Shown: positions 1 through 64,000 of the stretch, piece by piece
Numbering within the stretch: the first letter of the stretch is position 1
Layout: each line of letters begins with the position of its first letter
NCBI GenBank assembly: GCA_030867875.1
Contig: JAOWCC010000577.1
Span: 94,345,740-94,409,739, forward strand
Direction of reading: 5' to 3'
Source: Actinernus sp. WN-2022
Taxonomy: Eukaryota > Cnidaria > Anthozoa > Actiniaria > Actinernidae
DNA length: 64,000 bases
The notes under the pieces: model-generated
The model's input: the letters and a program-made list of their open reading frames with translations, nothing else
Told to the model about the DNA's origin: nothing
Databases searched by the model: none
Position numbers and translations under genes: made by a program

Positions 1-3000
1 AGAAATCGAAACTATGAAATCGCCTGTCTCCCTCAAGTACGGAATGCTGTTTGCAGGCTACGTGATAACACCTTTACTGAGGCACCACACAATTGTTTCA
101 GAGGGGGAAGAAACTCTTTCTTTTGTTATAACTACACATGTTGGGAAAGATGCGCGTACACACGAATATACCGATCTAACCTTTATCTGTGACATGACGT
201 CAACTGTCTTTGTTAATATCATGCTTGTTTTTGTTTTCAAGAAAAAAAATCAAATGTGATTCTACTTATTGAAATACTTACCCTGGTTCCAGAGGTTTTC
301 TCCGTTTCTTAGAGAGCCGCGGAGCGGCGAGGAGAGAAGAGAGAGAAAACCTCTGATAGCGGGCGGCATTAATCTCACTATCATGCTAACGATGGGTGTC
401 AATTAACATCACAATATCAATTAACAACCAATCACAAGGCAACACCTCCCACGTGGTGTTTTGGTCTTGGGGTAGTAGGAAAGGAAATGTGGTAGTCGTA
501 AAATAATACTTAACCAGGGAGTAGAAAGGAAAGATTTTGAATACGTGCGTCGCACAACAGAAACGATGTCTTCAACACCAACAAACACTTCAAAATATTT
601 CATTTTAAAATCTAGTGAAGATTTAAGATGGAGCAACCACTAACTCACAATCCACTTCGGTTTGAACAAGAAACATGGTATATGTCGGCGTTAATTATTG
701 AAATTATGACTGTATTTTCATAACAATGTTAGTTGAATCACGTTATGACGGTTGCAAAATTAAAGCAAAGACGACATTATTTCCATATAGCACTGGAATA
801 AATGAACCATTTACAGAGTGTAAATGGTGTGTAAAATGTAAAATGGTTGTAAAATATCTGTAAATGTACAAATTTACATACATTTACGAACATTAAAACA
901 ATCTAAAATATGCTTTACAGACATTATATAAAATTGTACAGACATTTTCTCAAATTCTCTAAATTTATTACTTTTTAAAATATTTGTAAATTTTCTGTAT
1001 ATTTTCTTACATTTTACGAAGTCTGTAAAATGCCCACATTTTCTAAACATTTTAAAGACTTTTTACATAGTTCTTAAGTCTGTAAAATAATGGTTGGATG
1101 TTTTCAGTGATAACTTTTTCTTGAATTGTTTCTGACCGTGCTTTTCCGTACCGATCAAGAACAGTTCGGTAAAACAAACGGAAACGAAATCAGAGAAAAT
1201 CACCAAAAACAGAGGCATGTGTTTATTATTATTTTGTGATAGAGTTGATTGTAATATATCTTAAAACAAGCAAAACACGTGAAAAGCATGTAATGTCGTC
1301 CAAAATAAATGGGAATAAATGGCTAATATAAATTACTGTAGCATTAACGGTGAGAATAAGACCGTGGTCAAACACGCATGCGTTAAAAGTGTACTTACCT
1401 ACGAGGAGACATGTCTGATAATGTTCGCGCCATTTCGGTCGGTAATAGGATTACTGTAGCAGGAACTGCTATGAAACAAATATAAAAATAATAATAACCT
1501 AAACACACTGACAGTTTTGTGATGTCAGGCGTGATTAGAGATTACAATAACCGAATGTGAACGCGAAAACCAGACAGTAACCAGACGGCAGTCTCGGAGT
1601 TTCGTTTTTAGATTTCGTCCCACGGCAGGCTCGAAAGCCTTACCATTTTCAGCACCAAATTAGCAAATTACGAGAAAAAAGGAACGTCGTCAGTATGTCT
1701 TTTGATTTCATTCTGTAAAATGTGAATGCTGTTGGAGTTGATTTTGACGTGAATAGTTGCATTCAAAGTTTCCCGGCACATTTCAAACGGTCAATTCATG
1801 TCAAGACTTTGAAAGGCTTTTGTGACAGTCGCGGGTGTTACTGGTCACACGTGACATAGCTGTAATTGGATGAGCTATAAAAGTTAACTGAATTTATTTG
1901 AGATATATTTTGAATGACTCACCAAGTAGAAAGAGGGAAACTTTAGGACAATACAGGAATTCCGACCGAAATTTTGCCAGAAAAATGCGCATGCGCACGA
2001 GATCTCCTGGTTCCACTAACGCATGCGCAGATGGTTTCTAAACGGTCACGAGGAATCTGGGTACGAGACTGGAGGAAAACTGCTCTTGCTAATAAGAACA
2101 GTTGCGGCCACTGTACTAAAAGTAACCATCTAGGATTTAACTGCAAACACTTTTTTTTGTCAGTGAGGCTGTTCAAAACGATAAAGATAAATGTTACTTT
2201 TGAATTTGATAAAAATCGTCATATAAACCACATATACCTTATACGATACTTAAGAAATATTATAACCGCAAAGGTTCTGGCAGGTATCTCTTGATATTTC
2301 AGCATGTATAGGGCACGCAACACAATGCGACACTTGTAGAAAGTGGCTGTTCAAACACGGGTACCGTATTGTCAACTTAAGACAGCCCTAAAATAAAATT
2401 AGACCTGTTTCAATTTTCTAAAAAAGCTGTTGGAACTGTAATATGTAAAGGCAACAGTTTATTAAGAAGTTTGGGTTTAGTTTTATTGTGTTAGAGGATG
2501 GGACTATCAACTGTAAGAAACATGAGACAATAAGCAACAATATCCCAAGTGTTGTTCTGTCTCAACCATAGTTATGTTAAACGATAAACAGTTTAGGGCG
2601 ACTTGAGTGAAGAATCGTATCTCTCACGAGCTTATCCCATTTTAAGAAACATTTCTTGTAAACTCTTGAAAGGTTGACAGGGTAGATGTAATATCGTTTA
2701 GGGTCACTTTGAAAGCTGCTTAGAACACAGTGATAAATTTATAACAGGATCATTAAATATTCATTGCAGAGGCTCTGATTCGCAGAGACGAGACGCGTTG
2801 AAACAATTTTTGAAATCCGCTTTTCTTTGTTAAAAAAACCCCAGGGAATCAAATGAAGCCAAACATGGTTTTGAGATAATATACAAGGATTACTGACTCG
2901 GGAAGGCTATGCCATGTACGAGATACTTAATTAAGCGATGGGGAAAGACCATTTGAGGGAATATTGTTGAACATATCACCGATCGACCAGCCGTTTGTGC

Positions 3001-3354
3001 CTTCGATGGATATTGGTCAAATCAGGAGAATCAAAGTCTTGAGGTAGTGAAGCGATTCTATGATATGATATGGTATGGCATATATTGTTTTTCTTTAATT
3101 GACATTGTGGTGTTTTAATGTTATAATACGATGTATATCGGTTTAATATGAGATTTTAATGACTGTTGTATTAGAATTGAGTAATATTTATAATAACAAT
3201 AACATCAGTCATGTTATTCTTTATAAATACAAATAGTGCATTTACATTCAGTTTCCATGAAAGAGTTTTTTGCGAATATGAAAAGGTTTTTACAATATTA
3301 CAACAAGGAAAGACAGAAGTTTATAATATAAAGTTTATAATATATCATATTACG
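1..3354. other. Intergenic stretch, no gene recognised
   Basis: Only short open frames without recognisable domains occur here. An 81-codon frame near the left end (14-259) has no features I recognise. A small hairpin is formed by 290-302 and 343-355. From about 800 to 1110 the DNA is very AT-rich and keeps repeating TGTAAA/TTTACA words, which looks like a decayed simple repeat. I see nothing else I can name; the promoter of the gene at 8574 is not recognisable here. Confidence 0.5.
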
Positions 3355-3600
3355 AGAGCTGGCTGCTCAGCGTACTTGATTTTCTAATGGACGCTCGAAA
3401 ATTTATTTTGTATTATAAAACAAATAGAAATGGCTCCCCTATGTCCATGACAAAATAATGTACTTTCGAGGTCTTGAAAACTGCTAAATGCACTCGCGTT
3501 CCGCTCGTGCACCAGCATGCAGTTTTTCAAGACATCGAGCGTGCATTATTTTGTTTTAATACTCCAACTTCGAGCACAGTACAAAATCCAAGCAGGTGAT
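3355..3600. repeat. Foldback repeat, intact copy of a family also at 22.66 kb
   Basis: Two arms (about 3450-3485 and 3520-3555, sharing the word TCTTGAAAA and its complement) form a hairpin around a short loop. A second copy lies at about 22660-22852 continuing at 23392-23440, where a TTAA-flanked element splits it. This copy shows the uninterrupted state and so defines that insertion point. No coding capacity is seen. Confidence 0.6.
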
Positions 3601-3658
3601 TGGTTAATGACAGTACTTTATTGGTGAATACAGCACGCTGTACGCTCAGTTGGAATAT

Positions 3659-3820
3659 TAAAAGGGTTAGGGACTTTATGTTTGTGTTTTATTGACAGCT
3701 TCAGGCTGACTGTAATTTCTTCATACGGTCTTCGGCCTCATTCATTAGTTTTCGTTCATCGTACAGCCAACGCGTGACTGTATTTCTCAATAAAACACAC
3801 ACGTCAGTCTCTAACCCTTA
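3659..3820. mobile_element. Short inverted-repeat MITE-like element
   Basis: The two ends are imperfect inverted repeats: AAGGGTTAGGGACTTTATG on the left, and on the right a stretch ending TCTAACCCTT. It is about 160 bp with no coding capacity. It directly abuts the TTAA-flanked foldback element that follows, whose TTAA overlaps this element's right end. Confidence 0.5.
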
Positions 3821-3821
3821 A

Positions 3822-4378
3822 AGTGCCTATCACCCGGCTTTTGCAATTTTGATAGCTTATGAACCTCAGAAAAGTTTTGAGTACTTCTGTGAAGAAAGTT
3901 TTGGTTTAAAGTAAATACTTTATGTCCTACGCTTGTTTGAAATCGTGTAAATGTGACCTTTCCTGACCCATGACCGCGTAAGTAAAAGCCTGGGTCGAAA
4001 CCTGGGTAGACGTCATCTCATTAATGCATTATTCTCCATGGCGCCTTTTTATCACAACAACACAGATGCATAGAAAATATACACAGTTTTTGAGTTGTTA
4101 GTAAAGAAAAAAGTCATTTTAGTCAACATGTTACGGTATTTCTTCAAATGATTGCAAAGCCGAATTAATTATATGACGTCAAGATGACGTCTACCCAGGT
4201 TTCGACCCAGGCTTTTACTTATGCGGTTATGGGTCAGGAAAGGTCACATTTACACGATTTCAAACAAGCGTAGAACACAAAGTATTCACTTTAAACCAAA
4301 CCTTTCTTCACAGAAGTACTCGGCAAAACTTTTCGGAGGTTCATAAGCTATCAAAATTGCAAAAGGGTGATAGGCACT
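3822..4378. mobile_element. TTAA-flanked foldback element (piggyBac-like MITE), copy 1
   Basis: The element begins AGTGCCTATCACCC, ends with the complement, and is flanked on both sides by TTAA (3818-3821 and 4379-4382). The arms are about 200 bp each, so the whole 557 bp folds back on itself. TTAA target duplication is the hallmark of the piggyBac superfamily, which is established knowledge; assigning this non-coding element to it is inference. A related copy is at 22853-23391. It has no transposase frame. Confidence 0.75.
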
Positions 4379-4737
4379 TTAAATAGAACACGGAGAACCA
4401 TATTCGATTTGTTAAATACAACACGGTCACACATACGAACACAAGTAACGGCCAATGAGTAGAAATTGTCGAAGGCTCTAGAAATGTTGACAACATCAAC
4501 TGCATGATACTTTAAAGTTTGCAATGCTACAATGCCATCCACAGTTCACACTAGCGACATAAGCATAAGCACATAGTCATTATTGCATATTTATATCATT
4601 AGCGATACTTGTTCTACTCACATGTGTGATGAACACGCGCTGATTTAATGTATTACTACGTCTGCCTATCTTTCTTGTGCTTATGTTTCTGTCGCTAGTG
4701 AAAACCGGCCATGATTTACTATGCTGGCTGGATAGGA

Positions 4738-5092
4738 ATAGCCCACTTCCGAGATATGACTCACTTCCTACATACAAAGGAATCAAATGAATATGATTCG
4801 TGTATAATGCTCAGTCGTTGCGACAAGATTACAGGTCATCCCTTTATGTAGGACGACACGAATTGCTACCAAATTGTATTCTATTGTATTGTATTGTGTT
4901 GCGTTCTATTGTTGTATTGAATTGCATTGTGTTGTATTCTATTGTATTTTTGGTAAAAATTCGTGTCGTCCTACATAAAGGGTTTGCCAGATTACAACAC
5001 TGCAGTTTGTCACGAACGACTGAGCATTATGCACGGAGCCTCGTATTGATTCCTTTGTACGTAGGAAGTGAGGAATATCTCGGAAGTGGGCA
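4738..5092. mobile_element. Foldback element with pentanucleotide-type loop
   Basis: The left arm (4738-4871) and right arm (4951-5092) are inverted copies of one another, sharing for example CACTTCC, ATAATGC and GGACGACACGAATT and their complements. The loop (4872-4950) is a degenerate TTCTA/TTGTA simple repeat. The open frames across it are by-products of the palindrome. No target duplication was resolved. Confidence 0.65.
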
Positions 5093-6276
5093 ATTAACAG
5101 TTCTTATTATATGGCAGCTCAGTGAGCAGGCAAAATGACTCTGAATGCTGCAATGTGATTGGTTGCTCAGTGGGCAAGATTATTTCATCTTGCCTCTCAA
5201 GCATATTAAGGCCTGACTCGCCTGTTAATTTGACATATTTTTATTTAAAGGGAGGCTTCCATCCAATCTTTGTGAAACTCGTTAGGCTGTTTGTTATCGG
5301 TATTTGTAACAATATGAACTACTTGTATCTTTCAAAGTGGTGTCACGTGACTTGAAAACGACCGTTAACGGTTGAAACCTTGGGACAAAAACGGGGTACG
5401 TCAAGTGAACTTAAATGAATCTTTTTTCTTCATTCTTCTATGACTCATAATAAGGGCTTGAACGATGCGCCTTTTAATCATGTCCAGATCATAACGGAAG
5501 TAATTGATTAAAGGAAACATGTCACGTGACATAGTAAAAAGTAAAATATATTATAATATAAGTGACCGATACCACCTTAAAAGGCGCAAATGCAATGCAA
5601 TTGTCATTTTAAGCAATGTGATAGCAAAACAAAGCCAAATTTTCTTGAGGAAACGTCCCCCATTTCAAAGAACTCGTTTTATGACGTCACCAACTGGAGA
5701 ATGTCACGTGACACTAAAGGAGACTTCCATCTGATTAAGAAAGTCAAATATTAGGTATTTTCATATTTTGGACAACTTACATATAAATATATCGACAGAT
5801 AATTGAAGATCTTTAAAATCTCTGCTGGGGGTCTGTTAAGGACGAAAATCCAGGCCTTAAGTTACTTTGAGCTGCTCAGGATTTTCCAAATTCGCTCACA
5901 ACTCTTCGTAAACAAATAGCGATAAAACAAATACATTTCGAAAGAAACTAAACAAGTTGTCAGAAAAAGGCAAATACTAATTTAAAATATATTTCTGCTT
6001 TTTCGTTTTTCAGCTAAAAAATCAACTTTTAAGAGCAATTAAAAAACGTTTTTCCGACTCTCACAAGTTCGAGATTTAGAGAACAACAACTGCAGCAAAA
6101 ACGACTGAATTGAACGAAGCTGGATTAGTGGAGATATATTGATATATTTTCAAACTAAATAAATATTAATAGCTGTCAAATGCACAGAAGCTGAAATGGC
6201 TGTGACTTCTAAAAACACAAAGAAAAGTTCGGCTACTTCACTACGCTTCCCATCACAATGGTACTGAATCCTAATA
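5093..6276. other. Intergenic stretch with CACGTGAC words
   Basis: No gene is recognised. The word GTCACGTGAC occurs at about 5342, 5520 and 5703, the last two in similar contexts, which suggests decayed inverted-repeat elements rather than a promoter. The rest is AT-rich without clear structure. Confidence 0.4.
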
Positions 6277-6629
6277 GACCAGTTCGCGGTTAATTCCGAC
6301 ATTTTGAAAAGGGTGCAAACATGGCGCGAAGTACAGCCGTGCTTTCAGTTTTCCGTACATTTGTCTGTACATTTGTCTGACTCGTTGTTACAAACAAATG
6401 TATGGAGAACTAAAAACACGATTGCACGATTCCCAGCACAGCTACGTATACATCCTTCAAATTTTGATCAGTTAATCTTTTACCTGGTATCTCAGTTAAG
6501 TTTGCAGACTGCATATTTCAGAAATTATATTTTACGGAAATTATTTGGCATCGTATTTCCATACAAACACTGTATTTCGCGCCATGTTTGCACCCCTTTC
6601 AAAATGTCGGAATTAACTGCGAACTGGTC
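6277..6629. mobile_element. TIR element (MITE), possible TA target duplication
   Basis: The left end GACCAGTTCGCGGTTAATTC and the right end are inverted repeats of roughly 50 bp, including the words GGTGCAAACATGGCGCGAA and its complement. TA dinucleotides flank both ends, as in Tc1/mariner-type elements. The 135-codon frame inside reads through the repeat arms and is not credible as a gene. Confidence 0.65.
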
Positions 6630-7560
6630 TATTCTCGAGCGAGCACGGAAGGTGTGTGGTTATTATGGAATAATATCTAATTACCAACTTATTAGTCTGC
6701 TAAGAATTTAATGCGGCTGTGTATTTTTAATATTCAATGATACACATCATTTGCAATTTGTTTTTGTATCCTTTTTTTTGTAGTTATGTGGAGATTGAAA
6801 TAATGTACATATTAATACAATATGCGTCCGTAATGTAATTTGTTCAAGTTTGGAAACCCCTTTCTATTGAGATACGACGTCGAGGAATCTTTATCGAAAG
6901 TTTCAAAGTAATACCATGAACACTTTAAAATCTAAGGAAAACATTCAAAATCTTAAAGAGGAAAAGCAAAGAAAAACTTAGCAGAAAAGCTGCAGTCCCC
7001 TGTGGGCAAAGCCAGGGAAAGATTGTTAAATGGGCTATGTCAAGATGGTACGCATGATGTTGCACATCCTCTGTTAGAGGAAAGAGTTATTTCGCCTTCT
7101 AGAACTCATTAATAGTCAATAGTGAAAACCTCAAGTCATTCAAAAGAAAAATAAGACAACAGGACTTAGCAAGTTTAATAAATGAAAATTGTAAAGACTG
7201 TCATCTCTGTCAATTTTAATATTTTAAATTTATGTAATCATCTTAACACAGATTTCATTACATTCCTGTATATCAATGTTTTTAAGTCACAGATAGACAT
7301 ACAGATACAGATATATGTATTTATAACTTAGTTAGAATTAGGTCACAGAAGAATGTGAACATCGATCAGTTTTACCCTTTTAATCATAGATAGATACATA
7401 TATATTTCTTTTAATTTACTCCCTAATTTGTGTCCCCAATTAGCATTCTTTACCTTAGACACGTTAATAAAGTTATTATTATTATTATTATTACAATGAG
7501 GCAGTCAGCCAATCATGCGAGCCAATAAGCATCACGTGATGGGCCTATGTATCCCGATAC
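6630..7560. other. Intergenic stretch with possible LINE 3' remnant
   Basis: Around 7130-7210 a short plus-strand frame contains KSFKRKIRQQDLASL, which resembles the end of a retrotransposon ORF2. It is followed by an AT-rich tail ending in a (TTA)n run at about 7471-7493, as expected for a LINE 3' end. The identification is tentative; the remainder is unremarkable. Confidence 0.3.
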
Positions 7561-7748
7561 AACACTGATGAATAAAACATCAGTGTCTATATGAGATATA
7601 GACAACGGTGTTTCATCCGGGCCACAGTGTCTATAAATCGGATATAAAACTAATGTTTTTATTCAATATCCGATTTTTTGACACTGTGGACCGGATGAAA
7701 CACCATTGTCCATATCTCATGTAGACACTGATGTTTTATCAGTGTCTG
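7561..7748. repeat. Foldback repeat
   Basis: Arms at about 7562-7625 and 7690-7747 are near-perfect inverted copies (ACACTGATG and GTGTTTCATCCGG with their complements) around a short spacer. A related foldback lies at 15455-15575. The open frame on the minus strand here is a by-product of the palindrome. Confidence 0.55.
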
Positions 7749-8573
7749 TAAACACGCAGACCTTCCAAGCCAGTCGGGCATGAAATGATTAGACCTTGAA
7801 ATGAAAAATATTATTTCAGCACCGAACTCATAACCCATGGCTGTTACACCCATTATGGGACGTGAATTTTTGGGCAGTCGTTCAACAGCGCAGGTCATAA
7901 CATGACGTACAAAGCCTAATAGCAGCTATGCAATTTTGTTCACACCACTCAACATTCCAACATTTACAAACAACAGCCACTGCTGATTGCTGAGCAATTC
8001 ATATTCAAATCCATTTCACAATCAAACATCGGTTTTATCCTTTGAGATTCTGTGTTTGTCTTAAAATGCATAATTTTGTTGCACTGAGAGCTTTTGCGAA
8101 AGCGAACCTGAAATGTTCTTTTAAAATCTAAAGTACTTTTTACCGTTTTATAACATTATTTCAGAACATTATCTTCGGAAAGGTTTCAGGTTTTAGAAGT
8201 CAGTTAAACTGAAACTCGCATATCGTGTTTTATCATGATAAAACACCCCTGCTCATTTCTTAACTAGTACTTAAACCTTTTACGATATGCAAATTACGTG
8301 TACGCATGACTGCAAAATCCCATATACAGTCTATAAATCCCATCCTCGATATATTTTCGGATTTCATTACAACTTTCCAAAAATGTTGATTTATAGGTGC
8401 TCTTTGAGATGACAGTGGTTATTTTCATGTTAGAGATCCCAATTCGCTGATCTCCCAAATTAGCACGTGTGAATCAGGTGTATTTTGAATGAGAAGCTGA
8501 GGATTAGCAAGGATATTGATCGTTTACAATCTATTCACGTACTTTCTGTTCACAGGGGAGGCATCTTTAGACA

Positions 8574-8634
8574 ATGAATGAGTTGTATGTTCTGATAGCA
8601 TTCAACCTGTTATGCTTCGCACATCAAGCAGTTG
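8574..8634 (+). CDS. Exon 1: start codon and signal peptide
   Basis: The start MNELYVLIAFNLLCF gives a short hydrophobic signal peptide, and the exon ends at a strong GTAAGT donor in phase 1. A good 3' splice site (TTCTGTTCACAG, about 8544-8555) lies just upstream of the ATG, so a separate non-coding first exon upstream is likely. It was not located. Confidence 0.8.
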
Positions 8635-11600
8635 GTAAGTTCGATAAATACATAATCACATGGCGGTCAAACGTAAATCCCCACCCTACCCCCTTGAACA
8701 ATAAAATGCAGTGTGCTTCATCAACAGTAAACCTAGGCTCGGTTTCCAGCCGTGGGGGTTTCGGTGAGCCCGCGATCCTCTCCCCACTCACGGCTGGTCG
8801 CGCGAGCTAAGACATTGTCGGGTTTTAGGCAATCACAAACTTGCCACTCAAATCCTGTCGCTAAATTGATTTGCATAATTGACATTGTAAACTTTTGAAA
8901 GCCGGACCAAAGACTTTCGATTGCTGTTCGAAAATGCGTTTAAATTTGCTCTGGAAAAGTTTGGTTTCGAAGAATTCAAGGATTCACACAAAGAAGCAGT
9001 AAGAGAGTTAGTTTTCGGGTGAAGACACTTTGTCAGTAAACGCACTGGCTCTGGAAGTCACTTGGGAAACCGTCAGCTCAAAGGTCGCAGCTCGTAATGT
9101 TGAGTCATTTCTCATTTAACCTTACCGATGCAAGACCAAGGTAGCCCGGCTATTCTTTATACTTCAAAGAAAATTAGTGCTGCCTTTATCGGCGAAGAAA
9201 AGACTGACGACTCCATATTAAAAGAGTTTATAGAAGAGAGGAAATCACGTCTGACGCAGGCCATGTTTACGCGTTTAACTCTGCAATCACCGATTCACTT
9301 GAAAATCGCTGCATCAAATGAGTTTTACAATTCTTCAAGTCCTATGTACTAAGTTTGTACAATTTATGTCTCCAAGACATACTCTACGCAAGTACTAAGC
9401 GGGAATACTCGACTCTAGCTCAGAGTTCCGAGATAACATCTGAACTTAATTTTTATCCCTGTATAAATTTCTGTCAGCGAAAGTGTCTCAACAGTCGGGC
9501 TTTCCTTGAAAACTTGGACTGTGAACATGAGAGCTAATAATAACAGGTATTAAATAAAACCTTTACCTACGTCGAATTAATTTCACACTTGGAGTTTTAG
9601 TTTAAAGAATTCCAATGTGTTTTGAAAGCTTACGCGGAATCGAACCAGCGCTACACGCAAATAAATAAATAATATTGAAGTTAATCAGATGACGTCACGA
9701 ACACGGTGTGTTGACCGCGCACCCAGCCGTTAGTGGGGGGAGGCTTTGGAGAAACGACACCCCAACGGCTGAAACCGAGCCTACAGTAAACCTCGTTCAA
9801 ACGGTTTCAACATCTTCAATATTCTTCATTTTTTCAACATCGGTACATCATTTTGTTGATACCGATGTTGAAACCATTTGACATTGCCTGAAAACATTTC
9901 CGAGAACAAAATCAGTTAATTAGAATGTTGAACAGATGTTGAAACCGTTTGTTATCGGAATGCAAAAGAGATGTTGAAACCGTTTGTCCTCGGAATGCTA
10001 AAGAATTCAATAATTATAATTATTTCAAATGCGTTTATATACGAGTATACTTTCAGTTCTTAAGCAGAGTTAATATTAACATTGGTTAAGGAGTACTGTC
10101 AACCCACAAATGAGAAACTTTCTCTTGATAAAAGACAAAAATAACTACTCAGATTATAAGAGTATGCTTTCCAGGTACACTGGAGAAAATCTGAGACAAT
10201 CTTGATGAAGGATGGCAAAGATTCGAGTGGATGAAAAAATAATGATTTTAAGAGAAATTTTGAGCAACTTTGAAATCGGTTCACTGTAACCGAAATCAAG
10301 TTTCTAGAATTATTTGAAGGTTCAATTCGATTTGACAGTGCCTCCTTCAGAAGCGTCCATATCTCCTATATGTGTCACGGCCTTTTCATAAGTTGGGCTA
10401 TTTTTAGATTATATTCCCGTCAATTGGTAGGTTACACCAGTTGCGGACCAAAGATGCCTCATAAGCTACTTTTGATCACTACGCTTTCGTGATTTTATTC
10501 CCTTAGGAATGATTGCAACTCAAGAATAGCGGGAAACCGTTCTAAAAATAACCTAACTTGTGAAAACGCTGTAACATAGGCCTAGTATGTGGGATGGACG
10601 CTCCTGGTTATATACGGAGAATATGATCGAAATCTTGATTATTTTTAAACCACAGGTATCCCATATCAGGTATTTGTATACACGGGAGATGTTTTTAGTG
10701 CAGGCACTGACGCTCGTGTATTCATGACCATATTTGGTGACGATGGGAAATCTAGAGAAATAGAGCTGAACAGCAATCGGAACGACTTTGAAAGAGCACA
10801 GTAAGTAAATCTATTATTAACATGGCAAGTTAAAGTCCACCAAACGTTTATTTTGTTATCACAAATATCGATTCTACATCAAGTTAATAGTTGAATACTT
10901 CTTGATTTTAATGTTGAATGTCTATGAGTTATAAAGGTTTATATATGCGAAATCCTGTCTACCCAGGAAACATTTATTATACAAAGATAAATGATATTTT
11001 ATAAACATCCATATTATAATTATAGTCTGTATCAGTGAGTCTACCAAATAGTTTGACTAAGTCAGATAATAGTTTCATTCCCAAGGAGAAAGATATAACG
11101 ATAAATTCCTGGGTTGACGCCACATTTAGTAGCATTTTGCAGATATAGACCTCAAAAACTCATAGACGCAACACAAATCAAGAAATATTCTACTATTCAC
11201 TTTATGTAGAATCGATATTTGTGCTAATAAAACAAACGTTAGGTGCACTTTAACTTCGTGAGCTATTATTGGTCGGTTTGTGGTCTATAACTTCCAGTAC
11301 GGACCATACAATCGAAGCAAAGCTGGTCAGTGAGCCATATAATAAACATCTTATTAAACTTGCTTGCTCGGTCCGTACCACAGATTATGGATCCTCGTTT
11401 TCTCCTCTATTTTTATAAAGTAGGAAAAAAACTCGGTCGATAACTTACGGTACGGAACTCGCGCTCGTTCTTATTCAGTCAGAAGCAGACTGCCATGTTA
11501 TCCATATATGGTCATTTTATCCATATATGGTCATTTTTATTCGCTGAATAATCCAGAGCATGGTACTGAAGTGAAGTATGGGCGTTACACGTTTCAACTC

Positions 11601-14600
11601 CCTTATGTTTCTTGTCAAACGCATTGGAAACAATATTTTCCAGCAGTAGGCATTGCATGATGATGTCACGCCTTTGTGACCAAGCCTCACTTTGGCACAT
11701 TTCCTCTCAACACCAAAGTGAGGCTTGGTGGAGATGACCAAAGCATGATATCATCACGCATAAAGCCTGTTAGTACGGCAGGGCAGAAACAAATCTTGGT
11801 TTATTTTTCCTTCTAGCGTTGACAAATTCAAGTTAGATATTCCCAACCTCGGCAGGCTGAAGAAGATGAACATCAGACATGACGATACCTGGTTTGGTTC
11901 GGGATGGTTTTTAGATAAGGTGAGTGACATACCAAGACCTTTGTTCTCTCATGGAAAACATGGTCAATACGAAGCGTGTGTTCTCGGTGGGTGCTCCGCT
12001 GGGAATTAAGAAACGCTACCACTTCTCAGACCTAAAAATACATCTCAGACTAAAGAGTTAAATAGGGGACCCCATTTCAGACCGGAAACTTCAATTTTCC
12101 TAAAAAAACTACTGGGAAAAAGTAAGAGAGAAAAAAAGCCAAAACATCGAAAATTAAAGGGCGGACTGGGACCCCATCTCAGACCTTGAAAGCCAAAAAC
12201 CCGACCCGATCCGGCGGCACATACCCGTATAGCTTTTATATGGGTGTACCCCCGGGGTGGTTGTTTAACATAAAAGAAGCCTAACGGCTTCGCTGGAGGC
12301 AAAGCCGAGGAAGTCTCTTGCTTCTGGAGTTCAGGAACCTCCCAAGTGCGTCAATAATCCGATAAAATACGCTGCAATGCTGTAACAGTTATCCATTCAT
12401 CAAGACACATGTTGTGTTGCAATAATTGCATGTATAACTTCATACAGTGAACAGTGCCAAACACGTGCTCTGATTGGTCGATAGCCATATGGTATTAGAT
12501 CACAGTACAGATTCACAGATAAAGTCACGTTTTGCACGAATTCATAGCCTCTTCTTCGTAGCCTCTTTCTCGCTAATTATTGTATAAAAGAAATAGTTGT
12601 CAATTTGCCGTGGTCTATCCTCTTACTGATGCAAACGTGACGAGACAAGTCACGCCAGTCAACTGCATCTCGTGGTCTTTTTCTTTGTTCTCGTCACGTT
12701 GTGACGTCATCTGTACATCTGTAAGAGGACAGCCCCCGGCAAAATTAGTTATTTGTTAGCTGTTGTGTTTCATTTCATTGCGCTGTAAATTGTTTTCCTT
12801 CAGGTTGAAATCAAGGATCCAGATGGATGCGTATATGTATTCCCGTGTCATAAATGGCTTGCCACCAACGTACCGGATGGGCAAGTATCACGTAACCTAA
12901 GTACCAAGTCAGAATGTCCACCTCGAGAGATCTCACGGAAATCAGTAGGTAGGTAGTCAGATAGACCTTATGCAATAATGGCAACTGTTATTTTAACGAG
13001 ATATCCTGTTTATTAGTCACTGTGGAATGCTTCTGAGATAAAAAGTATGCCACCATTAGTGATACTACAATCACTGGCATAATTGTTGAGGCACTCGACA
13101 AAAATATTTATTAGATGAGAAGAAAAAATACTAGACACAAAGTTAAAACAGCTGAAGCTTTCCAAACCCGCTCTCTCCTTTTAATGCTGGCAGTGAATGA
13201 ATTTCAGATTGAACGTACATCTAAAACAACATTGAAGGGGAAGCTAGAGGGGTTTATTTTTTAAAAAATGGTCTCTAAAAGCGAGCAGTGTCCCAAGTCA
13301 TTTTATCTGTGATTGTAGTTGTTGAGGTTTTATATGTTAACTGAGTAGCCTCGTTTTCGTGATTTTCTAGTTTACCAAAAAGTGCTATCAAAATTGCTTA
13401 GGCTGCTTAAAGGAAATTATACCCAAGGTCAAACCCAGTTCAAACAACTTCAATACAAAACGAACCAGCGCCCTATTGCTAACACAGAAAGATTCAAAAC
13501 TTCTACGTAATAGGTTGATCTTTAATACATTTCAGAAGGTATATAGTTCATTATGACTTTAAATTACCATTGTAAAATACGACTGATGTCTTTTATATTA
13601 CGAAATAAAGATGTATTACTATGACTGTCTTTATCTTCATTAGTAACCAACCAATATAATTGTATTTCAGTGTGTAGACACAGTCTAGGTATAAGAAGCG
13701 GTCTTATCGAGAACGAGCAGATGACAGCGTCTTCATCTTATGATGACAAACACCAGCCATTCCACGGGAGACTCAAAAAGGTCGTCAAGGGCTCGAGAGG
13801 AGGGTGGTGTTCAGCCTTCGCTGATGATACAGAGTTTCTTCAAGTTGATTTCAAGAACTTGACGTCCGTACAAGGTAAGTGATTATAGAAAGGATGGATT
13901 GTTAGTCTTTGTTTAAAAATGCGTTATTAATTCATAAGGATACTAGCCAATCCTGTCCGCTGAATAGTACGATATAATGGTCTCTGTATATTTAGCACCT
14001 CGTGAGTCCACAAGACATTTTGACCATGTGATGACGTAAATCGTGGTAAATAAGAGTCCACACCACGGAAAACCAGAGGAAATTTGTTTTTTACAACAAT
14101 ATTAGAAAACGTACAAGGAAGTTTCGTTACAAAGCGTGACAGCTTTGAAAGAGCCAGCATCGTCTATAACTTTCTCGCGTCAGCACTGTTGTCTGGACTC
14201 TCATTTACCACCGCACATCGACCAATCAGATCGCGAGATTACCGGCAATTGTGGTAAAAGACCTTTTAAAATTCATTAAATAATTCATAAGGGTGTTGTT
14301 AGCACCTAGTGCTAGCGCAGTTCAGGTCACATGCATATCCCTGTAAACCCATTACAAACTACTAGTGGTTGTATCAGAAGAGTATACAATCACTAGTGGT
14401 TGTAACTAATTATCATATTCATAACCCCAGTTTCTCTAAAGTTAGAACAAAAAACTTAATAATATATACCAGCAACAACTGAAACTTAAATTCCATTCCG
14501 CAAAGATGTATTCATTCATTCATTCATACATTTCAAGTTAATATAAATACGGTGTATTATAAAATGACATCACATTGTTTTGCTTTTGTGCGATGCAAAG

Positions 14601-17600
14601 CCTCAAAGCATCCCAATGGATTTTAGTTATCTATTCATTTCACAAGTAGTTTACAACATTCGCGTGGGTGTTGTATCATCCTTTATAATGTGTAGTGCGC
14701 TGCGCGCACTTGAAATTGTAAAGGCTGATACAACACCCCGCTCATGTTGTAAACACTACTTATAATACTATTAATAATTAATAAGGATGTTAACCAATCT
14801 AAACGCAGCATTCAAGTCACATGGATAACCCTGTAAATCCCATACACGATTCTAGTTAGCTTAATTAGTATTCTGTATCATTTGATACAGAATACTAATA
14901 GAGCCTAGTAACTACGCTTCCGTTAGTATGAGGGAGGACTCACAACCGTTCACTGACCTCCCCTATCCCGGGCCGGAAAAAATGAGAAGGTAGAACTCCT
15001 GTCTTGTCATGCATACAGACCGTCTCACCAATGTGGCACCTGTTTGTGCACGCTGCGCATGTCCATGACGCATCCTATAGCGCTGAACTCATATTTGTCT
15101 CTTTCCATCAATATGTTAGAAATGTTTTCAATAGGCCTTTTGCAGGAATACAATCACGTGTTTGTACTGGATGGCAAAATAATCATATATTTAAAGGCAC
15201 TTTGGCGAGATCGGTAGTGTTATTAGCAAAACCGGTTTGTAAATGCTATTTTCCACCTCCAATTGATTGTCGATCTTTCTAAAACAGCGTTTTAAAAGAA
15301 AGCTTGCCCTCCAGCATCCATGGCAATGCCTTTCCCATGGGGATCACGAACTCGATTCATTCGTCAAACGAAGAATTATATCAGCACGTGACTATATATG
15401 TGCTACAAAAGGTCTTTCTTGTATAGTTCATATGATAAGTACATTACAATAATCGGATATACGATGGCTCGCCCAACGGCTCGCCATTGTATATCTGATA
15501 CAACACTGATTTATAAAATATCAGCGTTATTCAGATATACAATACTGATATTTTATTAATCAGTGTTATGTCCGACAAACACTATGCTAATGTCTGAGGG
15601 AGACTTAACAACCGTCTAATCAATGTGGGGCCTGTTTTTGTACACTGCGCATGTCCGTGACGCAAACTATAGAGCCGAACTCTAATTATTTTACGTTTGC
15701 CATCAAAAATGTTTTTTTATATATTACATTTTACTTACCGCCATTTCAGGTATTTCAACGCAAGGCCAGGCAATGTTTGATAACTGGGTAACGAGTTACA
15801 CCATATCCTACTCCACGAATGGGACCACATGGAAGAACCTAAAAGAACATGGAAAAATCAGGGTGAGGCGAATGCGGAAAATATGATTATTTAACGCACG
15901 TTTTACCAGATACCACGAGTTTTTCAATATTATAAAAATACCATAACCCCTCGACCAACGATAGCTGCCAGAAATGTTTTAGTTTCCATTTCATTAAGTA
16001 CAACAAGGAAACAAAAAGAACAAGATAGGTGAAGGGTGCATGATGTACAACCCAAAAGGGTTAACAAACTCATGCTCCTTATGTGTTTACAATGTATAAA
16101 TATTGACATGATTTAACAGTGTCGTTACACGTAAGTCAAACAGGAGTATTTATAGTTAGTAATAGTAAAGTTTGTAACACTATCAATTAATTAATACTAT
16201 TTTCCAATGGTAACAGTAAAATAAATAAATATATATATATATATATATACGCAAACACACAATGTGTCGTAATAAGTAGTACGTATGTCAGGATAAGAAA
16301 ATGAGATGTTTTATAATATTTTGTTGATGTACAATTTGTTTTATCACGGGGATATCATTCCAGATTTTAGCTCGCAAAAGCTGGCCCCCAATACCACACA
16401 ACTTGACTTGTACACTATTTAAAGAGAGATAACTCAATCTTAAAAACGAAAAATACTGCAACAGAATTTGGTAATGGTAGCGTGGTTCCCACTAGTGACA
16501 TCAGTACCAAAACCATATATATATATATAGGTAAATCTTTAATATGCATAGGTAAAGTACTTATCTATGTTACAATTGATGTGGTGATATATTAAGAAAT
16601 ATAGCAATAATAGAAGGAATATAAATCTGAATGCGCTTACATGTAAGTAGGAAAACTATATGGGCAAACCATATTTAAAAATTAATCTATTAATATAAAT
16701 TAATGTTCTTGAAGCGTTCTGTGTTTATACTCTGGGCCTGGCGCTGGTTTTATTCCGTTAAGCATAAGTAGTAGGTTTAAACTTAGGGATTATAGATCTT
16801 AGCGGGTGCGAGGACTTTTTTTAAAATACGCGTGTCGCTATTTTCCAAGTTGCTGTAAATTGAGAACAGCTCCGAGGTGTACTTTCGTTTATAGCACCTC
16901 TTGAGAAAGCGCTGAACTGTACTGAAGTCGGACTCGCTTGCACCATAGACCGATAAACCGTATGTTAGCTTAGACAGGACAAAAGACTTAAAGAGATCTA
17001 TTTCTTGTTCATTGCAGCTCTCTTTCCTTAAATTGCTGATAACAAACAGGCATTTATTTGCCTCCTTAAGCTTCGCCGCAACATTGGAAGAAAATTTACA
17101 ATCAGACTGGAAAGTTATACACAGTATTTTCAGCTCATTATACTGTACTATGTTGGAGATCGTGTTAAATTGCCTGGTATGTCCTTTCTTTCTAAAAGTC
17201 AGAGCCTTTCGTTTAGATGGGTTGCAGGCCATTTCATTAGAGGCGGACCAGGACAAAAAATGGTTAACGGCCAAATCAGAAATATCTGGAGCATTTCTCT
17301 TCACAACAACCTGTAGATTGGAGTCATCTGCATACTTAATAAGAGATGTTTGACAGCTGTCCATTGTCTCTAGGTTGTTCATAAATATCGTAAACAAATA
17401 CGGTCCACTGACACTGCCTTGTATAGTAACCTTTGTTTATCGACGATAACCATAACCATAATCGTAATTATAGCCATAATAATATTAATAAGAAAGTTAT
17501 TAATGTCTATACTTACGATAATAATTATGACCTTCGTCACTAGGGGGAAACAAGTCAAGGAAAGTAGTTGAGCATTTTTGTTCATAATTAGGTCTATGAT

Positions 17601-20600
17601 TATGATTATGATCATCAGTCTTATGTCGCTAGTGGGAATCAAGTATTTATGTCGGACTGATGATTACAGCCCGGTTTACACGATAAGTATTTTGGGCCCG
17701 GAAATCGTACATTTTTCGTACGCGTGCCATTTCTTTCGGCACGGCACCCCTTATTTTTATCGTGTAAATGGAAATGTTCCGGGTACGCGTGTGAAAGGTA
17801 GTCTCGGCTCGCATGTTTGCAGGGGCGTAGCAAGGCCATTTCAAGTTGTACGCACAAGTGCAGGAGCTACCGGTGTTAAGGGCCCCCTCTCGTAAAACAA
17901 ATACAAGGCCAAACAGGGAATTTTCGTCTCAAAGTGTACGCACGTGCGTATATGCGTACAGGAAGCTACACCCCTGGTTTGGAGTGCCGTACCCAAGATG
18001 CTAGTCGGTTCTCGTGAATACTAATAAAAGTTGCAAGAATTTAAGCAGTTTGATTTGATTTTAGTAATATTTGCTTCATTTTAGAATTTCACTGGGAATA
18101 CAGACAGGAGATCAGTAATTACTTACTGGTTTCCAGAAATTATGGCAAAGACAATACGAGTGCGGCCACTATCATGGAATGGGCTTACGAACTGTATGAG
18201 AATAGAGCTGTATGGATGTATAGGAGGTAAGTTAATGAGTGCGACGACTATCATGGAATGGGCTTACGAACTGTATGAGAATAGAGCTGTATGGATGTAT
18301 AGGAGGTAAGTTAATGAGTGCGACCACTATCATGGAATGGGCTTACGCACTGTATGAGAATAGAGCTGTATGGATGTATAGGAGGTAAGTTAATGAGTGC
18401 GACCACTATCATGGAATGGGCTTACGCACTGTATGAGAATAGAGCTGTATGGATGTATAGGAGGTAAGTTAATGAGTGCGACCACTATCATGGAATGGGC
18501 TTACTAACTGTATGAGAATAGAGCTGTATGGATGTATAGGAGGTAAATTAATGAGTGCGGCCACTATCATGGAATAGGCTTACGCACTGTATGAGAATAG
18601 AGCTGTATGGATGTATAGGAGGTAAGTTAATGAGTGCGACCACTATCATGGAATGGGCTTACGAACTGTATGAGAATAGAGCTGTATGGATGTATAGGAG
18701 GTAAGTTAATGAGTGCGACGACTATCATGGAATGGGCTTACGAACTGTATGAGAATAGAGCTGTATGGATGTATAGGAGGTAAGTTAATGAGTGCGACCA
18801 CTATCATGGAATGGGCTTACGCACTGTATGAGAATAGAGCTGTATGGATGTATAGGAGGTAAGTTAATGAGTGCGACCACTATCATGGAATGGGCTTACG
18901 CACTGTATGAGAATAGAGCTGTATGGATGTATAGGAGGTAAGTTAATGAGTGCGACCACTATCATGGAATGGGCTTACTAACTGTATGAGAATAGAGCTG
19001 TATGGATGTATAGGAGGTAAATTAATGAGTGCGGCCACTATCATGGAATAGGCTTACGCACTGTATGAGAATAGAGCTGTATGGATGTATAGGAGATAAG
19101 TTAATGAGTGCGACCTCTATCATGGAATGGGCTTACGAACTGTATGAGAATAGAGCTGTATGGATGTATAGGAGGTAAGTTAATGAGTGCGGCCACTATC
19201 ATGGAATAGGCTTACGCACTGTATGAGAATAGAGCTGTATGGATGTATAGGAGGTAAGTTAATGAGTGCGACCACTATCATGGAATAGGCTTACGCACTG
19301 TATGAGAATAGAGCTGTATGGATGTATAGGAGGTAAGTTAATGAGTGCGACCACTATCATGGAATGGGCTTACGCACTGTATGAGAATAGAGCTGTATGG
19401 ATGTATAGGAGGTAAGTTAATGAGTGCGACCACTATCATGGAATGGGCTTACGCACTGTATGAGAATAGAGCTGTATGGATGTATAGGAGGTAAGTTAAT
19501 GAGTGCGACCACTATCATGGAATGGGCTTACGAACTGTATGATAATAGAGCTGTATGGATGTATAGGAGATAAGTTAATTTTCTACTTTTCCTTAGGCAG
19601 TCGAAGATATTTAAGGCTGCTACTGATATATAACAATAACTTACTTGTGGCGTTGAATTATTATACAAATAGTGTGTCTGTCGAGGGACTATCGGCTGAT
19701 AGTTGCCCGCGGGAATGTGATATTCTTAAAACAAATATAAGCCCGAGAACGCATTGTAGTTTTAGGACATCAAATCTCCAAGGGAAACTATCAGCCGTTA
19801 TAGTTCACCACAAAAGTTTAGCGCGCGCTCATTGGCTAAAAGCGATCACGTGATGAAAACTATCAGGCGATAGTGCCCGCTGAGAGCAATGATGTGATGA
19901 ACAATAACGACAAATAGAGTGTGTTTGTCTCGGAACTATCGGCTGATAGTTTCCCTTGGAAATTTGATGTTCTTGAAACTTGCATATAAGCCCTATATTT
20001 GTTTTAAGAACATCACATTTCCGCGGGCAACTATCAGCCGATAGTTCCTCGACGAGAGTCTATTTGTATAATAGTCCCGAGGCAGAAACACTATTGTTTT
20101 CATTGTTCAACAGAAATGCTTAGATAGTGTCCATGCTGTTCTCTTCTCGTTATGTCCGCGGACGAAATATCAGGGCATATTTCGACGCCACAAATAGGTT
20201 ATTGTATTTATAGTGCCAAGTGGTGGGCCAATGATAGCGCGCGAAAATTATGTGGTGAACTATAAGCACTGATATTTATCCGCGGACATTATCTGTTCTG
20301 AGAAGCAAACAGTTTTCGAGAGCAAAGCTCGAGGATAACTTCGAGTTTGGAAGAACAGATACCCAAGGACAAATATCATGTAGTTCATATTTCAAAACCA
20401 CAAATTAAGTTATCTTTATAATCCTTCAAATATTTTCTTGTACGGGAGCCCTGTGTTCGCTGAATGATATTTGTCGTCTGGCGGAAAGCAGTTACCGGGT
20501 CACGTGACCCATTCCACCAATCACGCGCGAGTAAACAAATTTGATTGATTATAAACTGTCAGATCTTAATTTTACATTTGAGACTAATCTGTAGCTTGAT

Positions 20601-23600
20601 GGCGCAACTAATGGTTCTTAACCGTAGTAGAAACAATGTTTCAAATCAAACTCTTCATAAAAGAGCCTAAGAAAGCCTACTAGAAAGCTAAATGGCGCAG
20701 TTACTGTACTTCATGTTCTTGTGTTTATTTACCATGATCAACAGGCTCTGAAAAAGATTTTGCAGCGCTTAAGAAGAAAGGTAAGACGATATACTATTCG
20801 ACAAGCCATCAGAATTTAAGATACGATGAATCACTCAGCATGCTTATGTATTTGCAGTCACCTCAATAGTTTGAAGTTTAAAGAACCCATGCATATTTTA
20901 GATAAAAGCAGTTGATGTACATATTACTGCAAACGAAAAAGGGGAGTGGTTACGTTTTCTTTCGAGTTATCCATTTAGTTATGGATATTGTGGAAATATT
21001 ATTTTATAGATTATATTGGGAGCCAGTTGATAGTCAAGAGGGCTGTGTAGCAATGCACTATTTTATATCCGACACAAAACAAAATGTCAAGGTCGCCATT
21101 AACACTACGATATCTACTTCAATTAGCGATAGCATCGGTACTACTACAAAGAGCACCTCAAAATTAGTCAAAATCCCAAATTTCATAGTTATATCTTGAA
21201 TGTGAGCAAAGATACAGTCGCACAAAGTAAGACAATTTTACATACATTTGTATGCGGGGGTGCAAATTGTTACACCCCCTCATACAAATGTCTGTAAAAA
21301 TAGCGCACTTTACTTGACTATATCTTGGCTTCTAGGTGAGATATAACTCCCAAATTTGGGTTTTTGACTAATTTTCAGGCGCTCTTTTCAGTAGCACCGG
21401 TGCTATCGCTAATTGAAGTAGATATCGTAGTGGTAATGGCGACCTTGAAATGGTCTATTTTCAACGATTTTCATGCTCAAGAGCAGACCTCGCGAACATG
21501 TGGAACGGTTCAAATCAAAGCGCTACAAAAACCGTGTGAAACCCTATTATTCAAAAACAAATATTGCCGCATACTCCATCAATGTAGTGTCGAAAGAGGA
21601 GTTTTAAAATTGTGTAGTCAACTAAATGTCACTACTCTAAAAAATACACCACGTGAGCGCAATATCATTACCGTTTTGTTTGAAGACCCTTTGGCGACCG
21701 TTACACTTTGCGTGACTCGAGCTAATTTCGTATGATATGACATTCCAAATAAAAAAAAGCATAAAAAACAATAGCGATATAACTTAGTATTGTTTTAGTA
21801 TTCCCAGTAGGTATGTAACAATAGCTATAGCCTCGCAAAGCATGACGGTCCACATAGGATATTTAAAATAGCTGATATTACAGTACAGTGGCGTTTACGA
21901 ATAGCAGTACTGTATTCGTAGACGCAACTTTAATATCAGCTAAGAACAGGAGCACTGAACGTCAACCAATGTAAAAAGGTGTTAATTTTACATTCTTCTT
22001 TCTCGTAATTTCATTGGTTGATACTCGTACAATCAATAAAAAAAAAACAAGGCAATATATTTTCGTTAGATAATTTTTGATGTTTCAATTTAGTTTTGAT
22101 CAAACTACTTCTGGTCTGATTTCAAAGAAAATCGTTATTGGGGAAAGTTCTCAAATCTGTGATTCAAATATATTTTGTCCCTCTCCGATTGGCTGGATGG
22201 TATTTTGTTTCAGTTTTCACAGCAAAAATGACCAACAGCGTACAGTTACCTTTATTAACTTTGACTGTGGACATCTCTTACAGCACATTCAAGCAAAATC
22301 GTATTTGGGAATTGCTCATTACTGCACCCTATTGTCTTTTGCTCATGCTCTTTGGCGAACCATTACTTAAACATAAAATATTCTTCTAGCAAAAATACGA
22401 AAGAAAGAAAAGCAGATCATCAACACAAAGCTAGACTCGGCGTCATCGTCAAGTAAGTTTCAATTAGTGTATTTCTATTAGTCACTTATTATGGTGCTTT
22501 GTTGTAATTTCTGAAAAGCGATACTTACTACACGTCATCCATTGTCATTAATGTGCCAACCAGAGATCCATTATGGTTGGTACATTAGCATAACAATTGT
22601 AATGTTTATCAACACGAAGTATCGCTATAATATAAATTACGGAAGCATCCTAAGAACGCGCGATGGGCTGCTCAGCGTGCTTGATTTTCTTATAAACACG
22701 CTCGTGTATTTGTTTCCTCGTAGATTGAGTTTTATATTATTAAACAAATAGAAGATGGTTCCCGTATGTCCTATAACAAAATAATGCACTTTCAAGGTCT
22801 TGGAAAGCTACTAATGCACTCGCGTTCCACTCGTGCATCCGCGGTTTTTTAAAGTGCCCCTAAACCCTTTTGCAATTTATATATATATGAAACTTTGAAA
22901 GGTTTTGAGTACTTCTGCGAAGAAATGTTTGGCTTACAGAGAATACTCGATGTTCTAGGCTTGTTTGAAATGGTGAAAATGTGACCTCTCCTGACCCATT
23001 ACCGTGTAAGAAAAAGCCTGGGTCGATTCCCTATCTTACGTCACCTCATTAATGCATTATTGTCCATGACGCCTTTCTATCACAACAGCATCGATATATA
23101 GAGAATATACACAGTCTGTGAGATTTTAGTAAAGAAAACAGCTAGTTTAGACAAAATGCTAAATATTTATTCAAGTTATTGCAAAGTCGAATGCATTGGA
23201 TGACGTAAGATAGTGAATCGACCCAGTCTTTTTCTTACAAGGTCATGGGTGAGGAAAGGTCAAATTTTCACCATTTCAAACAAGCATAGAACATAGTGTA
23301 TTCTCTGTAAGCCACAAATTTCTTCGCAGAAGTATTCAAAGCCTTTCAAAGTTTCATATATATAAACATTGCAAAAGGGTTTAGGGGCACTTTAAGACCC
23401 CGAGCGTGCATGATTTTGTAATACAACATGGAAAACGCATCACTTGATGCCAACCAGCACCTCGTTTTCTGTCGGCGTTAATGTTATTCCTAATTTGTAC
23501 AGCTATTTCTAAAAGGTTTGTCTCGTGCATGTTGCATGTAAAAGATAAAGCAACCCTATTTAACGTCGGTAACTCGTGAGTCTGGTGAGACTGATAAATT

Positions 23601-26600
23601 TGAGGCCGACATGGGTGCTACGATTTTACGTCCTTATCCGAGAAGACGTGAAGATCTAACCATTTGCAATCCGAGAACGAGATTATTTCACAAAGGCAGC
23701 ACCTTCTACTCATTATTTTATGACCCTCAGTGTTGGTCCGGCCGGGATTTGAACCCGCGACCCTCTGCACATGAGACAGGCGCTTAAACACTGAGCTAAC
23801 CGGGTGAGCTAACCGGGAGATTAATTGCATTGTGCGATCTAAGTAGAATAATTAATATTATGTTGAGCCTCTTTATCGAAGTCTGCCTGTGCTATAGGTT
23901 TAATGTTGCAGTGTGTGTGCGCATCATACTTATGTATTTGCAATAGTCTTATGTTTAAGAAAAGTCCAAACGTTTATATATATTTCTATTTACTGTTCCT
24001 TTACTACCTCCTTCGCCTTGTAGTTATCGACAAGGCCGTGGTATATCTACGCTTCGAGAAAATCGTCAAGAACAACATCATACGGGATGACTCCGATCTA
24101 CACAACGACGCGAGAATAGTGAACTTTGCTCGCCTATCACGATTCAGCCAAAAGTGTGGGAGAGGTGTTGACCTCAATGGCGGCGATATCCTTCTCAACG
24201 GAGAGCGATTCGTTAATAAGCCACGCGAAGCTATCACAATTGCGGCATGGGTTAAACTATTCACAGTAGATGGACCCAATTCTATTTTTGATACAATCGG
24301 AGGGATGAACTCGACGCATAGAAATGGCCAGTACCATTTTGAAGTTGACGGAGGGTCAGTTCGGTGGTTTCATAGAAATGAACATGGAAACATCATATTT
24401 AATGTTACAACGGAAGTAATCGTGCCTGCCCATATATGGACACACGTAGCTGGTACTTATGACGCCAAAACGAGACTTGCGGAAGTTTATGTGAATGCAA
24501 AATTTCTCATGAGGGAGGAAGGGTCGGGAGAATTGTCGCAGGATTGGCAAGACAAAGCAGGGATTGGGGAACATAAAGGTGAACGGTTGTTGGATGGTTT
24601 GTTGGATGAATTTTTTATCTCTGATAAGGCATTGACTCAAGATGAAGTAAAGGAGCTAATGAAGCAATGTGAATTTGAAAAAGGTAAGCCTGAACCTTCT
24701 AAGTTCGAATGACTGGCAGCTGTAGAACAAATAAAGTGTTTAGCAATACATTTAAAGGAGCTGTGTCATGGTAACAGGCCTTTAATTTCGCAGTCCGGGC
24801 CATACACAATTATTTTCAGCGATTTTCATTTCAACTGACGAACCTCACACATGTGGGATGGTTAAAATAGCCAATTAACATACACCACTCGAGCGATGAC
24901 TCATGACATACTGTGTGATGGAGAGAGGCCTTCATATGTGCAGTCCGGACAGGACACAGTTATTTCCAGCGATATTCATATGAACTGACGAACTGACGAA
25001 CCTCGCGGGATGTGGGATGTGGGATGTGGGATGGTTAAAATCAAAGCAAATATGCAAAAATAACCAACTGTGTATAGACATAGTCTTCAAGGAATATATT
25101 GCATATAATTTCAATCAAGCATCGAGGCAGGAGACTTTAACTGTTTGTAGTCAATTAATAACAACCACCAATCGGATATTGAATCTAGACATGCGCAACA
25201 CCATAGCTCTTTATTAATACTATGGTTGAGAGCAAAAAGCTAATGCTCCAGTCTCAAGAGCATTGTCAAAGAAATGTCTGGTCAACCTGGCAGTGTAAAT
25301 ATTCTGGAATAAAAGAGCACATTCATTGATCATAGCCAAGAACCAATCAGAAAGCGAGAAATTTGGGTTTTGTTGTAAAAACAATTGGTCCTTAGATTTA
25401 TCACGCAACGGCCATGTTGCATCCCGGGAGAATAAAACCATTGTTCTTGCACTTCCAAACTCGACACAGAGACGAGGCTGGAAGTGCAAAAGCTATAGCG
25501 TGATAAAGGTCTAATGCATACTGTTAATACTCTCGTTTACTCGATAATTACCTGAATTACCTATCTCTCCAGAGTGCTTTAATCCTATTGGAATGGAAGA
25601 CATGAAGATCAAGGATGATCAAATCACAGCCTCGTCTACGCTTCAGCCCCATAAAGCATACTACGGCCGGCTGAATCTCATATCATTCTATGATGACCCA
25701 AAAAGAAGTGCATGGTGCTCGGACGACGACGATAAAGAGCCGTACATCACTGTAGACCTGAAAGATGAAATGACAATATCAGGAGTGGCAATACAAGGTG
25801 CTTCCGTGACGGATAGTTTCGTGACGAGTTTTAAGTTGTGTTACAGTCACAGCGGGAGGAAGTATAATTGCGTGACCGAGAATGGGACGGGGGAGGTAAG
25901 AAAAGCTGAAACCGCTTAGATTACAATAGAACAAACGTTTCCGGGTTCGTAACTGTTGCTGGATTCATCACATGTAGGGTATTCGGATGCGTACAACCTT
26001 TACACTATGAAGGTATTCGGATTTGATCGTGCCAGGAGCCCATAACCAGGAGCGTCCATATCTCCTACATAGCTGTCACAGCGTTTTCACAAGTTGGACA
26101 ATTTTGTACTTCATTGTTGCTGCCAATTAGTGGGTTGTACCAGTGGCGGAACAAAATATGCCTCATTAGGGGAGCCGGGGTGGCGCTTCGCCTCTCACCT
26201 CTGTGGCCAGGTTCGATTCCCGGACGCGGCGCCATGTGTGAGTTGAGTTTGTTGGTATCTCGCCCTTGCTCCGAGGGTTTTCTCCGGTTTTCCTCCCTCC
26301 GCAAAAAAACAACACGCTAAATTCCAATTCGATCTGTGGATTGGCCGGGACCTGGCTTTGATCAGCCCCCATGGTTGTTTCAGGTCTCGTTAGAAATTCA
26401 GAGTTGTTTTTGTAGCTACTTTTGTTATACCAACATGTCTGCTACGCTTTTGTAATTTTATTCCCTTAGGAATGATTACAACCCAAGAATAGCGGGGAAC
26501 CGTTCTAAAGATAACCTAACTTAAAAAAACGCTGTGACATAGGCCTAGTATGCGGGATGGACGCTCCTAGTTATGTGCTCCTGATCGTGTACACTACACT

Positions 26601-29600
26601 GATAAATTCAGAGACAGATGCGTGCAGCAAACACCTGTACCATTCACAACCTAAATACGTTGTCAGTTGCCCCATTGTGGTTACTGGAACTGTAGGGACA
26701 AAACAACTCTAATAACCAGAGAACACAACACTCCGTTCCTTATGCTGCCATTGTTGTTTTTGTTAGTCTCATGACCGGCGCGAAGCGCCAGAAGTTCGGC
26801 GCGAAGAACTTCGCGAGGCTTCTAATTGAGTTCATAATTGTTTAGCCTCCCACCCACCTATCACCCATTTAGATATCAATGACATCAGTTGCGATATGTT
26901 GTATTTTATTGTAACGTCTCAATGGCACAATTATTTATCGATAGTTGTCTCTCAATGAAATACTTTAGAGTTCTCTAATTAAAATCACCAGTGCTCAGCC
27001 ATTATTTCTTGCTCTCAAATAATTTACTTTATTTTAGGCCCTGTTGGGTAACGATGACAAAGACAATATCAAGATACACTGGTTAAACAGGTTTTTCGAT
27101 GCCAGATACGTGCGGTTTTATCCACTGTCCTGGTACGGAGATAGTATCTGCATGAGAACCGAACTTTATGGATGTATTACTGGTTAGTGAAGCTTATAGT
27201 TGTCATAATGCTGCACCCCGTATTTAGGGGGCTGCGATGGGTGCGTATAATCAACCCCACCCCCCATCCCGACAGATCGATAAAATGTGGAATACAAAAA
27301 TCACCTTCTCGTGGTTTGTTTTTGTTTTATTCCGCCGAATAGTTAGCGCAAACCACTCTATACACATAGAAAATAAGGAAAATTGCAAAAATATTCCAAT
27401 ATGCGTGTTGCTTATTCTGGAAGCAAATACTATTTCAGAGATCTTAGATTTTTAACATTTCCCGGGGATCGGCATGCCCCCACCCAACCCTAGCAAGGGA
27501 GTGGCAGCTCATAAGGAAGGTGTACGCGTACGGTGGTCATCGCTGAGGGGGTGGGTGGGTGGGACGCTGACCAGAGCACTCCGGCCGTTATAACGATATT
27601 AGGGACTTTAAGATACCACGACGGCAACGTCGACGGCAACGCGGTGAAACAATGGACTTAATTACAAAATACAATAACTGCACGCATGTAGCTGCTTTTA
27701 TTTTAGCCGTTGTCTGCAAAAACACGACGTGAAAACGCTGAGTTTACGTTCCGTAGAGAACGAGAACCTGAAAACGTAAATGGCACTGCTATTCGTTCGG
27801 CCTAATCGGAACTCTGTACACACTCTATTTTTCGAAAACGTGGATGAGAAATGCAACAAAAGTCGAAGAAAAGAAACGATAATAAACAAATTATCGATAG
27901 CACCATTTTTCACATCACGTCGTCGCAACCGTCGCCGTCGTTGTATCTTAAAGTCCCTATTATATGCTAGCACGACAGAGCTAGAGATTGTGAAATACCT
28001 GTCCCATGGGTGATATTGGCTACGAGAACTCTAACAGGAGTTAATTGTTAATTAGGACGTTTGCGCGTACTGGCTAACAGTGAGAATAGTCTCGTTAATG
28101 AAGTTTTCTGAATATTCAACTCTGACATTCTTTACCCTCGGTCTTAATGCATATTGGTGAATATGCGTTTCGGTAATATTCACCAGTATCCTATAAATAC
28201 TATATTTCAGCCAATCAAAGCTCAGGGCTGTATTTCATGGCTTTTCTATGAAATACAGAGCGATATTTCATGGCTAAATGAGGCCATTCGAAATGCAGGA
28301 AATTTAGCGTCATTCCTTTGTCAGCCAATAAGAATTCAATAATTTTGAATACATAATTAGTCTGCAGACGTGTCCGCCACTCAAAACTTTTGTTTTCTGA
28401 GACATTTCGCAGTCTATCGTCCGCAGTTTTCGTGGTAAATCTTCCCGTAAATTTGTAGTCTTAGAATAACATGAAAATTTCATACCAAATAATACAAATT
28501 TCTCGCCCGTATTCCATTGGAAATCATGAAATAACCAATAAATATGAACTTCGACTTCGATGAATAATTGTTAATTAAAATGGTACTAACACTATATATT
28601 CAACTCGAATTTGTTATCAAGGTCTGCTTTCAGACACATTGGAGAGTTACATGGAGACAGAGATCGACCCAGCAGCATCCCAGATGGCAGACTGCAGTGT
28701 TAGTTGTGGCAAGGGAACCATTCGCAGGGTAACCCCATGTACAAAGAGGAAAGAGCCAAAGTGTTTGCCGGGAAAGAAGAAATATGTGCATAGAGTGCCA
28801 TGCGTAAGACCAAGTTGTCCAGGCAAGATATTCATTATATTAGAAACAAGGGCGCAGACATATTACAGTGTGACTACTGAAACCAGGGCCACTTAGACAA
28901 CGAGAACTACACACATTGAAAAACGAAAATAAAGCATTCCAAATACAAGCGTATCATTGTGATTTTCTTCATTCGAAAGACATTGATTTCGTAACTAGTC
29001 CACCAAATTTGCCTTTACCGGATCGAAGCTCGAGCAAGTTGAAATGCTATTGTTTTGTGCTCGACGCTGATTGGCTCAAATAACCGTAAGTTGGAATGCT
29101 TTGTTTTCGTTCTGCAATGTGATTGGTTCTTGTTGTCTGGCCCCAGGTTACAGTAGTTGCACAGTAAAAGTTCCACTGTGATCAAAAGTGACTTTTTTCT
29201 GCTCTCTTCGGATTTTGAAAGTAAAAGTACTATATACTTACCATGCGAACTCGTAAGTCGAAATTCCTATGGGAAGTGCGATTATTTTAACCGTAATTTC
29301 CAGCTCCGACTGTCCGCCATTGTTTGGTTGGACTGATTAGGTAACGTCATCCAATCTACCCAAGAAAACAAACATGGATGCTTTAGTATACAGAAATGAA
29401 GAGTGAGCATTGTATATTTTCAAAGTTGAAACCGTAAATATAGCCGCATAGTTGTTGTGTCGTGTTGATTGATCGATATCACGAACAGACGCCTTTAGCA
29501 AGGAAGATGCGTTCGTTTGAAAACTGAGTAATGGCGGACGGTTTTTCACGTTAATGCGGTTTACTTGTTGGCTGGGTTAGCGATTCGTATAATTTTGGAC

Positions 29601-32600
29601 CTAAAAATTCAATTCATGTTTAAAAAAATCCGAAATTTTCGAATGTTAAGAGAAACTATCTAGTACAATATACTTACTCACTTCAGCCTCCCTCTTAATT
29701 ACAAAAAATACAGAATACTGAATAAATTTCAGAAAAACGAATGGCATCCTATCACACGAGGCGATAACACGCTATAGCAAAAACAGCCACGTTTTGACAC
29801 ACGCATGAGCAATAGAAGCAACTGCTGGATTGCCCCGTGCCTGCAGTTAACTTTGATTAGCAACTAATCTCATTAAAATAATGTTTTGGACAATGTGTAG
29901 ACTTTAGAATGCATTATGAACTCCAAGGCTCGGTTGAATGTTCGAAGCAAGGGTAACTGTATCCCTAGATAGCGCTAAATATGTAAATGTAATCTGTACA
30001 GTTTACCCTCGGGTTAGCGATTTAACCCCGGGGAAGCACTTACATGTACCCTTCCCTGCTAGCAGAGGTCTCTCACTGTCTTGGTAAAATGGAAGGCGAG
30101 GGAGAGACCTCTGCCGACATCCGACGCTTTCTCTGTCGCGCATGCGTGAAGTTACCTTGGTATCAAGTGACGCAATCTCACGTGTACTTATGAGCGCACG
30201 AAACAACTGTAACAAACTGACGCGTACAGCTATTTCCGGTAAAACGTGTTTTCGAAACTGGTTTGACTCGTCCATGAATGTGGACGGCAAGCGTCGGATG
30301 TCGGCAGAGGTCTCTCCCTCGCCTTCCATTTTACCAAGACAGCGAGAGACCTCTGCTAGCAGGGAACGCTTACCCTGGCTTCGAACCGGCCCAAAAGGAT
30401 AAACTTTTCAGGTTTTTGGATGCAATTAATGTAATCCACAAGAATACGTATTGGCCATTTCGGAGTTAAGGTAGGGCCTGGGACCGAGTGACAAAAAATA
30501 ACTGATAAAAAAAAAAAATCTCAAGAAAGAGCACACTAAAATTAGTAGGTTTATCGAGTTTGAGGAAGATTGGCTTGATAATAAAACTGTGGCAAGCTTT
30601 CAAACATCGCAATTTGCCATACATTCTCTCTTATTTTTGCGATGTTTGCAAGCTTGCTATCAAGTTCGTATCGATCCAAACATTCTCAAACTCGGTAAAC
30701 TTTTCTGCGATGTTGTTCATTTCTTAGTCAAATATATTATTGACACCCGGTACCAGTCCTTTCCTCGACTCCTAAATGGACAATACGTATTCATACGAGT
30801 ACGATTAATGATTTACGACAGCGCTGAATAACTAGGGCGCATGCGCGAGATGACGCGTAAATTGTCACGAATGTTGCCGTCGCGGTCAATGTCTGGTGTT
30901 TGTAGCGAATTTTATACCAGTGTTCAAAACTACATTGTTCAAAACCTATTTTTTCTAAGTTTCTGAAGGAAATGGTCTGAGTATTTGAAGCTTATTCTTG
31001 AAATAAAACTCGTATTCTTCACATGAAGGTACTCGCAAAATTTTAACTTTTACAACAACATCCAATTTTCTCGCTTTCTGATTGGCTCTCCGCTATATGC
31101 AAAATAAGTTTTGAACGTTTTATGACGTCATTTCTATGATCAATACGAGTTCAGACAATGGCAAAATGTGTGCGATTTGTTAAATTTCCGCCATTTTAAT
31201 ATACGCTCCTGTCGTCCCTAGTCCCCGCGCATCACGTTATTCAGTAAATGGGGTCTGGGTGATTGGATATTCAGATATGTCAACGCAGTCTTACCGTTGA
31301 ATTAACAACTATCCTTAAATGGAAAACACACTTGAAATAACTATTATTCTTGGTTCTAAGAGAAATCCTAAACCCGAACCACAAACCTAACCCTATCCAT
31401 CGAACGAGTTCACGGGAAAACGATGGGTTCTCACTCACCTAGAGCTAAGAAGAGAAGGTAAACGAGAGAATTTGTTTTGAGCGCTCCTACTTGGGCTCGA
31501 ACTCGTAACCCTTTGTGCGTACTGCAGTATAGTGCAGACGTTATGACCACTACACTAAGCCGGTCTACCGCCGTTCGGAACGTGTCAAATGTTTATCTTT
31601 ATCCTTGACTGGTTTTAAGAATGTCACAAGAATAATGATTATCATTATTTCAAGCGTGTTTCCATTTAAGCATAGTTGTTAATTCAACGGGAAGAAGGTG
31701 TTGATGATTTATACCAATAGTGATGTTTGATATTTTGTTTGTTTGATAATATTGATTCTCTACTTTCACTACGCCCCGCCATCTTGAATGTTTTCATCAT
31801 AACTATGTTTTCCCAACTAGAATGCTTTTCGCCAGTTGGTATGTCAAGTGGTTCCGTTGATGATTCTTCTATATCCGGGTCACCGAGTTTAGACCAGGCC
31901 CACGCTCCATTCTTTGGACGTGTGATCACAGCTAAACTGGACACCATCACAAGACGGGAGAGCTGGTGTGCAAAACACGGTGACGATAAACAATTTATAG
32001 AAGTTGACCTCGACAAGCCAATCAAAGTAACCGGTAAGCGCCTCAGATAAATAATGGAAAGCATATGACGGCCTATCTTAAGTACTCGAACGTTTTTGTT
32101 TTACCCTTTTTCGTGATTGAGGGTTGTGTCTATATACATCCATTACATTTTTAATAACAGTGTGGGGACGTTCAGTCACTCCCAGGCATTTTGGGTGGGG
32201 GTGTGTTACACGTGTCTCAACTCGGCCCTAATCCTATTTTTGACTAAAATATGATTTTTAAAGACTCGTTTTAAGACCTAACCCAGAAAATCGGTACCCA
32301 TTCTAGATCCAGTTTCTTGAGCGGCCTTTAGCGGACTAACAGCGGCCTGAAATAGCGTTATTTAAGCCAATGACATATTTAGCCGTGGCTTGTTGCGAGC
32401 ATGTACTGTCTCGTACGCTGTTCCGGTCAAAATAACGTCTTCACGGACAAAGTAAAACCGTAGGACTAAATCAATAGAGTGCCACGTGGAAGAGAACTGA
32501 GTTTCATTGGTAGACGTGTTACTCTCTATAAGTAAAGCCATTTCTTGATCCGACTTTATTTTATGTATAGCACTAACGCTAAAAGTGATATCAGATAGAT

Positions 32601-35600
32601 CATTGGCTCAAGATAACATGCAACAGTAACTCGTTGTAAATGATTCATCATTAAACAATAAACATACAAGAAACATTCTGGTCGATAGCCATGATCTGTT
32701 AGAGTATAGATGCACAGATGATGTCACACTGTGTGCTCTGCTTGGTCGATAGCCATGATCTGTTAGAGAACACATGCACATATGACGTCAAAAGGTCACG
32801 TGCGCGCTCTATTATGTTGGAAAAGTGCGCTGATTATTGTATAAAACAAATAGATGTAATTTTGCCGTGCGTAAGTTCTCTTATAGATGCACAGATGACG
32901 TCACAACATAAAGAGAACATCAGTGACGTCACTGGACTGCGTCTCGTGGCGCACTTCTTGGTTCTCGTCGTTGTGACGTCACCTGTGTATCTATAAGAGG
33001 ACAAACACACGACAAAATTACATCTATTTGTTTCTTAATGTATCGTTGAACATTATTTTCCTCAGGTATAGGGACACAAGGCCAGGTTACCGCTGACCAC
33101 TGGGTGACGAAGTATCGCATTGCATATAGCATTAACAGGTTTGGATGGAACAACTACACTGAAAACTACCGTCCAAAGGTACGCCTACGTTAGCCTCCTC
33201 CACAGCCATCTCTAAGTATCGGAAAAACCGCGGAAAAATCGTGAATTGGGTTACCTGTGACTCCGGGAGAGAAGAGGACTGAGGAGGAAAAAATCCAATC
33301 TCCCTCTCTTTTCTTCACCTGCCACAGGGAGCCCATAATCTGAATTCTTCGAAACTTAGAGATGCCTGCGGAGGAGGCTACGCCTTTACCATGGCCAGTA
33401 AATTATTTTTGTTATTGATTGGATTCGCATACGATAACAATAAGCAATTATTGGCCGGGGATGGGCAAACTATCATGATTTGTTCGTGGCGAGCTGTCAG
33501 TTTTACGAAGCCGAAGGCATGCAGAGGTAAATAACTGATAGTGCGGCATGGACATGATAAGTTGCGATAGTCGAGTTCAATAATTGTTTTATCATTCGAC
33601 TAATATTACTTTAACTCCAGAGTTTTGAAACCTGAAATTTGAGCCTCCAACAACTCTGAAAATCGAGTTGCCGTGTTAACAATCTTGTATCGGATTCTTC
33701 CAGAGCCCTATTATTTCGTCGAGCATGCGCAGTAAGAAACAAATGGGGTCTGGGTACGATTGCCGTGTTAACAGAACGTATCCGTCACTAGTACGCATGC
33801 TCAGAACATTATTTGCAGCAAGCAGTTATTTGTAGGTGAATCGACCAATCAGAATTCGGGATAGAAGCAAGACGAATGAAATGATTACAGTATGCTTTCG
33901 CCAGTCGAAATATAAATTGTTCGGCATTCGTGCAGAACGGTTTTGAGTTGTTGTAAAGCTGCCAACTTGCACCACCAAGTCAAGAACTGCCTTGATTGGT
34001 GGATGTCGAGAACAAGCCTTTCGTCGAAGCCAGCCCCCCCTCCCTACCGATCCAAATCGATAGCAATGAACGATCTCTTGAAGACTCATGATATCTATAA
34101 AAAGACGATAATCACTTTATTTTCATTCAGAAATTAACAAACCGCATACATTTTTTCATTAAGTAAACAAGTCCAAGGACTACAGAAAAGCTGATCGAAC
34201 AACGTATATATTGAGAATTCTACGATATTTCGGCTGGCCAAACCAGCCTTCTTCAGGTAGATCTTACAAATGAATATTTCACAATGGCAAGTATAAATAT
34301 CAAGGTGATTACACAATCCAAGAGGAAAAAGGAAATGACGTAAGTAAAAATATGGATTTGAGATAACATAAAAACACGGGTCTACAAGATAACATATTAA
34401 GTTTCATCACGTTTGTTCATGCCGAGAGGTTAGAGAGTTTTAGCTATGTCGATAAGATATGACTCTTGAATCGCTACGGTTGTTCCACTTTTATGGCGTA
34501 ATCTATGAGATAAATAACAAAACAAATCTTATATTTGTTATAGCAGGCTGAGTATTACAGATTACAACTGGTGGGGGCCTGCTTTTACTCACACACTCCT
34601 CACTTGAACTGTTATGGACACACTCCTCACATTAACTGTTTTGGACACACTACACTCGACTCACGGTTGACTTTTAATTTAATAACAGTACAGACAATAG
34701 AAAAATGCATGCGATTTGCTTTTTATAACAAACTTTCAGCGACAAGCGGGCAGGGCTTTGAGCGAGGGAAGTTCTACTATAGGTCAGTCCGACAATCGTG
34801 TGCGTGTGTCAGCATCATTGTTCGTATTCTTATTAAATCATTGCCAAGAGCCAACCTGAAAGCAAGAAATCTAGGCTTTGTTATGATATGTCAATTTTCT
34901 TAGAAGTCCTGAAGGTATCTCAAACCATGATATACTTTATTTGAAATTAGTACAGTTTCAAATTGCAAGTGACATGCTGTCGAGAGGATAAGTCGGCATT
35001 GTCCTCGAAGAAGAACTCAAATATTGTTGTCTTTCAGACCAACATGCCTCAATGGGCGAATTGTTTGTGTTCGTCTGACAGGACGGCCAGTGAACTATAG
35101 TGTTCTGCATCGGGAATAAGTCGATTTTCAAATGCAATGAGAAACAATCTGTCTCCCTGTGATAATATTTGGTCGACTGTATTAGTACTACAAAGCTGAA
35201 CTAGTTGGCGTTGATCGAATAACACTGAGCGCTGTTACACTCACGTTACCTTCCTCTCGATTCGTCACTAAAAAATATGTATTGTCCCGGAGACTTTAGC
35301 CTCGTCTTCACGTTGTCACACAAAAGCGTTTTCGCATGAATGTGAGACTAAAGATTCCTATAAAGCATACCAAATAGTCCCAAAAAATTGAAATATTCAA
35401 TAGTATAAGAAAAATTAAAATTAAAATGGTGGAGTAGATTGGACAATAAGAAGTTTGGAAGTTAGAATGATCAGCAAACTTACCATGTGCTTAATTGAAC
35501 CAGATCTTCTCCGGCAACGACGACAAGGTAACTACTGCTATTCGTCATCTCAAGCATCCGGTGACCGCTCGCTACATACGGGTATATCCGCTGACCTGGC

Positions 35601-38600
35601 ATGGTGGGCTCATCTGCATGAGGGTGCAGATCTACGGATGCGATCATGGCTGTGAGTACAATTTGTGAAATAAAAGATTAAGATGGCCAAATGGCATCAA
35701 GATTCGCACTTTCCTGCGGGAGGTTTTTGGCCAATCATTCGGATTTTTAGATCATGTATTTCCTGATATTGAAGGATAGTAAACGCAAAACGGAATTCCA
35801 AGATGCGAGTGTTTCTTTCGAACCCTTGTTTTTACGTAAAATACTTGTTTGTTTTTTCAAGTTAATGGCATTTATGAACTAAAAGTGCGTTTTGTTGTGT
35901 AATTGTTCTATAGCTATTCCAGTATATGAATACGCCTAAATCATGAAACTATTATTTTCTAAAATATTGAAAATAGTCGCTGCTTTAGTTAGGTTGTTTA
36001 TGAAAGTTTTCTGTGTTTATGAATGTGAAGATCAATGTTATGTCAGTGCATTTATTTTTGGGGGATAATGAAGTATGGGTGATGATGGTTCGTACAGCTT
36101 TAGCCAAACAAAATTCAAGAACTCTTCTAGGGCAAATGTTAATTAGTGTCAAGTTCCTAAAGTTGGCAGAGTTTTATTAAATGTTCGATGTGTTCTATAG
36201 CGTATGTTAGCTTAGCTTTACAAATCTATCAGTTCAGTCCTCGGCTTAAGTCTTGATGGGCTACCCTGCATTACCTTGTGGTATAAATGCGAGGCCACGA
36301 GTACTTATAGTGCGGGCAAGCTGCTCCAGTGTAGACGCCATTGCGTTTGTCAACTTCCGTGAGCGCATACATTTTAAATCATGAACAAGTACTTTTCAAT
36401 TTTTTTAAATGGAAAAGTGCTAATGGAGAATTTGAAATACTTTTCAAGACCTTTTCCCAGAATTCTACGACTTTTCGATGACATTTTTGGATTCAATGAC
36501 TGTTTAGGACTGTACGAACCATGGTAATAGGGGGGGGGGGGGAGGAGTAGGATTGAGAACAAAAAGCGCACACTAGCAAGAACCTCAAAAAGATGACAAA
36601 GGCCAGAGGAGCAACTGTTATTAAACATGGCACAATATTATGGTTTTACGATGAATCTCAATACTGTTTATGAACATTTTAGCTAATAGCCTGACAGAAT
36701 TACCCAAGAAACTACCGAAAGGACTTCCTGAACGAAAGTCAATGCCATCAGGGGCGCTCATAATCCCAAAGCCACAGATTGCTACATTTTGGAATATCAC
36801 GCCTCCACGTACAAATCCAGTCTTGAGCTCAAGAGGAAAGGACACAAAGTCTGGAGCCGTTACAACGTCCAAGAAAGAGCAGAACGACTCTGGAATCTCA
36901 AAACTGAAAACTAAGCAACTGAGCAATAAACACTCAGCGGGAACGTCTAGATTCCACGTACTCAACATATATGAAAATTCAAGGTTGAATTCCAACTTTT
37001 TAAGTGAAAATCAAGAAAGTATTACTCCTGAGAGTTCTAGGACATTTAATGTACAAAAACATGCTAAGCCGTTGCTTCCAGTTCAATCTCATCAAAGGAA
37101 ACACTGGGTTCAAGTGCATTACACAAAACAAAAGTCCACCATAGTCAGTGACTTTGAACAAAACAAGAAACTGTTAGCACACTTACCGAAGGCAGAACGG
37201 AAGGATGTCGTCGCTAAGAAAGCCAGTGAAGTGCACCCTACGGGAATCAGTGAATATGATTGGTCGGAGTACGGTGCCTGTAGTGTCACTTGCGGTCGTG
37301 GAGTGAAGGAGAGGTACCGGAAGTGCAATGCTGTAGAGTGTATAGCTGAAGGCACGGAGACGGAGATGCTCCCTTGCTTTAAACCGCCTTGCAAAGGTAC
37401 TTCTGTTAAAGTAATAAATAAATATATAAATATTTTATTTGTTATAGCAGGCTGGGTATTACAGCTTACCGCTGGTGGGGCCTGCTTTTACTCCTTACAC
37501 ACTCCCCACTACATTAACTGTTTTGGCGGACACACTACACTCGACTCACGGTTTACTTTTACGGAGGGAGGGAAACCGGAGAACCCGGAGGAGAACCCTC
37601 GAATGCAGATAAGGAATCAACAACAAACCTAACTCACATATATGGTGCCCGAGCCGGGAATAGAACCCGGGACCGCAGCGGTGACAGGCGAGTGTTTTAC
37701 CACTGCGCCAACCTGTATCCCCAAGTACGGTAGTATCGTCGTGTACCTTTTAAATCCGTTGGGCATCACACCTCGCGCGTTCGGTGCATTGTCGTACACT
37801 ATTATTAAAAGCAGGATCCGAAATTAACTTTTTTTACGTAGACGCCAACTGGCGACTAGCCAAAATTATTAGTCGCGAAAAGACCAATTGTGGTCGCCAT
37901 ATTTCATGTTTCAAGAAACACGCGACAAAGAACATTTGCTGGCATGTTTTATTGGCTAAATGTGTGGTTTCGGGACATTGTGAAAACATTGTTTTCAGGT
38001 AAATTTTGGTCGCCAACATTCAAAATTTAGTCGCATTGGCGCCACATAAGGCGCAATTTCGGACCCTGAATAGTTTTTCTCTTTTAACAATTAGACTATG
38101 AGCTCGAAGTTTCTATCGGCTACTAGTTGACGATAAGCGTAGCTCCGATTCGACTATCAGCCATAGAAACTGAGAGCGAGTTGCGAAACATATAAGGGGA
38201 AACAAAGAGAATGTTATGACGTGGTTGGTTAAACGGTACACGACGATAATATACCCCCAAAATAGTTGGAATTTCTATGGTTTTGCACACTTTCAACGGA
38301 TGGAAATATGTTGGAAATACCTTGAAAATTTTGTTGGGAACTCTAATTTCCAAGAAATTCCCATCCAATGGAAAATGTCCAGCTTTTCCAGTGTCCAATG
38401 CTCAGTTTGCAAATTGAGTAAATTAGCTTTTTTGAATTCAGTTTATTTTACAATTGACACACTCAAAATGAGAGTCTATGTCTAAAATACTTTTGGGAAG
38501 GAGGGAGGGGAAGGCAATGGCTGCGATATTTGATTTACTAGTCTTTTTGGACTTAGCCTCCACAGAATGGTCTGGGTACACAACATGTACTGTCACCTGT

Positions 38601-41600
38601 GGGGTAGGGAGAAGAACAAGGTCACGACAGTGTGACGGTGTCGAGTGCCCAAAGACAGGAAAAGAAATCGCCACAATCTCCTGTCGAAAGCCTGTTTGTC
38701 CAAGTAAGAATACAGTTTTTCTTTGAACATGGGTTGAAAGCATACGGTGCTGGTACGTATATAGAGTATGTGGTTATACTGAAGAGGAAGTCGGCGATGG
38801 AGATTGCCTTATGTCTGCATATGTTTAATTCTAGCTTGTATAACCGAAAGTCTACGCATTAGTGAAGGAGTGAGTGAGTGAGTGATCGAGTGAGTGAATG
38901 ACTGCTGATTGAGTGAGCGAGCGAGCGAGCGAGCAAGTTTCGATGCTAAACGGGCTGCTTTTCACCAGCGACGGAAGCAGAAGCGGAAGTATAAAGAGCG
39001 TTATGTTCCAGTGAAAATCAAGAACACACGGCACAAGCGTAAGCTCGACGGAAAGATGAGCAGAAGGAACGGTAGGTTTCCTTCTTCTTAAGCTTTTGCT
39101 TCCGTCGCTTATGTTAAAATGAAATAAGGTATTAAACGTAAGCAGAAGAATAAACCAATCAGAATGCTCATTCCCAGACCCTTAGCAGTGCAAATATAAC
39201 ATGCAAGCGAGGCTTTCACTGTTTCTCTAAATATAACGTACGTCAGCCCTTCAGTTTTACAAATACTGCGATACTATTGGTTAATCACTAACCATATGGA
39301 CACACACTTCTCCCCATTTTCCATTAGCCTCTGTGTTTGAGGGCAATACTAAAAGCGAATCATACAAGCAAGGTAGTCGGTCCAGGTTTCCTGCTATTCC
39401 CAACATTTTAAAGTTTAGGAACATTTCTTAATACAAATGGCACAGGGATGGCACTCGTATCAAAGCCAGGATGTTTTAATTTTGGTGAAGATGATTAACC
39501 CTTTCATGCCCACATACGGAAATTTCCGTATTTTACTGGTTACTTGATTTGGGAGTTTCAGTCTGACAAAGTTTAAAGAGCTAGGCCCTGAGATTCCCAC
39601 AAAACCATAATGTATAGACAAGTGATCCTAGTGAACTGCTTGGGCATGTTAACAAAGAATAATTTCATCTAAATCCTCCTTTCTTTGCATAAGTTAACTA
39701 CAGGTTACATTATTTCATTTCAGAAAAAAAGACTAAAATAGCACTTCCAAAAATAATTATTTCTCCTCAGATTCTACCTCACTTTCTGTCTCCCAACACC
39801 TAAACTTGCCCAGCACCAAGCCATTCTGTCCACAAACACTTCGCGGAAAGCTAAATTCATCCATAATCACCGCAAAGCATGCCGGGAAACCCTACCAAAC
39901 AGCGACATGGCACTTCCCCATCTTCATTCTTCAAAATTTATACTAAGTCTAAAGCCATTTCGACCTAATACCTTCATATTGGAATCAATGGCAAATATTG
40001 TCCAATATTCCAAAAAAGCTATGATAGGTGGCTCCAGACCCCCATTTATAAAGCCCACGCTTAAGTGACAGAAGACGTCCTGGCCCATTCACGAGTGGGA
40101 AATGAGGCTCTTTCTCCGTCACAATAAACTGGCACAGACTCGGTTCTTTGAGAAAGTGTTGATTGAAGCTCTCATCAGACTTAATGATGTCCTCCAGCAC
40201 TCTATAAATGGTGAAAAAGGCTTAAAAAAGCCTGAAATTCTCTGTATTCCTCCAAACAAACCTCCCACCAGCTCCGTTAAGTAATCCACAACTGCTTTCA
40301 AAATGGCCGTCTTTTGTAGGTCAGTTGAAAATTGTAGGTCAGTTGAAAATTCCATGGAAACAATGACTGTAGTTTACTTAGGGAGGGAGGGTTCTTTTCG
40401 GTCTAGAAATAGCTAAAAATTGGTTCCAAAAACTTGGGCCTGAAAGGGTTAAAGGCCCACTGTCATGTGACGCGCATGCGTCAAATTTTCAGAGTTAATG
40501 CGATACAAACCTGATAACATACTTTTCTGGTGAAAAAAAGACGAAACTCATCAGACTCGTTCAATATTAAACTGCTCTAAATGCTTTGTTATCCATTTAC
40601 CCAATCACACCGACTCTTGGTAAATTGGCCTGTTACGGTGATTCACGTTAAGACTTCCGCTCCGCCGGAATTGAAAACGTAGGGTGTACGCTTTCAATCT
40701 TACAGCCCAGATAGACAGCTAGACCGACCTACTTCGCTTCAGTCATGATTCAACCACAGGACCCAGCAATGGGAATTGCATGTGCTCTATACGATTCGAC
40801 TTCAACTGATTCCAACATCTTGCTAATATCTCCCTAGTTTTGAACCTGGATTTCGAAGCCATTGAGGGTGACGTAATAGTGGACCAGTCCGATATGGGTA
40901 ACAATGCGTACCTAGGTAAAGACAGTCGTGTAGTACGCTATCATGGCATCTGTGGACACTACGTAGACCTAGGTGGCTATGGTAACGTACTGCTAGAGGA
41001 CTTGACCTTTAGACGGAAGCCCAAGTACGGGATATCGGTCGCTGGATGGGTTAATCTACAGACAACATCAAGTGGGAGTCATTCTATTTTCAGTACAGCG
41101 AGAGCTATCAATATTGGAGAAATTATAGGTGAGGGTTTTGCAGTGTTTTCTCATTCCTGTGGCGGGGCTAAAAACTAAGATGAATTCATTACAAACAGAT
41201 TGCATTTTGCAGTGTGTCTCTCCTTTTAGATGCACAGATGACGTCACATTATGACGAGAGCAACGAAGTACGCCACGAGACACTGCCGAGAGACGTAACT
41301 CTTTCTCTTCATGTTTTGACGTCATATGTGCATCTATAAGAGAAGAGACACACAGCAAAATGACATTATGCTACCAAAGGCTAAGCAAACCTTTGGCAAG
41401 AAAACTTTTCAGTTTTAGCGCTGCTTCTCTTTGGATCAAACTACCGACTGAACTAAAACAAGCAGCCTCAAGTGATTCATTCTCATTCGAGTTAAACTCA
41501 TACTATGCAGGTTAACCTTACTGTTTCCAATGATTGTTGTTGTAATTTGAAACTGTCTTTATTAGTGCTTTAGTTGTTACTGTTATTAATTATCTATGTA

Positions 41601-44600
41601 TTTCTTTTCTTTATGTTGAGGGCCACGTGTATGTTATACGTATGATATTAAGTGTTACCCTCGATAAATAAAGTATTAAAATATTGTCATTATTATGCAA
41701 TAATTAGCGAAAAAAGGAGACTACAAAACGATTTCGTGCAAAACGTGATCCTCTTATGTTAGAAGCCATACAAAATAAACAGAGTGAAGAGTTGTTCATT
41801 AACGACTGGCAATGGTATGTAATGACTGTTTACAGGAGTATATTACACAGGAGTGTTCCTGTGCCCTTGTGTTGGCCGCTAACACAGTAGACGGTGTGTC
41901 TATTTATAGCCGCGAAGTTCTGGTATGCGATTACGCTGTCTTTTGTTCTATTGTGCTTTAGTATTTTTTTAGCAGTTTGAACCGTGTTAATTACAATTTA
42001 CAATTTTCAATTTTCAATTTTCAATTTTCAATTTTCAATTTTCAATTTTCAATTTTCAATTTTCAATTTTCATTGGTTAAAAGTGACGGCATTTGTTTCT
42101 TCTCGCGGGAAACTCTATGCTAAAAATAACTCTACCGTCTACAGTGTTGTGTGACAATATAATGTGGGAAGAGGAAGACTCCTCTGTAATATACTCCTGC
42201 TGTTTACGAACTCTGTAACTATTCCTCGGAAGTTGATGTTTGATTTGAATTTCGCGCGATAAGCAATCAGCTCAAATTTGAATTTTCTGCGATGGCAAAT
42301 GCTAGTAATCACACAAGTGAATGCTTTAAAACTTCTCAAGTGGCCGCGTGACAACTGAAGGTGTCGAATAGCTGGCCCTTTATACTGGAACTTCCTGTTT
42401 AATAATATAGTTACAATAATTAGAAACTACTCGACTACTGTAACCGGAGCCATTTAGAGAACGAGAACCAATCACATTGCAGCACGAAAACAAAGCATTC
42501 CAACTTACGGTTATTTGGGCCAATCAGTGTCGAGTACAAGACAATAGCATTTCAACTTGCTCAAGCTTCGATCTGGTAAAAGGCAAATTTGGTGGACTAG
42601 TTATGAAGTCTTCTGAATGAAGAAAATCGGGTGAATATGTTAGGATTTGTAAGTCAGAATGCTTTACTTTCGTTTACAATGTGTTTAGTTGTCGTTATCC
42701 AAATGGCGCCGGTTGCAATAGTCGCTCTGTAAATATTACTAGCGTCTACCAGGAGTGTATATGATATGCGCGACAAGGAGTCCATAACCATGAGCGTCCA
42801 GCATTTTCACAAGTTGGGCTATTTTTAAATTATTTTCCCCGCCAATTAATGGTTGCACAGTGGCGGAACAAAAGATGCCTCATTAGCTACTCTTGTTATA
42901 CCAACCAACATGGCTGCTTTATTCCCTTGGAAATTATTGCCACCAAAGAATAGCGGGAAGCCGTTCTAAAGATAACCTAACTTGAAGTCGTACTCCATTG
43001 TGTTAATGGTAGAGCCTGGAAAATACCTCATTCACGACAACTTTAAGCCTAGTCCCAGGTGTTCTGGTTGGGTAGTTCAGTAGGGTTGGGTAATTTTTCT
43101 GATTGGATATTTGGTTTGTGACGTCACCGCTCATTCTTGCTGGCAGATTTTCTATCCAGCAACTCGAGAGCCTAGGGACTAGGCTGCGATTAATCTAAGC
43201 CAATGGTGATTAAAACCTACCTTTATCTTCTATTCGCTTCGTTTTTCTCGCTGAAGGTGGCTACCACTTTGAGTTAGACGATGGAAAAGTCCGCTGGTTT
43301 CATCGCAGTCGCGTAAAGGATCCAGTGTTCAGCGTCACGACAGCTGACGTCATCAGATCCAATGTCTGGTTCCACGTGGCGGGAACATACTCCTCAAGAG
43401 CCATGAAAGCAAAGGTATCAAACGTAAATGACCGAAGTCTGACAAAAACTAACGAGAAACATGAAAAGGAAGAACTACTGATGATCGCTTTTGTTGTGTT
43501 TGGTTGTTTTCTTTACCACATCGTGAACAATGGGGTAAGATCCTTGCTGGTCGGAAGGGGATTTGTGGTTTCTTTGGTTAGGGTTAGTCAAATTGTTTGG
43601 TAGGCCACTGTTGTATTGTTTGGTAAGATATGTTCTTTGCTGTGCTTGGCTACCCTATTGTTCATTCGCCAATGGTGTGGCTCATTCAGAGCACTAGGTA
43701 CTGACCCAAACAATATGAAGCCATTTCAATTGCCTAACAGCCAATCAGAGCGCGCGTACTATTGAATCTATTTTATAATACTCACTACCAATTGCCCATT
43801 TTAGAAACGAGTAGCGAGATGGGGATAGTTCGGTCTCACAAAGGTCAATAGAGGAACGTGTTCTTATCTCGCAATAGTCCAGTTTCGTATTCGAAAATTA
43901 CCGCTGAATGCAATGAATACAGACGCATGTACGCAGGGTTAGCCTCATTCTGAAGTTAAACATTCATAAATACAAGCGAGAAGGTGGGCTATTCACAACT
44001 CTGTGTATTGTTAGCTTCGTATTTTTCACCTTCTCATTGGTATTTAAGAATGTGTAACTTCAGAATGAGGCTAACCCTGTGTACATGCGTCTGTATTCAT
44101 TGCATTCAGCGGTAATTTTCGAATACGAAACTTGACTATTACGGCACTACGTCTGAAATCTCGTAACCAGACCCTATTTGTTCCTTACTGCACATGCTCA
44201 ACGAACATGCGCAGTAATAAACAAATGTGGTCTGGGTACGAAATTGCTATCTATGTTGCTCAGGCTTTAACCCGCCAAGTGAAATCATGCTGGGTTAATA
44301 GTAAACGTACTCCGGGCAGTAATGTTTTTGCGGGCCGGGCTTTTCGCTCAGAGAAATTTGCGGAAATAGAAGGTAAAGCTAGCAGTCTAATTACCTATTT
44401 TTCTCCAAGGTATACGTTGATGGCGAGCTACGAGCCTCGGCTCCAGGTTACGGGTTACTGGACGATGACTGGGGGTACAAGGCAGCCGTGGGGAGCTTTG
44501 ATTACGACGGTCGATTCCTCCAGGCGAAGTTAGACGACTTCTATATATTTGACTACGAGATATCTCCGAAGCAAATCCAAGGACTGTTGAGCATAAAGTG

Positions 44601-44622
44601 TCCTGGCAAAAAAAGAAACTAA
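8574..44622 (+). CDS. Modular secreted protein: PLAT, 3x F5/8C, 2x LamG, 3x TSP1 (21 exons)
   Basis: Joining 21 exons (8574-8634, 10656-10800, 11817-11919, 12804-12948, 13671-13874, 15750-15862, 18085-18226, 20745-20780, 22390-22452, 24024-24683, 25573-25895, 27038-27182, 28634-28822, 31821-32033, 33066-33178, 35504-35651, 36683-37396, 38557-38703, 40838-41128, 43257-43414, 44410-44622) gives one frame of 4326 nt, 1441 residues plus stop. Predicted order: signal peptide 1-20, PLAT 22-140, F5/8C 153-303, Lys-rich linker 304-337, LamG 338-557, F5/8C 558-712, TSP1 718-776, F5/8C 777-932, linker 935-1120, TSP1 1124-1172, TSP1 1173-1221, LamG 1222-1441. There is no transmembrane segment after the signal peptide, so secretion is inferred. 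F5/8C and LamG modules usually bind glycans, lipids or matrix proteins; TSP1 binds matrix and growth factors. An extracellular-matrix or mucus role is plausible but unproven. I do not recognise a named orthologue. Confidence 0.9.
8735..9782. mobile_element. TIR element with 11-bp target duplication and captured helicase fragment
   Basis: The ends AGGCTCGGTTTC and complement belong to terminal inverted repeats of about 70 bp. ACAGTAAACCT is directly repeated on both sides (8724-8734 and 9783-9793). A 9-11 bp duplication with long TIRs fits Mutator-like elements; that assignment is inference. The element sits in intron 1. It has no intact transposase, but it contains a decayed RecQ-like helicase fragment (8925-9270). 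Confidence 0.7.
8925..9270 (+). pseudogene. RecQ-like DNA helicase remnant
   Basis: The frame from about 8925 reads FALEKFGFEEFKDSHKEAV, typical of the region before motif 0/I of RecQ-family helicases. After a TGA codon the same frame continues FVSKRTGSGSH, a degraded Walker A (the family has TGSGKS). In another frame at 9128 follow MQDQ and ISAAFIGEEKTDDSILKE, resembling the post-motif-Ia segment of cnidarian RecQ-like proteins. A stop codon, at least one frameshift and a lost lysine make it non-functional. It lies wholly inside the TIR element. Confidence 0.6.
9800..9990. repeat. Short repeats of a GATGTTGAAACC word
   Basis: The word GATGTTGAAACC(A/G)TTTG occurs several times in direct orientation and, in the first part, as an inverted copy (GGTTTCAACATCTTC). 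This looks like a decayed short interspersed or foldback repeat in intron 1. The rest of the intron to 10350 holds nothing recognisable. Confidence 0.4.
10350..10607. mobile_element. MITE, AGCGTCCATATCTCC family, copy 1
   Basis: The left end AGCGTCCATATCTCCTA and the right end GGGATGGACGCTCCTGG are inverted repeats. This is the uninterrupted copy of a family also present at 26045-26571 (split by a SINE) and, truncated, at 42788-42987. It lies at the end of intron 1. Confidence 0.7.
10656..10800 (+). CDS. Exon 2: PLAT domain, first part
   Basis: It encodes YQVFVYTGDVFSAGTDARVF and goes on to IFGDDGKSREIEL, the beta-strand pattern typical of PLAT/LH2 domains (TG..GAGTDA..). Acceptor CCACAG, phase 1 in; donor GTAAGT, phase 2 out. 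Confidence 0.85.
10834..11249. mobile_element. TTAA-flanked foldback element
   Basis: It starts AGTCCACCAAACG, ends CGTTAGGTGCACT, and is flanked by TTAA at 10830-10833 and 11250-11253. TIRs of about 48 bp include CACAAATATCGATTCTACAT and its complement. It is non-coding and lies in intron 2. The termini (AGTxCACC) resemble the other AGTGCC/TTAA elements in the window, so it may be the same superfamily. Confidence 0.75.
11655..11759. repeat. Foldback repeat
   Basis: ACCAAGCCTCACTTTGG and its complement, with flanking GCATGATGATGTCACGC-type arms, form a hairpin of about 105 bp in intron 2. The minus-strand open frames here run through the arms and are not genes. Confidence 0.5.
11817..11919 (+). 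CDS. Exon 3: PLAT domain, middle
   Basis: It encodes VDKFKLDIPNLGRLKKMNIR and goes on to HDDTWFGSGWFLDK. The motif 'nLG.l.k..irHDn.g..sgWfl' is characteristic of PLAT domains. Acceptor TTCTAG, phase 2 in; donor GTGAGT, phase 0 out. Confidence 0.88.
12412..12770. mobile_element. MITE with TGACGTCA-containing TIRs, copy 1
   Basis: The core (12590-12770) has inverted ends related to those at 32845-33040: a TAGTTGTCAATTTGCCGTG-type start and GACGTCATCTGTACATCTG near the right end. The flank from 12412, with TCTGATTGGTCGATAGCCAT, is shared with 32733-32860, so both copies belong to a larger composite. Intron 3. Confidence 0.6.
12804..12948 (+). CDS. Exon 4: PLAT domain, end
   Basis: It encodes VEIKDPDGCVYVFPCHKWLA, the closing strand of PLAT ('v.v.d...g..y.F.c..Wl'), then a short linker ending CPPREISRKS. 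Acceptor CCTTCAG. The donor is GTAGGT after TCAGTAG. A competing GT four bases earlier exists but would break phase with exon 5. Confidence 0.8.
13671..13874 (+). CDS. Exon 5: F5/8C domain 1, first part
   Basis: Begins with the invariant discoidin start (C..SLGI..G.I...Q.TASS) and includes GWCSAFADDTEFLQVDF, the strand before the ligand-binding loops. Phase 1 in and out. Homologous to exon 14 and to the first half of exon 11. Confidence 0.9.
14648..14761. repeat. Foldback repeat
   Basis: AGTAGTTTACAACATTCGCG and a matching complement at 14735-14761 form a hairpin of about 114 bp in intron 5. The small frame over it is not a gene. Confidence 0.5.
14940..15715. repeat. Direct repeat pair around a foldback
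   Basis: A sequence of about 120 bp (with GCGCATGTCC(A/G)TGACGCA) occurs at about 15004-15120 and again at 15598-15712 in the same orientation. Between them a foldback (15455-15575, ATATACGATGGCTCGCC with complement, then TGATATTTTA arms) is related to the one at 7561. This is probably a solo element plus its duplicate; boundaries were not resolved. Confidence 0.45.
15750..15862 (+). CDS. Exon 6: F5/8C domain 1, middle
   Basis: It encodes GISTQGQAMFDNWVTSYTIS and goes on to YSTNGTTWKNL, the central strands of the discoidin fold ('i.TQG......WVt.y.i.ys.dg..W'). Phase 1 in, phase 0 out, as in exon 15. NGT is a possible N-glycosylation site. Confidence 0.9.
16783..17455 (-). pseudogene. Non-LTR retrotransposon reverse transcriptase fragment
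   Basis: Reading the minus strand, QGSVSGPYLFTIFMNNL leads into KYADDSNLQVVV. These are RT motifs 4 and 5 with the YADD catalytic pair, followed by the thumb segment ending LSKLTYGLSVYG. About 220 codons remain, without an endonuclease or 5' part. A closely similar, more decayed piece lies on the plus strand at 48816-49200. Inserted antisense in intron 6 of the host gene. Confidence 0.85.
18085..18226 (+). CDS. Exon 7: F5/8C domain 1, end
   Basis: It encodes TIRVRPLSWNGLTNCMRIEL followed by YGC, the C-terminal strand and closing cysteine of a discoidin domain. Phase 0 in, phase 1 out at GGAG|GTAAGTT. The last 66 nt of the exon and the donor are the first unit of the 79-bp tandem array that follows. 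Only use of this first donor keeps the frame open into exon 8. Confidence 0.85.
18161..19575 (+). repeat. 79-bp minisatellite made of exon end plus 5' splice site, about 18 copies
   Basis: The unit runs from GTGCGGCCACTATCATGG through the exon-7 coding end to GGAGGTAAGTTAATGA; the spacing of ATCATGG is exactly 79 bp (18171, 18250, 18329 and so on). About 18 copies are present. All keep the donor GT except copies 12 and 18, which read GGAGATAAG; copies 5 and 11 read GGTAAATTA. Variant order in copies 1-6 is repeated in copies 7-12, giving a 474-bp higher-order repeat. Since 79 is not a multiple of three and stops occur in the units, downstream donors would truncate the protein. Confidence 0.95.
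19658..20073. mobile_element. Large foldback element
   Basis: The left arm (about 19658-19740) and right arm (about 19995-20073) are inverted copies, with TTATACAAATAG at the ends and GGACTATCGGCTGATAGTT inside. The palindrome CTATCGGCTGATAG is itself repeated internally. It lies in intron 7, directly downstream of the 79-bp array. No coding capacity. Confidence 0.6.
20151..20291. repeat. Foldback repeat bounded by TGTCCGCGGAC
   Basis: TATGTCCGCGGAC at the left and TCCGCGGACATTA at the right bound a 140-bp palindromic segment containing GATATTT/AAATATC arms. Intron 7. Confidence 0.5.
20745..20780 (+). CDS. Exon 8: short linker microexon
   Basis: 36 nt encoding GSEKDFAALKKK, phase 1 in and out, acceptor CAACAG and donor GTAAGA. 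It is supported only by splice consensus and by phase agreement with exons 7 and 9; skipping it would keep the frame. Confidence 0.6.
21080..21460. mobile_element. Long palindromic foldback element
   Basis: Arms of over 170 bp are inverted copies around a centre near 21263: AAGGTCGCCATTA, ACTACGATATCTACTTCAAT and TTAGCGATAGCA on the left, all with complements on the right (21364-21460). It fills much of intron 8. The plus-strand open frame at 21364 traverses the right arm and is not considered a gene. Confidence 0.65.
21855..21955. repeat. Foldback repeat, GCTGATATTACAGT family
   Basis: TAGCTGATATTACAGTACAG and its imperfect complement around 21900-21950 form a hairpin. A partial copy with TAGCTGATATTACAGTGGCG is present at 45918-45955, downstream of both genes. 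Confidence 0.5.
22390..22452 (+). CDS. Exon 9: Lys-rich linker
   Basis: 63 nt encoding AKIRKKEKQIINTKLDSASS plus one serine, phase 1 in and out, with acceptor TTCTTCTAG and donor GTAAGT. Together with exon 8 it forms a basic spacer between the first F5/8C and the first LamG module. Like exon 8 it is a cassette-type exon divisible by three. Confidence 0.7.
22660..23440. repeat. Foldback repeat split by a TTAA element
   Basis: 22660-22852 and 23392-23440 correspond to the intact repeat at 3355-3600 (shared words CTGCTCAGCG, ACTCGCGTTCC and GAGCGTGCAT). The sequence between is a younger insertion. Intron 9. Confidence 0.6.
22853..23391. mobile_element. TTAA-flanked foldback element, copy 2
   Basis: It begins AGTGCCCCTAAACCCTTTTG, ends with the complement, and is flanked by TTAA at 22849-22852 and 23392-23395. 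Arms are about 200 bp and share ATTCTCTGTAAGCCA-type and TTTGAGTACTTCTGCGAAGA-type words with copy 1 at 3822. Its insertion into a repeat known uninterrupted elsewhere confirms mobility. Confidence 0.8.
23600..23812 (-). mobile_element. tRNA-derived SINE, family A
   Basis: Minus strand: an A-box-like segment TTAGCTCAGTGTTTAAGCG and a B-box-like GGTTCAAATCCCGGCC, then a body with GGACCAACACTGAGGGTCAT and TCTCGGATAAGGACGTAAAA. The same body occurs on the plus strand at 48345-48562, and its distal part at 32440-32560. RNA polymerase III boxes make the tRNA origin clear; it is not a functional tRNA because the acceptor stem does not pair. Confidence 0.75.
24024..24683 (+). CDS. Exon 10: LamG-like domain 1 in one exon
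   Basis: 660 nt encode a complete LamG/concanavalin-like jellyroll (residues 338-557): VVYLRFEKI, GVDLNGGDILL, ITIAAWVKL, YHFEVDGGSVRWFHR, WTHVAGTYD, AEVYVNAKF and LLDGLLDEFFISDKALT. The last is the typical C-terminal 'f.G.iDEv.i.n.aLs..ei' motif. Phase 1 in and out. The homologous module at the C terminus is split by two introns (exons 19-21), so this one lost them or was copied without them. Confidence 0.92.
24760..25060. repeat. Direct duplication of a MITE-like unit
   Basis: A unit with GCAGTCCGG(G/A)C, CAGCGAT and TGAACTGACGAACCTC occurs twice, followed by a triplicated GGGATGT run. An inverted, truncated relative lies at about 62098-62210 in the CIP2A gene. Intron 10. Confidence 0.5.
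25400..25510. repeat. Interspersed repeat, also at 45.6 kb
   Basis: CTTCCAAACTCGACACAGAG and the following AGGCTGGAAGTGCAAAAGCT stretch recur at about 45618-45660. An internal complementary pair (ACTTCCA/TGGAAGT) makes a small hairpin. Intron 10. Confidence 0.5.
25573..25895 (+). CDS. Exon 11: F5/8C domain 2, first two thirds
   Basis: It starts ECFNPIGMEDMKIKDDQITA, then SAWCSDDDDKEPYITVDL and TDSFVTSFKLCYSHSG. It corresponds to two exons in the other two copies (5+6 and 14+15), so an intron is missing here. Phase 1 in, phase 0 out at GGGAG|GTAAGA. NGT is a possible N-glycosylation site. Confidence 0.9.
26045..26571. mobile_element. MITE, AGCGTCCATATCTCC family, copy 2, split by a SINE
   Basis: Ends CCAGGAGCGTCCATATCTCC and GGATGGACGCTCCTAG match the intact copy at 10350-10607. 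A SINE (26170-26412) sits inside it at CATTAG/TAGCTAC, leaving a TAG repeat on both sides. Intron 11. Confidence 0.7.
26170..26412 (+). mobile_element. tRNA-derived SINE, family B
   Basis: The tRNA-like head ends with the B-box GGTTCGATTCCC. The body has GTTGGTATCTCGCCCTTGCT, TCCGAGGGTTTTCTCC and CTAAATTCCAATTCGATC; the tail is CTTTGATCAGCCCCCATGG followed by TTGTTTCAGG. Its tail is the sequence that has become a tandem array at 52.9-53.6 kb. Related copies lie at 52583, 56740 and 59775. Confidence 0.75.
27038..27182 (+). CDS. Exon 12: F5/8C domain 2, end
   Basis: It encodes GNDDKDNIKIHWLN then ARYVRFYPLSWYGDSICMRT and ELYGC, the standard discoidin C-terminus. Phase 0 in (ATTTTAG), phase 1 out (GTTAGT). 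Homologous to exons 7 and 16. Confidence 0.9.
27600..27960. mobile_element. TIR element beginning TAGGGACTTTAAGATAC
   Basis: The two ends, TAGGGACTTTAAGATACCAC and its complement ending AAAGTCCCTA, are inverted repeats of about 30 bp with a CG-rich GACGGCAACG run. It is about 360 bp and non-coding, in intron 12. The open frames on both strands reflect the unusual base composition of the element. Confidence 0.65.
28634..28822 (+). CDS. Exon 13: TSP1 domain 1, followed by a GC donor
   Basis: A short acidic lead (SYMETEIDP) precedes ADCSVSCGKGTIRRVTPC and a C-terminal CVRPSCP, a thrombospondin type 1 repeat. The N-terminal tryptophans (WSxW) usual for the family are absent here. Phase 1 in. The exon must end at TGTCCAG|GCAAGA for phase to match exon 14, so the intron begins with GC instead of GT. 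Confidence 0.82.
28895..29160. repeat. Interspersed repeat, inverted copy of 42443-42620
   Basis: This copy contains CACCAAATTTGCCTTTACC, CTCGAGCAAGTTGAAATGCT and TCAAATAACCGTAAGTTGGA; the partner at 42443-42620 carries the complements. The two copies lie in introns 13 and 19 of the same gene, facing each other. Confidence 0.6.
30049..30366. mobile_element. TIR element, GCTAGCAGAGGTCTCTC ends
   Basis: The left arm (about 30056-30130) and right arm (about 30288-30364) are inverted copies with GCAGAGGTCTCTC, TTGGTAAAATGGAAGGCGAG and CCGACATCCGACGC. The open frames on both strands across it are palindrome by-products. Intron 13. Confidence 0.65.
31488..31566 (-). mobile_element. tRNA-like SINE head
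   Basis: Minus strand: GGCTTAGTGTAGTGGTCATA (A-box-like) and GAGTTCGAGCCC (B-box-like), separated by about 35 nt. The terminal stem does not pair, so a SINE head is more likely than a functional tRNA gene. Intron 13. Confidence 0.45.
31821..32033 (+). CDS. Exon 14: F5/8C domain 3, first part
   Basis: It starts ECFSPVGMSSGSVDDSSISG and ends IEVDLDKPIKVTG, with ESWCAKHGDDKQFIEVDL in the middle. Acceptor CCCAACTAG, phase 1; donor GTAAGC, phase 1. Same exon boundaries as exon 5. Confidence 0.9.
32440..32560 (+). repeat. SINE family A tail fragment
   Basis: GTAAAACCGTAGGACTAAAT, GCCACGTGGAAGA and TACTCTCTATAA(G)TAAAG correspond to the distal part of the SINE at 48345-48562. The tRNA head is absent. 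Intron 14. Confidence 0.5.
32690..33040. mobile_element. MITE with TGACGTCA-containing TIRs, best-preserved copy
   Basis: The core, 32845-33040, has TIRs of about 64 bp: AAACAAATAGATGTAATTTT at the left, with CTTATAGATGCACAGATGAC inside, and complements at the right. Each arm contains the octamer TGACGTCA or a one-base variant. Upstream, 32690-32844 is a partial relative of the same element. Lies at the end of intron 14, about 25 bp before exon 15. Confidence 0.75.
33066..33178 (+). CDS. Exon 15: F5/8C domain 3, middle
   Basis: It encodes IGTQGQVTADHWVTKYRIAY and SINRFGWNNYTEN, matching exon 6 in length (113 nt both) and phase (1 in, 0 out). NYT is a possible glycosylation site. The acceptor TTTTCCTCAG lies just after the MITE at 32845-33040. 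Confidence 0.9.
33730..33810. repeat. Partial copy of the 44163 hairpin repeat
   Basis: CATGCGCAGTAAGAAACAAA and TGGGGTCTGGGTACG resemble one arm of the hairpin at 44163-44241. The surrounding intron 15 sequence (33179-35503) is otherwise without recognisable structure apart from the SINE piece at 34530. Confidence 0.35.
34530..34690 (-). repeat. SINE tail fragment, family C
   Basis: ATAGCAGGCTGAGTATTACA, CTGCTTTTACTCACACACTC and GACACACTACACTCGACTCA match the distal part of the full SINE at 37425-37722, in the same orientation. The tRNA-like head is missing. Intron 15. Confidence 0.6.
35504..35651 (+). CDS. Exon 16: F5/8C domain 3, end
   Basis: It encodes IFSGNDDKVTTAIRHLKHPV then ARYIRVYPLTWHGGLICMRV and QIYGC. 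The acceptor is TTGAACCAG, a weak polypyrimidine tract; the start is fixed by phase 0 from exon 15 and by homology to exons 7 and 12. Donor GTGAGT in phase 1. Confidence 0.85.
36683..37396 (+). CDS. Exon 17: long linker plus TSP1 domain 2
   Basis: The largest exon (714 nt). About 190 residues rich in Ser, Thr, Lys, Asn and Pro (with NIT as a glycosylation sequon) show no fold I recognise. They precede YDWSEYGACSVTCGRGVKE and end CFKPPCKG, a TSP1 repeat with the first Trp and CSVTCG motif. Acceptor ATTTTAG; donor GTACTT in phase 1, slightly weak. The open frame continues to 37632 but runs into a SINE, so it is not coding beyond the donor. Confidence 0.85.
37425..37722 (-). mobile_element. tRNA-derived SINE, family C, full length
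   Basis: Minus strand: tRNA-like head GGTTGGCGCAGTGGTAAAAC and B-box GGGTTCTATTCCCGGC, then TGTGAGTTAGGTTTGTTG, GGTTCTCCGGTTTCCCTCCC and a tail ending TGCTATAACAAATAAAATAT. It starts 30 bp after exon 17. A tail-only relative is at 34530-34690. Confidence 0.75.
38557..38703 (+). CDS. Exon 18: TSP1 domain 3
   Basis: 147 nt encode TEWSGYTTCTVTCGVGRRTR, then CDGVECP and a C-terminal CRKPVCPS: a compact TSP1 repeat with six cysteines, directly abutting the previous TSP1. Phase 1 in and out; donor CCAA|GTAAGAA. Confidence 0.9.
38866..38936. repeat. (GAGT/GAGC)n microsatellite
   Basis: Imperfect tetranucleotide run that switches from GAGT to GAGC units, in intron 18. The short open frames on both strands over it are low-complexity by-products. 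Confidence 0.8.
39499..40448. mobile_element. piggyBac-type non-autonomous element (CCCTTTCA termini, TTAA duplication)
   Basis: The left end CCCTTTCATGCCCA and right end TGGGCCTGAAAGGG are inverted repeats, flanked by TTAA at 39495-39498 and 40449-40452. CCC-starting TIRs with TTAA duplication are the classic piggyBac signature. The 950-bp interior has only short frames, none like a transposase, so it needs one in trans. Intron 18. Confidence 0.8.
40838..41128 (+). CDS. Exon 19: LamG-like domain 2, first part
   Basis: It encodes NLDFEAIEGDVIVDQSDMGN, then CGHYVDLGGYGNVLL and ISVAGWVNLQT, matching the start of the LamG module in exon 10. Acceptor TCCCTAG, phase 1; donor GTGAGG, phase 1. Confidence 0.88.
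41202..41362. mobile_element. MITE with TGACGTCA-containing TIRs, copy
   Basis: CATTTTGCAGTGTGTCTCTC at the left and GAGACACACAGCAAAATG at the right are inverted ends; inside, GATGCACAGATGACGTCACA and GACGTCATATGTGCATC repeat the family core. Directly joined to a LINE tail fragment on its right. Intron 19. Confidence 0.7.
41363..41690 (+). pseudogene. LINE ORF2 C-terminal tail and 3' end
   Basis: The plus-strand frame reads FGKKTFQFSAASLWIKLPTE and ends FELNSYYAG before a stop, the usual last residues of a CR1/L2-like ORF2 ('FS..Ap.lWN.LP...'). An AT-rich 3' end follows. Only about 45 codons remain. Confidence 0.55.
41990..42073. repeat. (AATTTTC)n heptanucleotide repeat
   Basis: About 11 perfect or near-perfect 7-bp units in a row in intron 19. 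The perfection suggests a young, probably length-variable microsatellite. Confidence 0.9.
42443..42620. repeat. Interspersed repeat, inverted copy of 28895-29160
   Basis: It contains CTTACGGTTATTTGGGCCAA, AGCATTTCAACTTGCTCAAG and GGCAAATTTGGTGGACTAGT, complementary to the copy in intron 13. It lies in intron 19, so exons 14-19 are bracketed by complementary sequence. Confidence 0.6.
42788..42987. mobile_element. MITE, AGCGTCCA family, truncated copy 3
   Basis: It matches 10350-10607 through GATGCCTCATTAGCTAC, AGAATAGCGGGAAGCCGTTC and TAAAGATAACCTAACTTG, but the right TIR is missing and the left is shortened. It shows the uninterrupted CATTAGCTAC junction used by the SINE in copy 2. Intron 19. 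Confidence 0.6.
43257..43414 (+). CDS. Exon 20: LamG-like domain 2, middle
   Basis: It encodes GYHFELDDGKVRWFHRSR then NVWFHVAGTYSSRAMKAK, colinear with YHFEVDGGSVRWFHR...WTHVAGTYD of exon 10. Phase 1 in (GCTGAAG), phase 0 out (GTATCA, a weak donor). The open frame running past it to 43603 is intronic. Confidence 0.85.
43868..44140. mobile_element. Long hairpin MITE, copy 1
   Basis: Arms of over 110 bp (TTTCGTATTCGAAAATTACC, TGCAATGAATACAGACGCAT, TTCAGAATGAGGCTAACCCT and complements) surround a loop of about 30 bp. A second copy is at 46972-47245 and a partial one at about 58015-58060. Intron 20. Confidence 0.75.
44163..44241. repeat. Short palindromic repeat
   Basis: CGTAACCAGACCCTATTTGT and TAAACAAATGTGGTCTGGGT pair around an inner CATGCTCAACGAACATG; a part-copy is at 33730-33810. 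It lies within intron 20, about 170 bp upstream of the last exon. The plus-strand frame that spans the exon-21 acceptor begins here and is not the coding frame. Confidence 0.55.
44410..44622 (+). CDS. Exon 21: LamG-like domain 2, end and stop codon
   Basis: It encodes VYVDGELRASAPGYGLLDDD and goes on to FLQAKLDDFYIFDYEISPKQ, the last strand of LamG, then CPGKKRN and TAA (44620-44622). Phase 0 in at TCTCCAAG. No GPI or transmembrane signal follows, which supports a secreted product. Confidence 0.88.
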   Translation, partial: VYVDGELRASAPGYGLLDDDWGYKAAVGSFDYDGRFLQAKLDDFYIFDYEISPKQIQGLLSIKCPGKKRN

Positions 44623-45523
44623 GATTTTCTGTATAGATAGAACGAGTATGTGAATATGAGGACGATTTTTAGTGGAGAATCATAATGGCACCACGCCGAA
44701 GCAGTGTATCTTTTTTTATGTAAAAGACAAAATAGAGGAAGGAAAAAAGTTCGATCCCTTCAGTAATATGGACCCATTTACCTATAATGCAATGTTTTAA
44801 AGGCTTTGAAGAATTGAATCTTAATGTTTCGTTTACCTTCGTTGAAACAGAGAACTGAATTATGAAGAATTAAATTCTCAAGACTTGAAATGGCTACAGA
44901 CAAAAGGCGCAAAAAGATTAATTATGCAGACTTAAAATGGTAAACCACTGCGTCACAGGTACAGGTCTATTGTAGAAAGAAAAGACAGAAAGAAAAAGAA
45001 ACAGGGAATTAAGGGCAAAGGAAAGAACATAATTCCAAATGCCCCACGTCTTGGAAGGGAGGTTTTGTACAAGTGGAGGGGACCCCCACATTCTTTGCTT
45101 CCCTCCCTACTCCCCTTAGGCCGACACAAAGGCTAACTTTTGTATGTCTTACAACGCTGACTAGGCAATGTTTCATGCAACTCGTCTCGCAACGAGCAGT
45201 TGCATTAAAGGGGATGCTACACTAGGCAATGTTTTATGCAACCGCAGAGGACTGCCACGGTTGAAATGAGACTTCTGTCGCAACAAAATTGTGAGAAAAG
45301 TTGAGCGAACATTGTCTAAAGTAACTGAACAGCGCTTTGTCCGACGTGCTGTCACAAAAATAGACTTTCTAAATGAAAAAGAAAGCAGAAAATTACCAGA
45401 CATCACTACCAAGTAAGCCATGCAGGCATTGTTTTAATTGTGTAAAGCACATATATAAAAATATTCACAAGATCTGTAGAATTTTTTCTACTTTCACTGA
45501 ATTATATTATTCATATGTACAAG

Positions 45524-45529
45524 AATAAA
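45524..45529 (+). terminator. Candidate polyadenylation signal of the plus-strand gene
   Basis: AATAAA lies about 900 bp after the stop codon of the modular gene. I saw no canonical AATAAA nearer the stop codon. The choice of signal is inference; the 3' UTR would hold a short direct repeat (GGCAATGTTT(C/T)ATGCAAC, about 45162 and 45226). Confidence 0.4.
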
Positions 45530-45547
45530 ATGCAGTTCAAATAACTA

Positions 45548-45553
45548 TTTATT
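45548..45553 (-). terminator. Candidate polyadenylation signal of the CIP2A gene
   Basis: TTTATT on the plus strand is AATAAA on the minus strand, about 1.1 kb after the CIP2A stop codon. It is 24 bp from the candidate signal of the opposite gene, so the two 3' ends would meet or overlap. Nearer minus-strand signals were not clearly seen, but variants cannot be excluded. Confidence 0.35.
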
Positions 45554-45589
45554 GAGGGCAGTTCTTAAATGTACATAGACCTCTTCCAC

Positions 45590-45690
45590 GCAGCGGCCAT
45601 ATTGCGTCCCAGACTTCCAAACTCGACACGGAGACGAGGCTGGAAGTGCAAAAGCTATTGTCTGTAGCCAAAATGGCGGCTGTGTGATCA
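45590..45690. repeat. Interspersed repeat, also at 25.4 kb
   Basis: CGGCCATATTGCGTCCC, CTTCCAAACTCGACACGGAG and GGCTGGAAGTGCAAAAGCTA recur at 25400-25510. It lies between the two convergent genes, in the probable 3' UTR of CIP2A. Confidence 0.5.
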
Positions 45691-46276
45691 AGGTCTATTG
45701 CCTTTCATAACTACGAGACTTTCTTCAAACGTGCCGTTGTACTCTACCTCGATTCTCATTGGATAAAATATGACGAGACAAATTGTTGATTTCTTCAGCA
45801 TTTGAATAGTTTAGGTGTCAAGGCAACCAATGAGAATCATCAGCAGAGTTGAGTGACAGCACCAAAACCGCCACGACAAGTCACCTCGCGGATCGCGTAA
45901 ACATGAAAAACACTGTAATAGCTGATATTACAGTGGCGTCTACGAATAGCACTTTCAGCGGTATTGACCCGAACGCCTCACTTCAATGTAATGAAGCGCC
46001 ATTCAAACTGTGTATCTAAATTAGTCGTACTTGTTAAAGAGTTTGTTGGGCTCACAAAAATGTGGTCAATGTACCAGCCACCATCTTTCCTGAACGAAAA
46101 TGAATACCCGCCATTAAAGGGAATCCAGACTGAAGATTAACGCCCCATTTCCTTGCACCAGAACAGCGGCAATAGGTCATCAACCCAAGATTGCGACACT
46201 CGCCCCCGAAATTTTGTTGAAAATTCGTGTCGATTATTCTTGATCAAAAATTCAACATGCACTGTATTTCCAACAT

Positions 46277-46524
46277 CTTAAAAAGGAACTTCCACTGCAA
46301 AACAATGTTTACTCTCAAATGTTCCTTACGGGTGCCTAAATCTATTGTTGTATTTGTTTCCTGTAAATTGTACACTACATGTCAGTTATGGATCGATTTT
46401 CCTGTCCATAAAACTCATTTGAATTTCACGCGCGCCGCCATCTTGGAACTTATGACGTCACACGCTCACACACACTCACATTTGAGAGAAAACATTGTTT
46501 TTCAGTGTTGTTCTGTTCCCTTTA
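46277..46524. mobile_element. TIR element, CACTGAAAAACAATG ends, copy 1
   Basis: The left end CACTGCAAAACAATGTTTAC and right end AACATTGTTTTTCAGTG are inverted repeats. An inverted relative spans 61150-61425, sharing ATTTCCTGTCCATAAAACT and a TCTATTG..TATTTATCTC-type interior. It lies just downstream of the CIP2A stop codon, so probably in its 3' UTR. Confidence 0.6.
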
Positions 46525-46645
46525 AAGGAGATTTGCTGCAACAGATGGGATTCCCGTTAAAGGATTGTTTACGTAATGTCAAAAAGTGGTAGAACTCCTT
46601 CAAGTTATATCACATCTCCCAGCATCTGTCACCTAACAGCACGTG

Positions 46646-46840
46646 TCACGTTGCCTTGTTCTTGCTGTTGTTGTTTGCTGCTGCAGGTTGCAACACGGGA
46701 ATCTGTCCGCTGCTTAAGCTGTGTATCATGGCAGATATCTGAGAGTGACGGTCTAGTTCTGCCTGCTGTAGTTTGACGGTGTTTTCTCGTTCTTTGATAA
46801 CCTCCTCATGTTGTCGGCAAAGGATCTCTAATGAGGAGAC
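46646..46840 (-). CDS. CIP2A: CIP2A last coding exon
   Basis: Phase 0 in at TTCTCTGTAG. Encodes [20 protein letters not shown], then [11 protein letters not shown] and [20 protein letters not shown], ending with an Asn/Lys-rich tail and TGA. The IHSLSSG segment is nearly identical to the C terminus of vertebrate CIP2A. Confidence 0.92.
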   Translation of the reverse strand, partial: VSSLEILCRQHEEVIKERENTVKLQQAELDRHSQISAMIHSLSSGQIPVLQPAAANNNSKNKAT

Positions 46841-49800
46841 CTACAGAGAAGGAAAGAGACGGCGTCAGATAACACACGGGAACGGATCTATTGTCGTTAA
46901 TATATTGGGCAACACAATGAGCTACCAATAATGCCTAACTGCTTGGCATCAAAGGGGCACTGCCAATCGAATAGACTCATTTCGCATTCAAGAATTACCG
47001 CTGGATGCGATGACTACAGACGTATTTACTCGACGTTAGTCTCATTCTGATGTTAAATATTCACAAATACCAGCGAGAAGGTGCAGAAGATCAAACCACA
47101 ACAATACATAGAGTTGTGAACAACCCATCTTCTCGCTGGTATTTATGAATATTTAACATCAGAATGAAACTAATGTTGAGTAAATGCGTCTGTAGTCATC
47201 GCATCCAGCGGTAATTCTTGAATGCGAAACTGAACTATTCAACCCTGAAATTCTTTTTTTTAAACAAAACTACAAAATAACATCCTGATACCATGTGAAT
47301 GTCCCGATATGCTTTTTAAACTTTTTCAATTCAATAGAGGTTAAAGTGAATTACAAAAGCTTATTCTAGAAAGTTGATTTTGGTTACAGCTCCGGCTAAA
47401 TTTCTCTTAGAAGCAGTATTTTCATCCACTCGAATCTTTGGCATTCTTCATCAATAATTGCCACAAATTGTCTCCAATATACCTGGTAAGCATATTTAGT
47501 TTTGTTGTCTTCCGTGATGAGAAAGGTTATCATTTAGGGGTTGACATAGCCCCCAAAAATAAAAATATCGTGTTGATCATTTCCATATATGATGATACTT
47601 ATAGGGATTAAGACATACGCTGTATTCCTAAAGGTTCTATAACAAGACAACGAAAAAGGAATCCCATTGGGGAAGAAAAAAGAAACATCGTTAGCCAATA
47701 GATGAGATGTTCACCTATTATTCCTATCACAAATGTCTAGTTTCTAACATCGATGTGTTGCCTTGTCAAACAGTCTAATCAATTCAATCAAGATCTCATC
47801 AGTTCAATCAAAATGATGTTCACATTTTGGTAGTTTGGTATCGTAAGTTGCTTTAGTTATACCTCTTCCAAACTTGGATGTAAAACCTACAAGTTAAAAA
47901 GTATCTATCTTATGAATAACCCTTTCGAGTCACATTAATCACCACCAAAACGCAAGTTAAGATGCATGAGAAGTCCTGCATATCATAACATAACACATAG
48001 AATCGATAACAATATATTTATTCACCTTGTGCATGAGGTCCTTCTTCGTCTGCTCGCTCTTAGCCAGTTCCTTCTTCAGTTTCTCTACTACACTCTGAAG
48101 AGTTTCTATGTTATTCTCTCGAGTCTTAGTTTCTTTTTCTTGCTGCTGAAGAGCTTTCTTTATTTCTGTACGAAAAACAGAAATCGCGAATATAAAAACG
48201 TGTCCGGTTAAAAAAAAAGGGGGGGGGGGGGGGGGGGGGAAGAGAGAATCATATAGTCATCATAATCACCACCACCACTACCATCAACATCATCGTTTTC
48301 GTCGTGATCATCATCATCATCACCATCACCACCCCTCCGCCTAAGTTCTGGTATGTCGTGTGCATGGGAGTTCATGGGTTCAAACCCTTGCCGGACCAAC
48401 ACTCAAGGTCTTAAAATAACTGAGTAGAAGGTGGCGGTTAGACCTTCACGTCTTCTCGGATAAGGACGTAAAATCGTGGGACTAAGTCAACAGAGGGCCA
48501 TGTGGAAGATTACTGAGCTGCATGTTAGCAGTAAACGTGGTACCCTCTATAAATAAAGTACCTTTATACTTTACTTTACCACCATCATCGTCAAGATCAC
48601 CATCATCATTAGTAGTAGTATATTCTTGTTGAAGTAATCACGAGTAATATTTTCACAGTGAAGAGGAAGTCACAGCTTCTTACCTTGAACCTTGTTTTCC
48701 CTTTCCTTGAGCTGTTGTACTACTTTCTTGCGCTCCTGCTCAAGCTCTTGGAGTTGTTTTGTTGCACTTAAAGGTATCAAAACAGGAATAAGAGAAAGTT
48801 AGATATACTTAACGGAACTGGGCCATCTTTTTAAATCACTTGTGTTAGCTAAATTAGTGTACGGTCTTTCAGTTTATGGTAGCAGTGAATCTGACCTTAC
48901 CACAGTGCATCGCTTCATAAAAGGATGCTACTAAAGAAAGTACTTTTCTCTACTTTTTTTTATCCATGCTTTACTAGAAAGAAGCGACCATCGCATATTT
49001 ATTAAAGTCAAAAATATTAATTACCTTCCATTAAGATCACTCATGCCCATAGCTAAGTCATCATCACTTAAGTTAAGAAGATTAACTAGTGTATATCCCA
49101 GAATCAATACAGCGTTTCAAAAACACTTTTGTGAATAGGTTAGTATTTAAGTACAATCTAATTCTTAATTCCTATATTATTTTATCCATGTGTATATGCG
49201 CTAATAAAATTTATTCTTACATCTGATATGTATAATATAAATGCTTAGCAAAGACACATTACGATTATTACTAGTATACCTAACAGGTAGTGAATGCTGC
49301 TCTGCTCAATTAAGGAATTGTATTAGAAGAGAACCTACAGTAGCACTTTGGCAGGAAAAATAGATTACTGGGTGATAAAAATGCCAAGGTGTTAGATGAA
49401 TATATTTTGTAGTTTTGGGGCTATCGTGAGACTGAATCCTGTTTGAGCTGTGGTGTGTAACTCAAAAGTTGTCGCGATTTATTTTCGTTTTGTCCCGACA
49501 TATCAACGATCTCCCGGTAAATTCCCTGAGCCTACCAATTCCCAACATTTTCTTAAGATTCCCGGCACAACAAACTGATGTTCTCCCCGGTGAAGTTTAA
49601 ACACCGGAAATCAACTGTAATTGAGAATGTAATTGTAAATGCTAATTGTATTTTGACCCGGCTGCTTGACTTTATTGAAGCCAATTAGAAAACATTATTT
49701 GCTGCTCACCATCTTGATAACAGGAGAGATCTTGCTCTTTGGAAACTGATAGTTCACACAGAGTTAAAAAGAGTTCGCGGATGAGTTCGCCTATACGTCT

Positions 49801-52800
49801 ACACTTGATTACACAAGGATTGCATAGACAGAAATGCATTAAAGAACGGTTGAACGTAGTTAGCTCAAACAATGCAGATTTCACCTCGTGTAATGTCGTG
49901 ACAATCAGATCCGTGCAAAGCAGTGTGGTAAAAAAAGGCAATAGAAGTGATGCACTGTAGTAAAAAAAAAGAAATCAACTGAGATATCAGTTGGTTTTGT
50001 ATCATATACGTTTTCAAAACATTAAAAAAGCCACATCCCACATGGGTCACGATTATGTTCTATCTTATAACCTTACCAATCATGTTGACTCTTCAGGTTA
50101 TCGTTATGACGTCTTAGCATCTCACTCAACTCCGTCAAAGCCTTGTGCTCATCCTGGGCCGCCATTAGGCTTCGCTGGTTCGTCTCGAGTCTTGGTTTTG
50201 AAAGCAGAAGTAAGTTGTTTTACGTCAACAGGGTGTTTGCCACACAGAGGACAACAAGTCCTGCACTTCTCTACTCAAACAACAAACTGCATTCTACGAA
50301 TCTCTATTTATAAGTGGAAATTAGATGTGCACAGGTCGCAAGTGCTGTCATTGAAACTTGACCACATAAAGAAATGAAAATGACAGACATTACTACAACC
50401 TTCTCCACGTCAGTTATCTTGTTTCCCAACTTAACTTTCAAACCAATAGCACTAGTGAGCTTCAGAGTGGAGTATACGAGTATGACTTTTACTACGAGAC
50501 AGTACGACTTTTTGACTCCGCATATCGCACTCGAGTAGAGATCATCCAATTCTTCTAAACAATGTTAGACATGAGAACAAGCTACTAAGAGTATTTGTTC
50601 GTTCATGTATACTCCCAAAGTATTCCTTAATTGTGAAAAGTTGTAGTCGTTCTCACACTCGAATCTGAAGCTCGCTAAAACTGGCTAGGGCTGATTATTG
50701 GCACCTTGGCGAATACAAAGCATGCTGACATCCTAACAAACCCTTGACGAGAAATGATAGATATATCAAGTATTTCTGAAGGGTTCCCACACATTTGCAA
50801 GGAACAAATTCCCTGACATTTCACTGTCTTTTCACTGACCCACAAGAAGCATTTTTCATTGACCTCCAGTGTACGCTCATATTTTTCCCAAATATTCAAT
50901 CGCTATTTTGGGACAGCAACATTGAACAAAACAGCCCAAAAATAGGTATGTGAAGTCTGAAAACAAAAAATCCCTAACTTTTCACTGACTTTTCATTGAA
51001 ATTTGGGATTTCCCTGACCTAATCGTAACTTCCCTGACAATTCCAGTACGTGACAATTCCCTGACATTGAAAAAGAAATGTTTTCCCTGACCGCAAGTGG
51101 TCCACTTGTTTCCCTTGCAGGGGTTTTATTTGTTTCGTGCCAAAACAACCTCCAAGATGACGTTCAAGTTTCTTAGAGGTGGGGTTAGACAAAGCCGCTA
51201 CTTTGTGTGGCGTACTTTATAATTGACAAGTGTGCACTAAAGATGTTTTTATTGGCTACTCATAATTTATTCACCGACTGGAGAATTCGCCGGTAAGTGT
51301 GGCGCGAAACAAGGATGAGAAGTCCAGCGCCAACCTAAATTACCAAAATATAAGCGGAGGAAAGACTTTGAGAAAGTCTGCCCACACCTCTGTGCCTGTT
51401 CCGCATATGCGATCTTGAGCTGCTCATGTTCTTCTTCTGTTACTTTGAGGCTTTCGTTTTTGCTTAGCAGAGATTCCATCTGCAAAGTAAAGTCATAGGG
51501 GTTGGTGTACATACTCAAGAAACGTTAACAAACCATGTAGTGGACATACTATTAACGATAATAATGATTGACATACATCTGATTACCTCTTTTGTGGCAG
51601 CTTTTTGGGACTCAAACATCATATTGATCTGAGTGGAACGAAGAATTGAATAGTTTCTTTAGCATGCAGCTCATAGGGAAAATTACTACAATCACTCGTG
51701 CGTCGAAACCTACCTGTTCACTCTGTGTTTCGCTTTTCCTTTCTGTTTCTCGTAGAAGTTGTCGTAGTTTCGTACACTAAAAGGTGACACCAAATGAATA
51801 AAATCATGACCCGGTTGTTCTAAAGTGGATAACTTCCGAGTAATACAGTACCGCTCGAAACCTATATTCTGATTGCACCATTATAGTGTAGCTCTATTGT
51901 TTTTTGTACTGCACGTTCTAAAGGTTAGGGTGTTTTGTATTGTTGGGTAAGCCAATGATGTGGCTTGTTTCGAGCGGTACAGGCCGGGTCTAACTCCTAC
52001 ACAACAGATAAAACCCTATCCAGTGGATAAAATATGTTAGTTGAATTAATACGTATCCACTAGATGATTTCTCCACTGTTTGACCAAGTGGCACCTGCCT
52101 AAAAACACCAACAAAAAAACACATGATAGCAATATATTAACCCAGTAGAGATATCCATGCTCTTCAGCTCTGCCTACCTCGGCTTCTGATTGTGCTCGTC
52201 GACATCGGTATTGTGAAATAAGCCGGTCAGCCTGCCCAACGGCCAGGGTTTTGGCTTCCAGAAGATCTTGAAGATGACTTTCTTTAGTCTGAGAGGAAAT
52301 TTAAACAAATAATAATAATAATGGCCATATTTATATGGCACCATATCACCACAGTCTCATGGCCCTTTACATGCATATTACTGACATATCCCGCCAGTGA
52401 TTTTTTCGGACTGCTTACGGCGGTAATAGCTGCCATGCAGTTTACAATATTGAGTGTGTGGTTAGTACAATGGCCAGGCTGCTGTACCGGGTGACAATCA
52501 GTGACGGACAGCTATAATAGAAGCGACAATTCGTGAAAACAATCCAGATTTATTTCAATGACGGTGAACATTGGGTAGATGGGGTGGCACAAGTAGTACG
52601 TGCTTTGCCTCTCGCCACTCTGGTCAGGGATCGAGCCCCTGTAACATGTGAATTGAGTTTGTTGGTATCTCAACCTTCCTCCGAGGGTTTTCTCCGGGTT
52701 CTTCGGTTTTCCTCCCTCCACAAAAACCAGCACGCTAAATTCCAATAAACAATTTTGACGATGTTGCGCGCGCAGCTATAACAAAGCGCATCTGTTTTAA

Positions 52801-55800
52801 ATAACAGAACGAGTCTTAGCAGCTCGCGTCTATTGTTCTACTGATGCGTGCGCAACATCGTCAAAATGGCCTATTCGATCGGTGGTTTAGCCGGGTACTG
52901 ATTTTGATCAGCCCCTGTGGTTGTTTCAGGTGACTTTGATCAGCCCCTGTGGTTGTTTCAGGTGACTTTGATAAGCCCCTATCGTTGTTTCAGGTGACTT
53001 TGATCAGCTCCTATCGTTGTTTCAGGTGACTTTGATCAGCCCCTATGGTTGTTTCAGGTCATGACTTTGATCAGCCCCTATGGTTGTTTCAGGTGACTTT
53101 GACCAGCCCCTATCGTTGTTTCAGGTCATGACTTTGATCAGCCCCTATGGTTGTTTCAGGTGACTTTGATCAGCCCCTATGGTTGTTTCAGGTCCTGACT
53201 TTGATCAGCCCCTATGGTTGTTCCAGGTGACTTTGATCAGCCCCTATGGTTGTTTCAGGTCCTGACTTTGATCAGCCCCTATGGTTGTTTCAGGTGACTT
53301 TGATCAGCCCCTATGGTTGTTTCAGGTGACTATGATCAGCCCCTATCGTTGTTTCAGGTCCTGACTTTTGTTTCAGGTGACTATGATCAGCCCCTATCGT
53401 TGTTTCAGGTCCTGACTTTGATCAGCCCCTATGGTTGTTTCAGGTGACTTTGATCAGCCCCTATCGTTGTTTCAGTTCCTGACTTTGATGAGCCCATATG
53501 GTTGTTTCAGGTCCTGACTTTGATCAGCCCCTATCGTTGTTTCAGGTGACTATGATCAGCCCCTATCGTTGTTTCAGGTCCTGACTTTGATCAGCCCCTA
53601 TGGTTGTTTCAAGTGACTTTGATCAGCCCATTGCCGTGCTGTTTCAGCCGCCTGCAAATCGCTGTCTCCTCTACTAACTATGCTGGCATTCAAGGCGTCT
53701 CTAGGTGTTCACCTTGGTTTTGTGCCTCCAGGTCTTTTTGTCTTTCCCATTTTTCAAGTCACACAAGAAAACTAGAACAACCAGCTATATTAACATTTTC
53801 TCGATGCGGCGCGAAGCTTTGATCGGAAATCAACATTGGCGGGAAATCTTGACAGATAGTTGAACTGTGATGAGAAATGATGGGCAAGAGCTCGTTAATT
53901 GTTGGAGAGGCAGGGCTTCAGATTTCACGCACTTTTCTACAAAATGCTATTTTCTACGCTTTCGATTTTCAACCAAAAATAGAGTTTTAAAAAGCTCCCA
54001 CTCAAGAGGAATTTGGTCGATTTGTTAGAAATTTTCACAAAATGTAACTTGATATCTCCGCTGCAAAAGGGTGTCGGGGAATTGGAAAATTCTAAAAATA
54101 GAGCTCTTGACGGCGTTTTCCGCAAATCTACTCTGATTATTTTTCGCCTTTTCACGGAGAGCATGTTAACTTTTGAACTAAATCGAATTTTGAAATTCGC
54201 CGACATGATTTTGTAATACGATTCCTCTGAAATACGACAAAGCAAACAGATTTTAAAACTTTAAAATATTTTCGGAGTCGGAGCTTCTGAAAGCCATCTC
54301 ACTAGATCCGAGAAACGGGATCGCGGAAAATTCGAGATTTTCAAAAACTCAAAACTTTTTATGTATTCTTGTAGCCAATTTTATAACCTTTAAAATGATA
54401 CATGGATGATTTATCTACGATGTTTCTTCGAGGCGCTACATAATTTAGACTGGAAACGCACCCTGAAGGTATCCGGTAACATTAAAGGGGGAAATAAAAC
54501 GACCTTACAGGTTGAAAAAACAAATACAGGGCTAGAAAAGTTTGGTTGTGAAAGAGCAGATTTCATATGAGTGGGACAAACTACAGCACGGTTACTGTAC
54601 GACATGCCGTCACATTGAAATGGTGTCCCTATTGTTTATGTCCTGCTGATCCAATCAAACTACAGAGATACAGTACAGCATGGTTACAATACGGTTACGG
54701 ACATGCCGTAGTTTGTCCCACTCATACGAAATCTGCTCTAGTGTAAAATGGTACTAAGTGATTGAGATTTCAATGAACAGAGTTTTATGTTCAGAGCTTG
54801 ATGTTAATTGATTAGCCTCATTTTCGTGATTTTCCTAGTTGATATCTTTGCAGATAAAAGCTGATACCTTTGCAGGAGTTGAAGTCCACACTATCACACC
54901 TTCTCAGTATTTCTTACTATGGCATGCTCTAATAAATGACTGACTAGCCTCATCGTCGTGATTAGGGCAGCAAGATTTGCATAAGGTCTACCGTACATAT
55001 ATATTCTGTTGATGATTAAACTAAACTCAATCGTTATAATTTCAACATAGGTAGTGACCAACTCGAAAGCGCTCATTACTCTGGCCACTGCACACAAGTT
55101 TTGTAGTTCTCCTCTCTATTAGTGTTGCACTTGATATTCCTTTATTGTATTTTCTGTAAACAGTGAGAAATAAAACTTGATCTTACCAGTAGAGATGACA
55201 ACTTCGCTTCATAAATATCAATTATTTCCGATGCCTTCGGATCTTTGATCTGAAATAAAAGATATGAAAAAGGGTTATGTTCCTCACCACATTTGTTAGT
55301 ACTCCAGCTGTCTTCATCATTCTATCATTCTACCATTGATACCTACTACATGTACCTACTACAATCACAACACTCACAACATTGCATTCCACACACAAGT
55401 CGATTTCCCTCTTTCTTAATGTCACATCAAACAAACTTATTTAATTCCAGGCATGGAATTTTGGTATTGTGTTTGCACATGCGCGTGGAGTAGCCTGCGA
55501 ACAGACTCATGGGAAGAGGGGAGGAGAAGAGGGAAGGCCTGCACGGATGCTATACAAATGTGAATTACACCCCTACATTGCTCCATCATTAGGCTCGGTT
55601 CAGACACTGCTCCACTCGTGCCGAACGCAATTGAAACAAAGGATAATAATTTGGCGGCTTTGTTTATCTAATTGGGTTCGGCACATGAGTGCAGCGGTAT
55701 CAGAAACGGGTCAAGTTATCAAGTATAATTACCACGTGAAAATACTTCATTGTAGAATGGACCAGTAGGAGTTTGCGTCGAAAATTTAGATGCAGATATT

Positions 55801-58800
55801 CAAATTTGTATAGCATCCATGTAGGCTCTTCTTCTATCCCTCCCATGAGCCTGTACACAGGCTAGGTGTGGAGGGATTAGGAAGCAAAGAAAATCGCCAA
55901 AACTGAGCTTCGTAAAATGAAACAAACTAAACATGAAATCCCTCATTGCATATTAGAAAGAAAAAGGCAACAACTTTAAATTTCAAAACAAACAGGTTAC
56001 GTTTAATTCTCAGGTTAAGTAGTAACATAAGAAAGTTCTTTAGCATGAATCTGTTGTTCCTGTCCTCTATTCTTCACTATTAATGATTTCACGATAGCCT
56101 CCTACGAAGCTAATTCCAAAACTAAAAGAAGAGTAATACAGGGATTCCTGTGGTCTTTACAAAGAGGGAGACTGGGGACCACGTTACCTCCTCTTCCTGT
56201 CCTTAGTTTCCCTCTTCCTTCTTACCACATAAAGTCTGTCTCCATAAGCTAAGATCGATAATTATCGTCCCAAACACCCACCTCCAGTCCTGACCGCATC
56301 CTCTCTATGAGTGTCTCAATATTGGCGTCAGTGACATTACTCCTATTGGAAACAGCTGGGGGACCTCGCACGCTATTGGCTGATGGTCGTCCAGTCAGAT
56401 TTGTTGAGCTTCTGGGTGGAGAGGAAGGAGGACTGAGTTCGTCATCACCTGGCCTTCGTAGCGTTGAGAGTTCCTCTTCTCGAGCGGAGTTATTTGATGC
56501 AATTACCTCACCCAGCCTTTAATCCATGAAATCATGATATACAAGGTCGTTAGAGAGAAACTTTATTTACGAAAAAGAAAGGCTATGAGACGCCCACATG
56601 CGTAAGTCTAATCTACACTGATTTGTCCATGTTTTCTTCAGTTGAGTGAACTTCATTTGAGTGAACCTCATTCCTAGCTTATCCTCCTAAATCTTATGCT
56701 GCGTTTCGCAATCGCAAATTGTACACCAGATGTCATTTGGCAAATGCTTCGCCTCTCACCTGTGGTTCGGGTTCGATTCCCTATCCCGGCGCCACACGTG
56801 AGTTGTTGGTATCTCGCCGTTGCTCTGTCTGTTTCTCTAAGAGAAACGGAATGTCCTCTTGAAGATGTACAGATGACGTCAAAACGTGATGGGAACCGTT
56901 ACGCCACTCGACTACATTTCGTGGCGTACTTAGTTGTTCTCGTGACGTTGTGACGTCATCTGTGCATCTAGGACAGCAGGACAGCAGGACAGCAGCACAA
57001 CAAAATGTCTATTTGTTAAATAGTATACACACGAATGGGTTGGCGTTATACCAAATCATCTGGAAATCAGGTAGAGTAGTAGCATGACTGATGATTGTCA
57101 AGGCTTTCTGGACATTGTCTCGTGTTCCGCTACTCATCGCGTGTGCTAGTAAGGGCACTAGACGCTGGTCTTGTAAGGCTGCTGAGAGATTCTCTAATAC
57201 TTCAGGCACGGTATTCTTCAAACCGCACATCAGATGAAGCATCTTAAGAACAACGTTTACTCCTCCTTCTCTGAAAGAAAGGTTTATAAAATAATGGTTC
57301 ACACATTAATAACTCAAAATGCTACCCATGTTGCATGTAGCAATGTGAGGCCCTTTCTTTCACTTGTTCGTACGAGGCCGATCTAACGGTCTTTTGGAGG
57401 CAAAATTGAGGGTGTTTTACTGTCTTCTGAGACATCCAAGGAGGTTTCATGCAACAAAATTTAAGGGAGTTTTGTAAAACGTCAAGGTCTTTTCAAGAAG
57501 AAAACCTGCTATTTGTGGTTTTATGGCTTCACTAATAATGGCTGCAATAGCTAAACCGCTATACCTATCAAAGAAATGAGCAAAAACAATATTTTAACTA
57601 AATACAGTTATAAAATTCACTAAATACGTAGTAGTCCACCTCGCAAATATGGTCAAGTTACTGTGCAAAAGTGAGCCTTCTCCCTGTTGCTAGTAAAAAA
57701 ATATTGACAACTAACAAGTTGCTAGTGGTATTTTCCTCTAATTTCCAACCCTGAAATAGTTTACAGTCTTGATCAGCAATACCTTCTTTCCCGAAAGAAA
57801 TATTCAGAAGCCATAAAAGAGACAATCATGTAGAATATTTTTCTTTTACAAATAAATGAGTTATTTAGATGATAGCAGTTTTAAAGAAAAACAGCTTCAG
57901 ATTATTTCCACACTATTTACATATTAAATTTACAGTACAGAGAGATTACATTATATAGTTTAGAAAGGTTTACACGCGGTAGGAATGTGTGTGCAGCAGT
58001 CACAGTTAAAAGTCCCGTTTCGTATTCGAAAATTACCGCAAAATGCGAGACTACAGACTGGGGTATTTTTTGTGTGCCTGCTCGTTACATCGCCATTGTT
58101 CTGTGCGACTACTAACTATTCAAAACGCTTCAATCCATGATCCGTGAAATAGAAAATGGCGTACTAGGTGTGCGAAGGGTCACGGTTGAGAGTGGCTCTT
58201 TAAACTGGCATATTTACAATTACCCTATATCATTATGACGTCACGGCTTGTTTATGAGGGGGACAGAATCGACTTGAACAATAGAATTTTGAACTAAATC
58301 TGCTCTGCTGAGGAAAATTTAACTTCGAATTGTCTAGTTTCCAGATATCAGCTGTATCAATGTTTATCCCACAATATTTACCGTATTTGGTGGCTGTTAC
58401 CGCTATTCTACGTTCTACAAAATGCATTTGATAGCGATTTGCTTTGTGTTGTTGCTGTTTTGTCCCCCTCCCACGACCGTGATCCTTAGCGTTTAAACAA
58501 TAGATCGTTTTGATTTGACGTCATAATGATATAGGTCAATTGTATCTGAGATGTTTGTGAATACTCCAGCCAGGGTTCTATCTAGGACTTTTTAGTTTCG
58601 GGGGGGGGTTCGAGTAGGTAAAGGTCGCAAGATTTCTAGGGGCGTTCGGGGGCATCCTTCCCACGAATTTAGATGCTCTGATATACAATCTCATGAATTT
58701 TGGAAAGCACCAATGAAAAGTTAACAGTTACATTGTATATTTAAATGCAATAATATTCACCACTACGTTGGGGGGGAAGCGATTGGTAGTTTGGTGGAGA

Positions 58801-61800
58801 AGCTTCCCTCCATCTCCCCCGCTAGATAGAGCCCTGCCAGCCCGTGAACACAAAGAACATTATCATACCCCCAAGATGTGTCTATAGCACTCCGTGTACC
58901 GAGTGTGTTATGTTGATACTGATACTCCACCACCTTCCAGCACTGATCCAACTTGATGTGCTTTAATACTATCTTCCTTAAAGAGTCTTCGTAGCAGATT
59001 AGTACGTAAGGTCAAGGTAAAACGATAGATCAACTAAGAACTGATGTGCTTCAATACTATCTTCCTTAAAGAGTCTTCGTAGCAGATTAGTACGTAAGGT
59101 CAAGTTAAAAGAACGATAGATCAACTAAGAACAACTGATCAACTGTGCTTCAATACTATCTTCCTTAAAGAGTCTTCGTAGCAGATTAGTACGTAAGGTC
59201 AAGGTAAAACAATGATAGATCAACTGAGAACTGATGTGCTTCAATACTATCTTCCTTAAAGAGTCTTCGTAGCAGATTAGTACGTAAGGTCAAGTTAAAA
59301 GAACGATAGATCAACTAAGAACAACTGATCAACTGTGCTTCAATACTATATTCCTTAGAGAGTCTTCGTAGCAGATTAGTACGTAAGGTCAAGGTAAATC
59401 AATGATAGATCAACTGAGAACTGATGTGCTTCAATACTATCTTCCTTAAAGAGTCTTCGTAGCAGATTAGTACGTAAGGTCAAGGTAAATCAATGATAGA
59501 TCAACTGAGAACTGATGTGCTTCAATACTATCTTCCTTAAAGAGTCTTCGTAGCAGATTAGTACTTAAGGTCAAGGTAAAACAATGATAGATCAACTGAG
59601 AACTGATGTGCTTCAATACTATCTTCCTTAAAGAGTCTTCGTAGCAGATTAGTACGTACGGTTAATGAAAAGAGAACTGAGAACAATTGATCAACTGATA
59701 ATCGTATACCGGTAATTTTCCCACATAGCACTCACGTGCTTTCCAAGATCGAATTTGAATTTAGGTTGATTTTTTTCTGGGGGGGGGGTGTAAACCCTGA
59801 GAAAAACCCTTGATGCACGTGATAGATACCAACTCAACTCTCATATGACGCCGAGTCCGGGAATCGATCCCGGCCGGGGCCACAGAGGTGAGAGGCGGAT
59901 GTTTTAACCGCTTGGCCACCCTTGCTTCCATATAAAGAAACCCTTGCCGATAAGGAGACGCTCTTTAAAACCAAGTTTTCCTAGTAGCAACAGAGAAATA
60001 ATTAGAAAATACATTTATATTCAGGTAACTTGCGGTTTGGTGGCCGTCATTCTAGTTCCGTTGTAGCCTATGATCAAGCATGACCCCATAGCTTCGTTTT
60101 GGTGTACTCGTATTAAAGAGAAACCCCTTAACTGCGACACAACGGTATTAGTAACCTTATGCTCCTGGACGGTAACGGCTGTGACGACGGGACGGGGGAA
60201 ATGTTTTCTTTTAGGTGTTTACTTTTTTCTTTTATTCACCTTTTATCGCTATTCGCATCTAGATTGTCAAATAAAAGAATAAGCGTGGGGTTCAACAGAG
60301 CAATTTACTTGCTTATGTTTCTGCAAACAACAGCTAAAATGTAGGCGATCACATAGATATTCGCGTGTAGCATTTGTAGTTTGTAATTAAGACTATTGTT
60401 TTGCGCCGTCGTCCCATACATTGCTGGGTGGCCACTTCTGTGCCTAAACCATTTATATACCTTAGAAACTACAATTCGTCTCGATTCACAATTACTCAAA
60501 CGCATGATATTAAAAATTAATGTGATCAACAGCTAATCGGTTCATCCTATTTTGTTCAGGCGGATGAATCTTTATACCCAATGAACTACCAGATCAAGAT
60601 TACTCCGGTTAGTTCAAACACTGAAAAAGACACTTGCATGTTAACTAAGTAATAGGATTATTACATCATAGGTATGTCTTCACATGAATAAAAGTGAAGG
60701 AAAACACGGAAATAAAATCATCCGCGTACGTAGTGTACCTCGAACCTTCCTGTCCTGTCCACTACACTCTAGACACGTTTGTTGAAATGACGAACAGAAA
60801 ACAACAATGGCACGTTATGAATAATTGTACGCAGCATAATACCAGGAAAACAAACTTCCTAATTATTTATGAATACATGTATTGTTCGAGAAGTTTTTGC
60901 CCGTGGTATCGAACACCTCGAAAGCAATAAATTTATCGGGGCTACGTCCCTCGAGATTCATTTGCTTTCTCGGTATTTTGATACCACGATCAAGCACTTG
61001 AACTCGTTTTTGATAACTTATCGAATGAGGTAGAGTATCAAGGGATGTTGGATGGACGGAAGCCAAAACTCAAATTTACAAACCGAAGAAATACCTGGTT
61101 CCGTAAACATGGAAAGCAGGTAACTCAATAAAATACTCTTGTTCAAAGCTCTTGTTCCGAATTTCCTGTCCATAAAACTAATTTTAATTTCCCAGGTGTC
61201 GCTATCTTGGACCACACGTCACAAGGTTGCTGCTATTGTCAGAAAACAATAGCTCTCTTGGTAACCGTGCGGTGACGTCATCAGATTCAAGATGGCGGCG
61301 AGCGGGAAATTCGGTCCATAAATGACATTTAGTGTGCAATTTACAAGTTAGAGATAAATACAGCAATAGATTTAGGCATCCATAAGGAACATTTGAGAGC
61401 AAACATTGTTTTTCAGTGGAGGTGAATGAAAAAGACTGACTTTAATGAAGAAGACTGACAATTAACAATAGAACCACCACGAACAACAACATATGACGAC
61501 GACGATAATCACTGCCTATTATTTATCATCTTTTTTCGAGAATTACAATTAAAATAATGCTACAAAAGGATATCTGAGAGAACATCAAGAGCTTTACTGA
61601 TCCGCGCACATCTCCTTTTCAATATCGAGCCATCTATTTCCATTGGTGGAGTGAGTAGATGCATCAGTAGTGGAGTAAGTATAGAGACGCGGGTAGAGAC
61701 ATTCCTCACCAAATTACCATCGATAACCTCCTGTAGGTTTAACAATCAAAATGACATTTTCTTTCCCTTCTTTTCATGTGCACCTTTTAATACGATCACT

Positions 61801-64000
61801 GCAGCAGGCTTCAAGCCTACATATAGACTAAAGAGGCTTTGTCATAGTGTTACGTATGTATGGACTCAGTGTTCGGCGATTGGTGGATGTTAAAGGGTCT
61901 ATGTCATGGTGTTGCGCATGTCTGTAGTCAATGTTCGATTGGCAACTGTTAATTGCATACATATGAACTAAGTAAAGGATATTACATGGACCACAATTTT
62001 AGTAGCATTCTGTCAGCCTGGCTACCGAACAACTGCAACTAAAGTCCCCTCAATATTTGCTTGAAATGAAGACTACGTTTGTTAGTCATTTTTGCACATT
62101 TGCTTTGATTTTAACCATCCCACATGTGCGCGAAGTTCGTCAATTCATATGAAAATCGCTGTAAATAACTGTGTTCTGTCCGGACAGCGAATATAAAGGC
62201 CTCTTACCGTGACACAGCCCCACCGTGACACAGCCTTACCGTGACACAGCCCCACCGTGACACAGCCCCACCGTGACACAGCCCCACCGTGACACAGCCT
62301 CAAAACATTACCCTTTGTTATTCAAATACGTCAACAAAAATCTGAATTATCCGCTTTGTTCTCCTTTGTTTCACTATCGCTTCGCTCGAGAACCACAGGG
62401 AAGAACACGAGTAAGTCCTCCCTCGTTAAAATATATTGTGGTTTCCACAGTTGAACGCCTGCCTTACAGGTTACTAACCAGTGGGTTTCTGGTTGGCATA
62501 TAAATCACAATGGCTTACGCTTGCTCAAAAACTAACTGAGAACCCTGGAGTGGGAACGCTTAATACAGCAACAACTTACAGCACAAATAGAGCAGATTTC
62601 GTATGAGTGGGACAAACTACGGCATATCCGTAGCCTTACCATAACCGTACTACACACCGCGGCAAAACGTTATTCTCCGCTGGCCGAAAGAACGAAGGCT
62701 CTGGAGTTCAAATACAAGTTTCCGAGGGCTTAAACTTTTTTAGTAAATAACGTTATAACTTATTCAACTCACAGTGAATTACTTATTAAGAAAATGTCAA
62801 CCTGTGAAGTCTTAGGCTTAGCATGTTAAGTAGTTTTCTTGGTTTTCTTTCGCGAAATACGTATATACGCGTACGTACTTAAAACTAGAAAAACGGGTGA
62901 TTGCCTCTGTTTTGTTTTAGTTTCGGCGGGAAACTAGGGAGACACGCGCGTGACGTTTAGCAACGGTGTGGCCGTATTGTAACTTTCTGTACCCTAACTC
63001 TGTAATTTGATTGGATCAGCAGGACAAAACATGTAAGGTAACCGTGATGTAGTCAGTACCGTAGTTTTTCCCACTCATACACAATCTGCTCTGTAGCAGA
63101 CGGCATGCCGTGACACTGAAATGGTTTCTGTGGGCGTGGTTTCACAATCACGGTTTTTAGCCAATCAGAGTACGCGTTTTCTGTGGGCTATTTTATAAAT
63201 ACGGTGTTTAGCCAATCACAGTGCGCGGTTTCTGTGGGTTATTTCTTAATCACGGTTTTGAGCCAATGAGAGAGTGTGCAGTTTCTGTGGGCTATTTGAT
63301 AATCACGTTTTTAGCCAATAAGCGTGCACGTTTCCTGTGAATTATTTTATAATCACGGGTTTTAGCCAATCAGAGAGTGCAGTTTCGAATTCTATGGACT
63401 TACAATCACGGTTTTTAGGCAATCACACTGGAAAAATGGAACCAGTTACAGACTTTGATGAATTGTAAAAAAACACTTCAGACGTTTTACATAGTTCCTC
63501 GACGTCTGTAACTGGGTCGATTTTTCCAGTGTCACAGTGTGCGGCGTCTGTGTTATTCGATAATGATTATCACGGTTTTTAGCCAAACAAAGCGTGTTGA
63601 ATCATTATTATTTTATGAAGTAATCTAGCCTACACGCACCTCGTACATTTCCTTGAGGAAGTCTAGAGCGTACAGCGACACCGAGTGGTGAGTCTCGACT
63701 GGCTGGCTGGCCCAGTACAGCACTGCGTCATACAGTTCATTAGTATCGTGGTTACCCTTAGCGACGCCAGGAGAAATGAAGGTTTTACATAGGAGACTTC
63801 TTAAGCCACTCACGGAGCAGAACGTTAAAAGAAGTTCACAGATCTGGGGAGAAAATAAAATGGATCAGAAGACAGATTACTACATGTAGATACATGTATT
63901 GACTGAGTAGGAGGGACGAACGGGAAAATACTAGGCTCAAGGTCATGATGTGCGGCCCAAGCTCAACGAGGTCCGTACAAATTGACCGAGAGCCAAATAT
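46646..64000 (-). CDS. CIP2A: CIP2A orthologue (protein phosphatase 2A inhibitor), C-terminal two thirds
   Basis: Fourteen minus-strand exons (63640-63843, 61564-61730, 58869-58976, 57052-57270, 56282-56516, 55187-55249, 52178-52288, 51714-51776, 51587-51628, 51388-51479, 50077-50190, 48685-48766, 48026-48165, 46646-46840) join into about 611 residues plus stop. Recognition: armadillo-type start ([24 protein letters not shown]), [37 protein letters not shown] and the C-terminal [10 protein letters not shown], all colinear with vertebrate CIP2A (905 residues in human). The first ~300 residues and the promoter lie beyond 64000. In vertebrates CIP2A binds PP2A B56 subunits, stabilises MYC and pairs with TOPBP1 on broken mitotic chromosomes; those roles are not shown here. 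The N-terminal part is helical repeat, the last ~300 residues coiled coil. Exon 61564-61730 to 58869-58976 is the least certain junction. Confidence 0.92.
46972..47245. mobile_element. Long hairpin MITE, copy 2
   Basis: Arms with TTACCGCTGGATGCGATGAC, TCATTCTGATGTTAAATATT and TACCAGCGAGAAGG pair with their complements about 130 bp away. Same family as 43868-44140. It sits in the last CIP2A intron. Confidence 0.75.
48026..48165 (-). CDS. CIP2A: CIP2A coiled-coil exon (penultimate)
   Basis: Encodes [20 protein letters not shown] and goes on to [20 protein letters not shown], a continuous coiled coil. Acceptor TTCGTACAG in phase 1, donor GTGAAT in phase 0. Confidence 0.88.
48221..48330. repeat. 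Poly-G tract and CAT/CAC-rich simple repeat
   Basis: About 19 consecutive G residues (with a short preceding A run) followed by an ATC/ACC trinucleotide-rich stretch. A purely low-complexity interval in a CIP2A intron; the predicted minus-strand frame here (Asp/Gly-rich) is not real. Confidence 0.85.
48345..48562 (+). mobile_element. tRNA-derived SINE, family A
   Basis: B-box-like GGGTTCAAACCCTTGCC, then GGACCAACACTCAAGGTCTT, TCTCGGATAAGGACGTAAAA and a tail CCCTCTATAAATAAAGTACC. The head is poorly preserved. Same family as the minus-strand copy at 23600-23812. Inserted antisense in CIP2A. Confidence 0.7.
48685..48766 (-). CDS. CIP2A: CIP2A coiled-coil exon
   Basis: Encodes [20 protein letters not shown] then ERENKVQ, a coiled coil aligning with the QLxxREHKL region of vertebrate CIP2A. 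Acceptor ACCTTTAAG, phase 2; donor GTAAGA, phase 1. Neighbouring phases need 83 nt; my count by position gives 82, so one boundary may be off by one base. Confidence 0.82.
48816..49200 (+). pseudogene. LINE reverse transcriptase C-terminal fragment
   Basis: Reads [20 protein letters not shown] then [15 protein letters not shown], a stop, RKYF, and further on a frame with the typical ORF2 end NRLVFKYNL. It matches the thumb region of the fragment at 16783-17455, so both are the same LINE family. Several stops and frameshifts. Confidence 0.75.
49201..50076. other. CIP2A intron sequence, nothing recognised
   Basis: After the LINE fragment no repeat family seen elsewhere in the window, no splice-supported exon and no RNA gene could be identified. 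The 89-codon minus-strand frame at 49672-49941 has no CIP2A-like or other recognisable pattern. Confidence 0.4.
50077..50190 (-). CDS. CIP2A: CIP2A coiled-coil exon
   Basis: Encodes [20 protein letters not shown] followed by [17 protein letters not shown]. Phase 2 in and out; acceptor AAAACCAAG has a poor pyrimidine tract, donor GTAAGG is good. Phase agreement on both sides supports it. Confidence 0.82.
51388..51479 (-). CDS. CIP2A: CIP2A coiled-coil exon
   Basis: Encodes [20 protein letters not shown] then [11 protein letters not shown], matching the 'EEHE.L...Y.ELLQR' segment of vertebrate CIP2A. Acceptor ACTTTGCAG phase 0; donor GTGTGG phase 2, a weak site. Confidence 0.87.
51587..51628 (-). 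CDS. CIP2A: CIP2A small coiled-coil exon
   Basis: 42 nt, [14 protein letters not shown], between a clear acceptor (CCACTCAG) and donor (GTAATC), phase 0 both sides, in the expected place between its neighbours. Confidence 0.8.
51714..51776 (-). CDS. CIP2A: CIP2A coiled-coil exon
   Basis: 63 nt encoding [20 protein letters not shown] and Q; aligns with the 'LxxxLREVERKxEE' stretch of vertebrate CIP2A. Acceptor CCTTTTAG, donor GTAGGT, phase 0 both sides. Confidence 0.85.
52178..52288 (-). CDS. CIP2A: CIP2A exon, start of coiled coil
   Basis: Encodes [20 protein letters not shown] then [17 protein letters not shown]. This is the best conserved exon in the window, almost identical to the KESRLQDLLE...QADRLIAQ segment of vertebrate CIP2A. 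Acceptor TTCCTCTCAG, donor GTAGGC, phase 0. Confidence 0.93.
52583..52935 (+). mobile_element. tRNA-derived SINE, family B, split by a MITE and extended into a minisatellite
   Basis: The body (GTTGGTATCTCAACCTTCCT, CCGAGGGTTTTCTCCGGG, CTAAATTCCAAT) matches the SINE at 26170. It is interrupted by a TIR element (52748-52871), resumes at ATTCGATCGGTGG, and its tail TTGATCAGCCCCTGTGGTTG passes without a break into the tandem array that follows. Confidence 0.7.
52748..52871. mobile_element. Short TIR element nested in a SINE
   Basis: TTTTGACGATGTTGCGCGCG and the complement of TGCGTGCGCAACATCGTC form TIRs of about 22 bp. Comparison with the uninterrupted SINE (CCAATTCGATC at 26.33 kb) shows the insertion point and an apparent AT duplication. 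About 124 bp, non-coding. Confidence 0.7.
52905..53635 (+). repeat. Minisatellite of about 21 units derived from a SINE tail
   Basis: Units of 32-36 bp, TGACTTTGATCAGCCCCTAT followed by GGTTGTTTCAGG, with alternating GTGACTTT and GTCCTGACTTT joints and GG/CG variants (TATGG/TATCG). It begins within the tail of the SINE at 52583, so the array was seeded by SINE sequence. In a CIP2A intron, opposite to the gene's direction. Confidence 0.9.
53640..54550. other. CIP2A intron sequence, nothing recognised
   Basis: No exon, RNA gene or known repeat was identified. Both strands carry an open frame around 54.0-54.2 kb (67 and 102 codons) without a family pattern or flanking splice sites in CIP2A phase. 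Confidence 0.4.
54555..54737. mobile_element. TIR element, AGAGCAGATTTC ends, copy 1
   Basis: AGAGCAGATTTCATATGAGT and GGGACAAACTAC at the left, and their complements at the right, are TIRs of about 32 bp, with GACATGCCGT inside. A second copy spans about 62566-63100. Non-coding, CIP2A intron. Confidence 0.75.
55187..55249 (-). CDS. CIP2A: CIP2A exon
   Basis: 63 nt encoding [20 protein letters not shown] and L, matching the 'ISDIMDVYEMKLSTL' segment of vertebrate CIP2A. Acceptor TTTATTTCAG, donor GTAAGA, phase 0 both sides. Confidence 0.92.
56282..56516 (-). CDS. CIP2A: CIP2A exon, Ser/Pro-rich linker
   Basis: Encodes [20 protein letters not shown], a Ser/Pro/Arg-rich stretch ([10 protein letters not shown]), then [14 protein letters not shown]. 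The ends align with LGESIAANN and LNIEELIEKLQSG of vertebrate CIP2A; the middle is the poorly conserved hinge between repeat and coiled-coil parts. Phase 2 in, 0 out (GTGGGT). Confidence 0.9.
56740..56845 (+). mobile_element. tRNA-derived SINE fragment, family B
   Basis: CTTCGCCTCTCACCTGTGG, the B-box GGTTCGATTCCC and GTTGGTATCTCGCCGTTGC match the SINE at 26170. Truncated at the 3' side, where the TGACGTCA MITE begins. Confidence 0.6.
56853..57016. mobile_element. MITE with TGACGTCA-containing TIRs, copy
   Basis: GATGTACAGATGACGTCAAA and GTTGTGACGTCATCTGTGCA are the two arms; a GGACAGCA triplet repeat near the right end is a local expansion. Inserted immediately downstream of SINE sequence and about 35 bp from the donor of the CIP2A exon at 57052. 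Confidence 0.7.
57052..57270 (-). CDS. CIP2A: CIP2A exon, end of armadillo-type region
   Basis: Encodes [20 protein letters not shown], then [20 protein letters not shown] and [19 protein letters not shown], colinear with the [20 protein letters not shown]...APLPDF segment of vertebrate CIP2A. Acceptor TTTCTTTCAG phase 2; donor GTATAA phase 2. Confidence 0.93.
57271..58210. other. CIP2A intron sequence, little recognised
   Basis: Apart from a partial arm of the hairpin MITE (TTTCGTATTCGAAAATTACC, about 58019) nothing recognisable was found. Confidence 0.4.
58213..58545. mobile_element. TIR element, CCTATATCATTATGACGTCA ends
   Basis: CCTATATCATTATGACGTCA near 58222 and its complement near 58520 bound the element; inside, GAGGGGGACAGAAT pairs imperfectly with TTTTGTCCCCCTC. 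Non-coding, CIP2A intron. Confidence 0.55.
58869..58976 (-). CDS. CIP2A: CIP2A exon whose start is tandemly duplicated
   Basis: Encodes [20 protein letters not shown] then [15 protein letters not shown]; donor GTATGA, phase 2. Phase from the preceding exon favours the acceptor CTCTTTAAG|G at 58976. However, the sequence just upstream, in the same frame, reads CYEDSLR and aligns with the CGDDTLK segment of vertebrate CIP2A, so the ancestral exon probably began further upstream. The start is therefore uncertain. The exon start and its acceptor are repeated eight times immediately upstream. Confidence 0.75.
58954..59690 (-). repeat. Minisatellite made of CIP2A exon start plus 3' splice site, 8 copies
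   Basis: The word AGTCTTCGTAGC recurs at 58984, 59072, 59171, 59262, 59361, 59452, 59543 and 59634, giving units of 88, 99, 91, 99, 91, 91 and 91 bp. On the minus strand each unit carries a TACTAAT branch-point-like word, the candidate acceptor TTTAAG, and about the first 14 codons of the exon (GAAGATAGTATT(G/A)AAGCACATCA). The copy next to the exon differs (TTAAAG, then CAAGTTGGAT). Confidence 0.9.
59775..59935 (-). mobile_element. tRNA-derived SINE, family B, minus orientation
   Basis: Minus strand: AGGGTGGCCAAGCGGTTAAA (A-box-like), GGGATCGATTCCCGGAC (B-box-like), then GAGAGTTGAGTTGGTATC and GGGTTTTTCTCAGGGTTT. The tRNA-like half is the best preserved of the family in the window. Same orientation as CIP2A. 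Confidence 0.7.
60000..60880. other. CIP2A intron sequence, nothing recognised
   Basis: Several short frames on both strands but none with recognisable motifs or CIP2A similarity. Confidence 0.4.
60890..61005. repeat. Foldback repeat
   Basis: GTGGTATCGAACACCTCGA and GAAAGCAATAAAT pair with GGTATTTTGATACCACG and ATTTGCTTTC around CGGGGCTACGTCCCTCG. About 115 bp, CIP2A intron. Confidence 0.5.
61150..61425. mobile_element. TIR element, inverted relative of 46277-46524
   Basis: ATTTCCTGTCCATAAAACTA near the left, an interior with GCAATAGATTTAGGCATCCA, and the end AACATTGTTTTTCAGTGG match the complement of the 46.3-kb copy. It includes CAAGATGGCGGC. Directly upstream (in gene sense, downstream) of CIP2A exon 61564-61730. 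Confidence 0.55.
61564..61730 (-). CDS. CIP2A: CIP2A exon, armadillo-type region
   Basis: Encodes [20 protein letters not shown], then [18 protein letters not shown], matching LTRKKCERIAKAIEVLL of vertebrate CIP2A. Acceptor AACCTACAG, phase 0. The only usable in-frame donor before the stop is CTTTT|GTAGCA, a weak site, phase 2. Confidence 0.85.
62098..62299. repeat. MITE remnant and 17-18-bp tandem repeat
   Basis: 62098-62205 is an inverted relative of the unit at 24760-25060 (TTGATTTTAACCATCCCACA, CTGTCCGGAC). From 62209 to 62299 follow about six copies of ACCGTGACACAGCC(C)C, seeded at the element's edge. Confidence 0.7.
62566..63100. mobile_element. TIR element, AGAGCAGATTTC ends, copy 2 (larger)
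   Basis: AGAGCAGATTTCGTATGAGT and GGGACAAACTACGGCA at the left, with CGTAGTTTTTCCCACTCATA and AATCTGCTCT at the right. The interior (about 450 bp) is longer than in the copy at 54555-54737, which looks like an internal-deletion derivative. No transposase frame. Confidence 0.65.
63128..63600. repeat. Imperfect tandem repeat of about 50 bp with CCAAT words
   Basis: About seven to eight diverged units of TTCTGTGGG..TATTT..ATAATCACGG followed by TTTTTAGCCAATCAGAG. Each unit carries AGCCAATCA, a CCAAT-box match. One unit is interrupted around 63428-63530 by an imperfect palindrome (CTGGAAAAATGGAACCAGTT with complement). It lies directly downstream of CIP2A exon 63640-63843. Confidence 0.75.
63640..63843 (-). 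CDS. CIP2A: CIP2A exon, armadillo-type region (first in window)
   Basis: 204 nt, phase 0 both sides, encoding [20 protein letters not shown] through [20 protein letters not shown] to [10 protein letters not shown]. Colinear with residues from about 297 of human CIP2A (LELLLAFCSVTQL...LLRWLSQPL...ALELFKEIFE). Acceptor TTCTCCCCAG, donor GTGCGT. Exons for the preceding ~300 residues must lie beyond the window. Confidence 0.93.

Follow-up and report, generated by a model that had tools for sequence, protein, structure and literature searches.

A minisatellite that repeats an exon end and its 5' splice site 18 times in an Actinernus PLAT-F5/8C gene, one of two such arrays seen in this genome and probably incidental

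When a gene carries its 5' splice site many times over, which copy is used, and does the repetition serve the gene or is it merely tolerated? This question is raised by a locus of Actinernus sp. WN-2022 in a stretch of 64,000 nucleotides of one contig (the window), where the end of an exon and its donor recur as a minisatellite. The original prediction left two readings side by side: a splicing rheostat, with copy number setting the dose of full-length protein against a short form, and a tolerated accident.

The host gene starts at 8574, and its exons 1–13, which were modelled, form an open frame of 804 aa. On this frame, Pfam places PLAT at 24–124, F5/8C in two stretches (the best at 168–298) and Laminin_G_3 at 404–547; exon 13 resembles a TSP1 repeat in the alignment to Acropora cervicornis P0001, the top of 38 matches for the host protein, with 56% identity over 96% of the query. 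Exons 14–16 were placed by eye, the end of exon 16 being uncertain, and later exons by homology only. The gene probably continues past exon 13, judging from a GC-type donor at 28822 and from later exons matching P0001 up to about 44.6 kb. This apparent donor of exon 13 reads CAG/GCAAGA (here and below, a forward slash marks the exon–intron boundary). Past it, an in-frame stop at 28896 and an AATAAA at 28928 offer the gene a possible alternative end, with a protein of 804 aa. Exon 7, whose last part the array repeats, encodes the end of the first F5/8C domain, and the introns on its two sides measure 2222 and 2518 nt.

8574–44622, plus strand: host gene, with PLAT, F5/8C, LamG, F5/8C and TSP1-like exons, then more F5/8C, TSP1-like and LamG exons (end approximate)
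18085–18226, plus strand: exon 7, 142 nt as set by donor 1, phase 0 in and phase 1 out (gene model; Acropora P0001 aligns across it)
20745–20780, plus strand: exon 8, 36 nt, phase 1 to 1, skipping of which would keep the frame (gene model)
18158–19579, plus strand: 79-bp minisatellite of 18 units, each the last 69 nt of exon 7 plus GTAAGTTAAT (TRF, unit alignment)
18237–18631, plus strand: units 2–6, repeated as units 8–12 with 1 difference in 395 bp (unit comparison)

Intron 6 contains, at 16783–17436 on the minus strand, a 217-aa open frame that by eye resembles a fragment of a LINE-type reverse transcriptase. Intron 7 contains nested inverted repeats at 19680–20299, one pair with 60-nt arms that are 95% complementary, which are probably miniature inverted-repeat elements.

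TRF describes the array with a period of 79, 18.0 copies, 96% matches, 0% indels and a score of 2662. Unit-by-unit alignment gives 18 full units of exactly 79 bp each, free of indels, with nine variable columns and ten distinct unit types in the order ABCCDEFBCCDGHEICCJ. An indel-free array of 18 units at 96% is plainly not chance. The 79-bp period, about 18 copies and the repetition of the exon end together with its donor had all been predicted and are borne out; the locus was also placed correctly, but with its ends off by 3 and 4 bases. Units 2–6 recur nearly unchanged as units 8–12, and identity between array units is highest at a lag of six (98.4%, top of 16 lags tested), which points to a probable recent duplication of a block some six units long. 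A 240-base array query against the 1.39-Gb assembly DNA (best candidates only, very common words skipped) returned eight matches, all within the array, and thus no haplotype or paralogue copies.

The donor reads GGAG/GTAAGT in 14 of the 18 units (1–4, 6–10 and 13–17). The other four carry a weakened form, GGAG/GTAAAT (units 5 and 11), or a dead one, GGAG/ATAAGT (units 12 and 18). The GT is kept in 16 of 18 units, which agrees, as far as sequence can tell, with the claim that about sixteen keep a functional-looking donor.

18224–18232, plus strand: donor 1, GAG/GTAAGT, the sole frame-keeping donor of the array (in-silico translation, donor scoring)
18540–18548, plus strand: weakened donor of unit 5, GAG/GTAAAT (unit alignment, donor scoring)
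19014–19022, plus strand: weakened donor of unit 11, GAG/GTAAAT, a copy of unit 5 via block duplication (unit alignment, donor scoring)
19093–19101, plus strand: dead donor of unit 12, GAG/ATAAGT (unit alignment, donor scoring)
19567–19575, plus strand: dead donor of unit 18, GAG/ATAAGT (unit alignment, donor scoring)

By parsimony, the donor of unit 12 was lost after the block duplication. On a position-frequency table, the strong, weak and dead forms score 11.7, 7.3 and 1.1, the eleven other modelled donors of the host gene 6.0–12.2. The corresponding U1 pairing energies are −10.7, −6.9 and −4.0 kcal/mol. In the rest of intron 7, the sole donor scoring at least as high as the weakest of the gene is at 20222. 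Selection on the array donors is unsupported by column variability, since the donor columns show no better conservation than the rest (2 of 9 variable against 7 of 70 elsewhere; Fisher p = 0.27), although nine variable columns give this test little power.

Only donor 1 of the 18 donor positions keeps the frame in silico. Splicing from the donor of unit 2 would lead to a stop in exon 8 after 332 aa, and splicing from those of units 3–18 to a stop at the second unit's own donor, after 331 aa. The predicted product of a later donor comprises a signal-like N-terminus, PLAT, one F5/8C domain and a common tail of 27 or 28 aa. These translations uphold the earlier claim that only the first donor gives the full protein and that the others truncate it after the first F5/8C domain. 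Nonsense-mediated decay of mRNAs with many exon junctions past the stop is an established rule. Many exons follow this stop, and the sense strand of intron 7 (18227 to 20744) contains no AATAAA or ATTAAA, which argues against a stable short mRNA made by intronic polyadenylation; the later-donor mRNA therefore fits a target of nonsense-mediated decay.

The likely explanation is an incidental array in which donor 1 is dominant and normally used. A tandem duplication across the exon 7/intron 7 boundary of this secreted PLAT-F5/8C-LamG-TSP1 gene would have founded the array, and unequal exchange, including the duplication of a several-unit block, would have expanded it into an 18-unit minisatellite within a minisatellite-rich genome. 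Whenever a duplication spans a 5' splice site, copy 1 of the exon and its donor would stay intact. With a short exon 7 and more than 2 kb of intron on either side, exon definition should choose donor 1, resulting in full-length mRNA. Splicing now and then from a later donor would generate one common frameshifted product of 331–332 aa, the mRNA of which, keeping many downstream exon junctions, would be cleared by decay. The array may thus be close to neutral, costing no more than a slight loss of dose.

Experiments with competing donors point in the same direction. According to the excerpted text of Carranza and colleagues (PMC9225289), the upstream one of near-equal donors is favoured in long introns, and in minigenes with two identical strong CAG/guaagu donors and long flanking introns it is used exclusively; these minigenes offered two competing donors, as against sixteen here, and were assayed by transfecting cells of a model system. 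The authors also cite classical in vitro work in which the intron-proximal donor is favoured. The main doubt comes from the downstream edge of the array, where an acceptor-like tract could promote intron-defined splicing over a short distance from late units.

19575–19596, plus strand: acceptor-like TTAATTTTCTACTTTTCCTTAG directly after the array, a candidate site (sequence)

That such an array can simply be tolerated is backed by a second one in an unrelated gene, and the corresponding half of the original prediction is the one favoured here. The genomic background was sampled in 24 stretches of 10 kb on the same contig (240 kb in total), 20 of them at 9-Mb spacing, two at half-steps and two adjoining ones about 26–46 kb upstream of the window. 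Across this sample, TRF reports 32 non-overlapping arrays with a period of at least 20 and at least three copies. Of the 86 arrays with a period of at least 15 in the window and 22 stretches, 5 carry in their unit a donor-like site with a score of 9 or more, and only two of the five have at least three copies, namely the present array and one in the stretch L026. The remaining stretches, L031 and L032, were checked for donors by eye, and the survey covered 5' splice sites.

L026, 1705–2180 (G000:C1312:140000000-140009999): array of 14 units of 34 bp at the end of a tyrosine-phosphatase-like catalytic-loop exon (TRF, sequence)

The L026 exon (1629–1736) reads GVPASYPDLLAFMEEVHSCHKQQDPEAHRPIVLHC, with the donor CAG/GTGAGA, and the array copies its end. 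The next exon, at 2807, restores HCSAGVGRTG, which we take to be the tyrosine-phosphatase signature; the Pfam match of these exons to Y_phosphatase has E = 0.045, below its cut-off. The donors contain GTGAG in 12 of the 14 units, one reads TTGAG and the last GTTTGG. From this last unit we infer an original donor CAG/GTTTGG (score 4.5), which was replaced by the stronger CAG/GTGAGA (11.3) arising at the duplication junction. Donor 1 alone gives a stop-free joining; a later donor would stop within the catalytic signature, which leaves no plausible short form. Assuming a donor every 3–10 kb, 0.2–0.7 exon-end arrays would be expected among the 32, and the one found is near chance expectation. Among the six arrays with at least ten copies, one exon-end case against 0.02–0.07 expected is a hint against pure chance placement, although it is one event and the cut was chosen afterwards.

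The present array spans a modelled exon end and its donor (gene model, homology) and repeats this donor in most units, 16 of 18 with GT and 14 in the strong form. It belongs with the known exon-boundary donor VNTRs of ABCA7, CBS and IFI6, from which it differs in its longer, mostly exonic unit. The IFI6 minisatellite has a unit of 12 bp that, unlike the present one, keeps the frame, its downstream donors giving isoforms. The repeat units of IFI6 (6-16) act as splice donor sites (PMC4526556), as those of the present array could, and the report of this donor minisatellite (Turri 1995) is cited in PMC2572611, PMC3618361 and PMC2915984. The nearest anatomical match is the 31-bp VNTR of CBS, c.1444_1467+7(16_21), with 16–21 copies; by coordinates its unit has 24 exonic and 7 intronic nt, and its period is likewise 1 mod 3, but the unit is shorter and the repeat is polymorphic in people (PMC2630376), whereas the present array was read from one assembly.

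The array of ABCA7, in the excerpts of its report (PMC5954066), consists of 25-bp units, 23.7 repetitions in the reference, the first bases of which are the exon 18 donor. It shares with the present array a donor in the unit, a period of 1 mod 3 and a second-unit donor leading to a frameshift and a stop; its unit starts at the GT and is intronic, whereas 69 of 79 nt are exonic coding sequence here. The second-unit donor accounts for 2 ± 1%, the retention of one unit being out of frame and not length-dependent, and cycloheximide increases the transcripts that carry premature stops (PMC5954066). Internal tandem repeats at human exon–intron boundaries also lie across exon ends and alter splicing in recent duplicates, but their effect is novel intron formation, and the excerpted text does not describe them as donor arrays (PMC2812944). 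A search of literature titles and abstract starts found no cnidarian donor array, which is no proof of absence, most subscription papers lying outside its scope. By analogy with the human genes, the locus is most likely a tolerated repeat with its first donor used and not a purpose-built switch. The periods 79, 34 (L026), 25 (ABCA7) and 31 (CBS) are all 1 mod 3, which may be chance.

The analogy with ABCA7 also suggests a different effect, in which array length does not change donor choice but instead reduces expression or makes skipping of the following exon more frequent; here, skipping of exon 8 would remove a 12-aa linker without truncation. Skipping of exon 19 in ABCA7 rises with VNTR size, 3.2-fold between the smallest and the largest, while expression falls (PMC5954066, in part), and the title of Lievers 2001 ties the CBS VNTR to reduced CBS activity. 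In silico, the frame over exons 1–15 stays open when exon 8 is skipped, alone or with exon 9; skipping exon 7 leads to a frameshift and a stop. The ABCA7 array, however, is rich in GC and, its authors propose, may hold protein binding motifs (PMC5954066); the sequence here is different. The length effects were measured in ABCA7, and the present array is known from one assembly. We regard this explanation as unlikely here, even if length-dependent effects on downstream exon skipping or expression are possible by analogy. That alternative transcripts of ABCA7 together, mostly with exon 19 skipped, exceed the canonical one in 90% of the samples of one brain region (PMC5954066) implies that such arrays can sit in heavily misspliced genes.

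A rheostat, in which many equal donors compete and copy number sets the ratio of the full-length to a short PLAT-F5/8C form, is improbable. The retained GTs, the 14 strong donors and the convergence of all later donors on one product would suit it, as would a short protein predicted in Montipora foliosa, P0039 (311 aa), which has only PLAT and F5/8C. P0039 ends four residues past the closing cysteine of the F5/8C domain. Aligned with the long form of Acropora, it shows 81% identity across 309 columns, and it could represent an isoform, part of a gene, or a gene model that stops within the intron. With such a protein predicted, a short form may serve some purpose. Searching with the truncated product returned five matches, the best being P0039, which is without the tail peptide. 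A search with P0039 gave six: itself, three PLAT proteins of 420–440 aa and two 179-aa proteins (83% identity over 23% of the query and 50% over 46%). The rheostat is opposed by the exon-definition data favouring the upstream donor (PMC9225289) and by the length-independent use of the second-unit donor in ABCA7 (PMC5954066), both seen in excerpt. The low-power column test also shows no donor conservation, the lack of AATAAA and ATTAAA in intron 7 would make a short mRNA a decay target, and the same architecture occurs in the phosphatase-like gene, where truncation looks useless. Regulation by donor competition, the other half of the original prediction, is thus unsupported.

An assembly artefact, in copy number or in the array's very existence, is highly improbable: tandem arrays are assembly-prone and the copy number comes from the assembly alone, but the ten unit types include private and block-shared variants, the array sits in a 190-Mb contig, and the 240-base query, best candidates only, found one locus. 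It is scarcely credible that each AG/GT also acts as an acceptor, a second splice removing whole units and correcting a wrong donor as in UBC, where AGGT arrays make whole-unit introns (PMC10809524, in part): AG/GT ends 16 of 18 units at unit spacing, as in the tandem array of UBC, but the UBC monomers are in-frame coding units whose sites are also acceptors, and pyrimidine tracts are poor here, with a share before the AG of 0.41 (unit 2 only) against 0.53–0.82 in the gene's 12 modelled acceptors.

With an incidental array and a dominant donor 1 as the preferred reading, the single locus is probably without consequence for the animal. Natural arrays of 12–16 near-identical donors offer an in vivo test of exon definition favouring the donor nearest the upstream acceptor, and two independent arrays in one genome suggest that more may exist, comparable gene by gene. 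It is doubtful, and rather a speculation, that exon-end donor arrays form a recurrent, length-polymorphic class in unrelated genes of this minisatellite-dense genome, their turnover retuning splicing and dose of the host genes.

RNA hairpins hiding the donors were also considered and rejected: the folds of two units are no more stable than those of shuffled sequence (z −0.18 and −0.15; −1.15 for a shifted unit). For 150 nt of exon 7 including donor 1 the folding z is −2.48, with 4 of 200 shuffles as stable, partly owing to a hairpin upstream of the array, and in its predicted fold an exonic CUUAC pairs with donor 1. In a longer folded stretch, the donors of five of six units have an unpaired probability of 0.25–0.33, against an average of 0.40, and unit 5, with its weak donor, has 0.69. 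Elsewhere in the window, another minisatellite (52899–53629) contains a recurring acceptor-like TTGTTTCAGG, and the same words occur near 26350 outside any array.
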